Part shown: positions 1 through 64,000 of the stretch, piece after piece | Position numbering within the stretch: position 1 is the stretch's first letter | Layout: each line of letters opens with the position of its first letter | Assembly (NCBI RefSeq): GCF_008727775.1 | Contig: NZ_CP044232.1 | Coordinates: 3,286,001 to 3,350,000, forward strand | DNA: 64,000 nt | Reading direction: 5' to 3' | From: Microbacterium lushaniae | GTDB taxonomy: Bacteria; Actinomycetota; Actinomycetes; Actinomycetales; Microbacteriaceae | Notes under the pieces: generated by a model | What the model saw: the letters and a program-made list of their open reading frames with translations, nothing else | The model's database searches: none | Told to the model about the DNA's origin: nothing | Made by a program: the position numbers and the translations under genes

Positions 1-188
1 ATGAACGAGGTCGCCACCGCCCAGAGGAACGGCAGCAGCCACCCGATCGCCATGAGCGCCAGCGCGATGAAGGCGAGGACGTTGAGGAGGCTGAACCGGC
101 GAGCGCCCGTCTTCCGCACGCGGTCGGGGGTGTTCGCCGCACCCTCGGGGGTGGCGAGGGGTGCTCGGGCCTGCGCGGTGGTGCTCAT
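1..188 (-). CDS. Carbohydrate ABC transporter permease, second subunit (partial)
   Basis: N-terminal 62 residues of a MalG-type inner-membrane permease; the gene runs off the left edge. A cytoplasmic tail of about 35 residues is followed by the first membrane segment (around residues 37-60, ending FLWAVATSF, typical of the start of these permeases). The ATG overlaps the stop of the upstream permease gene by four bases (ATGA), so the two are translationally coupled. It would pair with the permease at 185-1135 to carry the sugar delivered by the lipoprotein at 1132-2469. The substrate cannot be told from the sequence. Confidence 0.85.
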   Translation of the reverse strand, partial: MSTTAQARAPLATPEGAANTPDRVRKTGARRFSLLNVLAFIALALMAIGWLLPFLWAVATSF

Positions 189-1135
189 GACTGCTCCCCT
201 CGGCGACGCAGCGCGAACGCCTGTATGACGCCGACGATGACGATGATCGCGAAGAAGACGTACGAGATCGCCGCTGAGTACCCGAAGCGGTAGCCGACGA
301 AACCCGCCTCGTAGATGTACTGCACGATCGAGCGGGTCGTGTCGCTCGCGATGCCCCCGAGCATCTGGTACGCCTGGTCGAAGAGCTTCAGCGAGGCCAG
401 GATCTGCAGGATGACGATGAGCACCGTCACCTGCCCGAGCTGCGGAAGCGTGATCGACCACAGCTGGCGCCACGGCCCCGCGCCGTCGAGGGATGCCGCC
501 TCGTACTGCTGCTGAGGGATGTTCTGGAGGGCGGCGAGGTAGAGCAGGAAGTTGAAGCCCACCGTCCACCACACCGTGGCGATCACGATCCCGTACATGT
601 TGGTGTCGGGGCTCTGCAGCCACGCGAGGGGCTCCAGCCCGAAGGACTCCAGGATCCGGTTGGCGGCACCGATCTGCGGGTTGAAGATCCACACCCAGAT
701 CTGCGAGATCACGGTGGAGGCCAGCAGATAGGGCAGGAAGAACGACAGCCGCCACAGCCACTGGGCCGGCAGGCCGCGGTGCACCAGCAGCGCCATCACC
801 AGCGCCAGCAGCACGAGCGGCACGGTGGAGAGGATCGTGAACCACGCGGTGTTGCCGAGGGAGCGCCACATGACCGGATCCGTGAGCGCCTCGGCGTAGT
901 TCGCGAACCCCACGAAGGATCCGCCGGCGCCCGTGAGCGACTGGTTGGTGAAGCTCAGGTACAGCCCGTGCAGGAGGGGCCACACGAGGAAGAGGAGGAA
1001 GGCCAGAACGAACGGCGCGAGAAATCCCCACGCCGCGACCCCCTCCCGCCGGTCGCCCGCGTGGCGCCGGGTGCCCACGGCGGCGCGCCCGGTCACCACC
1101 GTGGTGGTCGAGGGGGCGGATGCGGTGGCGGTCAT
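185..1135 (-). CDS. Carbohydrate ABC transporter permease, first subunit (MalF/UgpA-like)
   Basis: A 316-residue polytopic membrane protein of the binding-protein-dependent sugar permease family. About six membrane segments are visible, starting near residue 32 (WGFLAPFVLAFLLFLVWPLL). The EAA cytoplasmic loop that docks the ATPase is seen as EAASLDGAGPWRQLWSITLP. The ATG at 1135 overlaps the stop of the binding-protein gene by four bases, which fixes the start; reading further upstream in this frame only re-reads that gene. No ATP-binding subunit is encoded nearby, as is usual for actinobacterial sugar importers that share a MsiK-type ATPase (family knowledge). The operon order is binding protein, permease, permease. 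Confidence 0.93.
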   Translation of the reverse strand: MTATASAPSTTTVVTGRAAVGTRRHAGDRREGVAAWGFLAPFVLAFLLFLVWPLLHGLYLSFTNQSLTGAGGSFVGFANYAEALTDPVMWRSLGNTAWFTILSTVPLVLLALVMALLVHRGLPAQWLWRLSFFLPYLLASTVISQIWVWIFNPQIGAANRILESFGLEPLAWLQSPDTNMYGIVIATVWWTVGFNFLLYLAALQNIPQQQYEAASLDGAGPWRQLWSITLPQLGQVTVLIVILQILASLKLFDQAYQMLGGIASDTTRSIVQYIYEAGFVGYRFGYSAAISYVFFAIIVIVGVIQAFALRRRGEQS

Positions 1136-2469
1136 GCCGTGCCCCCTTCGGGGTTGGCCGGGTTGGGCGTTTTCAGCTGCGAGTCGAGCCGCGAGCGGAA
1201 CCGGGCGATCGCCGCGGAGGGGTCGTCCCCGCCCAGCAGCACGTTCTGCACCGCCGAGCCGAACTCGGCCTGGAAGCGCGACCCCGAACCGGTGAACCAC
1301 GCCGGCGGGTCGTAGCGCACGTACTCGGCGGCCTCGGCGTAGTGGGCCTGCGGGAGCAGGTCGGCGTAGTCGGGGGCTTCGGTGACGGGCAGGTAGGCCG
1401 GGATGTGCCCCGCCCCCGCCCAATCGAACGAGCCCTTGAGGATGTCGGCCACGAAGCGATAGACGAGGTCCCGGGTCTGCGGGTCGGGCGAGCTCTGGTG
1501 CGGCAGGGTGAACGCGTGCGAGTCGGCGTAGACGCTCGGGGTGCCGAAGAGCGTGGGGATGATCGTGGCATCCAGGGGAAGGTCCTGCTCCTGCATCGAG
1601 CGCAGCTCCCACACGCCGGTCAGGAACAGACCGCTGCGTCCGGTGGCGAATTCGGCGATGGCGGACTGGTAGTCGTTCTCGCGTGCGGCGATCTCGCCGT
1701 CCAGGAGCTGCTGCATGAACGTCAGGGCCGTGACCGCCACGTCGTCGTCCATGTCGGCGCTGCCCCCTTCCGGCAGCCCGATCTCCAGCCCGTGCTGGGT
1801 GTAGAAGGTGTAGAACAGCCGCCACATCTGGGCGCCGTCGCCGAGGTATCCGTACGACAGGCCGTGGCCCTCCGACTCCCCCGCCACCGCCCGAGCCAGT
1901 TCGAGGAAGTCTTCCGGGGACGACACCGCCCGGAGTCGCCCGTCGCCGTCCAGGACGCCGGCCCGCTCGCAGATCTCCGTGTTGTACATCAGGATGAACG
2001 GGTGCGCGTCCAGCGCGACACTGTAGAGGTTGTCGCCGACGAACCCCTTCTCCCAGATCGCGGCCGGGAACGTGCGCTCATCGACGCCGAGTTCCGCCAG
2101 CCGCTGCACATCCCACGTGTCCAGGAGGCCGCCCGGCGCGTACCCCACGACGCGCGAGGCGTGCATGACCGAGAGGTCGGGTGCGCGTCCGCCGGCGGCC
2201 GCCATGGCGAGCTTCGTGTAGTACGGCTCACCCCACGACAGCACCGTCGGACGCACGAGGTAGGCGTTCTGTCCCGCGTTCGCGGAGTCGATCAGACCCG
2301 ACATCGTGATGCCGTCGGCGCCGCTGAGCAGGTGCCAGAACTCCAGCGGGCGGGCGCCGGGCGCCACCGCGCCGGGACTGCACGCCGCGAGGGCTGCCGT
2401 TCCGGCCAGGGCCGTCGCGAGGCCCAGGAACTGCCTTCTGCTGAAGGCGGGGGGTGCCGTCATCGCCAC
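1132..2469 (-). CDS. Extracellular sugar-binding lipoprotein of an ABC importer
   Basis: A 445-residue solute-binding protein of the extracellular family 1 type. The N-terminus carries a twin-arginine signal (SRRQFLG, residues 10-16), a hydrophobic stretch and a lipobox ending in Cys30 (LAAC), so the mature protein is probably exported folded and lipid-anchored outside the membrane. The mature start (PLEFWHLLSGADG) is typical of sugar-binding proteins. A good ribosome site (AAGGAG) lies 7 bases before the ATG at 2463 and 13 before the one at 2469, so the start may be the later Met3. It heads the importer operon and sits just downstream of a LacI operator. Confidence 0.9.
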   Translation of the reverse strand: MAMTAPPAFSRRQFLGLATALAGTAALAACSPGAVAPGARPLEFWHLLSGADGITMSGLIDSANAGQNAYLVRPTVLSWGEPYYTKLAMAAAGGRAPDLSVMHASRVVGYAPGGLLDTWDVQRLAELGVDERTFPAAIWEKGFVGDNLYSVALDAHPFILMYNTEICERAGVLDGDGRLRAVSSPEDFLELARAVAGESEGHGLSYGYLGDGAQMWRLFYTFYTQHGLEIGLPEGGSADMDDDVAVTALTFMQQLLDGEIAARENDYQSAIAEFATGRSGLFLTGVWELRSMQEQDLPLDATIIPTLFGTPSVYADSHAFTLPHQSSPDPQTRDLVYRFVADILKGSFDWAGAGHIPAYLPVTEAPDYADLLPQAHYAEAAEYVRYDPPAWFTGSGSRFQAEFGSAVQNVLLGGDDPSAAIARFRSRLDSQLKTPNPANPEGGTA

Positions 2470-2506
2470 TCCTTCGTGACCTGTCCGGGGGAGGATGACA
2501 GCATCC

Positions 2507-2520
2507 TTACATCGATGTAA
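2507..2520. promoter_or_regulatory. LacI-family operator, perfect 14-bp palindrome
   Basis: TTACATCGATGTAA is a perfect palindrome with the central CG typical of LacI/GalR operators. It lies in the 87-base gap between the regulator gene (ends 2557) and the sugar-binding protein start (2469), where it would cover the importer promoter. The regulator at 2557-3591 is the obvious ligand; binding itself is inferred. Confidence 0.8.
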
Positions 2521-2556
2521 CGGCGGGGCAAGAGGCTTCTGACCGACCGCCGTCGG

Positions 2557-3591
2557 TCAGTGGGCCGGATGCCTCGAAGACGCCGTGCTCTCCCGCTCGA
2601 CGACGCGGTGCGGGATGGTGACGGCCTGGGGCGTCTGCCCGGGCCGGCTGATCCGCTCGACCAGGAGCCGCAGCGACTCCTGCGCGAAGAGGCGGCGATC
2701 AAAGCCCACAGTGGTGAGGGAGGGAGTCGTGAACCGCGCGACTTCGATGTCGTCGAATCCGGCCACCAGCACGTCGTCGGGGACGCGCAGCCCGGATTCG
2801 ACGAGCTCGCGCGTGGCGCCGACAGCGAGGGAATCCGTGAACGCGAGGATCGCATCCATGTCCACCTCGCGGGTGCGCAGTTCGCGGACCGCCGCCGCAC
2901 CGGTGGCCATGCTCCACGGCAGGAGGTTCACCTCACGCGCCGGGTCCGGGTCCAACCCCGACTCCCTCAGCGCATCCCGGAACCCCGCCAGCCGGAGACG
3001 GCTGGTCGCCGTGGCATGCTCGGGTCGGTCGTCACCGCCGACCGCGGCGATACGGCGGGCGCCGCGGGCGATCAGGTGCAACGTCGCATCCTTCGCCGCC
3101 CGGCGACTGTCGATCAGCACCCGGTCGGTGCGATGCTGCTCCACCTCGCCGATCAGAACGACCGGGGGCAGGTCAGCCGCTCGATCGATCACACTGTCTT
3201 CGAGCCGGATCGGGTTCAGGATGAGGCCGTCCACCAGGTGGGCACGTGCGCGCGAGAGCAGATCGCGCTCACGCTGCGGGCGGTCGGCCGTCTCCTCGAT
3301 CTGCACCGCGAACCCGCGCTCGTGCGCCGCCTCGACGAGGTAGTGCAGGAGGTCGGCCGAGAAGGCGGTCGCCAGGTCGGGGAGGGCGACCGCGATGACC
3401 CCCGACCGGCCGCTGCGGAGCCCCCGCGCACTGAGGTTGGGCACGAAGTCCAAGGCGCTCATGGCCTGCTCGACACGCGCACGGGTGTCGGGACGGACAT
3501 GGACCGAACCGGTGAGCACGTTCGATACCGTCTTGGGCGACACGCGGGCAAGGGCCGCGACGTCCTTGACCGTCGCGCGGGCCGTTCGCAT
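2557..3591 (-). CDS. LacI-family transcriptional regulator
   Basis: A 344-residue repressor of the usual LacI length. Residues 8-27 form the helix-turn-helix (VKDVAALARVSPKTVSNVLT), followed by the hinge region and a periplasmic-binding-protein-like effector domain from about residue 60. The ATG at 3591 is preceded, six bases away, by a TATCCT -10 box, indicating a leaderless transcript and fixing the start. It lies upstream of and in the same direction as the sugar importer, with a perfect operator in between, so it most likely represses the importer until a sugar binds. The inducer is unknown. Confidence 0.93.
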   Translation of the reverse strand: MRTARATVKDVAALARVSPKTVSNVLTGSVHVRPDTRARVEQAMSALDFVPNLSARGLRSGRSGVIAVALPDLATAFSADLLHYLVEAAHERGFAVQIEETADRPQRERDLLSRARAHLVDGLILNPIRLEDSVIDRAADLPPVVLIGEVEQHRTDRVLIDSRRAAKDATLHLIARGARRIAAVGGDDRPEHATATSRLRLAGFRDALRESGLDPDPAREVNLLPWSMATGAAAVRELRTREVDMDAILAFTDSLAVGATRELVESGLRVPDDVLVAGFDDIEVARFTTPSLTTVGFDRRLFAQESLRLLVERISRPGQTPQAVTIPHRVVERESTASSRHPAH

Positions 3592-3597
3592 GTGCTC

Positions 3598-3603
3598 AGG
3601 ATA
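3598..3603 (-). promoter_or_regulatory. -10 box of a leaderless promoter for the LacI gene
   Basis: TATCCT is followed by six bases and then the ATG at 3591. This spacing puts the transcription start on or next to the start codon. Confidence 0.5.
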
Positions 3604-3650
3604 GGGCGGCGGCGCGACAGTTCCGGACGCACGGGCATCCCCGCGTCCTC

Positions 3651-3656
3651 TAGGCT
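3651..3656 (+). promoter_or_regulatory. -10 box of a leaderless promoter for the 3663 gene
   Basis: TAGGCT, six bases, then the GTG at 3663. It is divergent from the LacI promoter 47 bases away. No clear -35 box is seen. Confidence 0.45.
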
Positions 3657-3662
3657 GGCGCC

Positions 3663-4346
3663 GTGAACGCGGGGGCGGCGAACGGCGGGGGCGATCGGGC
3701 GCCGGCTCCTGCCCGCGGCCGGGGGTCGCGGTGGGTACGGGCAGCGGCCGATCGCGTCCCCACCACGTGGCTCGCCGGTCTCGCCACGGCGCTCTTCCTC
3801 GCCGGCACCGCGGCCTTCGGAGGTCTGTCGACGGCGGTCGCCGAGCCCGTCCCGGAGCTGTCGGCCGGACAGGAGCACACCAACGCACAGCTCGCCCTCT
3901 CCGTGCAACGAGCGGTGCTCGTCGACGACCTCCCCGAAGTCGGCGTGGAAGCCGGCGCCGGGGAGCGGGTGCTCGCGCTGATCGCGACGGTCGAGAACCG
4001 GTGGACTGAGCCCCTCCCCACCGCCGGCGACACGAGCGTGACGCAGGCCGTGCGCATCCCCGACTTCGGCGACGCCCGCCCCGACGCCGTCGCCCGCTAC
4101 GACGACGCGACCCGTTATCCGTGGCTGCAGCCGCGCGTGCCGGCGGAGGTCGTGATGGCGTGGACCGTGGATGCCGGCGCCTTCGAGGCAGGCGACACCC
4201 TCTCCATCGAGCTGCACGACACCCGGTTGTCCCTCGGCCGGCTCGTGACCGCCGGCGAGGCGTGGGGCGACCCCGTGCTGGCCGCACGGGTGTCGGTGAG
4301 CATCACCGACGTGGGGGCCGGCGCATCGACGGAGGAGCCGCGATGA
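3663..4346 (+). CDS. Membrane-anchored exported protein, unknown function (first of three)
   Basis: A 227-residue protein that I do not assign to a named family. It has a basic N-terminus, one membrane segment (about residues 35-55, WLAGLATALFLAGTAAFGGL) and an outside domain of about 170 residues rich in beta-strand-like sequence (VLALIATVENRWTEPLP). This resembles immunoglobulin-like domains of the DUF4352/Telomeric-repeat type in general character only. The GTG start is supported by a TAGGCT -10 box six bases upstream. Its stop overlaps the next start (ATGA at 4343), so the three small genes 3663-5412 form one operon and probably one envelope complex. Confidence 0.75.
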   Translation: MNAGAANGGGDRAPAPARGRGSRWVRAAADRVPTTWLAGLATALFLAGTAAFGGLSTAVAEPVPELSAGQEHTNAQLALSVQRAVLVDDLPEVGVEAGAGERVLALIATVENRWTEPLPTAGDTSVTQAVRIPDFGDARPDAVARYDDATRYPWLQPRVPAEVVMAWTVDAGAFEAGDTLSIELHDTRLSLGRLVTAGEAWGDPVLAARVSVSITDVGAGASTEEPR

Positions 4347-4888
4347 GGCGGTGGCTGGCATGGCCGATGGGCGCCGCCCTGCTCTTCGGGGCGTGGCTGG
4401 TGGCGCAGGTCACACCCACCGAGGACGCCGACGAGGCTCCCTTCGTGGTGCCCGCCGTCCTGGGCGAGGAAGCACGGGGCCGCTCCCTCACGGTCACGGT
4501 GACGGATGTGCGCCTGGCCGAACACGTGAGCGCCGGCGGGTGGGCGGCCGAGGGGGTGTGGCTCGTGGTCGATCTCGACGCGGCCGCGACACAGGAGGAG
4601 GACCGCACCTACCTGGGCGGGGCCAGCCTCGTGATCGGCGGGCGCACCTACCGCGCCAGTGAACGACCGGCGTCGCTCTTCCAGCAGCCGCTGCTCGTCG
4701 GCATCCCCCGCGCGGGAAGCCTCGCGTTCGAACTCCCCCCGGGTGCCGTGGACGAGCCGGCGCTCCTGCACCTGTCCGGCGACTGGGAGACCCGGCTCGA
4801 CTCGCTGATCGAGCTCCCCCTCGATCTGGCCGCGCTGGACCTGACCGAAAGCTCGGAGCTCGCCGAGACCGGGTGGGCGCGACCGTGA
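4343..4888 (+). CDS. Membrane-anchored exported protein, unknown function (second of three)
   Basis: A 181-residue protein with an N-terminal signal-anchor (residues 3-22, RWLAWPMGAALLFGAWLVAQ) and an extracytoplasmic beta-rich domain (SLTVTVTDVRLAEHV, GVWLVVDLDAAAT, GASLVIGGRTYRAS). The pattern of a wild-type strand, WLVVDL and a conserved R-T-Y-R segment is like DUF4352 domains, which are immunoglobulin-fold; this is inference. It is coupled by four-base overlaps to both neighbours. It could be a partner of the 3663 protein in a surface complex. Confidence 0.75.
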   Translation: MRRWLAWPMGAALLFGAWLVAQVTPTEDADEAPFVVPAVLGEEARGRSLTVTVTDVRLAEHVSAGGWAAEGVWLVVDLDAAATQEEDRTYLGGASLVIGGRTYRASERPASLFQQPLLVGIPRAGSLAFELPPGAVDEPALLHLSGDWETRLDSLIELPLDLAALDLTESSELAETGWARP

Positions 4889-5412
4889 GCAGGAGATGGT
4901 GGCGCCGGAACGCCTTCGCGCTCGTAGCGGTCGCCGTGCTCGTCCCCGGCACGGCGCTGGTCATCGGCGGAAACGAGTGGTGGTCGATGTTCGGCAGAGA
5001 CCGCGTCTTCGCCGTCACCGTCGATCAGGAGGCGCCGTTCGACTTCGGCGGCGCGAGCTACGGGCCGCCGACAGCATCCGTCGCGCCTGCCGACGACACG
5101 CGCGAGCTTCCCGAGGGGACGAAGGTGGTGACCGTCGAAGTGCCCGTCCGCACGGGGGAAGGGCCCGCGACCTGCGGCTCCCCCATGCTCAGGGAGCTGA
5201 GCGGGGCCGGCCGGCAGTGGGACGCGGCGAGCGGGCTCTCCGGCATCCCCTATGACGAACGCCCCGCGTCATGCCCGTCCGACCGCACCGGCGCCTACAC
5301 CGTCGTCGTTCCGTTCCTCGTCCCCGACGACGTCTCCGGCCCGCTCGGCCTCGACCTCACGATCGTGCACGAGCTGCCGCGCTTCCTCCGACTCGTCGTC
5401 GACGTGCCCTGA
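4885..5412 (+). CDS. Membrane-anchored exported protein, unknown function (third of three)
   Basis: A 175-residue protein with an N-terminal membrane anchor (residues about 9-28, AFALVAVAVLVPGTALVIGG) and an outside domain containing two cysteines around residue 95 and 125 that could form a disulfide (ATCGSPML, PASCPSDR). I chose the GTG at 4885 because it overlaps the upstream stop as GTGA; an in-frame GTG at 4873 is possible. The last 144 bases overlap the 3' end of the minus-strand gene 5269-6627. No function can be assigned. Confidence 0.72.
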   Translation: MSRRWWRRNAFALVAVAVLVPGTALVIGGNEWWSMFGRDRVFAVTVDQEAPFDFGGASYGPPTASVAPADDTRELPEGTKVVTVEVPVRTGEGPATCGSPMLRELSGAGRQWDAASGLSGIPYDERPASCPSDRTGAYTVVVPFLVPDDVSGPLGLDLTIVHELPRFLRLVVDVP

Positions 5413-6627
5413 CGTCACCACCGGTGCGCCGATCAGCGCGCCGACGGTGGCGTCGTACGCGCTGGCGACCAGCACGGTGCGCAGGGGATCGGTGATGGCC
5501 AGCACGGCCAGTGCCAGGAGGGAGTCGGCGACGAGCCAGAACGTCCAGAAGTCCTGGGGTCCGATCAGCCGCGTCACGCCCCACTCCAGCATCCGACCGC
5601 CCAGGACGACCAGCGCGTACAGCAGGACGTATCCGCCGATGAGAACGGGCCCACCCCGCCACATCAGGACGAGAGCACGCCAGATCGGGCGGAACCGTTC
5701 CCCCATGCCCGACCCGATGTCGGCAAGGCGGCGCCGCAGCAGGTGCGGCAGGGCGCTGTATCGCCCGCGCACCCGTTCCAGGATGCGGGCACGCACCTTC
5801 ACGCCCTCCGGCGCCACCGCCTGCCCGTAGATCACCCCCGCGATCGTCAGCCATGCCAGGGGCAGCAGGACGACGCCGCCGACTTCGCCGATCAGCCACT
5901 CCACCGCATCCCAGGTCCAGGCCGCCGGCGCCACCATCTCGACGAGCCACGTGCGCAGATCCGCCAGCCACGCCATGGCCTGACGGGCCTGCACCCACGC
6001 GTTGACCTGCCCGAGCACGTCGGAGATGAGCAGCACCGTGAGGAAGACCCAGACGGCCTCGAGGTACACCGCCCCCACGGCGAACCAGCGCGGCACCCGT
6101 GCCGCCCATCTCTTCCACGCCCACCGGCCGGCCAGCGCGAGCACGATGACGGCGACGGTCCACGGCTCGAATCCGAGCCGGTCGACTGTGCCGGCGGTGT
6201 CGACGGCCGACGCCCCCTCGACGAAACGACGTTCGGTCTGCACCTCCAGGGCACGGGACAGATACGCCACGACGTCTTCGCGGAGGAACCCCCACGCGGC
6301 GTAGACGGCGAAGAACGGCAGGATCGCCGACAGCAGCGCATCACGGAACGAGCGCCGCCGGGCACGCGCGTCGGAGGGAAGAGGCGCGATCGCGCCGAGG
6401 CGCACCATGCCGTCGCGCAGCACGAGGAACATCGCCACGAAGCCCACCAAGCGCGACAGGATCGCCAGCGGCAGCAGGAGCAGTCCGCCGATCGCGGTGA
6501 AGGCCCCGACGAAACCCGCCAGTTCGATCGCGAGGTAACGCCCCAGCATCCCCGCGAGGAACCACGCCAGCAGTGCGGGCCAATGCGCCAGAAGCAGCCG
6601 TCCGACCGAGCTGACCACCGCGCGCAC
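5269..6627 (-). CDS. Polytopic membrane protein, unknown function
   Basis: A 452-residue integral membrane protein with roughly eight hydrophobic segments (for example LLAHWPALLAWFLAGMLG near residue 10, IGGLLLLPLAILSRLVGFVA near 45, WTVAVIVLALAGRWAW near 160, VLIGGYVLLYALVVLGG near 350, SLLALAVLAI near 390) and an acidic C-terminal tail of about 45 residues. I do not recognise the family. The GTG at 6627 is chosen because a TACTGT -10 box lies exactly six bases upstream; longer in-frame readings upstream only translate repeats and an opposite-strand gene. Its tail is encoded antisense to the end of the 4885 gene. Confidence 0.75.
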   Translation of the reverse strand: MRAVVSSVGRLLLAHWPALLAWFLAGMLGRYLAIELAGFVGAFTAIGGLLLLPLAILSRLVGFVAMFLVLRDGMVRLGAIAPLPSDARARRRSFRDALLSAILPFFAVYAAWGFLREDVVAYLSRALEVQTERRFVEGASAVDTAGTVDRLGFEPWTVAVIVLALAGRWAWKRWAARVPRWFAVGAVYLEAVWVFLTVLLISDVLGQVNAWVQARQAMAWLADLRTWLVEMVAPAAWTWDAVEWLIGEVGGVVLLPLAWLTIAGVIYGQAVAPEGVKVRARILERVRGRYSALPHLLRRRLADIGSGMGERFRPIWRALVLMWRGGPVLIGGYVLLYALVVLGGRMLEWGVTRLIGPQDFWTFWLVADSLLALAVLAITDPLRTVLVASAYDATVGALIGAPVVTSGHVDDESEEARQLVHDREVEAERAGDVVGDEERNDDGVGAGAVGRA

Positions 6628-6633
6628 GCTCTC

Positions 6634-6639
6634 ACAGTA
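6634..6639 (-). promoter_or_regulatory. -10 box of a leaderless promoter (membrane protein 5269-6627)
   Basis: TACTGT followed by six bases and the GTG at 6627. This is the main evidence for that start. Confidence 0.5.
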
Positions 6640-6745
6640 GCGGCCGTACTGCCGCCCGGTGCCGTCTCGCCGCGCCGGGTCCGGCCGACCCCACCGCGCC
6701 GGGCCCGCCCGACGCCACCGGCGCCGGTCCGGCCCACCCACGCCT

Positions 6746-6870
6746 GCCACACATCGGCGCAATCGCGCCATCCTCCAGCCGAACGCCACGTCCGCCACAC
6801 ATCGGCGCAACCGCGCCATCCTCCGGCCGAACCCCACGTCCGCCACACATCGGCGCAACCGCGCCATCCT
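6746..6870. repeat. 48-bp tandem direct repeat, about 2.6 copies
   Basis: Copies begin at 6746, 6794 and 6842, exactly 48 bases apart, each starting GCCACACATCGGCGCAA. Copies differ at a few positions and the third is cut short at 6870, where a hairpin follows. Forty-eight is a multiple of three, but neither strand gives a plausible protein start or composition. The surrounding gap 6640-7005 also holds looser GC-rich repeats (6660-6740) and no gene. Confidence 0.85.
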
Positions 6871-6889
6871 TAATCGGCGCGGTTGCACC
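6852..6889. other. Strong hairpin at the end of the 48-bp repeat
   Basis: Left arm GGCGCAACCGCGCC (6852-6865), ten-base loop, right arm GGCGCGGTTGCACC (6876-6889); 13 of 14 pairs match. The left arm belongs to the last 48-bp repeat copy. No T-run follows on either strand, so a terminator role is possible but not shown. Confidence 0.6.
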
Positions 6890-6992
6890 GAACGGGCGCG
6901 AACCTGGGATGGGGCCGAACTTCGGATCATCGCGTGCGGGGTGGGAGGCCCAGGCACCCGACCGCCGATTTCCGCCGCCGGGGGGCCGCGCG

Positions 6993-6998
6993 TAGAGT
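6993..6998 (+). promoter_or_regulatory. -10 box of a leaderless promoter for the 7006 gene
   Basis: TAGAGT followed by seven bases and the ATG at 7006. Confidence 0.45.
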
Positions 6999-7005
6999 CT
7001 GCCCC

Positions 7006-7512
7006 ATGGAAGCCGAACTGCAGACTGACATCGTCGTCCGTCCGGTGCGGGACGTGGATGCGGAAGCCCTGGGGCGGGTTCACGCGACGTGCTGGCACGA
7101 GACCTACGACCACCTGATCAGCAAGGCAGCGCTGGAGCGTGTCTCCCCGAAGCGGATGGCCGAGCTGTGGACGCACTGGGCCGTCCAGGGCCCGGAGTTC
7201 ACGATGCGCGCCGCCCTGGTCAAGGGCGACATCGTCGGGTTCGCCGGCTCTGGCCCGGCGCGCGACCGCGACGCACCCCGCAACCGCGAGCTCTACTTCA
7301 TCTACCTCCTCGACGCGTGGCACGGCACCGGCATCGGCCAGATGCTCTTCGACGCCGTCGTGGGCGAGGACGAGCCGCTTTACCTGTGGGTCGCGGAAGA
7401 CAACCCGCGCGCGCACCGCTTCTATACGCGCAACGGCTTCGCGCTGGACGGCGCATCGCACACCGAGCCGTTCCTCGGCGAGACCCTCACCGAAGTCCGC
7501 TTCGTCCGCTGA
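7006..7512 (+). CDS. GNAT-family N-acetyltransferase
   Basis: A 168-residue single-domain acetyltransferase. The acetyl-CoA binding stretch is visible as [17 protein letters not shown] (about residues 104-120), preceded by the beta-strand ELYFIYLL. The C-terminal [14 protein letters not shown] segment (near residue 140) is typical of the family. The small-molecule or protein substrate cannot be told. It ends one base before the GTG of cofE at 7514, so the two are probably co-transcribed from the leaderless promoter at 6993. Confidence 0.9.
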
Positions 7513-7513
7513 C

Positions 7514-8278
7514 GTGCTGCAGGTCTGGGCCCTCGCGGGCATCGGGGAGGTGGCGCCCGGCACCGACCTCGTCGAGGTGATCGCCGACGCCGCGCGCGGT
7601 GAACTGGTCGACGGCGACATCGTCGTCGTGACCTCCAAGATCGTGTCGAAGGCCGAGGGCCGGTTCGTCGTGGCCGATGACCGCGAGGCGGCCATCACGG
7701 CCGAAACCGTGCGTGTGGTCGCCTCCCGCACGTCGCCGACCGGCCACGTCACCCGCATCGTCGAGAATCGCCTCGGCATGGTCTCCGCCGCCGCGGGCGT
7801 CGACGCCAGCAACACCCCGGAGGGCACCATCCTCCTCCTGCCCGAAGACCCGGATGCGTCGGCGCGGACGCTGGCGGCGGGCCTGCGGGAGCGGACCGGG
7901 GCACTCATCGGCGTGCTCGTCTCCGACACCCTGGGACGCGCGTGGCGCGAGGGCCAGACCGACGCCGCCATCGGCGCGGCGGGTGTGCAGGTGTTCGAAG
8001 ACCTGCGTGGCCACGTCGACGCCGAAGGGCGCCCCCTCGTGGTGACGATGCCGTGCGTGGCCGACGAGCTCGCCTCCGCCGCCGACCTCGTCAAGGGCAA
8101 GGCGGCCCGCCTTCCGGTCGCCGTGGTGCGCGGACGCGCCGACCTCGTCGGCTCGCTCGACCTGCCCGGCGCGCGGTCGATCGTCCGCCCCGCCGAGCGC
8201 GACATGTTCCGCCTCGGAGCCGACGAGGCCTACGCCGCCGGCCACGCCGACGGCGCCGCCTCCGCCCACCCCCGCTGA
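7514..8278 (+). CDS. cofE: Coenzyme F420-0:L-glutamate ligase
   Basis: A 254-residue CofE enzyme, which adds L-glutamates to F420-0 (GTP-dependent, cytoplasmic), the last step of F420 synthesis. Recognisable family segments are [15 protein letters not shown] (about residues 36-50), [17 protein letters not shown] (near 97) and [21 protein letters not shown] (near 135), which carry the metal- and GTP-binding residues. It is the stand-alone form: the C-terminal nitroreductase-like domain of mycobacterial FbiB is absent. The GTG start follows the acetyltransferase stop by one base. It lies about 45 kb from the other F420 genes of the window. Confidence 0.92.
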
Positions 8279-8330
8279 AGGGCGGCTTCGGCCCCCTCCC
8301 CTCCTGCCTCGCTCTCGTCCCGCCCCCGTC

Positions 8331-8410
8331 CCGAACTCCTCAAAACCGACGCCCCGGCACCCCCATCGGCCCGATTTCGGCGCACTCCCGCACGGATTTG
8401 AGGAGTTCGG
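8331..8410. repeat. Palindromic repeat family A, copy A1
   Basis: An 80-base element whose ends are inverted copies: CCGAACTCCTCAAAACCG at the left and CGGATTTGAGGAGTTCGG at the right (17 of 18 pair). The 44-base interior is GC-rich. Two more copies follow within 500 bases. Confidence 0.85.
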
Positions 8411-8821
8411 AAAAGGCGCGGCCTCTCACCTCTCGCCGGGCGCGGCGGCGCCGGGACCAAGGCGAGGAGCAGCGGCGCGCCGCCCGGTGCGCGGAGCCGG
8501 CGAAAGCCGGGCGCCGCCCCGGCGCCGTCTCCCCCTTCCACCTCGGTCCGATCCCATCCCGAACTCCTCAAGACGGGTGCGCCTGGTGCGCGATCCACCC
8601 GATTTCGGCGCATCCCCGCACGGATTTGAGGAGTTCGGAAAAGGCGCGGCCTCTCACCTCTCGCCGGGCGCGGCGGCGCCGGACCAAGGCGAGGAGCAGC
8701 GGCGCGTCGCACGCTGCGCGGAGCCGGCGAAAGCCGGGCGCCGCCCGGTGCGCGGAGCCGGCGAGAGCCGGGCGCCCCACGCGGAGCCGTCTCCCCCTTC
8801 CGCCTCGACCCCTGTCCCTTC
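8411..8821. repeat. Long direct repeats between family A palindromes
   Basis: After A1 and again after A2 the sequence continues with nearly the same 130-150 bases (starting AAAAGGCGCGGCCTCTCACC at 8411 and 8639), including short internal repeats of GCGGAGCCGGCGA. Together with the palindromes this makes an array with units of 228 and 263 bases. I see no gene in 8279-8972. Confidence 0.8.
8559..8638. repeat. Palindromic repeat family A, copy A2
   Basis: Exactly 80 bases, as A1. Left end CCGAACTCCTCAAGAC, right end CGGATTTGAGGAGTTCGG. It begins 228 bases after A1. Confidence 0.85.
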
Positions 8822-8901
8822 CCGAACTCCTCAAAACCGACGCCTCACCCGCCCCACCGGCCCGGTTTCGGCGCACCCCCGTACGAATTCGAGGAGTTCG
8901 G
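8822..8901. repeat. Palindromic repeat family A, copy A3
   Basis: Exactly 80 bases. Left end CCGAACTCCTCAAAACCG, right end CGAATTCGAGGAGTTCGG. It begins 263 bases after A2 and lies 71 bases before the MarR gene. Confidence 0.85.
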
Positions 8902-8972
8902 CACCGGCGCGGCCTCGCGCAGTCGGCCGCGCGAGCGGCACCGGTACCGTAGACCGCGAAAGGCGGTGCGCC

Positions 8973-9509
8973 GTGCCCGGTCCCCGACGACTCCGGATCG
9001 ACCCGATCGCTGAAGCCAAGCGGCAGTGGGTCGCCCACGGATGGACCGACGCCGCCGCGGGGATGGCCGCGGTGACCTCCATCATGCGTGCGCAGCAGCT
9101 CGTGCTCGCCAGCGTCGACGCGGCCCTGCGGCCTTTCGGGCTGACATTCGCGCGCTACGAGCTCCTCACACTGCTGCGGCTCTCGCGCAGCGGGCGGATG
9201 CCGATGGCCTCCGCATCCGCACGCCTCCAGGTGCATCCCACCAGCGTCACCAACACGGTCGACCGTCTCCAAGCCGGCGGGTACGTCCAGCGTGAGCCGC
9301 ACCCGGAGGACGGCCGCGTCACCCTCGTCGTGCTGACCGATCCCGGCCGCGAACTCTCCGAGCAGGCCACCGCGCGGCTCAACGCCGAGGTGTTCGCGCA
9401 GCCCGGCCTCACGCCGGAGGACACCGACGAACTCGTCGCGATCATCGCGCGCATGCGCAAGGGCGCCGGCGACTTCGACGACCCTCGGCCGCAGCCCGAC
9501 CCGCTGTGA
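8973..9509 (+). CDS. MarR-family transcriptional regulator
   Basis: A 178-residue winged-helix regulator. The DNA-binding region is about residues 60-110 (RYELLTLLRLSRSG, ARLQVHPTSVTNTVDRLQAGGYVQREPHPEDGR in two pieces), with the family signature DxR as EDGRVTLVVLT in the wing. The GTG at 8973 is chosen because AAAGG lies nine bases upstream and is the first in-frame start after the repeat array. The adjacent minus-strand crotonase operon ends 12 bases after its stop, so no obvious divergent target exists; the regulated genes are unknown. Confidence 0.9.
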   Translation: MPGPRRLRIDPIAEAKRQWVAHGWTDAAAGMAAVTSIMRAQQLVLASVDAALRPFGLTFARYELLTLLRLSRSGRMPMASASARLQVHPTSVTNTVDRLQAGGYVQREPHPEDGRVTLVVLTDPGRELSEQATARLNAEVFAQPGLTPEDTDELVAIIARMRKGAGDFDDPRPQPDPL

Positions 9510-9521
9510 CGACGCCGCCGG

Positions 9522-10298
9522 TCAGCGCCCGGTGAACTCCGGGGCCCGCTTGTCGCGGAAGGCTGCCATGCCCTCCTTCTGATCCTCGGTCGCGAACAGC
9601 GACGTGAACGCGGCGCTCTCGTAGCGCAGGCCCGCGCTCAGCGGCGTCTCCAGCGCCGCATCCAGCGCAGCCTTCGCGGCGTACAGCGACGGCAGCGACT
9701 TCGCGGCGATGCCGTCGGCGACCTCCCCTGCGACGTCAAGGAGCTCGCCTGCCGGCACGACCCGCGACACCAGACCCGCGCGCTCGGCCTCCTCCGCGCT
9801 CATCCGGCGCCCGGTGAGCACGAGGTCGGCGGCCTTGTAATACCCCATCGCGCGCACGAGGCGCTGCGTGCCGCCCATGCCGGGGATGACCCCGAGGGCG
9901 ATCTCGGGCTGCCCGAAGGCCGCGGTGTCGGCGGCGAGGATGATGTCGCACATGAGCGCGAGCTCGCACCCGCCACCCAGCGCGTAGCCCGAGACGGCCG
10001 CGATGACCGGCGTCCGGACGGCGGCGAAGCGGTTCCACGCCCCGAAGTGGTCGTCGAGCACCATATCGACCGAGCTCTTGTCGGCCATCTCCTTGATGTC
10101 AGCGCCCGCGGCGAACGCGCGCTCGGATCCGGTGACGACGATCGCGCCGACGCCGGGGTCGCGGTCGAACCCCTCGGCGGCCACGACGATCTCATGCATC
10201 GCGCGGGTGTTCAGGGCGTTGAGCGCGTCGGGGCGGTTCAGCGTGATCCACCCGACCCGTCCACGCTGTTCGACGAGGATGGTGTCGTAGCTGGTCAT
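9522..10298 (-). CDS. Enoyl-CoA hydratase (crotonase family)
   Basis: A 258-residue crotonase. Both catalytic glutamates of hydratases are present: Glu112 in GGGCELAL and Glu132 in GQPEIALG, spaced 20 residues as in the rat enzyme. The oxyanion segment is [10 protein letters not shown] (about residues 62-71). It hydrates a 2-enoyl-CoA to a 3-hydroxyacyl-CoA. With the upstream mmsB-like and acyl-CoA dehydrogenase genes (same strand, gaps of 9 and 28 bases) methacrylyl-CoA of valine degradation is the likely substrate, though this family is promiscuous. Confidence 0.93.
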
Positions 10299-10307
10299 GT
10301 CGGCTCC

Positions 10308-11210
10308 TTACGCGGCCTCGCCGGACCGGATGGTGTGGATGATCCCGGAGAAATCCTGCCCTGCGCCCGGCCCGTCCGCGAACTGCGCGTAGATCGCCTG
10401 CGCGAGCAGCCCCATCTGCGCGTCCACCCCGGTGCGGGCGATGGCGTGCGCGGCGAGCCCCAGGTCTTTGGCCATGAGGGCGCCGGCGAAGCCGGGACGG
10501 TAGTCGTTGTTCGCGGGACTGGTGGGAACGGGGCCGGGTACCGGGCAGTTCGTCGTGAGCGCCCAGCACTGCCCCGACGCGTTCGCGGCGACCTCGAAGA
10601 GCGCCTCGTGCGACAGGCCCAGCCGCTCGCCGAGCACGAACGCCTCGGCCACCACGATCTGGCTCACGCCCAGGATCATGTTGTTGCACACCTTCGCCGC
10701 CTGCCCGAGACCGGGGCCGCCGCAGTGCACGACGCGCCGCCCCATCCGCTCCAGCAGCGGCCGGGCCTCCTCGAGATCGGCCTCGTCGCCGCCGACCATG
10801 AACGCCAGCGTCGCGTTCTCGGCGCCGACGACCCCACCCGAGACGGGGGCGTCGAGACTGCGCTGCCCGGCCGCTTCGGCGAGGGCGTGGGCGGCGCGCG
10901 CGTCGTCGACGGCGATGGTGGAGCAGTCCACGAACAGCGTTCCCGGCCGGGCGGCCTGCAGGAGACCCGCCGAATCCGCCGACCCGCGGTAGGCCGCCAG
11001 CACATGGCGCCCCTCGGGGAACATCGTGATGACCACGTCGGCGGATGCGGCGGCCTCCACGCCCGACGCCGCCGCCGGCAGTCCCGCATCCCGCGCCGCG
11101 TCGAGGGCGGCGGGGACCACGTCGAACACGACGACGTCATGCCCCGCGGATGCCAGATTCCGGGCCATCGGCAGCCCCATGTGTCCCAGGCCCAGGAATG
11201 CGATCCTCAT
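10308..11210 (-). CDS. mmsB: 3-hydroxyisobutyrate dehydrogenase
   Basis: A 300-residue NAD-dependent beta-hydroxyacid dehydrogenase. The N-terminal dinucleotide fold starts IAFLGLGHMGLPMARNLASA (residues 3-22); the substrate segment DAPVSGGVVGAENATLAFMVGG and the catalytic lysine in GQAAKVCNNMILG (near residue 175) are intact. It oxidises 3-hydroxyisobutyrate to methylmalonate semialdehyde in valine catabolism. The middle position between an acyl-CoA dehydrogenase and a crotonase supports this assignment over other beta-hydroxyacid dehydrogenases. A methylmalonate-semialdehyde dehydrogenase is not in the window. Confidence 0.9.
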   Translation of the reverse strand: MRIAFLGLGHMGLPMARNLASAGHDVVVFDVVPAALDAARDAGLPAAASGVEAAASADVVITMFPEGRHVLAAYRGSADSAGLLQAARPGTLFVDCSTIAVDDARAAHALAEAAGQRSLDAPVSGGVVGAENATLAFMVGGDEADLEEARPLLERMGRRVVHCGGPGLGQAAKVCNNMILGVSQIVVAEAFVLGERLGLSHEALFEVAANASGQCWALTTNCPVPGPVPTSPANNDYRPGFAGALMAKDLGLAAHAIARTGVDAQMGLLAQAIYAQFADGPGAGQDFSGIIHTIRSGEAA

Positions 11211-11238
11211 GCGTCGGTCTCCTTCGTCCGTTCCGAGG

Positions 11239-12399
11239 TCACGCGGCGACGACGTGTCGCCCGATGATCACGCGCATGATCTCGTTCGTGCCCTCGAGGA
11301 TCTGGTGCACCCGCAGGTCGCGGACCACCTTCTCGATCCCGTAGTCGTGCAGGTAGCCGTATCCGCCGTGCAGCTGGAGGGCGGTGTTGGCGACGCGGAA
11401 CCCGGCGTCGGTGGCGAAGCGCTTGGCCATCGCGCACCGCACGGATGCGTCGGGAGCCTTGGCGTCCACGGATGCAGCGGCGTCGAGCACCATCGTGCGT
11501 GCGGCGTACAGATCCGTCGCCATGTCGGCGAGGGTGAACACGACCGACTGCCGCTCATCCAGCGGTGCACCGAAGGCGGAGCGCTCGTGGACATAACGCG
11601 TCGCGCGCTCCAGCGCCCACTGCGCGCCGCCGAGCGAGCAGGCGGCGATGTTGAGCCGGCCGCCGTCCAGCCCCGACATCGCGATGGCGAACCCGCGTCC
11701 CTCCCCGCCGAGGATGTCGTCGGCGCCCACGCGCACCTGGTCGAAGATCACTTGCCTCGTGGGCTGGGCGTTCCACCCCATCTTCTTCTCGTTCGCGCCG
11801 AAGGACAGGCCGGGGGCGTCGGCGGGTACGAGGAACGCGCTGATGCCGCGCGGCCCGGGTCCGCCCGTACGGGCCATCACGACGTACACCGCCGCTTCGC
11901 CGGCTCCGGAGATGAACTGCTTCACCCCGGTGAGCACGAAACCGTCGCCGTCGCGGACGGCAGTCGTCGTGATCGCCGCCGCATCCGACCCGGCCCCCGG
12001 CTCGGTGAGGCAGTAGCTGCCGAACCCGGTCATCGCCGTCAGCTGGGGCAGCCATTGCTGCCGCTGCGGCTCGGTGCCGTACGCGTCGATCATCCACGCG
12101 ACCATGTTGTGGATCGAGATGTACGCGGCCACGGCCGGATCGCCCTTGGCCAGCTCCTCGAAGACGAGGGCGGTGTCGGCGCGACTGAGGGCGCTTCCGC
12201 CGACGTCCTCGCGGACGTAGATGCCGCCCAATCCGAGCTCGCCGGCCCGGCGGAGGGCGTCGCGAGGGAAGTGTTTGCGCTCGTCCCACTCCAGCGCGTG
12301 CGGCGCGAGCTCGGTCTCGGCGAAGTCCCGCACCGCCGCCACGACGGCGGCGCGCTCCTCGGCGTCCATGGAACTGGTGGGAAGGGTGGTGGTGCTCAT
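11239..12399 (-). CDS. Acyl-CoA dehydrogenase, probably isobutyryl-CoA dehydrogenase
   Basis: A 386-residue FAD flavoenzyme that makes the alpha-beta double bond of an acyl-CoA and passes electrons to ETF. The FAD/substrate stretch YCLTEPGAGSDAAAI, the WFHP-like GWNAQPTRQVIFDQVRV and the C-terminal LEGTNEIMRVIIGRHV are clear; the glutamate of LEGTNE is the catalytic base position of short-branched and isobutyryl-CoA enzymes. The ATG at 12399 has AAGGA ten bases upstream, preferred over a TTG at 12423. It is first in the operon with mmsB and crotonase, consistent with valine breakdown. Confidence 0.92.
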   Translation of the reverse strand: MSTTTLPTSSMDAEERAAVVAAVRDFAETELAPHALEWDERKHFPRDALRRAGELGLGGIYVREDVGGSALSRADTALVFEELAKGDPAVAAYISIHNMVAWMIDAYGTEPQRQQWLPQLTAMTGFGSYCLTEPGAGSDAAAITTTAVRDGDGFVLTGVKQFISGAGEAAVYVVMARTGGPGPRGISAFLVPADAPGLSFGANEKKMGWNAQPTRQVIFDQVRVGADDILGGEGRGFAIAMSGLDGGRLNIAACSLGGAQWALERATRYVHERSAFGAPLDERQSVVFTLADMATDLYAARTMVLDAAASVDAKAPDASVRCAMAKRFATDAGFRVANTALQLHGGYGYLHDYGIEKVVRDLRVHQILEGTNEIMRVIIGRHVVAA

Positions 12400-12462
12400 C
12401 GGATTCACGTCCTTGTGGGGCAACCTGCACGACGACGGCGCGGGGTGGTGCGCGACGCCACC

Positions 12463-12468
12463 ACTTTA
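12463..12468 (-). promoter_or_regulatory. Possible -10 box of the valine-degradation operon
   Basis: TAAAGT about 60 bases before the acyl-CoA dehydrogenase start, the only AT-rich hexamer of this form in the gap. No convincing -35 box. Confidence 0.3.
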
Positions 12469-12592
12469 GCTGGGCGTCCTACGAGTCGCTAGGGCTCCCG
12501 AACTCCGGGCGGCAGTCGCCCCGCCAGCCTCCGGGCCCGCCGATCGACGTTCGCAAGGCGACGCGGGCCGGGTGTCGCGGACCGGGTCTCAC

Positions 12593-12624
12593 CCGCTCCC
12601 CCGGCACGCGGCCGGGAGGAGCGG
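12593..12624 (-). terminator. Hairpin after the etf-cytochrome operon
   Basis: On the minus strand CCGCTCCTCCCGGC pairs with GCCGGGGGAGCGG across a five-base loop, with one bulge. It begins seven bases after the cytochrome stop. There is no U-run, so a terminator is a guess from position and stability. Confidence 0.4.
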
Positions 12625-12630
12625 TCACGG

Positions 12631-14313
12631 TCATCGGCCGCTGACCTTGCCGAACAGGCGCGCGATGGGCGCCAGCACGAGGGGTCGGGCCGCGATCCAG
12701 GCGGCGGCCATGACGACCACCGAGCCGACGAAGATCCAGAAGCCGGTCCAGTTGTCCGCGTAGGCGCCCGGATCCACCGATCCCTGCGCCGCGTACATGT
12801 GGTTCAGGTTGCGCAGCGCACCCGTGGCGAACACCAGCGCGACGTGCGCGACGATGAACACCACGAAGTAGATCATGACGGGGAAGTGGATGCGCCGAGC
12901 CCACTCGAGCGGATACAGGCGGTTCAGCGTGGTGGCGTTCTTCGGCCAGACGCCGCTCATCCGCACGCCGGTCACGGCTGCTAGGGGCGCGGCCACGAAG
13001 ACCGTGGTGAAGTAGGCCAGCTGCTGGAGGGCGTTGTAGTTGACCCATCCGTTCTCGGTGGGCCAGTCCAGCGACACGTACTGCAGCGCCGCCGACACCG
13101 CGTTGGGGAAGACCTCCCACGAGGTGGGGACGATGCGCATCCACTGCCCGGAGACGAACAGCAGGATGACGAAGACCACACCGTTCACGAGCCACAGGAT
13201 GTCCAGCGACTGGTGGAACCACAGCGCGAGGCTGATCTTGCGCTTGGCGGTGCCGCGCGGCGACCAGAACACGCTCGGCCGCTTCTCGCGGCGCACCTGC
13301 AGTCCCGATCGGATGATGAGGATGATCAGGAACGCGTTGAAGAAGTGCTGCCACCCCAGCCACGCCGGGAACCCCACCGGCGCCCCCTCGGGAAGGTGGT
13401 ACTCGCCCGGATACTGCGCGAGGAAACCCTCTCCCCACTGCGTGGACAGCAGCCACCGCACGAGCGCGACGGCCATGCCTGCGGCGACGAGCAGGCCTGC
13501 GCCCAGCACGACGACCGCACCGGCCCACTGCAGGCGGGTGAAGGGGCCGTAGCGCCGGGGCTCGGGGCGCTCGTCGGCGCGGGGCGCGGATGCGGCGGCG
13601 CCCGGCCACACCGACGGCGTGAACGGCAGCGGTGCGCGGGGGCCGGTGGCGACCGGCACGGCGACCTCGGCGGGCGGCGCAGGCGGCTGCTCGGAGACGA
13701 CAGGGGCCACCGCATCCGCAGCCGGATCCGGCGTGTGGATCGGCTCGGCCTCGGCGGCGACCGTCGGGGCGAATCCGGCGGGCGGCCAGGGGTCGCCACC
13801 GGGTACGCGGGGCAGCCCACGGCGCAGCGCGACGCCCTCGCCGGCTGGTGCGGCGGGGACGGCAGGCGCGGACGGGCGGGGCGGTGCTTCCGCAACCGCG
13901 GGCGCACGGTCGTGAGTGGCGGAGGGCGGCGGCGCTGCCTCAGCGGGAGCTTGCGAGTCGGTGATGGCGGGGGACGGCACAGGCGAGGCCGGGGCGGCCT
14001 GATCCGCGGGCGGCCACGGCTCGCCACCGGGCACGCGCGGCAGCCCACGGCGCACCCGAGCCTGCGGCGCCATGGTCTGCGGCGGCGGCGCGGCCGCGGC
14101 ATTCACGGCGGGAGCGGCCGGTTCGACGGTGGGCGACTGCACCTCGACCGGGGCAGGCGCGGAGGCACCCGCGGGGGCCGGGGGCGCGTCGACGGGAGCC
14201 GTATCGCCGTCGGATCCGTCCGCCGTCACCGGCATGGCGTCGGCGGGCGGCCACGGGTCGCCCCCGGCAACGCGCGGCAGGCCGCGGCGCACCGATCTCG
14301 CGTACGTCGCCAT
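12631..14313 (-). CDS. Membrane cytochrome b (b561/b6-like) with triplicated N-terminal motif, linked to ETF
   Basis: A 560-residue protein in two parts. Residues 1-250 are proline/alanine-rich and carry three copies of RRGLPRVPGGDPWPPA (about residues 9-24, 88-103 and 164-179), probably cytoplasmic. Residues about 265-560 form a five- to six-segment membrane domain with histidines suited to heme: LGWQHFFNAFLIILI, ALWFHQSLDILWLVNG, RRIHFPVMIYFVVFIVAHVALV. It lies eight bases after etfA in the same operon. A route from electron-transfer flavoprotein through heme b to quinone is inferred from this context; the partner and substrate are not known. Confidence 0.8.
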   Translation of the reverse strand: MATYARSVRRGLPRVAGGDPWPPADAMPVTADGSDGDTAPVDAPPAPAGASAPAPVEVQSPTVEPAAPAVNAAAAPPPQTMAPQARVRRGLPRVPGGEPWPPADQAAPASPVPSPAITDSQAPAEAAPPPSATHDRAPAVAEAPPRPSAPAVPAAPAGEGVALRRGLPRVPGGDPWPPAGFAPTVAAEAEPIHTPDPAADAVAPVVSEQPPAPPAEVAVPVATGPRAPLPFTPSVWPGAAASAPRADERPEPRRYGPFTRLQWAGAVVVLGAGLLVAAGMAVALVRWLLSTQWGEGFLAQYPGEYHLPEGAPVGFPAWLGWQHFFNAFLIILIIRSGLQVRREKRPSVFWSPRGTAKRKISLALWFHQSLDILWLVNGVVFVILLFVSGQWMRIVPTSWEVFPNAVSAALQYVSLDWPTENGWVNYNALQQLAYFTTVFVAAPLAAVTGVRMSGVWPKNATTLNRLYPLEWARRIHFPVMIYFVVFIVAHVALVFATGALRNLNHMYAAQGSVDPGAYADNWTGFWIFVGSVVVMAAAWIAARPLVLAPIARLFGKVSGR

Positions 14314-14321
14314 GTGCGCGC

Positions 14322-15302
14322 CTACTTCTTCTTCGCCTCGAGCGCCGCGATCAACTGCGGCACGACGGTGAAGACGTCGCCGACGACGCCGAAGTCGGCG
14401 ATCTCGAAGATCGGCGCATCCCCGTCCTTGTTGATCGCCACGATCGTCTTCGCCGTCTGCATGCCGGCCCTGTGCTGGATGGCGCCGGAGATGCCGAGGG
14501 CGATGTAGAGCTGCGGCGACACCGAGACGCCGGTCTGGCCGACCTGGTAGGAGTGCGGCACGTAGCCGGCGTCCACCGCCGCGCGCGAGGCGCCCACGGC
14601 GGCCCCGAGGGCATCGGCCAGCTGATCGACCAGCTCGAACTTCTCCTTCGAGCCGAGCCCCCGGCCACCCGCGACGACCTTGGCAGCGCCGCGTAGCTCG
14701 GGCCGGGTGGAGGTCGCCTGCACCTGATCGAAGGACTCGACCGTCGCGGCGGGCGCGCCGGCCGGCGCCACCTCGAGCGGCAGCGCATTCAGCGGCTGCG
14801 CCTCGGCCCGGGAGTCGATCGCGCCCTGACGCACCGTGATGACCGGCGCACCGAAGGTGACGGCGGAATCGACGTTGTACGCGCCGCCGTAGACGGAGTG
14901 GTGCGCCACGATGCCCTCGTCGTCGCGCGAGACGCCGATGGCGTCGGCGGCGAGCCCGGAGCGCGTGCGCGCGGCGAACCGCCCGGCGATGTCGCGCCCC
15001 TCGATCGAGTTGGAGACGAGCACGGCGTCCGGACGGACGAGCCCGGCCGCCGCGACGAGCGCGTCCACCGCCGGCGCCGACAGGACGCTCGTGTCGCCGG
15101 TCGCCGTGAGCACGACGTGGGCACCGAGGGATGCGGCCTGCTCGGCGGCTCCGGAGAGCAGGTCGGGCGTGGTCACGACGACGGCCACGGGGGTGCCGAC
15201 GCCCGACGCCGCGCCCAGAAGTCCGGCGGCGCTCTTGGCGACCTCGCCCGAGGGCATGACGTCGACCATGACGAGGATGGAATCCGCTGCGAAATCAGTC
15301 AT
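14322..15302 (-). CDS. etfA: Electron transfer flavoprotein, alpha subunit
   Basis: A 326-residue FAD-binding subunit. The conserved C-terminal FAD domain is clear: GGRGLGSKEKFELVDQLADA (near residue 210), VGQTGVSVSPQLYIALGISG and INKDGDAPIFEIADFGVVGD (near residue 290). It accepts electrons from acyl-CoA dehydrogenases such as the one at 11239. The gene follows etfB by 12 bases. The likely electron exit is the membrane cytochrome gene directly downstream. Confidence 0.96.
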   Translation of the reverse strand: MTDFAADSILVMVDVMPSGEVAKSAAGLLGAASGVGTPVAVVVTTPDLLSGAAEQAASLGAHVVLTATGDTSVLSAPAVDALVAAAGLVRPDAVLVSNSIEGRDIAGRFAARTRSGLAADAIGVSRDDEGIVAHHSVYGGAYNVDSAVTFGAPVITVRQGAIDSRAEAQPLNALPLEVAPAGAPAATVESFDQVQATSTRPELRGAAKVVAGGRGLGSKEKFELVDQLADALGAAVGASRAAVDAGYVPHSYQVGQTGVSVSPQLYIALGISGAIQHRAGMQTAKTIVAINKDGDAPIFEIADFGVVGDVFTVVPQLIAALEAKKK

Positions 15303-15314
15303 CTCGATGGCCTC

Positions 15315-16091
15315 TCAGAGCAGCCGGTTGGACGCGAGGAAGTCGGCGAGCTTCTCACCCGCGTCGCCCTCGTCGGTGATCTTCACGCCCGCCTCGCGCG
15401 GGGGTTTCTCCGAGACCGCGATCATGATCGAGCGTGCTGCGCCCGGGTCCATCGGGTCCACGTCGAGGTCGGCCAGCGACAGCGTCTCGAAGGGCTTCTT
15501 CTTGGCCGCCATGATGCCCTTGAAGTTGGGGAACCGCGCGTCGGGGAGGGCTTCGGTGATCGAGATCACCGACGGAAGCGGTGCCGACACCGTCATGGTG
15601 CCCGCGTCGGACGCCCGCGCACCGCGCACGACGTCCTCGCCGATCTCCACCGAGCTCAGCGCCGTCGCGTGCGGCACCTGCAGCAGCTCGGCGAGCATCG
15701 CCGGCAGGACGCCGCCCGTGCCGTCGGTGGACTGGTTGCCCGCGATCACGAGATCGAACCCGGTCCGCTTCACGGCGGCCGCCAGCACCTCGGCGGTCAG
15801 ACCCATGTCTGCGCCGCGCAGCCCCTCGTCCACGACCTGGACGGCCGATCCGGCGCCCATCGCCAGGCCCTTCCGGACCGTCGCCAGCGCGCTCTCGGGC
15901 GCCATCGACAGGACGACCACCTCGGTGCCGGCGTGCTTCTCCGCGAACGACAGGGCCACCTCCAGCGCGCGCTCGCCGATCTCGTCCAGCACGCTCTCGC
16001 TCGCTGCTCGATCGGCCAGACCCGTCTCCAGCGACAGCTTGCGATCCCCGTAGGTATCCGGGACTTCCTTGACCAGGACGACGATCCTCAT
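15315..16091 (-). CDS. etfB: Electron transfer flavoprotein, beta subunit
   Basis: A 258-residue subunit. The AMP-binding signature region is seen as LVIAGNQSTDGTGGVLPAMLAELL (split across residues about 115-138). A ribosome site GAGGAG lies seven bases before the ATG, and a TAGACT -10 box about 22 bases before it. First gene of the etfB-etfA-cytochrome operon; an upstream TGTATACA palindrome links it to the prp operon regulator. Confidence 0.96.
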   Translation of the reverse strand: MRIVVLVKEVPDTYGDRKLSLETGLADRAASESVLDEIGERALEVALSFAEKHAGTEVVVLSMAPESALATVRKGLAMGAGSAVQVVDEGLRGADMGLTAEVLAAAVKRTGFDLVIAGNQSTDGTGGVLPAMLAELLQVPHATALSSVEIGEDVVRGARASDAGTMTVSAPLPSVISITEALPDARFPNFKGIMAAKKKPFETLSLADLDVDPMDPGAARSIMIAVSEKPPREAGVKITDEGDAGEKLADFLASNRLL

Positions 16092-16113
16092 GTCATCTCC
16101 TCACGATGCTTCG

Positions 16114-16119
16114 AGTCTA
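16114..16119 (-). promoter_or_regulatory. -10 box of the etf operon promoter
   Basis: TAGACT, 22 bases before the etfB ATG, leaving room for the ribosome site. The palindrome at 16185 would sit about 75 bases upstream of the transcription start. Confidence 0.45.
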
Positions 16120-16184
16120 CGGCGCCGAACGCAATGTACCCAATCTGGGCCCTGCTGCGTCTCGGAGGCACGCTAACTGCCCGT

Positions 16185-16196
16185 TATGTATACATA
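16185..16196. promoter_or_regulatory. TATGTATACATA palindrome, candidate GntR operator upstream of etfBA
   Basis: A perfect 12-base palindrome in the 169-base gap between the thiolase stop and etfB. Its TGTATACA core is identical to the palindrome over the gntR-prp promoter at 21853. TnGTATACnA-type sites are typical of FCD-class GntR regulators (family knowledge). Binding by the GntR protein of this window is inferred. Confidence 0.6.
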
Positions 16197-16260
16197 CGCA
16201 CAACCCCGCTCGGCTATGGCCGGTGCCTCCACGGGCGGTCAGAGGGTGCGGGGCCGAGCC

Positions 16261-17442
16261 TCACCCATCCCAGCGCCGCAGCAGCGCCGCCAGCGCCTGC
16301 CCCCCGCCGATGCACATCGTCACGACGGCGTACTCGAGATCGCGTCGGTGCAGATCCATCGCCGCTCGCAGCGTGAGAATCGCGGCCGTCGCGCCGACCG
16401 GGTGACCGAGCGCGATCGCGCCACCGTACGGGTTGGTCTTCGCCGGGTCCAAGCCGGCGTCGCGGATGACGGCAATCGCCTGCGACGCGAAGGCTTCGTT
16501 GAGTTCGATCACGTCGACGTCGCTCGGCGACAGACCGGTCTGCCGCCACAGCCGCTCGAGCGCGATCACGGGCGCATAGCCCATGATCTCCGGCTCGATG
16601 CCCGCGGTCACGACCGCCTCCAGCGTCACCAGACCCTTCAGCCCGCGCTCGCGGACATCGGACTCGCGCATGAGCACGGTCGCCGCGGCTCCGTCGTTGA
16701 TGCCGGAGGAGTTACCGGCCGTGACGCTGCCGCCCTCCTCGAACGCGGCACGCAGCCCCGCGAGCACCTCCATCGTCGTGCCGGGGCGGGGATGCTCATC
16801 CACCGAGACCTCCATCGGCTTCCGACCCCCGGTGGTGACCGGCACGATCTCCTCCGCGAACGCCGCGCGGGCCGCATCCGATGCCGCCCGGCGCTGGCTC
16901 TCGGCCGCGAATTCGTCCTGTGCCTGCCGGGTCACGCCGTAGCGCGTGGCCACCGTCTCGGCGGTCGTGCCCATGTGCCGGCCGCTGAAGGGGTCGGTGA
17001 GGATGGCGAGCGTGCCGTCGAGGAGCTTGCGGTCGCCCAGACGCGGGTTGGACCGAGCCTGGAAATCGAGGAAGGGCGTCCGCGACATGCTCTCGTCACC
17101 ACCGGCGACGACGACATCCACGCCGCCCCACAGCAGCTCCTGCGCGCCCGACCAGATGGCCTGCAGGCCCGATCCGCACAGGCGGTTGACCGTGAATGCG
17201 GGGATGCGGGGATGCAGGCCGGCGGCCAGCGCGACGCGCCGCGCGTTGTACGCGTCGGGACCGTTCTGGGCGATGCATCCCATCACCACCTCTCCGACGT
17301 CCTCTCCGGAGACGCCTGCCCGCGCGAGTGCCGCCGTGACCGCGGTCGCGCCCAGCTCGTGCGCGGGGACGCTCGACAGCGACCCGGCGAAACTGCCGAC
17401 GGGCGTGCGCGCACCGGCGAGGAGCACGACCTTCTCGGACAT
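16261..17442 (-). CDS. Acetyl-CoA acyltransferase (thiolase)
   Basis: A 393-residue degradative/biosynthetic thiolase. The acyl-carrying Cys89 is in VNRLCGSGLQA; the catalytic His is in GGAIALGHPVGA (near residue 350) and the second Cys in CIGGGQALA (near residue 380). It exchanges acetyl-CoA with 3-ketoacyl-CoA. Its ATG shares one base with the prpC stop, so it is the last gene of the prp operon. It may supply propionyl-CoA and acetyl-CoA from odd or branched chains; the chain-length preference cannot be read from sequence. Confidence 0.94.
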   Translation of the reverse strand: MSEKVVLLAGARTPVGSFAGSLSSVPAHELGATAVTAALARAGVSGEDVGEVVMGCIAQNGPDAYNARRVALAAGLHPRIPAFTVNRLCGSGLQAIWSGAQELLWGGVDVVVAGGDESMSRTPFLDFQARSNPRLGDRKLLDGTLAILTDPFSGRHMGTTAETVATRYGVTRQAQDEFAAESQRRAASDAARAAFAEEIVPVTTGGRKPMEVSVDEHPRPGTTMEVLAGLRAAFEEGGSVTAGNSSGINDGAAATVLMRESDVRERGLKGLVTLEAVVTAGIEPEIMGYAPVIALERLWRQTGLSPSDVDVIELNEAFASQAIAVIRDAGLDPAKTNPYGGAIALGHPVGATAAILTLRAAMDLHRRDLEYAVVTMCIGGGQALAALLRRWDG

Positions 17443-18632
17443 CACCCCGCCGCTTCCTCCGGACGCTCGGCCACGTCGAGCACCGCGGTGTCGGGCACGT
17501 AGCCGGAGATGTGCCGCTCGTCGGGACCGTTGTACTCCGACAGCGGGCGGATCAGCGCATTGGATGCCTGCTGCTCCATGATGTGCGCGGTCCACCCGGT
17601 GATGCGGGCTGCGACGAACAGTGGCGTGAAAGTGAGGACGTCGAAGCCGATGAGGTCGTACGCCGGCCCGGACGGGTAGTCGAGGTTCGGGTAGATGCCC
17701 TTGCGCTCGACGAACTCGCTCTCGAGGGTGTCGTACAGCTCCGCGACGTCGGGGCGGTCGAAGTGGGTGACGAGCGTGTCCAGGGCGGCCTTCATCGTCG
17801 GCACGCGGGAGTCGCCGCGCTTGTACACGCGGTGGCCGAAGCCCATGATCTTGCGCTTCTCGGCGAGCGCGGCATCCAGCCACGGCACGACGTTGTCGGC
17901 GGTACCGATCTCCTCGAAGATGTGCAGCACGGCCTCGTTTGCCCCACCGTGGAGGGGTCCCTTCAGCGCGCCGATGGCACCCACGACCGCGGAGTAGAGG
18001 TCGCTGAGGGTCGAGGTGATGACGCGCGCGGTGAAGGTGGAGGCGTTGAAGGAGTGCTCGGCGTACAGGATCATCGAGCGGTTGAACGCATCGATGACGA
18101 CGGGGTCGGCGTCTTCGCCGAAGGTCTGCCACAGGAAGTTCGCGGCGTAGTCGAGGTCGTCGCGGGGCTCCACGAGCTCCAGCCCCCGACGGCGGCGCTG
18201 ACCGTAGGCGACAATCGCGGGCAGCTGGGCGAACAGGCGGAGGCTGCGCTCCAGATTCTCCTCCGGTGTGCCGACGGCATCCATCACATTCGCGATGCCG
18301 GCGGTGTCCTGCGCACCGATGACGCTGACGGCCGTGCGCACCTCATCCATCGGGTGCGCGCTGGTGGGCAGGATGTCGATCGCGGCCTTGACGTCGGGAT
18401 GTAGCGCGCGGTTCCGCCGCTCGGTGGCGCGCAACTCCGCGAGCTGCTCGTCGGTGGGCAGTTCACCGTGCCACAGCAGGTACGCCACCGCCTCGAAGGG
18501 CTGCGTCGCCGCCAGCTCGTGCACGGGGTACCCGCGGTAGAGGAGGCTGTTGGTGTCGGGGTTGACCTTGCTGACGGCCGTGTAGTCCACGACGACGCCG
18601 GCGAGGCCCTTCTTGATGTCGGTGTCGGTCAT
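17442..18632 (-). CDS. prpC: 2-methylcitrate synthase / citrate synthase II
   Basis: A 396-residue short-type citrate synthase that condenses propionyl-CoA with oxaloacetate. The family's catalytic segments are visible: GPLHGGANEAVLHIFEEIG (near residue 215), IMGFGHRVYKRGDSR (near 255) and the Asp region NLDYPSGPAYDLIGF (near 310). Position between prpB and a thiolase supports the methylcitrate role rather than the TCA enzyme. Ribosome site AAGGA before the ATG. Confidence 0.94.
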   Translation of the reverse strand: MTDTDIKKGLAGVVVDYTAVSKVNPDTNSLLYRGYPVHELAATQPFEAVAYLLWHGELPTDEQLAELRATERRNRALHPDVKAAIDILPTSAHPMDEVRTAVSVIGAQDTAGIANVMDAVGTPEENLERSLRLFAQLPAIVAYGQRRRRGLELVEPRDDLDYAANFLWQTFGEDADPVVIDAFNRSMILYAEHSFNASTFTARVITSTLSDLYSAVVGAIGALKGPLHGGANEAVLHIFEEIGTADNVVPWLDAALAEKRKIMGFGHRVYKRGDSRVPTMKAALDTLVTHFDRPDVAELYDTLESEFVERKGIYPNLDYPSGPAYDLIGFDVLTFTPLFVAARITGWTAHIMEQQASNALIRPLSEYNGPDERHISGYVPDTAVLDVAERPEEAAG

Positions 18633-18657
18633 TGCCGTTCCTTCGGAGGATGCCGCG

Positions 18658-19557
18658 TCAGCGGGCGACGGTGAAGTTGAACACGCTCGTGTCGAAGTGG
18701 TTGTAGCCCTCGTAGTCCATCAGGTCGTAGAGATCTGCGCGATGCTGCATCTCATCGAGTTTCGAGGTGAGGTGCCCCTCGTCGACCAGCGTGTCCAGCG
18801 CACGCCCGGCCGCACCCATCGCCATGCGCAGCAGCGACACCGGCCAGATGACGATGTTGACCCCCACGTCGCGGAGGGCGTCGACGCTGAACAGGTCGCT
18901 CTTGCCGAACTCGGTCATGTTCGCCAGGATCGGCACGTCCACGGCCGCGCGCACGGCGGCGAACTCCTCCAGCGACCGCATCGCCTCGGGGAAGATCGCG
19001 TCGGCACCGGCGTCCACGAGCGCCTTGGCGCGGTCGATCGCCGCATCCAGCCCGTCCACTGCGCGGATGTCGGTGCGCGCCATGATGAGGAAGTTCGGGT
19101 CACGCCGCGCGTCGACGGCCGCGCGGATCCGCTTGACCGCGGTATCGGCATCCACGACCGCCTTGCCGTCGAGGTGCCCGCACCGCTTGGGGTTCACCTG
19201 GTCCTCGATGTGCGTGCCGGCAAGGCCGGCGTCCTCGAGCGTCTGGATGGTGCGGGCGACGTTCATCGGCTCGCCGAATCCGGTGTCGGCGTCGATGATG
19301 GCGGGAAGCTCCGTCATGCGGGCGATCTGCTGCCCGCGGCCGGCGACCTCGGTGAGGGTGGTCAGGCCGATGTCGGGCAGGCCCAGGTCGGCGGAGAGCA
19401 CGGCACCCGAGATGTAGACGCCCTCGAAGCCCTTGCGCTCGATGAGGCGGGCCGAGAGCGGGTTGAACGCCCCGGGGAACCGCAGCAGCTCACCCGAGGC
19501 GAGCCGCTCACGGAAGAGGCGGCGCTTCTCGGCCGCCGGAGTCTGCGCGTACAGCAT
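18658..19557 (-). CDS. prpB: Methylisocitrate lyase
   Basis: A 299-residue lyase of the ICL/PEP mutase family; splits 2-methylisocitrate to pyruvate and succinate. The signature with catalytic cysteine is KRCGHLDGK (near residue 122); Mg-binding IIDADTGFGEP (near 87) is also intact. The ATG has a GAAGGAG ribosome site. The gene is separated from prpD by 109 bases that hold a family C palindrome. Confidence 0.95.
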   Translation of the reverse strand: MLYAQTPAAEKRRLFRERLASGELLRFPGAFNPLSARLIERKGFEGVYISGAVLSADLGLPDIGLTTLTEVAGRGQQIARMTELPAIIDADTGFGEPMNVARTIQTLEDAGLAGTHIEDQVNPKRCGHLDGKAVVDADTAVKRIRAAVDARRDPNFLIMARTDIRAVDGLDAAIDRAKALVDAGADAIFPEAMRSLEEFAAVRAAVDVPILANMTEFGKSDLFSVDALRDVGVNIVIWPVSLLRMAMGAAGRALDTLVDEGHLTSKLDEMQHRADLYDLMDYEGYNHFDTSVFNFTVAR

Positions 19558-19579
19558 CAGCGTTCTCCTTCGTTGTCAG

Positions 19580-19654
19580 GTTCAGAATTCAGGAGACACG
19601 CCGCGGCGACGCCGCTCCGGGGCATCCGGCGGCCGATTCTTCCTGAGTTTTGAA
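19580..19654. repeat. Palindromic repeat family C, copy C1 (intergenic)
   Basis: A 75-base element with ends GTTCAGAATTCAGGA and TCCTGAGTTTTGAAC (inverted, 13 of 15 pairs) inside the prp operon, between prpD stop and prpB start. After the left end comes GACACGCCG, as in the two copies inside fbiC. Confidence 0.85.
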
Positions 19655-19666
19655 CGGTGCGCGCCA

Positions 19667-21193
19667 TCAGAACAGCCCCTTCGGAGCCGGCGCCATCGCG
19701 AGCACGCCGGGCTTGGCGGTGATGTTCAGCTGCAGCACCTCGGCTGCCGTGAGCTCGGGCAGGCGCTGGGCGAGGTCGAGGAACCGTTCGATCTCCTCCG
19801 GCAGCAGCACGGGCTCTGCCAGCAGGCGGAATTTGCGGATGTACTCCTCGCGGGCGAACGGGCGGGCGCCGAGGGGGTGCGCGTCGGCGACGGCGATCTC
19901 ATCCTCGATCGTCGACCCGTCGGTCAGGGTGATCACGACCCGGCCGCCGAAGGCCTTCTCGTTCGGGTCCTCCGAGTGGTAGCGGCGGGTCCACTCGGCG
20001 TCCTCGGCGGTGGTGACCTTGTGCCACAGCTCGACGGTGTCCAGTCGCCCGGCGCGCTCGGGGGCGTACGAGTCGACGTGGTGCCATGCGCCGTCCTGCA
20101 GAGCGACGGTGAAGATGTACGGGATGGAGTGGTCGAGGGTCTCGCGCGAGGCCGTGGGGTCGTACTTCTGCGGGTCGCCGGCGCCCGACCCGATCACGTA
20201 GTGCGTGTGGTGGCTGGTGTGCAGCACGATCGAGGCGACGTTCGCGGGATCGCGCAGCTCGGGATGCTCCGCCCCCAGGCGGCGCGCGAGGTCGATCCAG
20301 GCCTGCGCCTGGTACTCCGCGGAGTGCTCCTTCGTGTACGAGTCGAGGATGCCGCGCTTGGTTTCGCCCTCACCGGGCAGGGGCACGTCGTACGCCGCGT
20401 CCTTGCCGTCCAGCATCCACGCGATGACGCCGTCCTCGCCCTCGTAGATGGGTGAAGGGCTGGTCTCGCCGCGCATCGCGCGGTCCACCGCCTCGACCGC
20501 CATCTTCCCGGCGAACGCGGGCGCGTGCGCCTTCCACGTGGAGATCTCGCCCTTGCGCGACTGCCGCGTGGCCGTGGTGGTGTGCAGCGCCTGGCCGACG
20601 GCCTGGTAGATCGTTTCGATGTCCAGGCCCAGGAGCGTCCCGATGCCGGCCGCGGCCGACGGGCCGAGGTGGGCGACATGGTCGATCTTGTGCTTGTGCA
20701 GCGAGATCGCGCGGACGAGGTCGATCTGGATCTCGTATCCGGTCGCGAGGCCGCGCAGCAGCGCGGCGCCGTCACGGCCGGTGTGCTGGGCCACGGCGAG
20801 GATCGGCGGGATGTTGTCGCCGGGGTGGGAGTACTCCGCGGCCAGGAAGGTGTCGTGGTAGTCCAGCTCGCGCACGGCGACGCCGTTGGCCCACGCCGCC
20901 CACTCGGGGCTCGTGCGCCGTTCGAGTGCGCAGCCGAAGACGGTCGAGCCGACGCCGCCGATCGAGACGGGGTGGTCGAGGGCCTGCTGCCGTGCGGCGC
21001 ACACGGGCCGGCGGGTGAGGGATGCCGCGGCCACGGCGGCGTTGTCGATGACGCGGTTGATGATCATGTCGGCGACGTCGTCGTCGACGGCGACGTCGTC
21101 GGTCGCCACGCGAGCGATCGCCCATGCCAGCTGCCCCTCGCGGGGAAGGTCCTCGTCGCTGCGGTGCACGCGTACGTGGTGGGTGATGGTCAT
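19667..21193 (-). CDS. prpD: 2-methylcitrate dehydratase
   Basis: A 508-residue MmgE/PrpD-family protein that dehydrates 2-methylcitrate to 2-methylaconitate. Family segments include [20 protein letters not shown] (near residue 108), [19 protein letters not shown] (near 165) and [13 protein letters not shown] (near 220). The ATG overlaps the gntR stop by four bases. It opens the structural part of the propionate operon. Confidence 0.95.
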
Positions 21194-21822
21194 GGCTGTT
21201 CCTCCGGAAGGGACTCGAGGATGGTCGTGAGGGCGTTGTGCAGGTGCACGTGGGTGGCATGCGCGGCCAGCTCGCCGTCGCCGGCGGCGATGGCGCTCGC
21301 GATGAGCTCGTGCTCGCGGGCGGATTCGCCCAGGCGCACGGGGTTGTCCCGTGCCATCCGCCGCACCCGCACGAGGTGCGTGCGCACCGTGCGCAGGGCG
21401 GAGGTCAGGTAGTCGTTGACGACGGCCGCGTCGATCGCCGCGTCGAAGCGGCCGATGAGGGCATAGTAGGCGTCGGCCCGGTCCGAGGGTTCGGCGGCGG
21501 CGAACTCCGCCGCGAGGTTTGTGAAGACCGAACGGTCGGGAGTCGAAGCGGCGAGCCGCGCAGCCATCTCCTCGAGGGCACGGCGCACGGTGAACAGTGC
21601 GCGGATGTCGTCGGCGTCGATGCCGGCGACGACGGTGACACGGGGCGAGGCCTGCTCCACGAGTCCGTCGGCGGCGAGACGACCGAGGGCCTCGCGCAAC
21701 GGCGTGCGGCTCACGCCGAGTCTGGTCGCCTGCTCGACCTCTGCGAGAACGGCGCCGGGGGGCAGCGCACCGGACTGGATCTCGTCGAGGAGCGTCGCGT
21801 AGGCGCGGTCACTGGCCCGCAT
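21190..21822 (-). CDS. GntR-family regulator (FCD type) of the propionate operon
   Basis: A 210-residue regulator. Residues about 5-70 are the winged helix ([28 protein letters not shown]), and about 80-200 the all-helical FCD effector domain with candidate metal/acid ligand residues. Ribosome site AAGGAGG lies six bases before the ATG. First gene of gntR-prpD-prpB-prpC-thiolase. A TGTATACA palindrome overlaps its -10 region, so it probably represses its own operon; a 2-methylcitrate-pathway acid is a plausible effector (inference). Confidence 0.92.
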
Positions 21823-21852
21823 GGCTCCTCCTTCGGCATCAACTCACTCCAG

Positions 21853-21860
21853 TGTATACA
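21853..21860. promoter_or_regulatory. TGTATACA palindrome over the gntR-prp promoter
   Basis: It lies 31 bases before the GntR start codon; on the minus strand TATACA within it can serve as the -10 box, so a bound repressor would block transcription. A second partial site (GTATAC at 21907-21912) lies 54 bases upstream. Confidence 0.65.
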
Positions 21861-21906
21861 TCAGGAGCCATCCGGTCGCGCGATGGTGCGGGAATCCTGC
21901 TTTTGG

Positions 21907-21912
21907 GTATAC
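21907..21912. promoter_or_regulatory. Second GTATAC site upstream of the prp promoter
   Basis: GGGTATACATCG; shares the GTATACA core with 21853 and 16185. It is spaced 54 bases (about five helical turns) from the first site. Confidence 0.4.
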
Positions 21913-21962
21913 ATCGATGCCAGCCCCACACCCGGACGCGACCGGCCCGGAGCAGCCCCCCG

Positions 21963-22805
21963 TCAGCCGTCGCTGCCCTGCGGGATGTAGACGGGCGACC
22001 AGTTCTCGGTGAGGTGTCCGATGATGAGGGCGCCCGCGGGCACCCCGGACGGGGCGTCCCGCAGCTTCGGATGATCCGTCGCCAATTCGGCGAGCACGGC
22101 GTCCCGCACCCGGACGACCTGCGCGGCGCGGTCGCTCCCGAGTTCGGCCAGCACGTCGTCCTGGATCTTCGCCACCCCCTCCCGCAGGAGCGGAGCCGCG
22201 TTGAGATACGCCATCGGAATGGCCATGTCGATCTCGTGACGGGCCCCCGCATCCCGATGGCGCACGGCGACCACCCACACCAGCGTCGCGAAGGACACGA
22301 CGGCACCCGCCAGGGCGCCCTCCACCCCGGGCAGGTCCCCGTTCGCCAGCGCGACGGTCGTCACCGCGAGAAGCACCGGGGTCGGCGCCAGGGCGCGCGG
22401 GAAGGCACGGTTCAGGGTGCGCGTGCGTGCGACGGCGAGAAGCAGGAGGTCCATCGCGGCCACCGCCAGGCCCAGCCAGCCGGAGACGCCCGTGTCGGTG
22501 GGGAGGCGTTGCACGCCGAGGGCATGGACGAGCGCGAAGGCCGCCGCCAGGAGCGTGAAGAACAACAGCCACCCCAGCCATCCGCGATGGGGGTCGCGGG
22601 GACCGAACCGCTCGCGGAGGGCCCGGTTCACCTCCCGGCGCGCGGACTCGGCCACCTCGCGGGCCGCGTGCCACGTGCGATCGGCCAGCCCTTCGCCTGC
22701 GACCCCGTCGATGGCGGCGCGCTCGACGTACGCCGCGTTCAGGTGTCCGCGGACCACCTGCCGCGAGGCGATCCGGGTGTGGGTGATCAGCGCGTCATCG
22801 GACAT
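21963..22805 (-). CDS. Membrane protein, unknown function
   Basis: A 280-residue protein with a cytoplasmic N-terminus of about 75 charged residues, four membrane segments (about residues 76-97, 108-127, 140-158 and 164-183) and a C-terminal soluble part of about 90 residues ending [12 protein letters not shown] do not recognise the family. It is monocistronic, between the divergent prp promoter region and an oppositely oriented ABC pseudogene. Confidence 0.7.
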
Positions 22806-22896
22806 CGTGCTCCTTCGCCGGCCCCAGTGTGCCGGGCCGGCATCGCTTCGTGCAAATGCCGGTCGGCGGGGGGATGCCGCCGGCCCCGGACCGGCG

Positions 22897-22902
22897 TAGC
22901 GT
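22897..22902 (+). promoter_or_regulatory. -10 box of a leaderless promoter (ABC pseudogene)
   Basis: TAGCGT followed by seven bases and the ATG at 22910; the promoter of the former ABC operon appears intact. Confidence 0.4.
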
Positions 22903-22909
22903 CCCGCCC

Positions 22910-23566
22910 ATGGAAGCTGTCATCCGCACGCGCGGGCTGCAAAAGCGCTACGGCCGCGTCCTGGCGCTCGATGGGCTCGACCTCGACGTGTCACCCGGCG
23001 AGATCCACGGGTTCCTCGGCCCGAACGGCGCCGGGAAGTCGACGACGATCCGGATCCTCCTCGGCCTCGCACGCGCCGGCGGCGGCGAGGCATCCGTCCT
23101 CGGAGGTCATCCGTGGCGCGATGCCGTGCGGCTGCATCGACGGATCGCCGCCGTCCCCGGCGACGTGAGCGTGTGGCCGAACCTCTCCGGCGGCGAAGCG
23201 ATCGATCTCCTCTGCCGGCTTCGCGGGGGCGGGCGGTCGACCGCCTATCGCGACGAACGGGCGCGCCTCCAGGAGGCTTTCCAGTTCGACCCTCGCAAGA
23301 AGGGCCGTGCGTATTCCAAGGGCAATCGGCAGAAGATCGCGCTGATCGCCGCGTTCACCGTTCCCGCCGACCTCTACATCCTCGACGAACCGACGAGCGG
23401 GCTGGACCCGCTGATGGAGATGGTGTCGCCGATCGCCGTCACGCCCACCGTGTCGGGCAGCGACGTCGACCTGCGTGGGCTGTGATGGCTGGTCACGGCC
23501 GTCGTCGCCGGCACCGCCCTGGCCTTCACCCTCATGCGCCGGCGGCAACTGGCACCCACCGAGTGA
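22910..23566 (+). pseudogene. ABC exporter remnant: ATPase front end joined to permease tail by a deletion
   Basis: The first 166 residues are a normal ABC ATPase (Walker [10 protein letters not shown] near residue 40, Walker [16 protein letters not shown] near 155). Right after the D-loop, where the H-loop should follow, the sequence changes to [20 protein letters not shown], a TGA at 23483, and then, still in frame, WLVTAVVAGTALAFTLMRRR, which reads as the last membrane helix and basic tail of an ABC-2 permease. A deletion has probably removed the end of the ATPase and most of the partner permease. The signature motif is also weak (YSKGNRQK). Unlikely to be functional. Confidence 0.8.
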
Positions 23567-23590
23567 GCCCAGGCCCGTCGCGCGGCGGGG

Positions 23591-24073
23591 TCAGAGCTCC
23601 GCGAGGTGCGCGAGGAGTCGGTCGAGCGCGGGGCGCTGGCCCTTCACGAGCCGCTCGCGTGCCTCGTCGGGCGTGCACCATTCGATGCGGTCGACCTCGG
23701 GGAAGCGCGCGGTCTTCCCCGAGCGGGGCGGCCATTCCATGTCGAATTCGCCGAATTCGAGGTCGTCGGCAGCCGGGTCGAACTCGGCGCCGTCGGCGAC
23801 GAACACCACGATCTTCTTGCCGGACGAGTATGCGAACGTGCCGAGCTCTGCGTACTCGGCGTCGGGCGGATCGACACCCAGCTCCTCGCGGAACTCGCGG
23901 CGCGCCGCATCCAGCGCCCCCTCGGCGTCGATGTCGTACTCGCCCTTGGGGATCGACCACGCGCCGGCGTCCTTGGACGCCCAGTACGGTCCGCCCATGT
24001 GCGCCAGGAGCACCCGCACCCCACCCTCCCCCTCGAGGCGGTAGAGCAGGATGCCGGCGCTCCTGGCCGCCAT
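23591..24073 (-). CDS. Nudix hydrolase
   Basis: A 160-residue Nudix protein. The Nudix box is at about residues 35-58, with the core REFREELGV and upstream Glu; the preceding AWSIPKGEYD is typical of a subgroup acting on nucleoside-diphosphate derivatives. It starts with MAARSAGILLYR, one base after the aldo-keto reductase stop, so the two are co-transcribed. Substrate unknown. Confidence 0.9.
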   Translation of the reverse strand: MAARSAGILLYRLEGEGGVRVLLAHMGGPYWASKDAGAWSIPKGEYDIDAEGALDAARREFREELGVDPPDAEYAELGTFAYSSGKKIVVFVADGAEFDPAADDLEFGEFDMEWPPRSGKTARFPEVDRIEWCTPDEARERLVKGQRPALDRLLAHLAEL

Positions 24074-24074
24074 G

Positions 24075-25088
24075 TCAGGTGAGCCGGCTCTTGGGCGAGA
24101 GGGTGTAGGTGTCCTCCGCGTCGCGGTTGACCGTGTCGCCGAGGGCCTCATCGATCGCCGCGAGCGTGTCGGCGTCGAGGGTGACGCCCGAGGCCTTGAC
24201 CGTGTCGGCCAGCTGCTCGGGTCGGGATGCGCCCACCAGCGCCGCGGCGACGTTGGGGTTCTGCAGCACCCACGCGATCGCCAGCTGCGGCATCGTGAGC
24301 CCGGCCTGCTCGGCGATGGGCTTGAGTCGCTGCACCGCCGTGAGCACCTCGTCGTGGAGGAAGCGCTTGATGAAGGTCGCGCCGCTCTTCTCGTCGGTCG
24401 CGCGGGAGCCCTCCGGCACCGGCTGCCCCGGCAGGTACTTGCCGCTGAGCACGCCCTGCGCCATCGGCGACCACACGATCTGCGAGATGCCGAGCTCCTC
24501 GCTGGCCGGGACGACCTTGCCCTCGATGACACGCCACAGCATGGAGTACTGCGGCTGGTTGGAGATGAGCTGGATGCCGAGTTCCTTCGCGAGCGCGTGC
24601 CCTGCGCGCAGCTGCTCGGCGGTCCACTCCGACACCCCGATGTAGAGCGCCTTCCCCTGCCGGACGAGGTCGGCGAAGGCCTGGAAGGTCTCCTCCAGCG
24701 GAGTCTCGTAGTCGAAGCGGTGCGCCTGGTAGAGGTCGACGTAGTCGGTGCCCAGCCGCTTCAGCGACCCGTGGATCGACTCGAAGATGTGCTTGCGGCT
24801 GAGCCCGGTGTCGTTGGGCCCCTTCGGGCCGGTGGGGAAGTACACCTTCGTGAAGATCTCGAGCGACTCGCGGCGCTGCCCCTCCAGGGCCTTCCCGAGG
24901 ATGACCTCTGCGCCGGTGTTGGCGTACGTGTCGGCGGTGTCGAACGTCGTGATGCCGGCATCCAGCGCGGCGTGCACGGTCTTCACTGCAGCGTCGTCTT
25001 CGACCTGCGACGCGTGCGTCACCCAGTTCCCGTACGTGATCTCCGAGATCTTCAGGCCGCTGTTTCCGAGGTACCGATAGTTCACCAT
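24075..25088 (-). CDS. Aldo/keto reductase
   Basis: A 337-residue NADPH-dependent oxidoreductase of the YghZ / potassium-channel-beta type. Start YRYLGNSGLKISEITYGNW, catalytic Asp/Tyr in FDTADTYANTG (near residue 50), Lys in EIFTKVYFP (near 82) and His in LYQAHRFD (near 123). The ATG at 25088 is six bases after a TAGCGT box, so the transcript is probably leaderless. It probably reduces aldehydes; the exact substrate is unknown. Confidence 0.93.
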   Translation of the reverse strand: MVNYRYLGNSGLKISEITYGNWVTHASQVEDDAAVKTVHAALDAGITTFDTADTYANTGAEVILGKALEGQRRESLEIFTKVYFPTGPKGPNDTGLSRKHIFESIHGSLKRLGTDYVDLYQAHRFDYETPLEETFQAFADLVRQGKALYIGVSEWTAEQLRAGHALAKELGIQLISNQPQYSMLWRVIEGKVVPASEELGISQIVWSPMAQGVLSGKYLPGQPVPEGSRATDEKSGATFIKRFLHDEVLTAVQRLKPIAEQAGLTMPQLAIAWVLQNPNVAAALVGASRPEQLADTVKASGVTLDADTLAAIDEALGDTVNRDAEDTYTLSPKSRLT

Positions 25089-25094
25089 CCCCCT

Positions 25095-25100
25095 ACGCTA
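25095..25100 (-). promoter_or_regulatory. -10 box of a leaderless promoter (aldo/keto reductase)
   Basis: TAGCGT, six bases (AGGGGG), ATG at 25088. Confidence 0.5.
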
Positions 25101-25129
25101 TCCGCGCCGCACCCCTGCCCGGCCCGTGC

Positions 25130-25600
25130 TCAGCGACCCAGGAGGCCGAGTTCCATGGCCCGCGTGACCGCCCGGGTACGGTCATCCACCTCCAGCTTCA
25201 CGAACACGTGCAGCAGATGCGTCTTGACCGTGGCCTCACCGACGTGGAGCCGGGAACCGATGGCGCGGTTGCTCAAGCCTGCGGCCACAAGGCTCAAGAC
25301 CTCCCGCTCCCGTGGTGTCAGCACGGGAGCGGGCGGCGCTCGGAGGCTGCGTCGCCCGCCGCACGAGCACGCGCGCGACGCTGGGAGCGAGCGCGACTTC
25401 TCCAGCGGCGACGGCGCGGATGCCGGCGAGCAGCTCGTCCTCCGGCGCGGCCTTGAGGAGGTATCCGCTGGCACCGGCGCCGATGGCGCGCAGGATCGCG
25501 TCGTCGGTCTCATAGGTGGTGAGGATGATCACGCGGACCGCGGGAGCGACGGCGAGGATGCGGCCGGTGGCCTCGTCGTGACGGTCGAGCTCTGTGCGAT
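25130..25600 (-). pseudogene. NarL/FixJ-type response regulator, 5'-truncated and frameshifted
   Basis: Two pieces of one response regulator lie in different frames. The upstream piece (about 25370-25600) is the second half of a receiver domain, with VIILTTYETDDAILRAIGAG and the conserved lysine in SGYLLKAAPEDEL. The downstream piece (25130-about 25330) is a complete LuxR helix-turn-helix, LTPREREVLSLVAAGLSNRA and GEATVKTHLLHVFVKLEVDD. A one-base indel lies between about 25325 and 25370. The first 50 or so receiver residues, including the phosphorylated Asp, are missing and replaced by family A repeats. No sensor kinase remains nearby. Confidence 0.8.
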
Positions 25601-25629
25601 GTCCACCGCCGCTCAGCTGTCCGTATGAA

Positions 25630-25712
25630 CCCGAACTCCTCAAAACCGGCACCGACATGCCCGGGGACGCCGGCTGCAACCGGTTCCCGCGGCGGGAATT
25701 GCGGAGTTCGGG
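25630..25712. repeat. Palindromic repeat family A, copy A4
   Basis: Ends CCCGAACTCCTCAAAACC and GGAATTGCGGAGTTCGGG, inverted with two or three mismatches. It sits at the broken 5' end of the response regulator. Confidence 0.8.
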
Positions 25713-25796
25713 CTGCGGCCGGCGCGCCCGGCACCGAATACCGCAGCCCCAGCCCCGACCCCGCTGCACGGTGCGCCGATCAGCGGTCCGCGTGAA

Positions 25797-25879
25797 CCCG
25801 AACTCCTCGAAACCGGCACCGACATGCCCGCGAACGGCGCCTGCAACCGGTTCCCGGGCCCGGAATTGCGGAGTTCGGG
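25797..25879. repeat. Palindromic repeat family A, copy A5
   Basis: Ends CCCGAACTCCTCGAAACC and GGAATTGCGGAGTTCGGG. A4 and A5 with their flanks (CTGCGGCCGGCGCGCCCGGC follows both) form a tandem duplication with a period of about 167 bases. Confidence 0.8.
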
Positions 25880-25910
25880 CTGCGGCCGGCGCGCCCGGCA
25901 CCGAATCCCG

Positions 25911-26007
25911 CAGCCCCAGCCCCAGCCCCAGCCCCAGCCGGGCAGCCCCAGCCCCAGCCGAGCAGCCCCAGCCGGGCAGCCTGCAGCCCCAGCCCCAGCC
26001 CCCAGCC
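25911..26007. repeat. CAGCCC/AGCCCC hexanucleotide microsatellite
   Basis: About 97 bases of irregular CAGCCC and CAGCCGGG units directly after A5. I see no gene in 25601-26070; this stretch holds A4, A5 and the microsatellite only. Confidence 0.85.
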
Positions 26008-26070
26008 TGATGCGCCGCTCAGCGACCGGGAACCCCGCCCCACCCGGCGGGTGTCACCGCACGACCGCGG

Positions 26071-28110
26071 CTAGAGGACCTCGGCGCCCTCGGTCTCCTG
26101 GCGCTCGTCCGCGGTCGCGGCATCCGCGTCGGGGTCGGTGGCCGCGTGCTGGAACTGGGCGTTGTAGAGGCGGAAGTAGGCCCCCCGCGCGGCGATGAGC
26201 TGCTCGTGGGTGCCCTGCTCGACGATCGCCCCGTCCTCCATGACGAGGATGAGGTCGGCGTCGCGGATCGTGGACAGACGGTGCGCGATCACGAACGACG
26301 TGCGCCCTTGCCGCAGCGCCGCCATGGCGCTCTGCAGCAGCAGCTCCGTGCGCGTGTCGACGGAACTGGTCGCCTCATCCAGGATCAGGACGCTCGGCCG
26401 GGCGACGAACGCCCGCGCGATCGTGATGAGCTGCTTCTCGCCCGCGGAGATGTTCGACGCGTCCTCGTCGAGCTCGGTGTCATAGCCATCGGGCAGCGAG
26501 TGCACGAAACGGTCGACGTACGTGGCCTGCGCCGCCTCGAGGATCTCCTCGTCGGTGGCGTCCGCGCGCCCGTAGCGGATGTTGTCGCGGATCGTGCCGG
26601 CGAACAGCCACGGGTCCTGCAGGACCATGCCGGTCTTGGCGCGTACGTCGTGGCGGGTCAGGTCGGCGGTGTTCTGACCGTTCAGCAGGATGCGGCCGCC
26701 GTCGAGCTCGTAGAAGCGCATGATCAGGTTCACCAGCGTCGTCTTGCCCGCGCCGGTCGGGCCGACGATGGCGACCGTCTGGCCCGGCTCCACACGGAAG
26801 GACAGATCGGTGATGAGCGGGCGTTCGGGCGAGTACGAGAACGACACATGGTCGAACTCGATCGTGCCGTCGCCGTCCACCGGGGCCGGCGCATCCGCCG
26901 CATCCGGCTCCTGATCGGGCTCGTCCAGCAGCTGGAACACGCGCTCGGCCGAGGCTGTGCCCGACTGCACGACGGCGGCCATGCCGCCCAGCTGCGACAG
27001 CGGCTGCGTGAACTGCTGGGAGTACTGGATGAAGGCCTGCACATCGCCCAGCCGCAGCTGCCCGCTCGCGACCATGAGCGCCCCGAACACCGCGATGCCG
27101 ACATATGTCAGGTTCCCGATGAACGTCATCGCGGGCATCATGATGTTGGACAGGAACTGTGCCTTGAACGACGCCTGGTACAGCTCCTCGTTCTCGACGC
27201 GGAAGGCCTCGCGCGAACTCTCCTCGCGGCCGAACACCTTCACCAGCGCGTGACCGGAGAACGACTCCTCCACGCGGGCGTTGAGCCGGCCCACCTTGCG
27301 CCACTGGATGCCGAAGGCCTTCTGCGAGCGGGGGCCGATCACGCCGAACAGCACGGCCATGAGCGGGAAGCTGATCAGGACGACGAGCGTGAGCTGCCAG
27401 GAGATCGACAGCATCATGACGAGCACGCCCAGCACGGTGAGCACGGAGGTCACTGCGCTGGAGAGCGACTGCTGCATCATCTGGGTGATGTTGTCGATGT
27501 CATTCGTCACGCGCGAGATCAGCTCGCCCCGCTGCGTGCGGTCGAAGTAGCTCAGCGGCAGGCTGTGGATCTTGTCTTCGACGCGCTCGCGAAGGCGCCA
27601 CATCGTGCGGACCATGACGACGTTGATGACGTAGCCCTGCAGCCACGACAGCACCGACGAGGCGATGTACAGCGCCATCACACCGGCCAGCACCTGCCCG
27701 AGCCGCGTGAAGTCGACGCCCTCCCCCGGGCGGAAGTTCTGCAGGTTGGCCACGATGTTGGCGAGGTCCTGCTCCCCCGACGCGACGAGGCCGTCGACGA
27801 CCTGCTGCTGCGTCGTGCCGGCGGGTGCCATCTGCGACACCACACCCTCGAACAGGATGTTGGTCGCCTCCGCCAGGATCTTGGGTGCGAGGACGGCCAG
27901 CACGACGCCGATCGCCCCCATCACGGAGACCACGACGAACGCGACCGCGTCCGGGCGCAGAAGTCCCAGGAGGCGCCGGAACGACGGGCCGAACTGCGCC
28001 GGCTTTCCCGGCGCGACCGCTCCGCTCCAGTCATCGGCGCCGATGCGGGCCTGTTCGGCCTGTTCGAGGTCGCGCTTCTCCTCGTCGGTGAGCTCGGCGT
28101 CGCCGCTCAT
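26071..28110 (-). CDS. Heterodimeric ABC exporter, subunit with consensus ATPase site
   Basis: A 679-residue half-transporter: N-terminal extension of about 50 charged residues, six membrane helices (about 55-370) and a nucleotide-binding domain (about 410-640) with Walker A VGPTGAGKTTLVN, signature NISAGEKQL and Walker B VLILDEATSSVD, where the catalytic Glu is present. Its ATG overlaps the stop of the 28107 gene by four bases. The two should form a TM287/288-like multidrug or lipid exporter. The last 35 residues are acidic. Substrate unknown. Confidence 0.93.
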   Translation of the reverse strand: MSGDAELTDEEKRDLEQAEQARIGADDWSGAVAPGKPAQFGPSFRRLLGLLRPDAVAFVVVSVMGAIGVVLAVLAPKILAEATNILFEGVVSQMAPAGTTQQQVVDGLVASGEQDLANIVANLQNFRPGEGVDFTRLGQVLAGVMALYIASSVLSWLQGYVINVVMVRTMWRLRERVEDKIHSLPLSYFDRTQRGELISRVTNDIDNITQMMQQSLSSAVTSVLTVLGVLVMMLSISWQLTLVVLISFPLMAVLFGVIGPRSQKAFGIQWRKVGRLNARVEESFSGHALVKVFGREESSREAFRVENEELYQASFKAQFLSNIMMPAMTFIGNLTYVGIAVFGALMVASGQLRLGDVQAFIQYSQQFTQPLSQLGGMAAVVQSGTASAERVFQLLDEPDQEPDAADAPAPVDGDGTIEFDHVSFSYSPERPLITDLSFRVEPGQTVAIVGPTGAGKTTLVNLIMRFYELDGGRILLNGQNTADLTRHDVRAKTGMVLQDPWLFAGTIRDNIRYGRADATDEEILEAAQATYVDRFVHSLPDGYDTELDEDASNISAGEKQLITIARAFVARPSVLILDEATSSVDTRTELLLQSAMAALRQGRTSFVIAHRLSTIRDADLILVMEDGAIVEQGTHEQLIAARGAYFRLYNAQFQHAATDPDADAATADERQETEGAEVL

Positions 28111-29840
28111 CGGATCACCTCCGCCGCGAGCTGTGATTGCACGATCTCCCGGTAGGTCGGGTTGGTCTCCACGAGCTCGTCATGGGTGCCGAGGCCCACC
28201 ATGCGACCGTCATCGAGGACGACGATGCGATCGGCGTCGGTGATGGTGGAGATGCGCTGGGCCACGACGATCTTCGTGACCTCGGGCAGTTCGCGCCACA
28301 GCGCCTGGCGCAGGCGCGCGTCGGTGGAGAGGTCGAGCGCCGAGAACGAGTCGTCGAAGACGAGGACGTCGGGCCGGTGGATGATGGCGCGGGCGATCGC
28401 GAGGCGCTGCCGCTGGCCGCCTGACACGTTCGTGCCGCCCTGCGCGATGGGCGCGTCGAGTCCTCCCGGCATCTGCGCGACGAAGTCGCTCGCCTGCGCG
28501 ATCTCCAGCGCCTCCCACAACTCGGCGTCGTCTGCCTCCTCCCGCCCGAACCGGAGGTTCGAGGCGACGGTGCCGGTGAACAGGAACGGGCGCTGCGGGA
28601 CGAGCCCGATCATGCGCCACAGGGCGTCCAGGTCGGCGGTGCGCACGTCGACGCCACCGACGAGCACGGCCCCGCCCGTGACGTCGAACAGACGCGGGAT
28701 GAGCGACACGAGCGTCGTCTTGCCGGCGCCGGTGGATCCGACGATCGCGACGGTCTCTCCGCGCTCGGCCGCGAAGGAGACGCCGGCGATGACCGGCTCC
28801 TCCGCGCCGGGGTACGTGAACGCGGCGTCGCGGAATTCGACCCGCCCGGGGGTGGGGAACTCGTGCTGGGCGTCGGCGGGCCGGGTGAAGGATGCGGTCG
28901 TGTCGAGCACCTCGCCGATCCGCTCGGCCGAGACCGCGGCGCGCGGGATCATCATCGTCATGAAGCTCGCCATCATGACGCCCGAGAGGATGATCATGAC
29001 GTACTGCATGAAGGCGAACAGCGTGCCGATCTGCACTTCACCGGCGTCGACCTTCATCCCCCCGAACCACAGCACGGCGATGACGGTCAGGTTCAGGATG
29101 AGCATGACGGCGGGGAACAGCAGCACGAACAGGGAGCCGACCTTGCGGCCGACGATCATGATGTCGGTGTTGGCCTCGCCGAAGCGGCGTTGCTCGATCG
29201 GCTCGCGCACGAAGGCGCGGATGACGCGGATCCCGGTGAGCTGCTCGCGCATGACGCGGTTGACCGCATCCAGCTTGCGCTGGAAGCTGCGGAACAGCGG
29301 AACCATGCGGCCGATCACGACGAAGGCGACCACGAGCAGCACGGGCACGGCGACGGCGATGATCCACGAGAGGCTGAGGCTCTGCGACAGCGCCAGCACG
29401 ATCCCCCCGACCGCCAGCAGCGGCGCGGTGACCAGGAACGTCGCCGCCATCATGGCGAGCATCTGCACCTGCTGCACGTCGTTCGTGTTGCGCGTGATGA
29501 GCGAGCCCGCACCGAACGCGGTCACCTCGCGCTCGGAGAAGGCCGACACCCGCTCGAAGACGTCGTCGCGGATGTCGCGACCCGCGCGCATCGCGGCCCG
29601 CGCGGCGAAGTAGGTCGCGACGATCGACGCCAGGATCTGGGCGAGCGAGATCGTGAGCATGAAGACGCCCGTGCGCCAGATGAACTCGGTGTCGCCCCGG
29701 GCCACGCCCTCGTCGATGATCTGGGCGTTCAGGCTCGGCAGGTACAGCGAGGCGAGGGCAGACGCGGCCTGGAACACGAGCACGCCCACGAGCAGCCAGC
29801 GCGACGGCTTGAGGTAGCGGATGAGCAGAGAGACCAGCAC
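28107..29840 (-). CDS. Heterodimeric ABC exporter, subunit with degenerate ATPase site
   Basis: A 577-residue half-transporter with six membrane helices (start LIRYLKPSRWLLVGVLVFQA) and a nucleotide-binding domain: Walker A VGSTGAGKTTLVS, canonical signature NVSGGQRQRLA, but Walker B reads VLVFDDSFSALD, with Asp in place of the catalytic Glu. One degenerate and one consensus site is typical of heterodimeric exporters. First gene of the pair. Its immediate upstream gap (113 bases) separates it from the ABC-2 exporter genes. Confidence 0.93.
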   Translation of the reverse strand: MLVSLLIRYLKPSRWLLVGVLVFQAASALASLYLPSLNAQIIDEGVARGDTEFIWRTGVFMLTISLAQILASIVATYFAARAAMRAGRDIRDDVFERVSAFSEREVTAFGAGSLITRNTNDVQQVQMLAMMAATFLVTAPLLAVGGIVLALSQSLSLSWIIAVAVPVLLVVAFVVIGRMVPLFRSFQRKLDAVNRVMREQLTGIRVIRAFVREPIEQRRFGEANTDIMIVGRKVGSLFVLLFPAVMLILNLTVIAVLWFGGMKVDAGEVQIGTLFAFMQYVMIILSGVMMASFMTMMIPRAAVSAERIGEVLDTTASFTRPADAQHEFPTPGRVEFRDAAFTYPGAEEPVIAGVSFAAERGETVAIVGSTGAGKTTLVSLIPRLFDVTGGAVLVGGVDVRTADLDALWRMIGLVPQRPFLFTGTVASNLRFGREEADDAELWEALEIAQASDFVAQMPGGLDAPIAQGGTNVSGGQRQRLAIARAIIHRPDVLVFDDSFSALDLSTDARLRQALWRELPEVTKIVVAQRISTITDADRIVVLDDGRMVGLGTHDELVETNPTYREIVQSQLAAEVIR

Positions 29841-29953
29841 GACGACTCCCGGGCAGGGCGGCGCGATCGGACGCGCGCGGGTGGATCAGGCAAGCCTGCC
29901 ACGGGCCGCCGACATCCGCATCGGTCCCCGTGCCGCGTCCGCTGAGGGCGGAT

Positions 29954-30787
29954 TCAGGCGTCCTTGCGGATCCACCGGAAGGTCAGCCGCACGGCGATGA
30001 GACCCACCACGAGCCACAGCAGCGTCACGATCAGGGTGAGCCCGTGCTGCCACGTGCCCGACGGCTCCACCGACGCGAACGACTCGGGGAGGAACACTGA
30101 GCGCATCCCCTGCGCGAGCCACTTCAGCGGAAAGACGCTCGCGACGTTCTGGAGCCAGTCCGGCAGCGACGAGAACGCGATGTACACCCCCGAGATGAAC
30201 TGCAGGATCAGCACGATCGGGATGACGACGGCCGCCGCGCTCCGCCCGGTGCGGGGCACGGCGCTCAGGCCGATCCCCAGGATCGCGCACGTGGTGACGC
30301 CGAGGAGGAACACCCACGTGAAGGTGAGCCAGCGCTCGGGGTCGGTGGGCAGCTCGACGCCGAAGACCGTGGCGGCCACGACGATCAGCAGTGCCGACTG
30401 CAGGATGCCGGTGATCATGACCTGCCCGAGCTTGCCGATGAAGTACGACACGGGGCTCAGCGGCGTGCCCGCCAGCCGCTTGAGCGTGCCGTCGCTGCGT
30501 TCCATCGCGATGTCGATCGACATGTTCTGCAGGCCCGACAGCAGCACGCCCGCCGCGACCATCCCCGGCAGATAGTAGGCCGCGGAGGAGATCTCCTCGC
30601 CGGGCGGGCCGAATCCGTCGGATGCGACGACGGAGAAGATCAGCAGGAGCACGAGCGGGAACAGGAACGTGAAGAAGAGGGTGTCGCCCTGCCGGAAGTA
30701 CGAGCGGACCTCGAAGCCGATGCGCGACACGCCCAGGCGCAGCACTCGGGCGATGCCGAAGGACACCGTGCGCGTGGCGGCGGTCAC
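29954..30787 (-). CDS. ABC-2 type exporter permease
   Basis: A 277-residue membrane protein with about six segments; the segment MVAAGVLLSGLQNMSIDIAMERSDGT and the loop KRLAGTPLSPVSYFIGK are typical of DrrB/YadH permeases. The ATG overlaps the ATPase stop by four bases. Works with the ATPase at 30784 to export an unknown drug or lipid. Confidence 0.92.
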   Translation of the reverse strand: MTAATRTVSFGIARVLRLGVSRIGFEVRSYFRQGDTLFFTFLFPLVLLLIFSVVASDGFGPPGEEISSAAYYLPGMVAAGVLLSGLQNMSIDIAMERSDGTLKRLAGTPLSPVSYFIGKLGQVMITGILQSALLIVVAATVFGVELPTDPERWLTFTWVFLLGVTTCAILGIGLSAVPRTGRSAAAVVIPIVLILQFISGVYIAFSSLPDWLQNVASVFPLKWLAQGMRSVFLPESFASVEPSGTWQHGLTLIVTLLWLVVGLIAVRLTFRWIRKDA

Positions 30788-31653
30788 GCCGCGACCCCCG
30801 AGGACTGCGCGGCGTCTTCGCCGAGGAACGACAGGTAGATGTCCTCGAGGCTCGGGTGCACGATCTCCAGCCGGTCCGGCTCGCCGCCTTCGGCGACCAG
30901 CTGAGCCACGCGTTCGCCGGGGCGTCGGGTGCGCTCCTCGTGTCGGCCGTGCTCGTCGGCCCAGCGCACGATCGGCACGCGCGCCTCCTCGCCGCCGAGC
31001 GCGTCGATGGGGCCGAGCGACGCGATGCGCCCGCCGACGAGGATCGCTGCACGCTCGGAGAGGACGGCAGCCTCGTCGAGGTAATGGGTCGTGAGCACGA
31101 TCGTGGTGCCGTCATCCTGCAGCGCCCGGATGAGTCCCCAGAACTGCCGGCGCGCCTCCGGGTCGAACCCCGTCGTCGGCTCGTCGAGGAAGAGCAGCTC
31201 CGGCTGACCGAGGATGCCGAGGGCGACGTCCACGCGGCGGCGCTGGCCGCCGGAGAGCTTGCGTACGCTCGTCTTGGCCTTGGCGGTGAGCCCGACGGCA
31301 TCGATCACCTCGTCGACGCCCCGCGGGTTCGGGTAGAACCCGGCGAAATGCGCGAGCAGTTCCCGGACGGTCGCGGTGGGCGCCTCGCCGGTGTTCTGCA
31401 GCACGATCCCCAGGCGCGCCTTCCACGCCAGCCCGCCGTGCTGCGGATCGACCCCCAGCACTGACACGTCGCCCGACGAGCGGTCGCGGTAGCCCTCGAG
31501 GATCTCGATCACGGTGCTCTTGCCGGCGCCGTTGGGTCCGAGGAGGGCGAAGGTCTCGCCGCGGCGGATGTCGAAGCTCACGCCGCGCAGCGCCTCGAAC
31601 CCGCCGCGATAGGTCTTCCGCAGATCAGAGACCTGGACGACCGCATCCGTCAT
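30784..31653 (-). CDS. ABC exporter ATP-binding protein (DrrA-like)
   Basis: A 289-residue ATPase: Walker [14 protein letters not shown] (near residue 40), signature KLSGGQRRRVDVA (near 137), Walker B LLFLDEPTTGFDPEARR (near 158) and H-loop TTHYLDEA. A C-terminal extension of about 75 residues follows, as in drug-exporter ATPases. It starts 15 bases after rlmN, so it may be read through from the rlmN promoter. Confidence 0.94.
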   Translation of the reverse strand: MTDAVVQVSDLRKTYRGGFEALRGVSFDIRRGETFALLGPNGAGKSTVIEILEGYRDRSSGDVSVLGVDPQHGGLAWKARLGIVLQNTGEAPTATVRELLAHFAGFYPNPRGVDEVIDAVGLTAKAKTSVRKLSGGQRRRVDVALGILGQPELLFLDEPTTGFDPEARRQFWGLIRALQDDGTTIVLTTHYLDEAAVLSERAAILVGGRIASLGPIDALGGEEARVPIVRWADEHGRHEERTRRPGERVAQLVAEGGEPDRLEIVHPSLEDIYLSFLGEDAAQSSGVAA

Positions 31654-31668
31654 GTCCGGAGCCGCCGG

Positions 31669-32925
31669 TCAGCCCACGGGCGTCGCGGCGGCGACGACCT
31701 GGTCCTCTTCGGTGGCCACGAGCTGACCGCACGCGCCGTCGATCTCCTTGCCGCGCGTGTCGCGCAGCGTCGTGGGGATCCCGGCGGCGTTGAGCCGGCG
31801 GACGAACTCGTTCTGCACGGGCACGTCGGATGCGGTCCAGATCGAGCCGGGCGTCGGGTTCAGGGGGATGGGGTTGACGTGCACCCACCCGCGGCCGCGG
31901 GCGTTGAGCTTGTCGGCGAGCAGGTCGGCGCGCCATCCGTGGTCGTTCATGTCCTTGATGAGGGCGTACTCGATCGACACGCGCCGGCCGGTCTTGTCGA
32001 AGTACGCGCGAGCGGCGTCGAGGGCCTCGTCGACCTTCCAGCGCGAGTTCACCGGGATCAGCTCGTCGCGCAGCCCGTCGTCGGGGGCGTGCAGCGACAG
32101 CGCGAACGTGACGGGGATGTTCTCGTTCGCAAGCTTCGTGATGGCCGGCACCAGGCCGACGGTCGAGACCGTGATGCCGCGCGCGCTCATGCCGAGGCCG
32201 TGGTCCTTGTCGACCATGACCCGCACGGCCTGCATCACGCGGGCGTAGTTGGCCAGCGGCTCCCCCATGCCCATGAAGACGATGTTCGACACGCGCTCGG
32301 GCGCCTGGCCGGGGCCGTCGGCCGGGCGGCGGGTCTTCCCGCCGAGGCCGCCCTCGGCGATGAGGCGGTTGGCTCGCACGATCTGCTCGACGATCTCGGC
32401 CGCCGACATGTTGCGGGTCAGGCCCGCCTGGCCGGTGGCGCAGAACGGGCAGTTCATGCCGCATCCGGCCTGGCTCGACACGCACAGCGTGATCCGGCCG
32501 GGGTAGCGCATGAGCACCGACTCCACCAGGGCGCCGTCGTGCAGCTTCCACAGGAACTTGATCGTGTCGCCGCTGTCGGTCTCCAGGCGCCGCACTTCGG
32601 TCAGCAGGGGCGGCAGCATGCCCGCGACGAATTCCTCGCGCCCGGATGCGGGCAGGTCGGTCATGTGCGCCGGGTCGGAGGTGTAGTGCGTGAAGTAGTG
32701 CTTCTCCAGCTGCTTCGCGCGGAAACCGGGGAGCCCGAGCTCCTGCACTTTGGCCACCCGCTCCTGGGGAGTGAGGTCGGCCAGGTGCACGGGCGGCTTG
32801 CCGCGCTTGGGGCTGGCGAACTGCAGCAGCGGCCGGCCCTCGGCATCCTTCTTCTGCGACCAGCCTTCGGTGGTCGGGCGCACCTGGCGGGGCTTGGTGG
32901 TGCGCACGGGAGGCTGATCGGTCAT
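31669..32925 (-). CDS. rlmN: 23S rRNA / tRNA adenine-C2 methyltransferase
   Basis: A 418-residue radical-SAM enzyme that methylates C2 of A2503 in 23S rRNA and A37 of some tRNAs. Cluster cysteines are Cys155, Cys159 and Cys162 (GCGMNCPFC); the second catalytic pair is Cys148 (seven before, as in E. coli) and the Cys of DGACGQL near residue 400. The N-terminal 45 residues are a charged extension. The ATG at 32925 is seven bases after a TAGCCT box, so longer in-frame readings through the family B repeat upstream are rejected. Confidence 0.96.
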
Positions 32926-32932
32926 GGATTCC

Positions 32933-32938
32933 AGGCTA
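32933..32938 (-). promoter_or_regulatory. -10 box of a leaderless promoter (rlmN)
   Basis: TAGCCT, seven bases, ATG at 32925. Confidence 0.5.
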
Positions 32939-32979
32939 CCGGGGCCGCCTGCACGCAAGCTGTCCTTGCCCCAGGTCGC

Positions 32980-33048
32980 CGAAAGTGCATCGCCCCGGCG
33001 AAACTGCACCGTATTCGGTGCCGGTTCGCCGAGGTGATGCACTCTCGG
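32980..33048. repeat. Palindromic repeat family B, copy B1
   Basis: About 68 bases: left arm starts CGAAAGTGCATCGCCCCGGC, right arm ends GAGGTGATGCACTCTCG; arms of 32 bases with about six mismatches around a four-base loop. It lies between the 3' end of the 33067 gene and rlmN. Confidence 0.85.
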
Positions 33049-33066
33049 GATGCGGGCGGTGTGCGC

Positions 33067-34092
33067 TCAGCGGGAGGTCGCGGGCAGGCGCGTGCGGCGG
33101 GCGCCGATGGCGAGCAGGATGGCGCCGGCCGCGACCCACGCGGCGAGGGTCAGGCCCGCGGTCATCCCGCCCGCGCCGCCGAAGTACGCCGCCGAGCGGA
33201 CGAGCGTGCCGGCGGCGCCGGGCGGGAGGATCTGTCCGACCGCGCCGAGCCCCGCGGGCAGCCACGCGCCGCCGGTCGCGATGCCGGCGAGGGGATTGCC
33301 GACGAACATCATGATCATCGCGCCGATCGTGAAGCCCTTGCCCCCGAACACCTCCTGCAGGCCGGCCAGCGGGAGCGCGAGGCCGGCGATCCCGAGGGCC
33401 ATGGCGGCGGCGACCGGCCAGAACGCCGTGGTGATGCTGCCGAAGAGGAACATGAGGACGGCGGCCACGACGATGCCGCCCACGGCCGCGAAGGCGAGGA
33501 TGCCGCCGACGGCCCAGCCGAGGTTGCGCGAGAACACCTTGCGGAAGGCCACCGCCGGCACGATCCCGCCGAACACGAGGGGGAAGGCGAGGCCGCCGAT
33601 GCCGACCCCCGTGGGATCGGACTCGGGAAGCGGCACCACGTCCTCGATCTCCGCGGTGGTCCCGGCCTTCTGCGCCAGGCTCTGGGCCGTGCCGGAGATG
33701 GTCGCCGAGATCGCCGTGGACCCAGCGCCCGCCACCAGGGCGTGGACCCCACCCTCGTCCACCCCGCCCTCCTTCACGACGATGCCGCCCACCACGTCGC
33801 GATCGAGCACCGCGTCGCGCAGGGCGGCCTCCGATGCGAAAGCCTGCGTCGTGTAGGCGCCGGGGGCCGCCGCATCCAGGTCCTCCTCCACCTGCGTGAC
33901 GGCGGACGACGGACCGGCGAGACCGATCGGGAGGTTGTGGGCGCCGCTCTTGAGCGACGGCATGATGAACAGCATCAGCAGCACCGCGAGGATGACGCCG
34001 AGCCCGGCGGTGAGACCGACCAGGAGTACGGGCTTGGGCGGGGTGCGGCGCACCGTCGCGGGGGCGGCGTCGAGGGGCGTGGGGGCGGCCAT
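33067..34092 (-). CDS. Membrane protein, ABC-2/YhgE-like domain, TetR-controlled
   Basis: A 341-residue protein: N-terminal helix (about residues 22-45, VLLVGLTAGLGVILAVLLML), an extracytoplasmic domain of about 120 residues, then five to six helices from about residue 175 (FPLVFGGIVPAVAFRKVF onward). This arrangement resembles YhgE/Pip-type membrane proteins, but I cannot name the role. A large inverted repeat separates it from a divergent TetR gene, so it is probably that regulator's target, perhaps an efflux or stress-response function. Confidence 0.75.
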   Translation of the reverse strand: MAAPTPLDAAPATVRRTPPKPVLLVGLTAGLGVILAVLLMLFIMPSLKSGAHNLPIGLAGPSSAVTQVEEDLDAAAPGAYTTQAFASEAALRDAVLDRDVVGGIVVKEGGVDEGGVHALVAGAGSTAISATISGTAQSLAQKAGTTAEIEDVVPLPESDPTGVGIGGLAFPLVFGGIVPAVAFRKVFSRNLGWAVGGILAFAAVGGIVVAAVLMFLFGSITTAFWPVAAAMALGIAGLALPLAGLQEVFGGKGFTIGAMIMMFVGNPLAGIATGGAWLPAGLGAVGQILPPGAAGTLVRSAAYFGGAGGMTAGLTLAAWVAAGAILLAIGARRTRLPATSR

Positions 34093-34108
34093 GGAGTCCA
34101 GACGGGAT

Positions 34109-34154
34109 AAGTGGAGGATGAGTCTCCGATCATACGGAGGATAACCCTCCACTT
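34109..34154. promoter_or_regulatory. Nested inverted repeat between TetR and its divergent target
   Basis: Outer arms AAGTGGAGG and CCTCCACTT; inner palindrome CTCCG-ATCATA-CGGAG at the centre; overall arms of 20 bases with about five mismatches. It fills most of the gap between the membrane protein (34092) and TetR (34210) starts, so one or two TetR dimers could shut both promoters. Confidence 0.7.
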
Positions 34155-34209
34155 TTGCTGGGAGTCGCGTCGCGGACGGTTCCCCGACACGATGGACGCG
34201 GAGGTGGAT

Positions 34210-34764
34210 ATGCGCTCGGATGCCGCGAAGCGACGCGCGACGATCCTGCACGAGGCCCGGCGGCTCTTCGCCGAGCACGGCGGGTCGGTCGCGCTGGAGG
34301 CGATCGCGGATGCCGGCGGCGTGGGTATCGCGACGCTCTACCGCAACTTCGCCACGCGCGCCGAACTCGCCGACGCGGTGGCCCTCGACATCCTGGCCGA
34401 CATCCGCGCCGCCGCCGGCGCCGCCCTCGCCGTGGTCGATGACTCAGCGACGGCCGCGTGGGACGACTTCCTCACGCGCATGGTCGGGCTCGAACTCGGC
34501 GCGCTCGCCGATGCCCTCGCCCTGCGCGCACCGGCGGAATTGACCGCCGCCGTCCGCCAGGCGCAGGACGACGCGCTCGACGAGGTCGCCGCCCTGCTGG
34601 CAGCCGCCCGCGCGAAGGGGATCGTCCGCGCCGAACTGGACCCCGTCGAACTGGTGCTGGCGATCGGCATGATCACGCGGCCGCAGCCCGCCGCCCTCCA
34701 GGCCCGCGCCCCGCACCTCACGGCGCGCCTGGCCGCGGTCTTCGCCGCAGGCCTGCGCGCGTAG
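34210..34764 (+). CDS. TetR-family transcriptional regulator
   Basis: A 184-residue regulator. Residues about 5-50 form the DNA-binding domain (ATILHEARRLFAEHGGSVAL, ADAGGVGIATLYRNFATRAEL); the rest is a helical ligand domain. I chose the ATG at 34210 because GGAGG lies six bases upstream; an ATG at 34192 is also in frame. Divergent to the 33067 membrane protein with a strong inverted repeat between. Confidence 0.9.
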   Translation: MRSDAAKRRATILHEARRLFAEHGGSVALEAIADAGGVGIATLYRNFATRAELADAVALDILADIRAAAGAALAVVDDSATAAWDDFLTRMVGLELGALADALALRAPAELTAAVRQAQDDALDEVAALLAAARAKGIVRAELDPVELVLAIGMITRPQPAALQARAPHLTARLAAVFAAGLRA

Positions 34765-34803
34765 CCCGGAGCCGACGCATCAGGCGGGCGTTGCCCGCTC
34801 CGC

Positions 34804-34871
34804 CGGAAGTGCATCGACTCGGCGAAAGTGCACCGGATTCGGTACGGATTCGCCGAGGTGATGCACTCTGG
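34804..34871. repeat. Palindromic repeat family B, copy B2
   Basis: About 68 bases between convergent genes (TetR stop 34764, VOC stop 34885). Contains GGAAGTGCATCGACTCGGCG at the left and CGCCGAGGTGATGCACTC at the right. Within the left arm AAGTGCA occurs twice, 19 bases apart. Confidence 0.85.
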
Positions 34872-34884
34872 GGGCGATGCGGGA

Positions 34885-35259
34885 TCAGGCGGATGCGAGG
34901 GCGCCGAGGTTCACCAGGGTGCCGTCGGGATCGCGCACCTGCGCGACGCGCTCACCCCACGGCATGTCGGCGGGCTCCTGCACCGTCACCGCGCCGGCAT
35001 CGATCATGCGCGCGAAGGCCGCGTCGACGTCGTCCACGTAGAACCACAGCGCCGCGCGGTCGCCGGTGGCGGCGGATGCTGCGGCGTCGCGGCCGATCGC
35101 GAGGGTGGTGGCGCCGATCGTGAGCGAGACGTACGCGTCGGCGCCGCTGTCATCCGTGAAGCGGTACCCGACGGCAGCATCCATCGCCGCCTCGTAGAAC
35201 GCCACCAGTCGCGGCAGGTCGCCTGTCAGCAGGATCGGGAACAGCGACTGCACCGCCAT
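34885..35259 (-). CDS. VOC-superfamily protein (glyoxalase/bleomycin-resistance-like)
   Basis: A 124-residue single VOC fold: SLFPILLTGDLPRLVAFYEAAM at the start, FYVDDVDAAFARMIDAGA (near residue 78), GERVAQVRDPDGTLVNLGAL at the end. Enzyme or binding protein of unknown substrate. The ATG at 35259 lies seven bases after a TACTGT box, which excludes a longer reading into repeat B3. Confidence 0.85.
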   Translation of the reverse strand: MAVQSLFPILLTGDLPRLVAFYEAAMDAAVGYRFTDDSGADAYVSLTIGATTLAIGRDAAASAATGDRAALWFYVDDVDAAFARMIDAGAVTVQEPADMPWGERVAQVRDPDGTLVNLGALASA

Positions 35260-35266
35260 GGCGGCC

Positions 35267-35272
35267 ACAGTA
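35267..35272 (-). promoter_or_regulatory. -10 box of a leaderless promoter (VOC protein)
   Basis: TACTGT, seven bases, ATG at 35259. Confidence 0.45.
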
Positions 35273-35290
35273 CCCGCGCCCTCCCGCCCC

Positions 35291-35358
35291 CGAAAGTGCA
35301 TCGACTCGGCGAAAGTGCACCGGATCCGGTACGGATTCGCCGAGGTGATGCACTCTCG
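35291..35358. repeat. Palindromic repeat family B, copy B3
   Basis: 68 bases, nearly identical to B2 (differs by about three bases), between the SDR stop (35401) and the VOC promoter. Confidence 0.88.
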
Positions 35359-35400
35359 GGGTGGAGCGGGATGGCGGGGATGGCGCGGGGCGGACGCGGG

Positions 35401-36240
35401 TCAGTCGAGGAAGATGTCGGGGAACAGGGCGCCGTCGGGCGTGCCCGGCACGGCGGCGTAGCGCGCGAAGTCGGTGACGCCGGCCTCGGCGAGCACGTCC
35501 TCGACGATGAGCGTCTGCCCGGTGCGCTCGCGCGCGGGCGCCGTGAGCACCTCGTATGCGGCATCCGCGTAGATCTCCGGCGTGCGGCTGGCCGCCATGA
35601 TCCGGTCGCCACCGAGGATGTTCTGCACCGCGGCGGTGGCGATCGTCGTGCGCGGCCACAGCGTGTTCGCCGCGATCCCGCGGTCGGCGAACTCCTCCGC
35701 CATCCCGAGGGTGACCATCGTCATCCCGAACTTCGCGAGGCTGTAGCCGGTGTGCGCGCCCAGCCACTTGGCCGTGGTGTTCAGCGGCGGCGACAGCGAC
35801 AGGATGTGCGGGTTCTCGGCGTCGGAGAGCATTGGGATCGCCGCACGGGAGAGGAGGAACGTGCCGCGGACGTTGACGTCCTGCATCAGGTCGTACTTCT
35901 TCGTCGCGAGCTCGAGCGAGCCGGACAGGTCGATGACGCTGGCGTTGTTCACGACGATGTCGATGCCGCCGAACTCCCCCTGGGTCTTCAGCACGGCCTC
36001 GGTGATGTCGTCCTCGTTGCGCACGTCTCCCACGATCGGCAGCGCCTTGCCGCCGGCCTCCACGATCGCGGCGGCGGAGGTGTGGACGGTTCCCTCCAGG
36101 CGCGGATGCGGCGTATCCGTCTTGGCCAGCAGCGCGATGTTCGCCCCGTCCCGCGCCGCGCGCAGGGCGATCGCGAGCCCGATGCCGCGGCTGCCGCCCG
36201 ACATCAGGATGGTCTTCCCGGCCAGGGTGTTCTCGCTCAT
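35401..36240 (-). CDS. Short-chain dehydrogenase (HSDL2-like)
   Basis: A 279-residue SDR of the long-N-terminal, HSDL2-like group (KTILMSGGSRGIGLAIALRA at residues 9-28; NNAS near 115; YSLAKFGM near 165; PRTTIATAAVQNI). A ribosome site AAGGAG precedes the ATG. Last gene of a three-gene unit with a crotonase and another SDR (gaps of 57 and 25 bases), suggesting breakdown of an unusual acyl-CoA. Substrate unknown. Confidence 0.9.
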   Translation of the reverse strand: MSENTLAGKTILMSGGSRGIGLAIALRAARDGANIALLAKTDTPHPRLEGTVHTSAAAIVEAGGKALPIVGDVRNEDDITEAVLKTQGEFGGIDIVVNNASVIDLSGSLELATKKYDLMQDVNVRGTFLLSRAAIPMLSDAENPHILSLSPPLNTTAKWLGAHTGYSLAKFGMTMVTLGMAEEFADRGIAANTLWPRTTIATAAVQNILGGDRIMAASRTPEIYADAAYEVLTAPARERTGQTLIVEDVLAEAGVTDFARYAAVPGTPDGALFPDIFLD

Positions 36241-36297
36241 GCGTTCTCCTTCACGTGTGTCGTCCCGGTCGTGCGTGTCCCGCGGCGGAAGCCGCCC

Positions 36298-37071
36298 TCA
36301 CGCGCGGGGCTTCGAGGATGCGGCGGCGAACGCGGCCACGCGGGCCTTCGCGTCGGCGGTGTCGAAGGCGGCGCCGATCGTGCGGGCCTCGTCGTCGAGG
36401 TTCTCGGCGAATGTGCGCTGAGCGCCGGTGCGCACGAGGCGCGCCGCCTGCCCGAAGGCGGCGGTGGCGTTGTCGAGCCAGAATCGGGCGACCTCCTCGG
36501 CGCGCGCGGCGACGGATGCGGCGGGGACCACCTCTGCCACGAGGCCCCACTCCAGCGCCTCGGCGGCCGACAGCGACCGGTCCTGCAGCAGCAGCTGGAG
36601 CGCACGGCGCTGTCCGATCGCCGCCGGCAGCAGCGTCGAGACACCGAGGTCGGGGGTGAGCCCGATGTTGGCGTACTTGCTGACGAACCGCGAGGCCTCC
36701 GAGGCGACGATGTAGTCGGCGGTGAGCATGAGCCCGAGTCCGCCACCGGCGACGGCTCCCTGCACGGCCGCCACGACCGGCACGGGGGCCTCGACGAACG
36801 TGCGGATGCCCTCGTGGATGACGTGCGCCGTCGCGGTCAGGTCGGCACCGGCGGCACCGGAGGTGGCCATGGCGACGACGTCGCCCCCCGCGCAGAACGC
36901 CGGGCCGGCCGCATCCAGGATCACCGCGCCCACGCCGGGCGCCGTGGCCGTGCGGGCCGCGTCGCGCCAGCGTTCGGCCATCTCGAAGTCCATCGCGTTC
37001 AGCGACCCCGGACGGTTCAGCGTCACGCGCGCGAGCCCGTCGTCGATCGTGACCAGGATGCTGTCGCTCAT
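36298..37071 (-). CDS. Crotonase-family protein, probably an enoyl-CoA isomerase
   Basis: A 257-residue crotonase with oxyanion segment FCAGGDVVAMA (near 59-69). The two hydratase glutamates are absent: the first site reads GGGLGLML and the second ANIGLTPDLG. The Asp at residue 141 matches the catalytic Asp of PaaG-type and delta3-delta2-enoyl-CoA isomerases, so an isomerase is more likely than a hydratase. Second gene of the SDR-crotonase-SDR unit. Confidence 0.85.
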   Translation of the reverse strand: MSDSILVTIDDGLARVTLNRPGSLNAMDFEMAERWRDAARTATAPGVGAVILDAAGPAFCAGGDVVAMATSGAAGADLTATAHVIHEGIRTFVEAPVPVVAAVQGAVAGGGLGLMLTADYIVASEASRFVSKYANIGLTPDLGVSTLLPAAIGQRRALQLLLQDRSLSAAEALEWGLVAEVVPAASVAARAEEVARFWLDNATAAFGQAARLVRTGAQRTFAENLDDEARTIGAAFDTADAKARVAAFAAASSKPRA

Positions 37072-37096
37072 CGTCGTTCCTTCGGTAGGGGTGCGG

Positions 37097-37861
37097 TCAT
37101 CGCGGCGCCATGCGGATGGCGCCGTCGAGGCGGATCGTCTCGCCGTTGAGGTAGCCGTTGTCGACGATCGCGAGCACGAGCCGCGCGTATTCGTCGGCCT
37201 CACCCAGGCGCGCGGGATGCGGGACCTGCTGGCCGAGGGAGTCCTGCGCCGCCTGCGGCAGATTGCGCAGCATCGGCGTCTCCATGATGCCGGGGGCGAT
37301 CGTCACGACGCGGATCGCGTAGCGGGCCAGCTCGCGGGCGATCGGGAGGGTCATGGCGTGCACGCCGCCCTTGCTCGCCGAGTACGCGGGCTGGCCGATC
37401 TGCCCGTCGAAGGCGGCGACGCTCGCCGTGTTGACGATGACGCCCCGGTCACCGCCCTCATGCACCGGTTCGGTGCGCGACATGACGGCGGCTGCCTGCG
37501 CGATGACGTTGTACGTGCCGACGAGGTTCACCCGCACGATCCGCTCGAACGTCTCGAGGGGCGTGGGGGTGCCGTCACGGTCCAGGACCTTCCCCGGCGG
37601 CGCGATGCCCGCGCAGTTGACGACGACGCGCAGCGGTCCGGTCTCGGCGGCGACCGCGACGGCCGCGGCGATCTGCCCGGGGTCGGTGACGTCGGCCGGC
37701 GCGAACCGGCCGCCCAGGTCGGCGGCCACCTCCTCGCCAGGGGAGGACGGGAGATCGACGATCGTGACGGTGGCGCCGGATGCCGCGAGTCGTCGCGCCG
37801 TCGCACGGCCCAGGCCGCTCGCGCCGCCGGTGACCAGTGCGCTCGATCCTGCGATGTCCAT
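37097..37861 (-). CDS. 3-hydroxyacyl-CoA dehydrogenase type SDR (HSD17B10-like)
   Basis: A 254-residue SDR: SALVTGGASGLGRATARRLA (residues 7-26), NCAG near 83, catalytic Ser/Tyr/Lys in NTASVAAF and YSASKGGV (near 160), and APGIMETPML, which is typical of the type-2 3-hydroxyacyl-CoA dehydrogenases that act on 2-methyl-3-hydroxybutyryl-CoA and fatty acyl-CoAs. It is first in the unit with the crotonase and the second SDR. Confidence 0.88.
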   Translation of the reverse strand: MDIAGSSALVTGGASGLGRATARRLAASGATVTIVDLPSSPGEEVAADLGGRFAPADVTDPGQIAAAVAVAAETGPLRVVVNCAGIAPPGKVLDRDGTPTPLETFERIVRVNLVGTYNVIAQAAAVMSRTEPVHEGGDRGVIVNTASVAAFDGQIGQPAYSASKGGVHAMTLPIARELARYAIRVVTIAPGIMETPMLRNLPQAAQDSLGQQVPHPARLGEADEYARLVLAIVDNGYLNGETIRLDGAIRMAPR

Positions 37862-37987
37862 TCGTCTCTTCCGTTTCGTCGTCGAACCAGGAACCGGGTC
37901 CCAGCCTATCCGGGACTGAGAATCGGGCTTCTGGGCCGGGTCCGCAGCTTCTCACCCACCCTGCCGTGCCCGGGGCAGGATGGGAAG

Positions 37988-38473
37988 GTGACGCCGCGCA
38001 TCGAAGAGGTCTCCGTCGCCGATCCGAGGGCGCTGGCGCTGCGCGCGCTTCTGGACGCCGAACTCCACGCCCGCTACGGCCCCCTCGTCGCCGGCGAGCC
38101 GGCCGAGGTCACCGCCGCGCGCGAAGCGGCCCTGACCGTGCACCCGGGCGAAGTCGTGGCGACCTTCCTCGCACTCGGTGAGGATGACGAGGCGCTCGGT
38201 CACGTGATGCTGCGGCGCCTGGGCGAGGAGTGGGAACTCAAGCGCCTCATCGTGCCGCCGGCGGGACGCCGCCGGGGCGTCGGGCGCGCCCTCACCGACG
38301 CCGTCGTGCAGCGGGCGCGGTCCGGCGGCGCACGCCGGGTCATCCTGCAGACCGGGGAGCCGCAGCCGGAGTCGGTGCGCCTCTACGCCGCCGCGGGCTT
38401 CACGCCGATCCCCGTCTACGAGCCGTACGTCGCCACGATGCCGGAGTCGCTGTGCTTCGAGCGCGTGCTCTGA
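37988..38473 (+). CDS. GNAT-family N-acetyltransferase
   Basis: A 161-residue acetyltransferase. The acetyl-CoA loop PPAGRRRGVGRALTDAV (about residues 93-109) and the ending SVRLYAAAGFTPIPVYEPYV are typical. GTG start at 37988, preceded by CAGGAT and six bases, again a leaderless-type layout. Substrate unknown. Confidence 0.88.
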   Translation: MTPRIEEVSVADPRALALRALLDAELHARYGPLVAGEPAEVTAAREAALTVHPGEVVATFLALGEDDEALGHVMLRRLGEEWELKRLIVPPAGRRRGVGRALTDAVVQRARSGGARRVILQTGEPQPESVRLYAAAGFTPIPVYEPYVATMPESLCFERVL

Positions 38474-38490
38474 CCCGCCGCCCCCCGCAT

Positions 38491-38568
38491 CCGCAATCAG
38501 GAGAATCACCCGGATCAGGCCGATCCGGCCGCAAATCGTCCTGATCTCGGCGATTCTCCTGATTCGGG
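38491..38568. repeat. Palindromic repeat family D
   Basis: 78 bases with ends CCGCAATCAGGAGAATC and GATTCTCCTGATTCGGG, an inner GGATCAGG/CCTGATCT pair and a GGCCGATCCGGCC core. It starts 17 bases after the GNAT stop and ends 42 bases before the next gene. Confidence 0.85.
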
Positions 38569-38610
38569 CGCCGGCGAGCGCGCCGCACGTGGACAGCGGA
38601 TGATGGGGCG

Positions 38611-39378
38611 ATGAGCCGGAGCGAGTCGGAGACGTGGCAGCAGGCCTTCGTGCCGCCGGCCGCCACCCCGGTCCCCGCTCGGGTCCGCGCGCTCGCCGGC
38701 GACGCGGAGCTGGAGCCGGTGTGGGAGAACGAACTCGGCGGTGTGACCTTCCGCGCCCGTGGGGATGGCGGCATCCGCTACATCAAGTACGGTCCACGCA
38801 ATGCCGAGACCTCGATGGTCGCGGAGGCCGCGCGCATGCGATGGGCGGCGCCGTACACACCCGTGCCCCGCGTGCTGACGCACGGCGCCGATGCGACGAC
38901 GGAGTGGCTCGTCACCGCGGCCGTGCCCGGCCGCTCCGCCGTGGATCCGCGCTGGCTCGCCGAGCCCGACACGACCGTCCGCGCGATCGGGCGCGGGCTG
39001 CGGGGGCTGCACGATGCTCTTCCCGTCGAGGAGTGCCCGTTCGACTGGAACGTGCCCGCCCGCGCGGCCAACGCGGCCGAGCGCGGGATCATCCTCCCGG
39101 CGGCGCTGCGCGAGGCTCCGCCGGTCGACCGGCTCGTCGTGTGCCACGGCGACGCGTGCGCGCCGAACACCCTCGTCGGCGAGGACGGCACCTGGAGCGG
39201 GCACGTCGACCTGGGCGCCCTGGGCGTCGCCGACCGGTGGGCAGACATCGCCGTGGCCGCCATGAGCACGGAGTGGAACTACGGCCCGGGATGGCAGGAC
39301 GCCCTGGTCGACGCCTATGGCATCAGCCCGGATCGCGAGCGCCTTACGTACTACCAGGCCCTCTGGAACGCCACCTGA
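38611..39378 (+). CDS. Aminoglycoside 3'-phosphotransferase-like kinase
   Basis: A 255-residue APH-fold protein. The catalytic loop LVVCHGDACAPNTLV (near residue 175) and the metal site HVDLGALGVADRWADIAVA (near 198) match the APH(3') pattern, and YIKYGPRNAE (near 57) is the nucleotide lysine region. It may phosphorylate an aminoglycoside or another small molecule. Resistance cannot be claimed from sequence. Confidence 0.85.
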   Translation: MSRSESETWQQAFVPPAATPVPARVRALAGDAELEPVWENELGGVTFRARGDGGIRYIKYGPRNAETSMVAEAARMRWAAPYTPVPRVLTHGADATTEWLVTAAVPGRSAVDPRWLAEPDTTVRAIGRGLRGLHDALPVEECPFDWNVPARAANAAERGIILPAALREAPPVDRLVVCHGDACAPNTLVGEDGTWSGHVDLGALGVADRWADIAVAAMSTEWNYGPGWQDALVDAYGISPDRERLTYYQALWNAT

Positions 39379-39421
39379 GGCCAATGCCCGCCCCGGGCTC
39401 CTGGCCGCAGCCGGTTCTGAC

Positions 39422-40165
39422 TCAAACGCTCCGGTTGAGTATGAAAGTCATGCCCGCGAGGTTCAGCGTGAAGTGGATCATGAACGCCCAGAAGAACCCT
39501 CTGGTCTCCTGGATGGACTTCGCGAGGAAGAAACCGAGAGCCGCCGACATGATCGCGCCCACGAATCCGTTCGGCGCGACGCCCCAGAAGTGGATGAATC
39601 CGAACACGATCGAACCCATGACGAGCCCGTACGCCCGGGAGTTGGTGTCGTTGTCGCCCATGGTGACGTAGGGCAGCCGGAAGATCGCTTCCTCGGTGAA
39701 CGCGTTCATCACCGCGAACGGGACGATCAGCGCCACGTGGACCCAGTGGAACGTGAACCCGCCCGGGAGGAGCTGGAAGAACGTCACGACCGCGACGATC
39801 GCGACCATGACGGAGCCGATGAACCACGCATCGGTTTCCCATCTGCCGCCGCCCGACCGCCCGAAGACGGGGCGCATCTCTCCCCGCCGGTTCAGGTTCA
39901 GGTAGCCCAGTCGGATCCTCCCCGCGCACGCGAACGTCAACAGGAGGGCCAGGCCGGCGACCGGCAGGGCGCTGAGCTGATAGTTCAGCATCCGGTTCAC
40001 GACGTCGCTCTCGAAGGGAGCGAACCGGAACAGCGGCGTACTGGAGACCAGGGCCAGCAACGCGGTGACCAGCAGCATGAGAACGGAGAAGAGACTCAGC
40101 CTCGCAACTCGGAGGCTCCGGCTGCCGGCGCGCGTCCTCTCCGACGCTTCCTCCACTGCTCGCAT
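39422..40165 (-). CDS. CPBP-family intramembrane metalloprotease
   Basis: A 247-residue membrane protein with about eight segments. The ABI/CPBP motifs are in order: FTEEAIFRLP (EExxxR, near residue 146), FGFIHF (FxxxH, near 178) and FMIHFTLNL (HxxxN/D, near 230). Such proteases cut membrane peptides or prenylated proteins. Its start lies six bases after a TAGGCT box. It is divergent from a TetR gene 36 bases away, which probably controls it. Confidence 0.88.
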   Translation of the reverse strand: MRAVEEASERTRAGSRSLRVARLSLFSVLMLLVTALLALVSSTPLFRFAPFESDVVNRMLNYQLSALPVAGLALLLTFACAGRIRLGYLNLNRRGEMRPVFGRSGGGRWETDAWFIGSVMVAIVAVVTFFQLLPGGFTFHWVHVALIVPFAVMNAFTEEAIFRLPYVTMGDNDTNSRAYGLVMGSIVFGFIHFWGVAPNGFVGAIMSAALGFFLAKSIQETRGFFWAFMIHFTLNLAGMTFILNRSV

Positions 40166-40201
40166 CCGACCAGCCTAGTCCGAACGTACTAGAATCTGCA
40201 C
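40166..40201. promoter_or_regulatory. Back-to-back leaderless promoters (CPBP protease and TetR)
   Basis: In only 36 bases there is TAGGCT on the minus strand (40172-40177, six bases before the ATG at 40165) and TAGAAT on the plus strand (40190-40195, six bases before the GTG at 40202). CGTACTA occurs at 40185 and again across the TetR start, possible half-sites for TetR. A bound TetR would cover both promoters. Confidence 0.55.
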
Positions 40202-40822
40202 GTGCGTACTAATGAGGAAGGGTCGAGCGAAGCGGGCGGCACCTTCGCCGGTCGCGCCCGGCGCGATCAGATCGAGCGTTCGGCGGCGGAGGTGCTGGCT
40301 GAGGTCGGCTACGCTGCCGCGTCCGTCGCGCGCATCGCGGAGCATGCCGGCGTCAGCAAGGGCGTCATCACCTACCACTTCGCAAGCAAGGACGAGATCC
40401 TGCGCCGAGTGGCGCTCCGCCTGTTCCGGGAGTGCGCAGCCCACATCGCCGCGAACACGTCGGGCGCGACGACCCCTGCCGAGCGCCTGCGTGCCGCGAT
40501 CAGTGCCGAACTGGAGTTCTTCTCCTCGCGCCGCGTGGAGTTCCGCGCGATGGCGGAAGTCATGGCCAACCATCGCGACACCCGCTTCGCGCGCGAATTC
40601 GACCACGTCTCCGCCACGGAGAGCGAGGCTCTGGCCGAGCTGCTGGCCGAAGGCCAGACACGGGGCGACTTCCGGCCATTCGACGTCGGGGAAGTCGCCC
40701 ACCTGATCCTTGCTGCCAAGAACGCGGTCCTCGACCGATGGGCGGCCGAGGAAACGAGCGACCTGGCATCAGCCACCGCGACACTGCTCGACTTCGTGAC
40801 GAGTGCGGTGTCTGCCCGCTGA
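40202..40822 (+). CDS. TetR-family transcriptional regulator
   Basis: A 206-residue regulator: helix-turn-helix at about residues 20-65 (RDQIERSAAEVLAEVGYAAA, AEHAGVSKGVITYHFASKDE), ligand domain thereafter. GTG start supported by the TAGAAT box six bases upstream. Probably represses itself and the divergent CPBP protease. Confidence 0.92.
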   Translation: MRTNEEGSSEAGGTFAGRARRDQIERSAAEVLAEVGYAAASVARIAEHAGVSKGVITYHFASKDEILRRVALRLFRECAAHIAANTSGATTPAERLRAAISAELEFFSSRRVEFRAMAEVMANHRDTRFAREFDHVSATESEALAELLAEGQTRGDFRPFDVGEVAHLILAAKNAVLDRWAAEETSDLASATATLLDFVTSAVSAR

Positions 40823-40880
40823 GATCCCGAACCGCAGACGCGCTGCACCTGCGCTCCCGCCGACTCGAGCGCGAGCCGCG

Positions 40881-41669
40881 TCAGGAGGGCCCGAGGATGA
40901 AGTTCCACGCGCCGGTGAGCACGGCCGCGAGCACCGCGACGACCGAGATCGCGGCTCCGACGGCGACGAGCGCGATGTCACCGGCGCCGAAGTGCGATTC
41001 CCGCGCCCACGTGCGCCGGCCGGGCGCGCCGAAGCCGCGCGCCTCCATCGCGGTGGCGAGCTTGGAGCCGCGCCGGATGGACAGGACCAGCAGCGCGAAG
41101 GCCATGCCCGCGAATCGCCGGATGCGGCCCCGGTCGGCGACGCCCCGCGCCCTCCGCGCGAGCTCGAGGGCGCGCCAGTCGTCCAGGAACAGCCCGACCA
41201 TCCGCAGCCCCGCCAGCGCGCCCAGCACGAACCGGGCCGGCAGCCGCAGGATCTGCGCGAGCCCGTCGGCGAGATCGGTGGGGTCGACCGTGACGAACAG
41301 CACGACGGAGGGCAGCGCGATCGCCAGCACGCGCAGCAGCGTCGCGAGCGCGAGCTCGAGGGAGCCGTCACTCACGCGCAGCAGGAGCCATTCGACGTAG
41401 ACCCGCCCCGACGCCTCGCCGTACAGCGCGATCGTGACGGCGGTGAGGGGCGCGGCCACCCACACCGGCCACGTGCGCACCCAGAATTCGCGCCATCCGA
41501 GCCCTGCGAAGGGCAGGAGCAGGCACTCCAGCGCCAGCGCGACACCCGCCGACACGGCATCCAGCGTCAGGATCAGCGGCAGCGCGATGAGCGCGCTGGC
41601 GGCGAGCTTGGACAGCGGGTTGAGCCCCGCGACCGCCCCGGTGCGCGCTCGCGCGTCCAGGAGCGTCAT
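40881..41669 (-). CDS. ykoC: ECF transporter, transmembrane T component
   Basis: A 262-residue membrane protein (about five segments). The EcfT signature regions are seen: LNPLSKLAASALIALPLILT near the start and the two Ala-Arg-Gly coupling helices as ELARRARGVADRGRIR and AMEARGFGAPGRR (near 175-225). It couples the ATPase to the substrate-binding subunit. The ATG overlaps the ATPase stop by four bases. Part of the thiamine-precursor transporter controlled by the TPP riboswitch. Confidence 0.92.
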   Translation of the reverse strand: MTLLDARARTGAVAGLNPLSKLAASALIALPLILTLDAVSAGVALALECLLLPFAGLGWREFWVRTWPVWVAAPLTAVTIALYGEASGRVYVEWLLLRVSDGSLELALATLLRVLAIALPSVVLFVTVDPTDLADGLAQILRLPARFVLGALAGLRMVGLFLDDWRALELARRARGVADRGRIRRFAGMAFALLVLSIRRGSKLATAMEARGFGAPGRRTWARESHFGAGDIALVAVGAAISVVAVLAAVLTGAWNFILGPS

Positions 41670-43105
41670 CGCACCGCTCCATCCAGCGCGAACCGGCGGG
41701 CGTGCAGCGCAGTCACCACGTCCTCGTCGTGCGTGACGGCGACCAGCGCCACGCCGTCGTCGCGCACCTCGGCCAGGAGGGCGACGAGCTCTGCCCACGT
41801 GCGGGCGTCCTGCCCGAAGGTGGGTTCATCCAGCACGAGCACGCTCGGGCGCGTGGCGAGGGCCGCGGCGACGGTGAGCCGCCGCTTCTCCCCGCCCGAG
41901 AGCGTGTAGGGGTTCGCCGCGGCGAGGGCCGACAGCCGCAGCCGTTCCAGGAGCTCGTCGATGCGGCGCGCGTCGACGGTGCCGAGAGCGGCGGGCCCGA
42001 CCTCCAGTTCGTCCCGCACCGTGCGGGTGAGCAGCTGGTGCTCGGGGTCCTGGAACACCGTGCCGATGCGCGTCAGCAGCTGCCGCGACGTCCACCGGAT
42101 GGGTGCGGGGCCGGCGCCGCCGGCGAGGGCGGCGGATGCGGTCAGCTCACCCGACGCGGAGGGCAGGAGCCCGGCGAGGGTGAGTCCGAGGGTGGACTTG
42201 CCGGCCCCGTTCGGCCCGGTGATCGCCAGGGCGGCGCCGGCCTCCACCACGAGGTCGATGCCGGCGGCGACGGGTTGCCCGCGCACCCGCTCGACGGCCA
42301 GATCCCGCGCGCTCAGGAGGGCGGGCCCGGGCGCAGCCTTGGGCGGGGCGGGGTGGGCAGGGGGGATGCCGGGGACCCACACGCCCGCGCGGGCCAGTGC
42401 CTCGCCCTCCTCCGCGAGGACGCGCTCGGGCGATCCGTCGGCGATCACGCCGCCGTCGCCGAGGACGATCACCCTGCCCACGATCGGCAGCCACACGTCC
42501 ACGCGATGCTCCACGACGACGAGCGTCGCGGGGTGGGCCGCAAGGGTCCGGTCGACGGCCGCACGCACTTCGGCCACGCCGGCGGGGTCGAGGTTCGCGG
42601 TGGGCTCATCCAGCAGCAGCAGGCCTGGGCGCATCGCGAGGGCACCGGCGAGGGCGAGGCGCTGCTTCTGCCCGCCCGAGAGCGCCTTGGTGGGGCGCTC
42701 GAGCGGCACGTCCAGACCCACCGCATCCAGCGCCGCCGCCACGCGCCCCCAGATCTCCTCGCGCGCCACGCCGAGGTTCTCGCATCCGAACGCGACGTCG
42801 TCGCCGACGCGCGCGAGGATCACCTGCGAATCCGGGTCCTGCAGGACCAGTCCCGCGCGGCCGCGCAGGTGGGCGGCCGGCACGCCGTCCAGGAGCAGTT
42901 CGCCGCGGGACTCGCCCTCCTCCTCGCCTCCGAGCACGCCGGCGAGCCCTGCCAGCAGCGTGGACTTGCCCGACCCGGAGACGCCCAGAAGCAGCACGCG
43001 CTCCCCCGGCGCGATGCGCAGCGAGACCTCCCGCAGCGCCCACGCCCGCCGTGACGCGTGCCGCCAGCCCCACCCGCGGGCGACGACCTCTGCCGGCTGC
43101 TCCAC
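41666..43105 (-). CDS. ykoD: ECF transporter, duplicated ATP-binding protein
   Basis: A 479-residue protein with two complete ABC domains: Walker A LLGVSGSGKSTLL (near residue 38), signature ALSGGQKQRLALA, Walker B LLLLDEPTANLDP; and Walker [14 protein letters not shown] (near 290), signature TLSGGEKRRLTVA, Walker B VLVLDEPTFGQDA. The two-domain form is typical of YkoD. The GTG at 43105 lies five bases after the S-component stop; I see no strong ribosome site, so coupling with the gene before is likely. Confidence 0.92.
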   Translation of the reverse strand: MEQPAEVVARGWGWRHASRRAWALREVSLRIAPGERVLLLGVSGSGKSTLLAGLAGVLGGEEEGESRGELLLDGVPAAHLRGRAGLVLQDPDSQVILARVGDDVAFGCENLGVAREEIWGRVAAALDAVGLDVPLERPTKALSGGQKQRLALAGALAMRPGLLLLDEPTANLDPAGVAEVRAAVDRTLAAHPATLVVVEHRVDVWLPIVGRVIVLGDGGVIADGSPERVLAEEGEALARAGVWVPGIPPAHPAPPKAAPGPALLSARDLAVERVRGQPVAAGIDLVVEAGAALAITGPNGAGKSTLGLTLAGLLPSASGELTASAALAGGAGPAPIRWTSRQLLTRIGTVFQDPEHQLLTRTVRDELEVGPAALGTVDARRIDELLERLRLSALAAANPYTLSGGEKRRLTVAAALATRPSVLVLDEPTFGQDARTWAELVALLAEVRDDGVALVAVTHDEDVVTALHARRFALDGAVR

Positions 43106-43110
43106 CGGGC

Positions 43111-43746
43111 TCAGACGCGCACGCGGGCGGATCGGCCCGCGGCGAAGCGGTCCAGCGCCCCCGTGGCGGCCAGCCCTCGCGCGAGCAGCCAGGCGAGGCC
43201 GCCGGCCAGCACGGCGCCGGAGAGTGCCGTGCTGATGAGGTACACGACGGTGAAGCCGGTGTCGGCGCCGGCGTACCACAGCACCAGGTTGTTGATCCCC
43301 CCGGCGAGGGCGGCGCCGATGCCCGCGAGCACGGCGACGGGGAGGTTCCAGCGGCGGTAGAAGAACAGCAGGAACACCAGCTCGGCCCCGAGCCCCTGCA
43401 CGAGTCCCGCCTCGATCGTCAGGAATCCGCCCCACTGGTTGCCGATCAGCGCGGACACGACCGCGGCGAGCGTCTCGGTGTAGATGGCAGCGCCCGGCTT
43501 GCGGATGATGAGCGCCCCGAGCACGCCGGCCAACAGCCAGGGTCCGTCGAGAAGCCCCTGCACCCCGGGCAGGAGGGGTTCGAGCAGCGCCTTGGGACCC
43601 AGGTAGCCGATGTTCCACAGCAGGAAGATCAGGCCCGAGGCGACGCCGAGGACGCTCGCCACGACGATGTCGATGACGCGCCAGCGGAAGCGGTGCGCCG
43701 CGGTGGCGGTTCCGGCGGACCCGGATGTGGACGTGGAAATGTTCAT
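43111..43746 (-). CDS. ykoE: ECF transporter S component, thiamine precursor (HMP) type
   Basis: A 211-residue YkoE-family membrane protein (about six segments, e.g. IDIVVASVLGVASGLIFLLW, TIEAGLVQGLGAELVFLLFF). YkoE proteins bind hydroxymethylpyrimidine or related thiamine precursors (family knowledge). It is the first gene downstream of a TPP riboswitch, which supports the assignment. Ribosome site GGAGGAG is at the end of the riboswitch. Confidence 0.92.
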   Translation of the reverse strand: MNISTSTSGSAGTATAAHRFRWRVIDIVVASVLGVASGLIFLLWNIGYLGPKALLEPLLPGVQGLLDGPWLLAGVLGALIIRKPGAAIYTETLAAVVSALIGNQWGGFLTIEAGLVQGLGAELVFLLFFYRRWNLPVAVLAGIGAALAGGINNLVLWYAGADTGFTVVYLISTALSGAVLAGGLAWLLARGLAATGALDRFAAGRSARVRV

Positions 43747-43752
43747 TTCGCT

Positions 43753-43835
43753 CCTCCCTGCGCTGGCATGACCCAGATCAGGTTCGACGGTCGAAGCGTG
43801 GATCGCTTCCTCTCAGCCCGGCTCACCGGACTCCC
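43753..43835 (-). ncRNA. TPP riboswitch (THI element)
   Basis: On the minus strand the conserved parts are all present in order: GGAGTCCGGTGAGCCGGGCTGAGAGG-type P2/P3 region (with CTGAGAGG), the ACCTGATCTGGGTCATGCCAGC P4/P5 region in pieces ACCTGATCTGGGTC and ATGCCAGCGCAGGGA. The 3' end overlaps the ribosome site (GGAGG) seven bases before the ykoE ATG, so control is likely at translation initiation. Confidence 0.95.
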
Positions 43836-43851
43836 GTGGTTGTCGCGCCCG

Positions 43852-43857
43852 AGTATA
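43852..43857 (-). promoter_or_regulatory. -10 box of the ykoEDC promoter
   Basis: TATACT, about 17 bases before the riboswitch. Confidence 0.5.
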
Positions 43858-43869
43858 GCCTCGCGGGAC

Positions 43870-43880
43870 GCTAAGTTAGC
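43870..43880. promoter_or_regulatory. GCTAAGTTAGC palindrome and leaderless promoter of the 43884 gene
   Basis: TAAGTT (43872-43877) is the -10 box, six bases before the GTG at 43884. The same bases form the 11-base palindrome GCTAA-G-TTAGC, which could be an operator at the junction of the two divergent genes. Confidence 0.4.
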
Positions 43881-43883
43881 CGG

Positions 43884-45434
43884 GTGACCACGGATGCGCC
43901 CCCGCCGACCCGGCGGGCTCTGCGGCATGACGCCGGTGACCCTGATGCCGGCGCCGCCGGCGAGGGCGCCGCCGCGGCGGGCGCGCCGGAGGCTGCCGCC
44001 GCGCCCGAGGATGCCGCCGCGCCGGAGGACGCCGCCGCGCCGGAGGATGCGGGCGTGCTCGTGATGCAGCAGCCGGCCGACCCGCCCGGGTCTGCGGAGA
44101 CCTCGGGGCCGGTGGCCCTGGGCTGGGTGGACGAGACGCGCATCACCCTGCCGGCCCCGGTCACCGGACCGGCGGAGGGCGCACCGGACTCCGCGCCGGA
44201 TCTGCTCACCGGCGTACGTCCGCGCTCGCCGTTGCGCCCCGGGGTCATCGTCCCCACCGCCTTCCTGCTCCTGGTCACGATGGCGTACGCCGCGATCACG
44301 CTGCTGTGGCCCCTGCACGCGATCCCGCCCCGCATCGAAGCCGTCGCGGTGCAGACTGCTCCCGCTCCCGCCGCCGCCCCAGCCTGGCCCGGCCAGGGCA
44401 GCGCCGCCATCTCGGTGGCCGGCATCGACGGAGCACTGGCCTCCAGCGGCGAGGCGGCATCCATCGCCAGCATCACGAAGGTCGTCACGGCGCTGCTGGT
44501 GCTGGATCGGATGCCGCTGGCCGTCGGGGAGAGCGGTCCCGACTACCGGTTCTCCGCCGCCGATCGCGCGCGGTACTGGCAGTACCGTGCCAACGGCGAA
44601 TCGGCGCTGGACGTGCCGGTGGGTGGCAGCCTCACGCAGTACCAGATGCTCGAAGGGATGCTGATCGGCTCGGCCAACAACTACGCCGACCGTCTCGCGG
44701 TCGATCTGTGGCCCTCCGACGAGGTCTTCGCCGCGGCGGCCCGGTCATGGCTGTCCACGCAGGGGATCCCGGGCATCACGATCGTCGACCCCACCGGGAT
44801 CGAGGCCGGGAACGCCGCCAGCCCCGAGGCGCTCCTGGCGCTGGCGGACAGGGCGATGCGCCACCCGGTGATCTCCGAGATCGTGCGCAAGCAGTCGGTG
44901 GACCTGCCGGGCGCGGGAAGCGTGACCAACTCCAACCCGCTCCTGGTCGACCCCGGGATGGTCGGCATCAAGACCGGCACGCTGGATTCGTACAACCTGC
45001 TCTCGGCCAAGGAGGTCGTCCTCGGCGACACCACCGTCCGCCTCTACGCCGCCGTGCTGGGTCAGCCCGACACCACCGCGCGCGACGACGCGACGCGGGC
45101 TCTGTTCACGCAGATGGAGGACGAGCTGCGGCTGCGTCCGTCCGTGACGGCCGGCACGGTCGCCGGTCAGGTCGTGACCCGGTGGGGCGAGTCGGCCGAT
45201 GTGATCACCGCATCGGATGCCTCGGTGATCCTGTGGAACGGCATCGCCGCCACGGCCGCATCCGAGTTCGACCTCGGCGACGCCGAGAGCAAGGGCGATG
45301 CCGTCGGCACCCTCTCGGTGACCGGCCCGCTGGACGGCACGACCGTGGAGCTCCAGCTCGCCTCCGACCTGGAAGGGCCGACCGCGTGGTGGCGACTCAC
45401 CCACCCGCTCGACCTGCTGGGCCTCAACGGCTGA
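43884..45434 (+). CDS. D-alanyl-D-alanine carboxypeptidase (S11 penicillin-binding protein)
   Basis: A 516-residue envelope protein: a cytoplasmic tail rich in Ala/Pro/Glu/Asp with APED repeats (residues about 30-57), one membrane helix (about 122-142) and an outside PBP4/5-type domain. The three active-site motifs are Ser196-I-T-Lys199 (SITK), Ser263-A-Asn265 (SAN) and Lys363-T-G (KTG). It trims the D-Ala of peptidoglycan stem peptides. Start GTG is supported by the TAAGTT box six bases upstream. The S11-like core is intact; its specificity is not known. Confidence 0.9.
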   Translation: MTTDAPPPTRRALRHDAGDPDAGAAGEGAAAAGAPEAAAAPEDAAAPEDAAAPEDAGVLVMQQPADPPGSAETSGPVALGWVDETRITLPAPVTGPAEGAPDSAPDLLTGVRPRSPLRPGVIVPTAFLLLVTMAYAAITLLWPLHAIPPRIEAVAVQTAPAPAAAPAWPGQGSAAISVAGIDGALASSGEAASIASITKVVTALLVLDRMPLAVGESGPDYRFSAADRARYWQYRANGESALDVPVGGSLTQYQMLEGMLIGSANNYADRLAVDLWPSDEVFAAAARSWLSTQGIPGITIVDPTGIEAGNAASPEALLALADRAMRHPVISEIVRKQSVDLPGAGSVTNSNPLLVDPGMVGIKTGTLDSYNLLSAKEVVLGDTTVRLYAAVLGQPDTTARDDATRALFTQMEDELRLRPSVTAGTVAGQVVTRWGESADVITASDASVILWNGIAATAASEFDLGDAESKGDAVGTLSVTGPLDGTTVELQLASDLEGPTAWWRLTHPLDLLGLNG

Positions 45435-45447
45435 TGCCGCAGCGGCC

Positions 45448-46758
45448 TCAGAAGGGCCACACGAGCGGCACGTAGAGCACCGCGAACGCCACGAACACCG
45501 CGGCGAGGGGGAGCCCCAGCCGCCAGTAGTCGCCGAACCGATAGCCACCGGGCTCCATGACCATGAGGTTGGCGGGCGTGGCCACGGGGGTCAGGAACGC
45601 GGCGGCCCCCGCCACCGCCAGCCCGACGATGAACGGCAGTGCGCTGACGTCCAGCGTCGCGGCGATGGACATGGCCACCGGAGCGACCACGAGCACGGTG
45701 GCGACGTTGGAGATGAACTGCCCAAGGACGACCGTCACCAGGCAGATGACCAGCAGCGCGAGGCGCGGCGACGCGGTGCCCACCAGACCCAGCACGACGT
45801 CGGCGAGGGCGTCGGCGGCCCCGCTGTCGAGGACCGCGTTGGACAGCGGGATCATGCCGGCGATGAGGATGATCGTCGTCCACGAGATGCTGCGGTAGGC
45901 CTCATCGGCGGGCAGGACGCGGGCGAGGAGGATCGCCCCGGCGGCCAGCAGCCCCGCCACGGCGGGCGGTACCAGGCCCGTGGCCAGCAGCACGATCATC
46001 ACTCCCGTGATGATCAGCGTGCGCCGGGCGCCGCGCCCCACGCCCCCGGCGGGCCGGGGCACGCGGATGCCACCGGTGCGGACCGCCGGCGGGACCAGCG
46101 CGAGGTTCTCCTCCTCCCGCTCGGTCAGCGGGACGTGCGGCCCCGGCCCGTGGGCGGGAAGGGCGCGCGGTGCCCACACGAGCATGATCAGCGCGCTCAC
46201 GATCAGGAGCGGCCCGCCCACGAGCGCGAATTCGACGAAGCCGATCGGGCGTCCGACCGCCTCTTCAGCGAGTTCGGATGCCACGACGTTGACCGGCGTG
46301 CCGGTGAGGGTGAGCAGCGATCCGGCCGATGCTGCGAAGGCCAGCGGGATCATCAGCTGCGACACCGGGATGCCCGCGCGCCGTGCGACGACGGCCACGA
46401 CCGGCACGAGAGCGGCGACGGCTCCGTTGATGCTGATGAGCGACGTGAGCAGGGCGGCGACCCCGATGATCCAGACCGTCACCGGACCACGCCGGCGGCC
46501 GGCCCGCGCCACGATGAAGCCACCCGCCCAGCGCGTCACCCCCGTGGCATCCAGCGCCCCGGCCACGACGAACAGGCTCGCGATGAACAGCACCGTGGGA
46601 TCGGCGAACCCGGCGACCGCCTCCGGGAGGGTGAGCACCCCGGTGCCCCACAGCGCCAGCGCCACGCCGACGGCGATGACCTCCAGCGGGATGCGACCGG
46701 AGAGGAAGGCCAGGATCGCCGCGGCGAGGATCAGGAGCGTCGCGAGAAGGGGATCCAC
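45448..46758 (-). CDS. SLC13/DASS-family anion transporter
   Basis: A 436-residue protein with about twelve segments. Both family signature segments are present: SLLTLTGTPVNVVASE (near residue 148, SxT-type loop) and AAFLTPVATPANLMVM (near 388). Transports dicarboxylates, sulfate or related anions by sodium symport; which one is not told. The GTG is six bases after a TAGCGT box. Confidence 0.88.
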   Translation of the reverse strand: MDPLLATLLILAAAILAFLSGRIPLEVIAVGVALALWGTGVLTLPEAVAGFADPTVLFIASLFVVAGALDATGVTRWAGGFIVARAGRRRGPVTVWIIGVAALLTSLISINGAVAALVPVVAVVARRAGIPVSQLMIPLAFAASAGSLLTLTGTPVNVVASELAEEAVGRPIGFVEFALVGGPLLIVSALIMLVWAPRALPAHGPGPHVPLTEREEENLALVPPAVRTGGIRVPRPAGGVGRGARRTLIITGVMIVLLATGLVPPAVAGLLAAGAILLARVLPADEAYRSISWTTIILIAGMIPLSNAVLDSGAADALADVVLGLVGTASPRLALLVICLVTVVLGQFISNVATVLVVAPVAMSIAATLDVSALPFIVGLAVAGAAAFLTPVATPANLMVMEPGGYRFGDYWRLGLPLAAVFVAFAVLYVPLVWPF

Positions 46759-46764
46759 GCTCCC

Positions 46765-46770
46765 ACGCTA
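46765..46770 (-). promoter_or_regulatory. -10 box of a leaderless promoter (SLC13 transporter)
   Basis: TAGCGT, six bases (GGGAGC), GTG at 46758. Confidence 0.5.
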
Positions 46771-46787
46771 ACCCTCAGGGGCCGGAT

Positions 46788-47705
46788 TCAAACGTGCCGC
46801 ACGCGCTGCTGCAGACGGGTGCGGACGTCGAACAGCTCGGTCCCGCCGATCTCCCGGGCACCGGCGACCCCCTGCCGCAGCACGGTGGAGAGGGCGCTGC
46901 GCGCGGCGACGGCCACCGGGGTGCCGCGGACCTTGCCGAGCTGGGTGATCGCGTCGAGTGTGTCGCCGTCGGGCAGGACGACGATGGCGCCGCTGAAGCG
47001 CACGCCGGCCGCACGCGCGATCACGCGCAGTCTGCTGACGAGGTCGGTCACCGGTGCCCCGATGACGTTGGGCCCGACGAGCTCGCCGCGGCGGAATCCC
47101 ACCGGGCCGCCGAAATCCTCCGAGAGCACGGCGTACAGGCCGCTGGGTCCGAGCACGACGTGGTCGACCTTGTCGTCGGGGATGCCGTCACGGGATGCGG
47201 CGACGTCGTGCCACACCGTGTACCCCATGCCCAGGTCGGCCACCACCCGGGCCGTGGCCTCCTCGGCCAGCGCATCGGCGAGGAGGCGCCGCAGGTCGTG
47301 GGGGGCGGAGCGGACGAGCTGCGGGTCGTACGGGTCGGCGAGGTCGACTCCGCGCCCGACCCACTCGCGGATCAGCGTCAGGTAGCGCTCGCGGCGCCAC
47401 CCTCCGGGCTGGCCGTACGAGCGTGCCCGCGGGCGGGTGTCGGGTCGCGGCGACGCGGCGGCGCGCGGACCGGCCCACTCCGCGCCGGAGGAACCACGGC
47501 CGCGGTCGTACGCGGCGCGGGCCTCGGGCGTCCCGATGAGCTCCCACGCCCGCTGCACCTGGATGAACACCGCGGCGTCGCCGCCCGCGTCGGGGTGGGT
47601 CTGGCGCAGGCGCAGACGGTAGGCGCGCCGGAGCGCGTCGTCGTCGGCGCCGGCCTCCACGCCGAGCACCTCGTACGCCGACGCGGATACGGGACTGTCG
47701 AACAC
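46788..47705 (-). CDS. J-domain protein with C-terminal NERD-like domain
   Basis: A 305-residue protein. Residues about 8-70 are a DnaJ J domain (SAYEVLGVEAGADDDALRRA, with the invariant HPD in TQTHPDAGGD-like RQTHPDAGG). After a linker, residues about 150-290 look like a NERD nuclease-related domain (DKVDHVVLGPSGLYAVLSED, and RFSGAIVVLPDG). A J domain could recruit DnaK. A combination like this is sometimes seen in actinobacteria, but the role is unknown. GTG start seven bases after a TAGCCT box. Confidence 0.85.
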   Translation of the reverse strand: MFDSPVSASAYEVLGVEAGADDDALRRAYRLRLRQTHPDAGGDAAVFIQVQRAWELIGTPEARAAYDRGRGSSGAEWAGPRAAASPRPDTRPRARSYGQPGGWRRERYLTLIREWVGRGVDLADPYDPQLVRSAPHDLRRLLADALAEEATARVVADLGMGYTVWHDVAASRDGIPDDKVDHVVLGPSGLYAVLSEDFGGPVGFRRGELVGPNVIGAPVTDLVSRLRVIARAAGVRFSGAIVVLPDGDTLDAITQLGKVRGTPVAVAARSALSTVLRQGVAGAREIGGTELFDVRTRLQQRVRHV

Positions 47706-47712
47706 GTCTGTC

Positions 47713-47718
47713 AGGCTA
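47713..47718 (-). promoter_or_regulatory. -10 box of a leaderless promoter (J-domain protein)
   Basis: TAGCCT, seven bases (GACAGAC), GTG at 47705. Confidence 0.5.
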
Positions 47719-47780
47719 ATCCGCGGCGGATGTGGGTCGGCTGTCCGTTCGCTCTGGGCGCGCCCGCCCCGAGCGTCACC

Positions 47781-48842
47781 TCACGACTCCCACAGCGGCA
47801 GAGCGGGGGTGTGCGCGAACGCCTCCTCGACCGCATCCGGCGAGACCTCGCCCTGCCAGCGCGGCGAGCGGTCTTTGTCGACCACCTGCGCGCGGATGCC
47901 CTCGACGAGATCGGGCTGGGTCGTGACGAACCACGTCACGAGGGCGTACTCCTGTGCCAGCGTCGCTCGAAGATCGGGCAGCTGCCGCGCGCGCCGTACG
48001 GCCTCCAGCGTCACCGCGAGGGAGGTGGGAGACAGGGCCGCGAGCGTAGCGGCGGCCTCGGCGGCCTCGGGCTCCGGCCGGGCACGGAGCCGGCCGACGA
48101 TCTCGGCCATCGTGGCGCCGGCGAACGCGTCGTCGATCCACTCGCGCGCCTGGGCGAGCCCGGACGGAGGCGGCGTGTCGTCGAAGAGCAGGACGAGCTC
48201 GGCGGGGTCGGCGGCATCCGCGCCCGCCCCGAGCGCCTCGCGCAGAGCGTCCAAGCGCGTCGTGGGCACGAGATGGTCGGCGAAGCCGGCGTAGATCGCG
48301 TCGGCGGCATCCATCGACGCCCCCGTGAGGGAGAGGTACTCCCCGAGACGGCCGGGGGCGCGCGCGAGAAGCCACGATCCGCCGACGTCGGGGGTGAAGC
48401 CGATGCGCGTCTCGGGCATCGCCAGCCGCGAACGTTCGGTGACCACGCGCAGGGCGGCGTGCCCCGTGAGGCCGATGCCCCCGCCCATCGTGATGCCGTC
48501 GGCGACGCTGACCACGGGAACGGCCGAGGTGGCGATCGCGGAGTTCAGCCGGTACTCGTCCCGGAAGAACCGGGCCGTATCCGCCGTGTGGCCCCCGACG
48601 ATCTGCTCGTACAGCTGCCGCACATCGCCGCCCGCGCAGAAACCACGATCGCCCGCCCCGTCCAGGAGGACCGCGTCGACGTCGGGGGTGTCCTGCCACC
48701 CGGCGAGGGCGGCGGCGAGGTGCTGGATCATGTCGTGACTGAGCGCGTTGAGCGCTTTCGGGCGGTTCAGCGTGAGCCGTCCGAGACTGCCGCCGACCCG
48801 TACGAGGACGTCCGCGTCCCCCTCATCCGTCATGTTCCCCAC
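47781..48842 (-). CDS. 3-hydroxyisobutyryl-CoA hydrolase type crotonase
   Basis: A 353-residue crotonase of the long (HIBCH) type. GFCAGGDVRQLYEQ (near 67), ITMGGGIGLTGH (near 118) and MPETRIGFTPDVGGSWLLAR (near 143) match 3-hydroxyisobutyryl-CoA hydrolase, which releases 3-hydroxyisobutyrate in valine catabolism. The window's other valine genes (9522-12399) lack this step, so this gene would complete it from a distance. The GTG at 48842 lies six bases after TAACGT; an internal ATG at 48833 is the other option. Confidence 0.88.
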   Translation of the reverse strand: MGNMTDEGDADVLVRVGGSLGRLTLNRPKALNALSHDMIQHLAAALAGWQDTPDVDAVLLDGAGDRGFCAGGDVRQLYEQIVGGHTADTARFFRDEYRLNSAIATSAVPVVSVADGITMGGGIGLTGHAALRVVTERSRLAMPETRIGFTPDVGGSWLLARAPGRLGEYLSLTGASMDAADAIYAGFADHLVPTTRLDALREALGAGADAADPAELVLLFDDTPPPSGLAQAREWIDDAFAGATMAEIVGRLRARPEPEAAEAAATLAALSPTSLAVTLEAVRRARQLPDLRATLAQEYALVTWFVTTQPDLVEGIRAQVVDKDRSPRWQGEVSPDAVEEAFAHTPALPLWES

Positions 48843-48848
48843 GCCGCC

Positions 48849-48854
48849 ACGTTA
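48849..48854 (-). promoter_or_regulatory. -10 box of a leaderless promoter (HIBCH-like gene)
   Basis: TAACGT, six bases (GGCGGC), GTG at 48842; it decides the start. Confidence 0.45.
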
Positions 48855-48945
48855 CCGGCCGACACGTCCGGGCGACGCGAGCTCCCGCGGAAACCCGGGA
48901 TATCCGGGAAGATAGGGGGAATCGCACAACGACGAGAGGTTCGGC

Positions 48946-50178
48946 ATGCCCGAAGGACAGGTGCTGGAGTTCTCCGGCGTCACCAAGCGCTTCGGCCCCG
49001 TCACCGCCGTCACGGATCTGTCCGCACGCGTCGAACCGGGCCTCGTGACCGGGTTCCTCGGCCCCAACGGCGCCGGGAAGACCACGACCCTGCGCATCCT
49101 GCTGGGCCTCGTCCGCCCCAGCGGGGGTACCGCGACGATCGGCGGCGTGCCCTACGCCAAGCTCGCCCGGCCTCTGCAGTCCGTCGGCGCCGTGCTGGAG
49201 GCATCGAGCTTCCACCCCGGTCGCACCGCCGCCAATCACCTGCTCGTCTACGCCCGGGCGGCGGGCATCCCGCGCGGCCGCGTCGACGAGGTGCTCGGCC
49301 TGGTCGGCCTGGCGGATGCCGCAGGCCGAAAGGTCGGCGGATTCTCCCTGGGTATGCGTCAGCGCCTGGGCCTCGCGTACGCCCTCCTCGGCGACCCCGG
49401 CGTGCTGGTCCTGGACGAGCCGTCGAACGGCCTGGACCCGCAGGGCATCCGGTGGATGCGCGGGCTGCTCCGCGCCCTCGCCGCAGAGGGACGCACCGTG
49501 CTGGTCTCCTCCCACATGCTGGGCGAGGTGCAGCAGACCGTGGACGCGCTGCTGATCATCGCGAAGGGACGCCTGGTGTTCCAGGGCGGCATCGAAGACC
49601 TCGCCGAGGCATCCGATCAGGCCACCGTGGTCGACGCGGCCGACAGGGCCGCACTGGAGGCGGCCCTCACGGCGGCCGGGCACTCGTTCGAGGTGCTTCG
49701 CAACGGCCTGACCGTGCGCACCGCCGAGCCGGCCGAAGTGGGAGCCGTGGCGCACGCGGCCGGGATCGCGCTGTCGAGCCTGCAGCGCCGCGGTGCGACC
49801 CTCGAGGACGTGTTCCTGGAGCTCGTGAGCGGCGAGCGCGTGCACGTCAGCGCCGGCGGGGCCGCCCCTGTGCCCGCGGATGCGGCGGGCGAGACCGAGC
49901 CGGAGCCTCAGGGCGGGGACGGACCCGAGTCGCAGCCGGCGGCCGACGCCGTGGGGCCGGAGCCCGAGGCGGCGGAGCTGCCCGGCGCCGAGCCGACGCC
50001 GGAGCCGGGGCCGCAGCCCGACCCGGAGCCGGAACGCGGCCATGCCGACGAGGCCTCCGGGGCCACCGCATCCTTCGCCGTCGCGTCCACCGGCGTCATC
50101 GACATCGTCCTCCCCGCCCGCGACGACGACGAGCTCGCCGATCGTGAACGCCAGGACCACGAGGGGGGACGGCGATGA
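48946..50178 (+). CDS. ABC exporter ATP-binding protein with acidic Pro/Glu-rich tail
   Basis: A 410-residue ATPase: Walker A GPNGAGKTTTLRI (near residue 43), signature FSLGMRQRLGLAY (near 133), Walker B VLVLDEPSNGLDPQGIRW (near 153), H-loop SSHMLGE. The standard domain ends about residue 300; a further 110-residue tail is dominated by Pro, Glu and Ala (EPEPQ, TPEPGPQPDPEP) and is probably disordered. Its stop overlaps the permease start. Forms an exporter with the 50175 permease; substrate unknown. Confidence 0.92.
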   Translation: MPEGQVLEFSGVTKRFGPVTAVTDLSARVEPGLVTGFLGPNGAGKTTTLRILLGLVRPSGGTATIGGVPYAKLARPLQSVGAVLEASSFHPGRTAANHLLVYARAAGIPRGRVDEVLGLVGLADAAGRKVGGFSLGMRQRLGLAYALLGDPGVLVLDEPSNGLDPQGIRWMRGLLRALAAEGRTVLVSSHMLGEVQQTVDALLIIAKGRLVFQGGIEDLAEASDQATVVDAADRAALEAALTAAGHSFEVLRNGLTVRTAEPAEVGAVAHAAGIALSSLQRRGATLEDVFLELVSGERVHVSAGGAAPVPADAAGETEPEPQGGDGPESQPAADAVGPEPEAAELPGAEPTPEPGPQPDPEPERGHADEASGATASFAVASTGVIDIVLPARDDDELADRERQDHEGGRR

Positions 50179-50993
50179 GCCTCGTCACCGCGAGCCGATC
50201 CGAGCTCACGAAGCAGTTCACGACCGCGATCTGGTGGATCCTCGGTCTCGTCCTGATCATCTACGTGGGGCTGACGGCGGCCGGCTTCGGACTGCTGCTC
50301 ACGTCCCTCGCCACCGGGGCGCTGGGCGGGACCGAGACCCCGCTGGTGCCGCCGGATGCCCTCCCCTCGGTCATCTACAGCACCGCGACCTCGTTCGGGT
50401 ACGTCTTCCCGCTGCTGGTGGGCACGCTCATGGTGACCACCGAATTCCGGCACAAGACGCTCACCCCCACCTTCCTCGCCGTCCCCCGTCGGGGTGTGGC
50501 TCTGGCCGCGAAGGTCGTCATCGGCGTGGTCATGGGGCTGCTGTTCGGCGTGCTGGGGCTCGTCGCCACCGTCGGCCCCGGCGCCGTGATCCTCGCCGCT
50601 TCGGGCCTGGAGACCGGACTGGCGTCATCGGACACGTGGGCCCTGGCCGGGCGGATGCTGCTGGCCTTCGTGCTGTGGACCCTCATCGGCATCGGCGTGG
50701 GGTCGGTCGTGCGCAACCAGGTGGTCGCGATCGTCATCGTGCTGGCCTTCACGCAGTTCATCGAGCCGCTCGTGCGCCTGGCCGGCGGCTTCATCGAGGG
50801 CCTCGGACCCGTGGTGAGCGTGCTGCCGGGGGCCGCCGGCGACGCCCTCGTGGGGGCGAGCGCGTTCTCGCTCGGCATGCCGACCGCGACCGAGCCGCTC
50901 GCGTGGTGGGGCGGCGGCCTGGTCCTGCTCGCCTACGCACTGGTGTTCGTCGTCGTGGGCCAGTTCACCAGCTGGCGGCGCGACGTCAACTGA
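50175..50993 (+). CDS. ABC exporter permease
   Basis: A 272-residue ABC-2/ABC-3-type permease with six segments (for example IWWILGLVLIIYVGLTAAGF near residue 17, GVVMGLLFGVLGLVATVGPG near 115). ATG overlaps the ATPase stop (ATGA). The motif TEFRHKTLTPTFLAVPRR at a cytoplasmic loop is typical of the bacitracin/nisin-exporter-like permeases of actinobacteria. Confidence 0.9.
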   Translation: MSLVTASRSELTKQFTTAIWWILGLVLIIYVGLTAAGFGLLLTSLATGALGGTETPLVPPDALPSVIYSTATSFGYVFPLLVGTLMVTTEFRHKTLTPTFLAVPRRGVALAAKVVIGVVMGLLFGVLGLVATVGPGAVILAASGLETGLASSDTWALAGRMLLAFVLWTLIGIGVGSVVRNQVVAIVIVLAFTQFIEPLVRLAGGFIEGLGPVVSVLPGAAGDALVGASAFSLGMPTATEPLAWWGGGLVLLAYALVFVVVGQFTSWRRDVN

Positions 50994-51014
50994 CGCCGGC
51001 CCCAGGCGCGCTCG

Positions 51015-52103
51015 TCAGAGGGCTCTGCGCTGGGCGACCAGCGGGCAGTCGAAGGGATCGCGTTCGCTGAGACCCACCCGGTTGATGTACTTGATCACGA
51101 TCGCGTACGACTCGATCAGACCGGTTTCGGTATAGGGCAGGTTCCGCGAGCGGCAGTACTCCGACACGATGCGCGCAGCCTTGCGCAGGTGGGGGCGCGG
51201 CATCGAGGGGAACAGATGATGCTCGATCTGGTAGTTCAGACCGCCCATCGCGATGTCGATGAAACGGCTGCCGCGGATGTTGCGGCTCGTGAGCACCTGG
51301 CGCTCCAGGAAGCCCAGCTTGGCGTCCTTGGGCACCATCGGCATGCCCTTGTGATTGGGCGCGAACGAGGCGCCCATGTAGAAGCCGAACACCCCGAGCT
51401 GCACGGCGAGGAAGGCGAAGGCGATCCCCGGTGACAGCACGACGAAGACGAGCACCCCGTAACCGATGAGGCGGATGCTGAGGAAGACGATCTCCACCCA
51501 GCGGTGCGCGACCGGCTCCCGGGCGAGCACGCGCTGCACGCTCGCGACGTGCAGCGCGATCCCCTCCAACGGGAGGATCGGGAAGAAGAACGCCCCCTGG
51601 TGGCTTCCCAGCCATCGAACCAGCCGGTTGCGGTCCCGGAGGCGTTCGCGGGTGACCTTGACGACGGGGAGGTCGATGTCGGGGTCTGCGCCCTCCTTGT
51701 TCGGGTTGGCGTGGTGGCGCGTGTGCTTGTGCCGCCACCATCCGTAGCTCATCCCGATGAACAGGTCGCCGATGATGAGACTCGTCCAGTCGTTCCACTT
51801 GCCGGACACGAAGATCTGGCGGTGCGCCGCATCGTGCCCGAGGAAGGCCACCTGGGTGAAGACGACCCCGAGCACGGCCGCGGTGATCAGCTGCCACCAC
51901 GTGTCGCCGATCATCACGAAGGCCACCAGGATCGCGATGACGAGGACGGGCAGGCCGATCAGCTTGGCCCAGTAGTAGCCGTAACGGCGACGCATGAGGC
52001 CGCTGGCCTGAATCGTCTTGGCGAGTTCGGTGAAGTCACTGTTGACGTGCGCGCCCTTTCGCGCGGCACGGGTGGGGGCGGGTCGCGGTTCGACCGTCGT
52101 CAT
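51015..52103 (-). CDS. Membrane acyl-lipid / fatty-acid desaturase
   Basis: A 362-residue four-helix desaturase with the three histidine boxes: HDAAH (near residue 88), HKHTRHH (near 123) and QIEHH (near 294). They bind a di-iron centre. It introduces a double bond, probably for membrane fluidity. I chose the ATG at 52103 (MTTVEPRP), with GGAGC nine bases upstream, over one ten codons further out. Position specificity is not determined. Confidence 0.92.
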   Translation of the reverse strand: MTTVEPRPAPTRAARKGAHVNSDFTELAKTIQASGLMRRRYGYYWAKLIGLPVLVIAILVAFVMIGDTWWQLITAAVLGVVFTQVAFLGHDAAHRQIFVSGKWNDWTSLIIGDLFIGMSYGWWRHKHTRHHANPNKEGADPDIDLPVVKVTRERLRDRNRLVRWLGSHQGAFFFPILPLEGIALHVASVQRVLAREPVAHRWVEIVFLSIRLIGYGVLVFVVLSPGIAFAFLAVQLGVFGFYMGASFAPNHKGMPMVPKDAKLGFLERQVLTSRNIRGSRFIDIAMGGLNYQIEHHLFPSMPRPHLRKAARIVSEYCRSRNLPYTETGLIESYAIVIKYINRVGLSERDPFDCPLVAQRRAL

Positions 52104-52199
52104 GGGCACGCTCCATCGGTGTCGTCTTCCCATTCGACCCGATCGGCCGCGACCGACGCAAAGGCTGGCGTTGCAGAGCGTCGATCCGCTTGAATACGC

Positions 52200-52643
52200 T
52201 CAGCCGACGCCGGGTGCCACGACGGGCCGACGGCGTCGCACCTTCGGCGCCGTCGAGGTCGCCAGCACGGCGACGTCTTCGGGCTCGTCGGCGACATCCA
52301 GCCGCAGCGCACGCATGAGTGCCACGCCGTGCCGGGTGGTGAGGATGAGCCGTTCGAACTCCTCGTGACCGGACAGGTCGATCACCACGCCGGGGCGGCG
52401 ACGGCGGATGAGGGCGAAATCCGCACCGAAGGCCGACTTCCACGACCCCATCGCGACCGCCGAGGGCAGGTAGGTACCGGGGCTGGGCACGCCGCGCAAC
52501 CACGTCCACGCGTCATCGGTCAGCTGCGCCTTCACCATCTGCTCGCGCGGCACGACGATGTTGCGCCGCCGGAACGACAGCGCACGCTCGACGGTCGAGA
52601 GCACGACCTCCAGCTGCGTCGAGTCCAGCAGCAGCGTCACCAT
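52200..52643 (-). CDS. Small hypothetical protein
   Basis: A 147-residue soluble protein starting MVTLLLDSTQLEVVLSTVER and containing two conserved-looking beta segments (NIVVPREQMVKAQLTDDAW, RPGVVIDLSGHEEFERLIL). It could be a PH-like fold found in actinobacterial hypothetical proteins, which is a guess. A CAGACT box is six bases before the ATG. It is divergent from the F420 operon start at 52779. Confidence 0.65.
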   Translation of the reverse strand: MVTLLLDSTQLEVVLSTVERALSFRRRNIVVPREQMVKAQLTDDAWTWLRGVPSPGTYLPSAVAMGSWKSAFGADFALIRRRRPGVVIDLSGHEEFERLILTTRHGVALMRALRLDVADEPEDVAVLATSTAPKVRRRRPVVAPGVG

Positions 52644-52766
52644 GCGGACAGTCTGCCAGCGGCACCGCACCGCCGTGCGCACGAATGCTCACAGGTCGGC
52701 AACGATCCGTCTCCGGCGCGGCGGTCAACCCCCGGGTGGCACGGAGCCGGCCCCCACCGATCGGGA

Positions 52767-52772
52767 TAGCCT
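52767..52772 (+). promoter_or_regulatory. -10 box of a leaderless promoter (F420 operon)
   Basis: TAGCCT, six bases (GAAAGC), ATG of fbiC at 52779. Confidence 0.5.
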
Positions 52773-52778
52773 GAAAGC

Positions 52779-55406
52779 ATGACCACCGGCAGCGTCGTGC
52801 CGCAGGTGACACCCCGGGGCCTGCCCCATCCAGCCGTTCGCGATGTGCTCGCGCGAGCCGCGCAGGGAGCGGTGCTGGATGCGGACGACACCGAGGTGCT
52901 GCTGGCGGCGACCGACCACGATCTCGACGCGCTCCTGGATGCCGCGGCCGCGGTGCGCGACGCGGGTCTGATCCACGCCGGCCGTCCGGCGGTGCTGACG
53001 TACTCGCGCAAGGTGTTCGTGCCGCTGACGACGCTGTGCCGCGACCGCTGCCACTACTGCGTGTTCGTGGACACCCCCGGACAGCTCCTGAAGAAGCGCA
53101 AGCCGGCGTTCATGTCGCCCGAGCAGGTGCTCGCCGTCGTCCGACAGGGCCAGGCCCTGGGGTGCAAGGAGGCGCTTCTCACCCTCGGCGACCGCCCGGA
53201 GGACCGCTGGCCCGAAGCGCGCGCGTGGCTCGACGAGCACGGCTACGCCTCGACCCTGGAGTACGTCGGCGCCATCGCGCGCCTCATCACCGCCGAGACC
53301 GGCATGCTCGCGCACCTGAACCCCGGCGTCATGACCGCCGACGAACTGCGGATGCTCCGTCCCACGGCCCCCTCGATGGGCATGATGCTGGAGACCACCT
53401 CGGAGCGGCTGTTCCTCGAGCCCGGGCAGGTGCACTTCGGCTCCCCCGACAAGGACCCGGCGCTGCGGCTGCGGGTGATCGAGGACGCCGGGCGGTCGCG
53501 GATCCCGTTCACCACCGGCATCCTCGTCGGCATCGGCGAGACCCTGCGCGACCGGGCGGAGTCGCTCGTGGCCCTCCGCGACCTGCACGAGCGGTACGGA
53601 CACGTGCAGGAGGTGATCGTGCAGAACTTCCGCGCCAAGCCCCGCACCGCGATGCAGGGCGCACCCGACGCCGACCTGCGCGAATACGTCGCCGCCGTGG
53701 CCGCCACCCGGCTCGTGTTCGGGCCGCGCATGCGCATCCAGGTGCCGCCGAACCTGTCGGATCCGGCGGAGTTCGCCCTGCTCATCCGCGCGGGAGCGGA
53801 CGACTGGGGCGGCGTGTCGCCGCTGACCGCCGACCACGTCAACCCCGAGCGGCCGTGGCCCCACCTCGACGACCTGGCCCGCTTCACCGCCGACGCCGGC
53901 TTCACGCTGCGGGAACGGCTGACCGCCCACCCCGAGTACGTCCGCGCCGCCGACGCGTGGATCGACCCCGCGCTGCATCCGGCCGTGTCCGCCTTGGCCG
54001 ACGCCGACGGCCTGGCCGCCGATGTGCGCCCCTCGCCGCTTCCCTCCGTTCAAAACTCAGGAGACACGCCGAACGGAGGCGCCGCGACGACCCCGGATGC
54101 CCCGGATCTCCTGAGTTCTGCGCACCCCACCGCCCCCGCCGCATCCGCCGCATCCGGCGCATCCGGCGCATCCGGCGCCGAGGCCGGTTCACCCGCCGCA
54201 TCCGGCGCATCCGCCGCCGTTCAGAATTCAGGAGACACGCCGAGTCGGCTGGCCGCCACAGCCCCGGATGCCCCGGATCTCCTGAGTTCTGCGCACCCGA
54301 GCGCCGGCCGCCGCCTGGCGGAGCGGGCGGCGGCGGATCCGCTCGCCCTCGACGACGCCGAGTGGGAGTCGCTGCTGCGCGCCACCGGATCCGACCTCGA
54401 CGCGCTCGCCGCGACGGCCGACGACGTGCGCCGGTACACCGTGGGCGAAGCCGTGACGCTCGTGGTCAACCGCAACCTCACCTCGACCGGCTTCCGTGCC
54501 GCGGGCCGGGGCGGGGCGGGCACGTTCGGCCTGGATGACGTGGCCGAGATCGCCACGGACGCCGCCGAGCTGGGCGCGACCGAGCTGTGCGTGCAGGGGC
54601 GGCTGCCCGACGAAGAGGACCCGCAGGCGTACCTCGAGATCGTGCGCGCGGCCAAGGACGCCGCCGGCGACCTGCACGTGCACGCCTACCGCCCGCAGGA
54701 CGTGTGGGATCTCGCCGAGCGCGGCGGTCTCGGACTCGAGGGGGCCCTGCACGCACTCCGCGCCGCCGGCGTCGACACCGTCCCCGGCACCGGGGTCAAG
54801 GTGCTCAGCGAACGCGTCCGCGCCCTCGTGGCCCCGGGCGACCTCGACATCGACCGGTGGACGGAGGGGATCACCGCCGCCCACCGCGCGGGGTTCGGCT
54901 CCACGTCGGTGCTGTTCTACGGTCACGTCGAGACGGCGGCCGAGCGGGTCGCCCACCTGCGGATGCTGCGGCGGATCCAGGACGCGTCGACGGGCTCAGC
55001 GACCCGATCGACCCACACGGGCGGGTTCACGGAGTTCGTCCCGATCCCCCTGCCCGGCCACGGCACGCCCCTCGTCCCCGGACGCGCACCGATCGACGAG
55101 CACCGCGCCATGGTCGCGGTGTCGCGCCTGCTGCTGTCCGGCAGCATCCCGCACATCCAGATCCCGTGGACCCGCGTCGGCCGCGAGGCGGCCGCGGTGC
55201 TGCTGGGCTCCGGCGGCGACGACCTCGGCGGCACGCTGCTGGACGGCCGCGTGCTCCCCGACACCGGCATCGAGCAGGGCCTGGAACTGCCGGCGACGGA
55301 TGCGGCGCGCATCGCTGCGCGGCTGTTCCGGCCGTTCCGCCGGCGCACCACCGACTACCGCACCCCTCGGCCGGCCCCCGTCGAGCCTCAGGAGGGCGGG
55401 CGATGA
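52779..55406 (+). CDS. fbiC: FO synthase FbiC (CofG-CofH fusion) with radical-SAM cluster missing in the CofH half
   Basis: An 875-residue two-domain protein of the F420 deazaflavin (FO) pathway. CofG half: residues about 1-415, intact cluster motif Cys87-x3-Cys91-x2-Cys94 (LCRDRCHYC) in YSRKVFVPLTTLCRD context. Linker: about 418-510, encoded by two palindromic repeats and Ala/Ser/Gly repeats. CofH half: 510-875, still with CofH landmarks (LHVHAYRP, DTVPGTGVK, YGHVET, GGFTEFVP, DDLGGTL). Where other FbiC proteins have an INFTNxCxxxCxxCAF-type motif after VVNRN, this has LTSTGFRAAGRGGAGTFGL (567-585) and no cysteine; only Cys604 remains in the half. That half cannot hold the usual cluster (inference). 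First gene of the operon. Confidence 0.88.
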   Translation: MTTGSVVPQVTPRGLPHPAVRDVLARAAQGAVLDADDTEVLLAATDHDLDALLDAAAAVRDAGLIHAGRPAVLTYSRKVFVPLTTLCRDRCHYCVFVDTPGQLLKKRKPAFMSPEQVLAVVRQGQALGCKEALLTLGDRPEDRWPEARAWLDEHGYASTLEYVGAIARLITAETGMLAHLNPGVMTADELRMLRPTAPSMGMMLETTSERLFLEPGQVHFGSPDKDPALRLRVIEDAGRSRIPFTTGILVGIGETLRDRAESLVALRDLHERYGHVQEVIVQNFRAKPRTAMQGAPDADLREYVAAVAATRLVFGPRMRIQVPPNLSDPAEFALLIRAGADDWGGVSPLTADHVNPERPWPHLDDLARFTADAGFTLRERLTAHPEYVRAADAWIDPALHPAVSALADADGLAADVRPSPLPSVQNSGDTPNGGAATTPDAPDLLSSAHPTAPAASAASGASGASGAEAGSPAASGASAAVQNSGDTPSRLAATAPDAPDLLSSAHPSAGRRLAERAAADPLALDDAEWESLLRATGSDLDALAATADDVRRYTVGEAVTLVVNRNLTSTGFRAAGRGGAGTFGLDDVAEIATDAAELGATELCVQGRLPDEEDPQAYLEIVRAAKDAAGDLHVHAYRPQDVWDLAERGGLGLEGALHALRAAGVDTVPGTGVKVLSERVRALVAPGDLDIDRWTEGITAAHRAGFGSTSVLFYGHVETAAERVAHLRMLRRIQDASTGSATRSTHTGGFTEFVPIPLPGHGTPLVPGRAPIDEHRAMVAVSRLLLSGSIPHIQIPWTRVGREAAAVLLGSGGDDLGGTLLDGRVLPDTGIEQGLELPATDAARIAARLFRPFRRRTTDYRTPRPAPVEPQEGGR
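54048..54122. repeat. Palindromic repeat family C, copy C2, inside fbiC
   Basis: Ends GTTCAAAACTCAGGAGACAC and TCTCCTGAGTTCTGCGC; the middle encodes NGGAATTPDAPD. It is inserted in frame (residues about 424-448) in the linker between the CofG and CofH halves. Confidence 0.9.
54138..54180. repeat. GCATCCGGC tandem repeat in fbiC
   Basis: Nine-base units (GCATCCGGC) in tandem, encoding ASG repeats between the two family C copies. Confidence 0.75.
54219..54293. repeat. Palindromic repeat family C, copy C3, inside fbiC
   Basis: Ends GTTCAGAATTCAGGAGACAC and TCTCCTGAGTTCTGCGC, nearly the same as C2, in the same reading frame (residues about 481-505, VQNSGDTPSRLAA...). The two are 171 bases apart, a multiple of three. 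Confidence 0.9.
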
Positions 55407-56896
55407 CGACGCGCACGGCGGTCGCGATCGTCGGCGCCGGATTCGCCGGGCTCGGGATGGCGATGGCACTGCGCCGCGCGGGACGCGACGACTTCGTCGT
55501 GCTCGAGCGGGGAGCATCCGTCGGCGGCACGTGGCGCGACAACACCTACCCCGGCGTCGCGTGCGACGTGCCCTCGCACCTGTACGGCTTCGCCGCCCAC
55601 CCCAACCCGCACTGGTCGGCGACGTTCGCGCCCGGCCCGGAGATCCACCGCTACCTCTCCCGCATCGCCGAGACCGAGGGGCTCGGCGACCGCATGCGGC
55701 TGCGCACCCCCATGCTCGGAGCCGACTGGGATGCCGACGCCGCGGTGTGGCGCATCCGCACCGGCGGTGAGCCGATCATCGCCGACACCCTCGTGCTCGC
55801 GTGCGGGCGTCTCACCGAGCCCGACGTCCCCGCGATCCCGGGGCTGGAGACCTTCCCCGGGCCGATCTTCCACTCCGCGCGGTGGGACCACGACGTCGAG
55901 CTCGCCGGCCGCAGGGTCGCCGTGGTGGGTACCGGCGCCAGCGCCGTGCAGCTCGTGCCGCAACTGGCGCGGGTCGCCGGTGCGCTCACGCTGTTCCAGC
56001 GGACGCCGGCGTGGATCGTGCCCCGTGGGGAGTCGACGTACACCGAGGACGAGCAGCGCCGCTTCTCCGAGCACCCCGGCGAGCTGGCCCGCCTCCGAGC
56101 CGCACTGTACGCCGAGGGGGAGGCACGATTCGCCTCGCGCTCGGGCGACGCCGAAGCCGCCGCCGCGGCGCGGGAGATCGCGCTGGCCCACCTGGCATCG
56201 CAGGTCGCCGACCCGGCGCTGCGCGCCGCGCTCACGCCCGGCTACGCCTTCGGGTGCAAGCGCGTGCTGCTCTCGGACGACTTCTACCCCGCCGTGGCGT
56301 CGGGTGCGGTGACCCTGGAGCCTTCGGCGCTGGCCGCCGTGGCGGGCTCGACGCTCGTCTCGGCGAACGGAACGCGCGTGGAGTCCGACGTGCTGGTGCT
56401 GGCGACCGGGTTCACCGCGTCGCAGCAGCCCTACGCCGACCTCGTGCGCGGCGAGGACGACCGCACGCTCGCCGAGCACTGGTCGGGCGGCATGACATCG
56501 TTCGGCTCGACGGTCGTGTCGGGGTTTCCGAACATGTTCGTGCTGAACGGCCCCAACGCGAGCCTCGGTCACAACTCCTCGGTGCTCATGGTGGAGGAGC
56601 AGGCCGCGTACGCCGTGCGCGCCCTGGCCCTGCGCGATCGCCGGCCCGGCGCCGTCCTGCGCACGCGCCCGGAGGCCGAGGAGGCCTACACCCGCGAGAT
56701 CGTCGAGGCCGCCGCATCCACGCCGTGGATCACCGGCGGATGCCGCAACTGGTACGTCGACGCCCGCTCGGGGCGTCTCACCCTGCTGTGGCCGGGTACC
56801 GTGCAGGCGTTCCGCGAGCGGCTCGCCGCGGCCGACGGGTCAGAGTTCGAGTGGGAGCACGCCCCCGTGCGCGGGGGGATGGGAGAAGAGTCATGA
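55403..56896 (+). CDS. FAD-dependent monooxygenase (Baeyer-Villiger type)
   Basis: A 497-residue flavoprotein. Two Rossmann motifs: GAGFAGLG (near residue 10) and GTGASAVQL (near 177), and the BVMO fingerprint FPGPIFHSARWD (FxGxxxHxxxW, near 152). It inserts oxygen next to a carbonyl using NADPH and O2; the substrate is unknown. ATG overlaps the fbiC stop and its stop overlaps the next start, so it is translated with the F420 genes, suggesting a link between F420 and this oxygenase (inference). Confidence 0.88.
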   Translation: MTTRTAVAIVGAGFAGLGMAMALRRAGRDDFVVLERGASVGGTWRDNTYPGVACDVPSHLYGFAAHPNPHWSATFAPGPEIHRYLSRIAETEGLGDRMRLRTPMLGADWDADAAVWRIRTGGEPIIADTLVLACGRLTEPDVPAIPGLETFPGPIFHSARWDHDVELAGRRVAVVGTGASAVQLVPQLARVAGALTLFQRTPAWIVPRGESTYTEDEQRRFSEHPGELARLRAALYAEGEARFASRSGDAEAAAAAREIALAHLASQVADPALRAALTPGYAFGCKRVLLSDDFYPAVASGAVTLEPSALAAVAGSTLVSANGTRVESDVLVLATGFTASQQPYADLVRGEDDRTLAEHWSGGMTSFGSTVVSGFPNMFVLNGPNASLGHNSSVLMVEEQAAYAVRALALRDRRPGAVLRTRPEAEEAYTREIVEAAASTPWITGGCRNWYVDARSGRLTLLWPGTVQAFRERLAAADGSEFEWEHAPVRGGMGEES

Positions 56897-57909
56897 CGGT
56901 ACCGCTGCGATTCGGGTACAAGGCCTCGAGCGAGCAGTTCGGGCCGGCCGAACTGCTGGAGTTCGGTGTGCTGGCGGAGGAGATGGGGTTCGACTCGGTC
57001 TTCCTCTCCGACCACTTCCAGCCCTGGATGCACGACGGCGGGCACGCCCCGGCCGCGCTGCCGTGGCTCGGGGCGCTCGGTCAGCGCACGTCGCGGATCG
57101 TCATGGGCACCTCGGTGCTCACGCCCACCTTCCGCTATCACCCCGGCGTCATCGCGCAGGCGTTCGCGACGCTGGGCGTGATGTATCCCGGCCGCGTCAT
57201 CCTGGGCGTGGGGACGGGGGAGGCGCTCAACGAGGTGACGCTGGGGCTGGAATGGCCCGAGCCGCCGGAGCGCTTCCAGCGCCTCAAGGAGGCGATCACG
57301 CTCATCGAGAAGCTGTGGGACGGCGAACGCGTCACCTTCGAGGGGACGTACTACTCGGTGAAGGATGCCACGATCTACGACAGGCCCGCGGCCGAGGAGA
57401 AGGTGCCGATCTACATCGGCGCCTCCGGTCCGGCCGCAACCCGCCTGGCCGGTCGCATCGCCGGCGGGTACATCACCACCAGCGGCAAGGCGCCCGAGCT
57501 GTACACCGACACCCTGCTGCCGGCGCTGCACGAGGGCCTGCGCAAGGCCGGCCGCGCCGATGACGCGATCGACACGATGATCGAGGTGAAGGTCTCGTAC
57601 CACCCCGACGCCGACACGGCGCTGAACAAGTGCCGCTTCTGGGCACCGCTCGCGCTCTCGGCCGATGAGAAGATGGGCGTGCACGACCCCATCGAGATGC
57701 AGCGCCTGGCAGACGCGCTGCCCATCGAGCGCGCCGCATCCCGCTTCATCGTCTCCACCGATCCCGACGAGCACGTCGAGCGGATCGCCCGGTACATCGA
57801 GCTCGGATTCCGCCACCTCGTCTTCCACGACCCGGGTGAGGACCAGGCGGAGTTCCTGCGCATGTACGGGGCGGAGATCCTGCCGCGCCTGCGCTCCCGC
57901 TTCAGCTGA
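56893..57909 (+). CDS. fgd: F420-dependent glucose-6-phosphate dehydrogenase family protein
   Basis: A 338-residue luciferase-like protein closely similar in its motifs to mycobacterial FGD1: FGYKASSEQF, Glu14, SDHFQPWMHDGGHAP with His41 and Trp45, MGTSVLTPTFRYHP, GVGTGEALNE with Glu110, GKAPELYT and the C-terminal HLVFHDPGED. The residues that matter for hydride transfer and acid-base chemistry in FGD1 (Glu13, His40, Trp44, Glu109) are all kept with an offset of one. It would reduce F420 with glucose-6-phosphate. The substrate is inferred. Coupled to the BVMO by ATGA. Confidence 0.88.
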   Translation: MTVPLRFGYKASSEQFGPAELLEFGVLAEEMGFDSVFLSDHFQPWMHDGGHAPAALPWLGALGQRTSRIVMGTSVLTPTFRYHPGVIAQAFATLGVMYPGRVILGVGTGEALNEVTLGLEWPEPPERFQRLKEAITLIEKLWDGERVTFEGTYYSVKDATIYDRPAAEEKVPIYIGASGPAATRLAGRIAGGYITTSGKAPELYTDTLLPALHEGLRKAGRADDAIDTMIEVKVSYHPDADTALNKCRFWAPLALSADEKMGVHDPIEMQRLADALPIERAASRFIVSTDPDEHVERIARYIELGFRHLVFHDPGEDQAEFLRMYGAEILPRLRSRFS

Positions 57910-57971
57910 CCCCTCCCCGTTCCGGCGCCCGCGCGGCGCCACCCCCGACCTCGACAGGATGGACGAACCGC

Positions 57972-58652
57972 ATGACCCCGAACCCGCCGCTGGAACCGGT
58001 TACGAGCGCGAATGAGCCGGAGTACGGCGCGGACGGGTGGGTCGTGATCGTCCCGGTCAAGCCCGCGACGGTCGGAAAGACGCGGCTCGCCGATGCGGCG
58101 GTCGACCGCGCTGCCCTCGCTCGCGCGATCGCGCTCGACACCATCGCCGCGGCGGCAGGCGCGACCCGCGTCGCGCGCGTCGTCGTCGTGACAGACGATC
58201 AGGAGCTGATCCGGGCGGCGACGGGGACGCCGCGGGTGGAGATCGTACGCGAGGTGGATGCGGCGGGCCTGGACGCCGCGATCGCCCTCGGCGCGCAGGC
58301 GGCGGGCCAGGGCGCACCCCGCGCCGCTCTCCTCGGCGACCTGCCGGCGCTGCGCTCCGTCGACCTCGACGCGGCGCTGGGCGCCGCCGGGTCGGTGGAG
58401 CGCGGGCTCGTTCCCGATGCCGAGGGCACCGGGTCGACGCTCGTCACCGCCCGCCCGGGAGCGGTGTGGACGACGGCGTTCGGCGAGGACTCCGCCGCCC
58501 GCCACCGGCTGCTCGGATGCACCGACCTCGACGTGCCGGAGGACTCGACCCTGCGCCGCGACGTGGACACTCCCGCACAGCTGGCGGCCGCGGAGGCCCT
58601 GGGGCTCGGACCCCGCACCGCCGCCCTGCTGAGCGCCGCACCGGTCGCGTAG
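57972..58652 (+). CDS. cofC: 2-phospho-L-lactate / PEP guanylyltransferase
   Basis: A 226-residue CofC/FbiD-family nucleotidyltransferase that activates 2-phospholactate or phosphoenolpyruvate with GTP before transfer to FO. Family segments: WVVIVPVKPATVGKTRL (residues 23-39), VTDDQELI (near 75), AALLGDLPAL (near 118), DAEGTGSTLVTARP (near 146). The first 20 residues are an extension. It starts 62 bases after fgd and faces cofD; the 3' ends are 45 bases apart. Confidence 0.9.
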   Translation: MTPNPPLEPVTSANEPEYGADGWVVIVPVKPATVGKTRLADAAVDRAALARAIALDTIAAAAGATRVARVVVVTDDQELIRAATGTPRVEIVREVDAAGLDAAIALGAQAAGQGAPRAALLGDLPALRSVDLDAALGAAGSVERGLVPDAEGTGSTLVTARPGAVWTTAFGEDSAARHRLLGCTDLDVPEDSTLRRDVDTPAQLAAAEALGLGPRTAALLSAAPVA

Positions 58653-58672
58653 CGGGCGGGAGGGCCGCCCCG
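58652..58672. terminator. GC-rich hairpin between convergent cofC and cofD
   Basis: GCGGGCGG, short loop, CCGCCCCGC. It could serve both convergent units. There is no T-run, so confidence is low. Confidence 0.35.
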
Positions 58673-58697
58673 CCCCCGTCGGGCTGCGCGCAGGGCG

Positions 58698-59768
58698 TCA
58701 GGACGCGGCAGCGAGTGCGGCGTCGACGATCGCGGCCGAGGCGTCCACGTCGGTCATCCACAGCGGCGCCACCACCGACCGTATGCCCGCGGCATCCACG
58801 TCCGGCGCGGCAGCGGCGTCCTCCTCGGCGATCAGCCACGCGTCGAGCAGCCCGCCCGAGCTTCGCGCGCCGTAGTGCGCGGCGACGGCGGCCGCGGAGG
58901 TCTCGACGCCGATCGCCGTGAGGCACACGTCGGCCATGCCGCGAACGACCCGGCCGCCGATGATGGGCGAGACACCGACGACGGCGGATGCGGCCGCCAG
59001 CGCCTCGCGCATCCCCGGCACGGCCAGGATCGGCCCGATCGAGACGACCGGGTTCGACGGCGCCACGAGCACGACGTCGGCGGCGGCGATGGCCTCGACC
59101 ACTCCGGGGGCAGGGGACGCGGCCGCGATGCCGGGGTTGTCGAAGCGCACCGGCGTGAGTGCGGCGCGATGGCGCGTCCACCACTCCTGGAAGTGCAGGT
59201 CGCGCTCGGCGCCGTCGGCGTCCCGCACCGTGACGATCGTGTCGGCCTCGGCGTCGGTCATGGGCAGCAGGCGCGCGCCCAGGTTCCAGCGCCGCGACAT
59301 CCGCTCGAGCACCTGGGTGGGGGTGAGGCCGTCGCGCAGCCATCCGGTGCGTGCCAGGTGCGTGCCGAGATCGAGGTCGCCGAGCGTGAACCACGGCCAG
59401 CCCGCGCCCCACTCCTGCAGCTCGGCGTTGACCCGCTCGGTGTCGTCGGCCCTCCCCCAGCCGCGGTGGGTGTCGTTCACGCCCGCGAGGGCGTACGTGA
59501 TCGAGTCGACATCGGGCTGCAGCCGCACGCCCGAGAGCCACAGGTCGTCTCCGGTGTTGACCACGACGGTGGCCTCCGGCGCCCCTCGGCGACCCAGGGC
59601 CGCGCGCACGCCGAGCGTGAACTTCGCGCCGCCGACGCCGCCGGCCAGCACGACGACGCGCGGACCATCCTCCGCCGAAAGTGCATCACCCCGGCGAGAG
59701 TGCACGAAACTCGATGCACTCTCGCCGGGGTGATGCACACTCGCGGCCGCGCGGCCGGGATCGGTCAC
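58698..59768 (-). CDS. cofD: 2-phospho-L-lactate transferase (FO transferase)
   Basis: A 356-residue CofD/FbiA enzyme that transfers the phosphoenolpyruvyl or phospholactyl group to FO. The nucleotide-binding start [20 protein letters not shown] is at residues 37-56, followed by [16 protein letters not shown] (near 70) and [20 protein letters not shown] (near 233). The 36 residues before the core are encoded mainly by palindromic repeat B4; no in-frame start lies between the repeat and the core, so some of it must be translated. GTG at 59768 overlaps the hemL stop (GTGA). Last gene of the heme operon. Confidence 0.9.
59676..59744. repeat. Palindromic repeat family B, copy B4, inside the cofD 5' end
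   Basis: On the minus strand the arms GTGCATCACCCCGGCGAGAG and its complement pair perfectly over 24 bases around the loop TCGAGTTTCG. In the cofD mRNA this is a very stable hairpin right after the GTG. It codes for residues 10-31 (from [10 protein letters not shown] to GDALS). Confidence 0.9.
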
Positions 59769-61090
59769 GGCGCGACGGCGGATGCGGCGGCCCGCGCGGC
59801 GGCGGGGAGGGCCTCGATCACCCGGCTCACGGCGTCATCGTCGTGCGCAGCGGTGAGGAACCACGCCTCGTAGACGCTCGGCGGCAGCGACACGCCCGCG
59901 TCGAGCATCGCGTGGAACAGCGGCGCGTAGCGCCACGACTCCTGCGTGAGCGCGGTGGCGTAGTCTCGCGGGGCGTCGGGGAGGAACGCGACGCCGAACA
60001 GGGAGCCCGCCCGGGGTACGGCGTGCACGACGCCCTCGGCCGTGAGCGCCGCCGACAGCGCGTCGGCGATCGCGGATGCCGCGGCATCCACGCGCGCGTA
60101 GACGTCCGGTGTCGCCCCGCGCAGCGTCGCCAGGCCCGCCGCGACCGACAGCGGATTGCCCGACAGCGTGCCCGCCTGATACACCGGGCCGGCCGGGGCG
60201 AGGGCGTCCATGACGTCGGCGCGTCCGCCGAGGGCGGCCAGCGGCATCCCGCCGCCGACAACCTTGCCGAAGGTGAACAGGTCGGGCGTGTACTCCTCGC
60301 CCGCGGCCTGCTGCAGCCCCCAGAACCCGGCCGGATGCACGCGGAACCCGGTGAGCACCTCGTCGAGGAGGAACAGCGCGCCGTGCTCGTGGGCGATGTC
60401 GGCGAGCGCGGCGTTGTAGCCCGGGGCCGGCGGCACCACGCCCATGTTCGCCGCGGCCGCCTCCACGATGACGGCGGCGATGCGGTCGCCGTGGAGGGCG
60501 AAGGCGTCGCGCACGGCGTCGAGGTCGTTGTAGGGCAGCACGAGGGTCTGCGCGGCGATGGGGGCGGGCACGCCCGCCGATCCGGGGAGGGCCAGCGTCG
60601 CGATGCCGGAGCCGGCCGCGGCCAGGAGCCCGTCGGAGTGGCCGTGGTAGTGACCGGCGAACTTGACCAGCAGGTCGCGCCCGGTGACCCCGCGCGCGAG
60701 GCGGATGGCGGTCATGGTCGCCTCGGTGCCGGTGGAGACCAGCCGCACCTTCTCGACCGGGCGGGCCGTACCGACCGTGACGCGGGAGGCGATCAGGTCG
60801 GCCAGCTCCACCTCGCCCGAGGTGGGAGCCCCGAAGGAGAGCCCGCGGGATGCCGCGTCCTGCACGGCGGCGACGACGTCGGGATGTGCGTGCCCGAGCA
60901 GGGCCGGGCCCCACGACGCCACGAGGTCGATGTACGTGCGACCGGCCTCATCCGTCACCGTCGCGCCGCGCGCCGACGCCAGGAAGCGCGGCGTGCCCCC
61001 GACGGACCCGTAGGCGCGCACGGGCGAGTTCACCCCGCCCGGGATCACGTCGCGGGCCCTGTCGAACCACTCGTCGTTGCGGTCGGTCAT
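59765..61090 (-). CDS. hemL: Glutamate-1-semialdehyde 2,1-aminomutase
   Basis: A 441-residue PLP enzyme making 5-aminolevulinate from glutamate-1-semialdehyde. The PLP lysine is Lys276 in [24 protein letters not shown] and [13 protein letters not shown] are typical. The ATG at 61090 (MTDRNDEW) is chosen over the longer reading because GGAAGG lies 12 bases upstream and family alignments start here. Gene order hemC-hemD-hemB-hemL-cofD. Confidence 0.96.
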
Positions 61091-61110
61091 GTGCGGTTTC
61101 CCTTCCACCC

Positions 61111-61181
61111 ACGTCGGAGAATGTCGCGAAGGTCGGAGGATGCGGGGGAAATCCTCCGACGTCGGCGCGATCCTCCGACGT
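61111..61181. repeat. Palindromic repeat family E in the hem operon
   Basis: 71 bases filling most of the gap between hemB stop and hemL start. Ends ACGTCGGAG and CTCCGACGT; each arm contains TCGGAG twice (about 31-base arms with a few mismatches, short centre GCGGGGGAA). Confidence 0.85.
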
Positions 61182-62165
61182 TCACAGGTCGGCGCGGAGC
61201 CAGCGGGCGGCCTCGGCCGCCCAATAGGTCAGGATGGCGTCGGCGCCGGCGCGGCGGATCGACACGAGGCTCTCCTCGATCGCGCGGCGGCGGTCGATCC
61301 AGCCGTTCGCGGCGGCGGCCTCGACCATCGCGTACTCGCCCGACACCTGGTACGCCCACACGGGCACGTCCACGGCGGCGCGCACGTCGGCGAGCACGTC
61401 CAGGTACGGCAGGGCGGGCTTGACCATGACGACGTCGGCGCCCTCGTCCACATCCAGCAGCGCCTCGCGCACGCCCTCGCGGCCGTTGCCCGGGTCGAGC
61501 TGGTACGTGCGGCGATCGCCGGTCAGCTGCGAATCGACCGCCTCGCGGAACGGCCCGTAGAAGGCTCCCGCGTACTTCGCCGAATAGGCCAGCAGCAGCG
61601 TGTCCGTGAAGCCCTCGGCATCCAGAGCCGCCCGCACGTGCGCCACCTGGCCGTCCATCATCCCCGACAGCCCCAGCATCCCCGACCCCGCGCGCGCCTG
61701 AGCGAGAGCCATCGCGGCGTACCGCTCGAGGGTGGCGTCGTTGTCGACACCGCCGCGGGCGTCCAGGACGCCGCAGTGGCCGTGGTCGGTGAATTCGTCC
61801 AGGCACAGATCGGTCTGCACCACGAGGGCGTCGCCCACTTCGGCCACGAGCGCCTCGGTGGCGACGTTGAGGATGCCACGGGGATCGTCGGCACCGGATC
61901 CGACCGCGTCGCGCACCGCCGGGACGCCGAACAGCATGACTCCGCCGAGCCCGGCCGTCGCGGCATCCGCAGCCGCCGCCCGCAGGGAGTCGAGGGTGTG
62001 CTGGTGCACGCCCGGCATCGAGGAGATCGGCACCGGATCGGCGATGCCCTCGCGCACGAACAGCGGGAGGACCAGCTGCGAGGGGACGAGGTGAGTCTCC
62101 CGCGCGAGGCGGCGTACGGCCGGAGTGTGGCGGAGGCGCCGGGGGCGATGCTGCGGGAAGCTCAC
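61182..62165 (-). CDS. hemB: Porphobilinogen synthase (delta-aminolevulinate dehydratase)
   Basis: A 327-residue enzyme joining two 5-aminolevulinates. The zinc-type metal site is present ([17 protein letters not shown], with Cys121, Cys131 and neighbours), and the Schiff-base lysines are Lys197 ([12 protein letters not shown]) and Lys249 ([12 protein letters not shown]). The ATG overlaps the hemD stop by four bases. Confidence 0.97.
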
Positions 62166-62968
62166 GGCTGCAACTCGTCGGAGGCGTGCGGGAGGGAGAA
62201 GCGGGAGACGGCGTCGATGAGCGCGTCCACGGTCTGCTGATCGGCGATGACATCCACGCTCAGACCGCTGCGGCGTGCGTCCTTGGCGGTGCGGGGACCG
62301 ATGGCGGCGATCACGGTCGCGGCGGGGATGTCGGGGAACTGGGCGTGCACCTGCTCGGCGACCGAACCGCTCGTGACGAGGACGGCGTTGATCCGGCCGG
62401 ATGCCACGTCGGCCGCGACCTTGTCCGACACCGGCACCCCCACGGTGCGGTAGGCCACGACGCTGCGAACCCGGTGGCCGGCCTCCGCCAGCAGCCGCGT
62501 GAGGACGGGCTTGGCGATCTCGCTGCGCAGCGTGAGCACGTCGCGCGGCGCACTCTCGCGGGCGATCATCTCCTCCGCGAGTCCCGCGGCGGAGTTGTCG
62601 CGCTCGGGGACGAGATCGACGCGGTAGCCGACGGCCTGGAGGGCTGCGGCCGTCGTCTCACCCACGGCTGCGATCTTGGTCTTGGCGGGGATCTGCGCGC
62701 GGTAGGCGTAGAGCACGTCCACCGTCGTCGCACTGGTGACGGTGAGCCAGTCGAACGCCCCGGCGGCGAGGTCGGCGAGTGCCTGCTCGAGGCTCGCCTG
62801 GTCGTTGGTCGGGGCGAAGTTGATCAGCGGGGCGATCACGGGCACGGCGCCCTGCTGACGGAGGGTCGCGGCCACGCCGTCACCCCACGGGCCCCCGCGC
62901 GGCACGAGCACACGCCAGCCCGCCAGGGGCTTGCTGGGTGCCGGCGTATGCCGGGAGCTGTGATTCAT
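62162..62968 (-). CDS. hemD: Uroporphyrinogen-III synthase
   Basis: A 268-residue two-lobed HemD. Segments [16 protein letters not shown] (near 18), [14 protein letters not shown] (near 73), [12 protein letters not shown] (near 100) and [12 protein letters not shown] (near 195) match the family. It closes hydroxymethylbilane with ring inversion. It overlaps hemC and hemB by four bases each. Confidence 0.92.
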
Positions 62969-63975
62969 GGGGTCGACTCTCGTGGTACCAGATCGGCCGC
63001 CCCGCGTTCGAGCAGCCGACGTGCAATGTCGTGCCCGGTGCGCGTAGCACGCGCGATCGGGTCCGCGCCGTCGGCAGCATCCGCGCCATCGCCGCTACCT
63101 GGGTACCCACCATACCCCCGCTGGTCGGGCGGAGGGAGTTCCAGACGAACGGTGCGGTCCAGCCCCACTCTCCGCGCCCCGTCGAGGGCGTAGACGATGG
63201 CGCGAACCCGCAGATCCCCGTCCGTGACCTCCGCATGCGTTCCGACCGGCGCCGAGCACCCCGCATCCAGGCCGGCCAGGACCGCGCGCTCCGCCGTGAC
63301 CGCGGTGCGGGTCGCGGCGTCGTCGAGGCTCGAGAGCGCGGCGAGCAGCGCGGCGTCGGCATCGGCGGTGGTCTCCACCGCGAGCGCGCCCTGGCCCGGC
63401 GCGGTCGGCCAGTCGGCCAGCCCGAGCGGCTCCGCGTGCAGACCGCCCAGGTCGCCGCCGAGACGGGAGAGCCCTGCGGCGGCGAGGATGACCGCATCCA
63501 GCTCGCCGTCGCGCACACGGGCGAGGCGGGAGTCGACGTTGCCGCGGAGGTCCTGCACGCTCACACGGGGGTTGCGGCGCCGCACCTGGGCGATGCGCCG
63601 CGGCGACCCGGTCCCCACGACGGCGCCCTCGGCGAGGTCGCCCAGCGGCGTACCGTCACGGGTGATCACGACATCGCGTGCGTCCTCCCGTGCCGGGGTG
63701 GCCGCGATCACGAGCTGCGGGGGCTGCGCGGTGGGCAGATCCTTCAGCGAATGGACGAGCAGGTCGCAGCGCCCGGCCAGCAGCGCCTCGCGCAGCGTCG
63801 TGGCGAACACCCCGCGGCCGCCCAGCTGCGACAGCGACGCCCGGGAGACATCGCCCTCGCTCACGATCGGGACCAGTTCGACGGCCTGCCCCGACGCCGC
63901 CGCGAGCGCGTCGGCGACCTGCTGGGATTGAGCGAGGGCCAGCGCGCTGCGCCGCGTGCCCAGGCGCAGGGTCAT
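62965..63975 (-). CDS. hemC: Hydroxymethylbilane synthase (porphobilinogen deaminase)
   Basis: A 336-residue enzyme: LRLGTRRSALALAQSQQVAD (residues 3-22), HSLKDLPT, the catalytic Asp region and the cofactor-carrying Cys240 in LDAGCSAPVG. A Gly/Asp/Ala-rich insert lies near residue 300 (GYGGYPGSGDGADAADGADP) before the last helix. First complete hem gene in the window; its start is seven bases after the stop of a further upstream gene. Confidence 0.96.
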   Translation of the reverse strand: MTLRLGTRRSALALAQSQQVADALAAASGQAVELVPIVSEGDVSRASLSQLGGRGVFATTLREALLAGRCDLLVHSLKDLPTAQPPQLVIAATPAREDARDVVITRDGTPLGDLAEGAVVGTGSPRRIAQVRRRNPRVSVQDLRGNVDSRLARVRDGELDAVILAAAGLSRLGGDLGGLHAEPLGLADWPTAPGQGALAVETTADADAALLAALSSLDDAATRTAVTAERAVLAGLDAGCSAPVGTHAEVTDGDLRVRAIVYALDGARRVGLDRTVRLELPPPDQRGYGGYPGSGDGADAADGADPIARATRTGHDIARRLLERGAADLVPRESTP

Positions 63976-63982
63976 CGGCGCC

Positions 63983-64000
63983 TCACTGGAGCACCTCGGG
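63983..64000 (-). CDS. End of an upstream gene of the heme operon (partial)
   Basis: The last five codons and stop (PEVLQ then TGA) of a gene continuing off the right edge, seven bases before hemC. In related actinobacteria hemQ, hemG or hemE lies here (family knowledge); five residues do not decide. Confidence 0.4.
   Translation of the reverse strand, partial: PEVLQ

Follow-up and report, generated by a model that had tools for sequence, protein, structure and literature searches.

The DNA analysed here, which we refer to as the window, is a 64,000-nucleotide stretch of the Microbacterium lushaniae genome (contig NZ_CP044232.1, positions 3,286,001 to 3,350,000). It holds fbiC, a gene for a flavin monooxygenase (FMO) and further F420 genes, with the following features:

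52779..55406, + strand: fbiC, a CofG-CofH fusion of 875 aa, CofH half without the cluster motif
53037..53060, + strand: CxxxCxxC of the CofG half, CRDRCHYC, residues 87-94
54041..54320, + strand: linker between the FbiC halves, two direct repeat copies with inverted ends (AACTCAGGAGA / TCTCCTGAGTT)
54324..55406, + strand: cluster-free CofH-like half, an MqnE-like barrel
54477..54533, + strand: loop, residues 567-585, in place of canonical CofH NINFTNVCYTGCRFCAFAQ...; its length varies among relatives
55403..56896, + strand: FMO, a type I Baeyer-Villiger monooxygenase (BVMO)-type flavin monooxygenase of 497 aa; start overlaps the fbiC stop (ATGA)
56893..57909, + strand: fgd, F420-dependent glucose-6-phosphate dehydrogenase (TIGR03554, 462.7 bits, cut-off 420); start overlaps the FMO stop (ATGA)
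57972..58652, + strand: cofC/fbiD (TIGR03552, 112.2 bits, cut-off 105)
58698..59768, - strand: cofD/fbiA (TIGR01819, 312 bits, cut-off 257.45)
7514..8278, + strand: cofE, start approximate (match 7520-8212, 225.6 bits, cut-off 180.65)

The genes fbiC, FMO and fgd are joined by 4-bp overlaps and followed by cofC, an arrangement that fits joint expression. As a first-pass annotation of the window had it, cofC, cofD, cofE and fgd look intact, each matching its model above cut-off. The repeat in the FbiC linker resembles a small element, mobile or palindromic, that is read in frame; its AATTCAGGAGACA recurs at position 19586.

The two halves of FbiC differ sharply. With 468 bits, the CofG half is above the TIGR03550 cut-off of 213.35, and it carries the only CxxxCxxC of the protein, at residue 87, which places it with the CofG equivalogs. 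The CofH half scores 285.3 bits against TIGR03551 (254.2 in the genome search), below the equivalog cut-off of 374.1, and taken alone it reaches 27.6 bits with the Pfam model PF04055, under the cut-off of 29.5. It has the barrel fold of the radical SAM superfamily, and the CxxxCxxC that ligates [4Fe-4S] is absent: residues 562-566 read VVNRN, followed by LTSTGFRAAGRGGAG, and Cys604 is the sole cysteine of residues 510-875. That this half has Cys604 only, and that no CxxxCxxC is hidden in another frame, had been claimed before; the translation bears out the former, and a search of all six frames of 54301-55406 the latter.

The same annotation raised the possibility of a separate CofH acting in trans. 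The genome is a single contig of 3.65 Mb, 99.99% complete, and a search of the whole of it with the CofH model gives no second CofH; the three remaining matches, all below 20 bits, lie in the CofG half (two) and in another radical SAM protein (one). Nor does any of 59 genomes of the same genus contain a CofH above cut-off. The earlier interpretation is supported in part. Loss of the motif stands, and a CofH supplied in trans does not. Further radical SAM matches in the M. lushaniae genome, considered as substitutes for CofH and set aside, presumably represent MoaA, MiaB, HemW, RlmN, MJ0619-like and SplB/Rv2578c-like proteins. One radical SAM protein of 546 aa (L004, C1:1138454-1138936), distant from the F420 genes, is a putative MJ0619-like enzyme.

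Loss of the motif is shared. In all of the best 120 of 2227 homologues, the named ones being mostly Microbacterium, the CofH half is without CxxxCxxC, which rules out sequencing error as the cause, and the half is under purifying selection; both the alignment of relatives and the selection analysis had been suggested as checks. Some relatives have additional single cysteines in this half, and "one cysteine" holds for the M. lushaniae FbiC. Among the 59 same-genus genomes, 34 have a CofH half under cut-off (169-277 bits), as counted by score, with the motif itself read in those fetched as loci. Across 219 genomes of the family, CofH matches form two score groups: 13 genomes score 513-527 bits, and 38 score 47-332 bits, with fragments at the bottom of the latter range. 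Fetched loci of the high-scoring group read VVNRNINFTNVCYTGCRFC; those of the low-scoring group read VVNRN or similar, after which comes a loop that varies in length and has no cluster motif, and the CofG CxxxCxxC is seen in every fetched family locus that covers that part. At the level of the order (376 genomes), CofH above cut-off is found in 31 genomes and a lower match in 31, with 21 of the lower matches outside the family (three families and one partial match). We fetched 20 of these 21 loci; the CofH-like part is devoid of CxxxCxxC in every one, its gene is unfused to CofG in 17, and CofG is present in 18. Over the fetched loci, the motif occurs in CofG in 47/47 cases and in the cluster-free CofH-like part in 0/49.

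Cluster-free CofH halves, either fused to CofG or standalone, are in fact found in many Actinomycetota. A scan of named genomes gave 571 confirmed stretches, of which the best 80 comprise 54 without and 26 with the motif. Within these 80, the cluster-free form occurs in Actinoplanes, Kineococcus, Nocardia, Actinomycetospora, Gordonia, Williamsia, Pseudonocardia, Promicromonospora, Trebonia, Humibacter, Agreia, Cryobacterium, Arthrobacter and Quadrisphaera, and the canonical form in Geodermatophilus, Blastococcus, Klenkia, Frankia, Nocardioides and Rhodococcus koreensis. CxxxCxxC is likewise absent from the 120 homologues listed for a Kineococcus protein. When 50 genomes with the cluster-free form were searched whole, 45 had no CofH over cut-off, sub-threshold matches aside; the two types occur together in the other five, namely three Nocardia (L206, L212, L222) and two metagenome-assembled genomes (MAGs; L213, L240). 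Source databases name cluster-free proteins CofG, FO synthase, CofH-subfamily radical SAM or ThiH, despite the absent motif. Some MAG taxon labels may also be wrong: the CofG of one locus under an Acidobacteriaceae label (L216) falls among those of Microbacteriaceae.

The cluster-free form has a constant neighbor. In the neighborhood comparison, the FMO adjoins it in 29/29 family loci and is found in 0/12 canonical CofH loci (8-20 kb each) and 0/20 cofD loci without FbiC. The FMO also directly adjoins the CofH-like part in 20/20 fetched order-level loci; pooled, it lies downstream on the same strand, with a gap of 0-968 nt, in 49/49 cluster-free loci. In the named set (best 80 of 571 stretches), it is present at 54/54 cluster-free loci (gap 1-1423 nt, median 35) and, by the threshold used, at 0/26 motif-bearing loci, one of which (L277) has an unrelated match of 37%. 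The 49-locus and named sets share at least 10 contigs, and hence their loci are not all independent. Whole-genome searches place an FMO match beside the CofH-like half in 36/38 family genomes. Of the other two, G173 has another contig that begins with the FMO match, and G254 has a decayed FbiC (L063), with an internal stop in the CofG part, a remnant of CofH and no FMO match. In G212, CofG is a 452-aa frame beside cofD, and the CofH-like gene and FMO lie on a separate contig; its congeners (G069, G151, G261) have canonical CofH. Together with the 17 unfused order-level loci, G212 shows that the CofH-like/FMO pair can be separated from CofG. More distant FMO paralogues, at most 50% identical, occur elsewhere in some genomes, including three canonical ones.

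No third partner besides CofG is as constant as the FMO among neighborhood ORFs of at least 120 aa, a ranking that keeps all such ORFs, so that out-of-frame shadows rank high as well. In nine loci (L100, L101, L104, L105, L106, L109, L110, L112, L182), 540-968 nt separate the CofH-like gene from the FMO; the one ORF examined in that gap (L101:11603-12496) encodes an alpha/beta hydrolase (Abhydrolase_6), which was rejected as a constant partner, being limited to some lineages. We also considered a natural CofH-FMO fusion, P0252 (778 aa; one of 120 proteins listed). We take it to be a frameshift product, because it starts within the CofH-like part and its junction resembles a frame-shifted reading of the CofH C-terminus.

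Type I BVMOs, which turn a ketone or aldehyde into an ester with O2 and NADPH, are marked by a Rossmann motif and two fingerprints. The fingerprints are FxGxxxHxxxW[PD] and [AG]GxWxxxx[FY]P[GM]xxxD (PMC6058054). The window FMO carries both, as FPGPIFHSARWD and GGTWRDNTYPGVACD, along with the Rossmann motif, and its GCKRV aligns with GTKRL of phenylacetone monooxygenase (1w4x), which contains the active-site Arg337. The Rossmann motif and FxGxxxHxxxW are present in 49/49 linked FMOs, the second BVMO fingerprint in 48/49, and the active-site Arg motif GxKR in 48/49 (L097 being the exception); the strict final residue of the first fingerprint, W[PD], is seen in just 35/49.

Phylogeny indicates a single cluster-free lineage that has changed places with the canonical one. 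In a CofH tree of 91 rows, whose bootstrap is not fully settled, the cluster-free rows make up one side of a branch with 100/100 support, and a wider tree (90 rows, quick method) gives the same split with an SH-aLRT of 100. The CofG trees tell a different story. With 89 rows, CofH type needs three changes, and a single change suffices in 0% of 200 bootstrap trees; with 82 rows, there are five changes, four of them forced by starred branches. CofG of the Quadrisphaera-like group falls with a canonical CofG of its own family (L137), that of Kineococcus within another canonical group, and that of cluster-free-type Microbacteriaceae near canonical Microbacteriaceae CofG. Being unrooted, the trees show that exchange took place and not which way it went. 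The linked FMOs group together as a single clade, apart from 20 unlinked FMOs (100/99). Over 47 loci, CofH-like and FMO distances correlate with r 0.858 (partial 0.647 given CofG), and CofG and FMO distances with r 0.760 (partial 0.267). Within the CofH-like half, 52 columns are invariant across 43 rows, including H, R, E, D and Q residues, and Cys604 is invariant in the same alignment. The conserved QGGI adjoining Cys604 is lost, and altogether the cluster-free form has lost conservation at 114 of the 176 positions that are conserved in canonical CofH.

Other F420 genes accompany CofG throughout the family. Matches to cofD and cofE occur in all 50 family genomes with CofG over cut-off, although cofD is partial in G157 and G254, and cofE in G254. 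The converse, a strict one-to-one association of F420 genes with FbiC, fails: among the 95 family genomes in which cofD is matched, 45 lack a CofG over cut-off, which suggests that uptake of FO, or another source of it, is common in the family. In 19 of 20 fetched cofD loci without FbiC (e.g. L073-L092), cofC is found. Our literature search turned up no measurement of F420 in Microbacterium.

Based on these comparisons, we propose that the CofH-like half and the adjacent FMO act as one unit in F420 biosynthesis, in place of radical-SAM CofH, a reading to which we assign a probability of roughly 0.7. We are slightly more confident that radical-SAM CofH has repeatedly given way to such a pair next to a CofG that was itself inherited. 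Weighing against the proposal are the five of 50 genomes with both CofH types, the 13 of 54 named loci whose fetched stretch shows no CofG, the CofH remnant of G254 with no FMO match, and the linked FMOs that depart from W[PD] or, in L097, from GxKR. Exchange of the CofH types beside CofG argues that both do the same job, and on this basis we infer that the CofH-like half performs the CofH function, transfer of the tyrosine hydroxybenzyl group to the diaminouracil. The unit would then make the intermediate that CofG requires, 5-amino-6-ribitylaminouracil bearing a tyrosine-derived hydroxybenzyl group. In canonical CofH, according to a 2021 review (PMC8498797), a hydrogen is abstracted from the tyrosine amine, and the p-hydroxybenzyl radical that is released adds to the diaminouracil. 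The net reaction can be viewed as the passing of a hydroxybenzyl electrophile to a nucleophilic carbon. For the cluster-free pair, the best reading is that its step uses O2 and flavin. One tentative scheme is that the FMO (FAD/NADPH/O2) uses Baeyer-Villiger-type chemistry to oxidize a carbonyl compound derived from tyrosine, candidates being 4-hydroxyphenylpyruvate and 4-hydroxyphenylacetaldehyde, to a 4-hydroxybenzyl ester. Loss of the acyl group would produce p-quinone methide, and the remodelled barrel would hold the diaminouracil such that its C5 traps the quinone methide, making C-C bond formation polar rather than radical. We regard this particular chemistry as possible but doubtful; alternatively, the FMO may N-oxidize tyrosine.

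Several other explanations need to be weighed. The pair may yield a different product, such as a modified deazaflavin or another diaminouracil derivative, instead of the CofH adduct. This would suit the many lost positions of canonical CofH conservation and the 13 of 54 named loci (best 80 of 571 stretches) with no CofG inside the fetched stretch; and the five of 50 genomes with both CofH types imply that in these genomes the unit may do something else or something more. We nonetheless consider it improbable, as the cluster-free form is the sole CofH-like candidate in the other 45 genomes, sub-threshold matches aside, CofG, cofD and cofE are retained in the family, and fgd overlaps the FMO gene in the window. 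Less probable again is that just one partner is catalytic, with the FMO both making and coupling the hydroxybenzyl group while the barrel binds or scaffolds, or with the FMO just serving the barrel. The missing cluster loop and remodelled active site would allow for this, but 52 invariant columns with H, R, E, D and Q among them, together with purifying selection on the half, speak for a barrel that does more.

It is very improbable that the CofH half is vestigial and that cells import FO made by others. The abundance of family genomes with cofD and no CofG over cut-off (45/95) speaks for it, yet here the CofG motif is retained in 47/47 cases, the half is under purifying selection, and the FMO partner is constant. 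We give least credence to the idea that unusual ligands still hold a cluster in this half, which would leave it a radical SAM enzyme. Although the radical SAM fold is retained and Cys604 is invariant in the 43-row alignment, the M. lushaniae half has that single cysteine, the loop varies in both length and sequence, the QGGI next to Cys604 is gone, and the FMO partner would be left unexplained.

Replacement of radical-SAM CofH by the CofH-like/FMO unit would bear on how FO synthesis is viewed in general. The same review holds that FO synthesis follows a universal mechanism, involving two radical SAM domains, in all F420 producers studied (PMC8498797), and among the titles and abstract openings listed, a body of text that takes in few subscription papers, none links a monooxygenase to FO formation or describes a cluster-free CofH. 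The first C-C bond of FO is so far known solely as radical SAM chemistry. With somewhat less assurance than for the replacement itself, we favor a second, O2- and flavin-dependent route to FO, in which a cluster-free barrel of radical SAM descent and its own BVMO-type enzyme form this bond, with several swaps between this pair and radical-SAM CofH within Actinomycetota. Many actinobacteria seem, from their genomes, to make the deazaflavin head of F420 with a cluster-free CofH relative and a flavin monooxygenase. If this is true, the F420 pathway has a second chemistry, the radical SAM fold has found a new use that dispenses with the cluster, and current annotation (CofG, CofH-subfamily, FO synthase) hides the second route. 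Foreign hosts could then also be given a cluster-free enzyme for the first half of FO synthesis. Whether Microbacterium, Gordonia, Kineococcus and Actinomycetospora produce F420 becomes directly testable, and the Nocardia and MAG genomes with both CofH types will be useful for separating redundancy from another function.

Finally, the proposed unit can be compared with known systems. Like the radical SAM FO synthase (FbiC/CofG-CofH), it has a CofG over cut-off with CxxxCxxC, the same domain order and an F420 gene context; unlike it, the M. lushaniae-type CofH half is under cut-off, motif-free and linked to an FMO, and has lost 114/176 conserved positions. The closest solved relative of this half is MqnE (6xi9/6xig; 22-24% identity) of the futalosine pathway, which, in contrast to the cluster-free half, is an active radical SAM enzyme. 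The FMO shares its fold with the type I BVMOs TmCHMO (7v8o), phenylacetone monooxygenase (1w4x) and steroid monooxygenase (4aos), with TM scores of 0.81-0.87 by query length among the matches listed. It differs from them in being just 25-30% identical, in a final fingerprint residue that is often neither P nor D, and in belonging to a clade of its own, tied to the cluster-free CofH.
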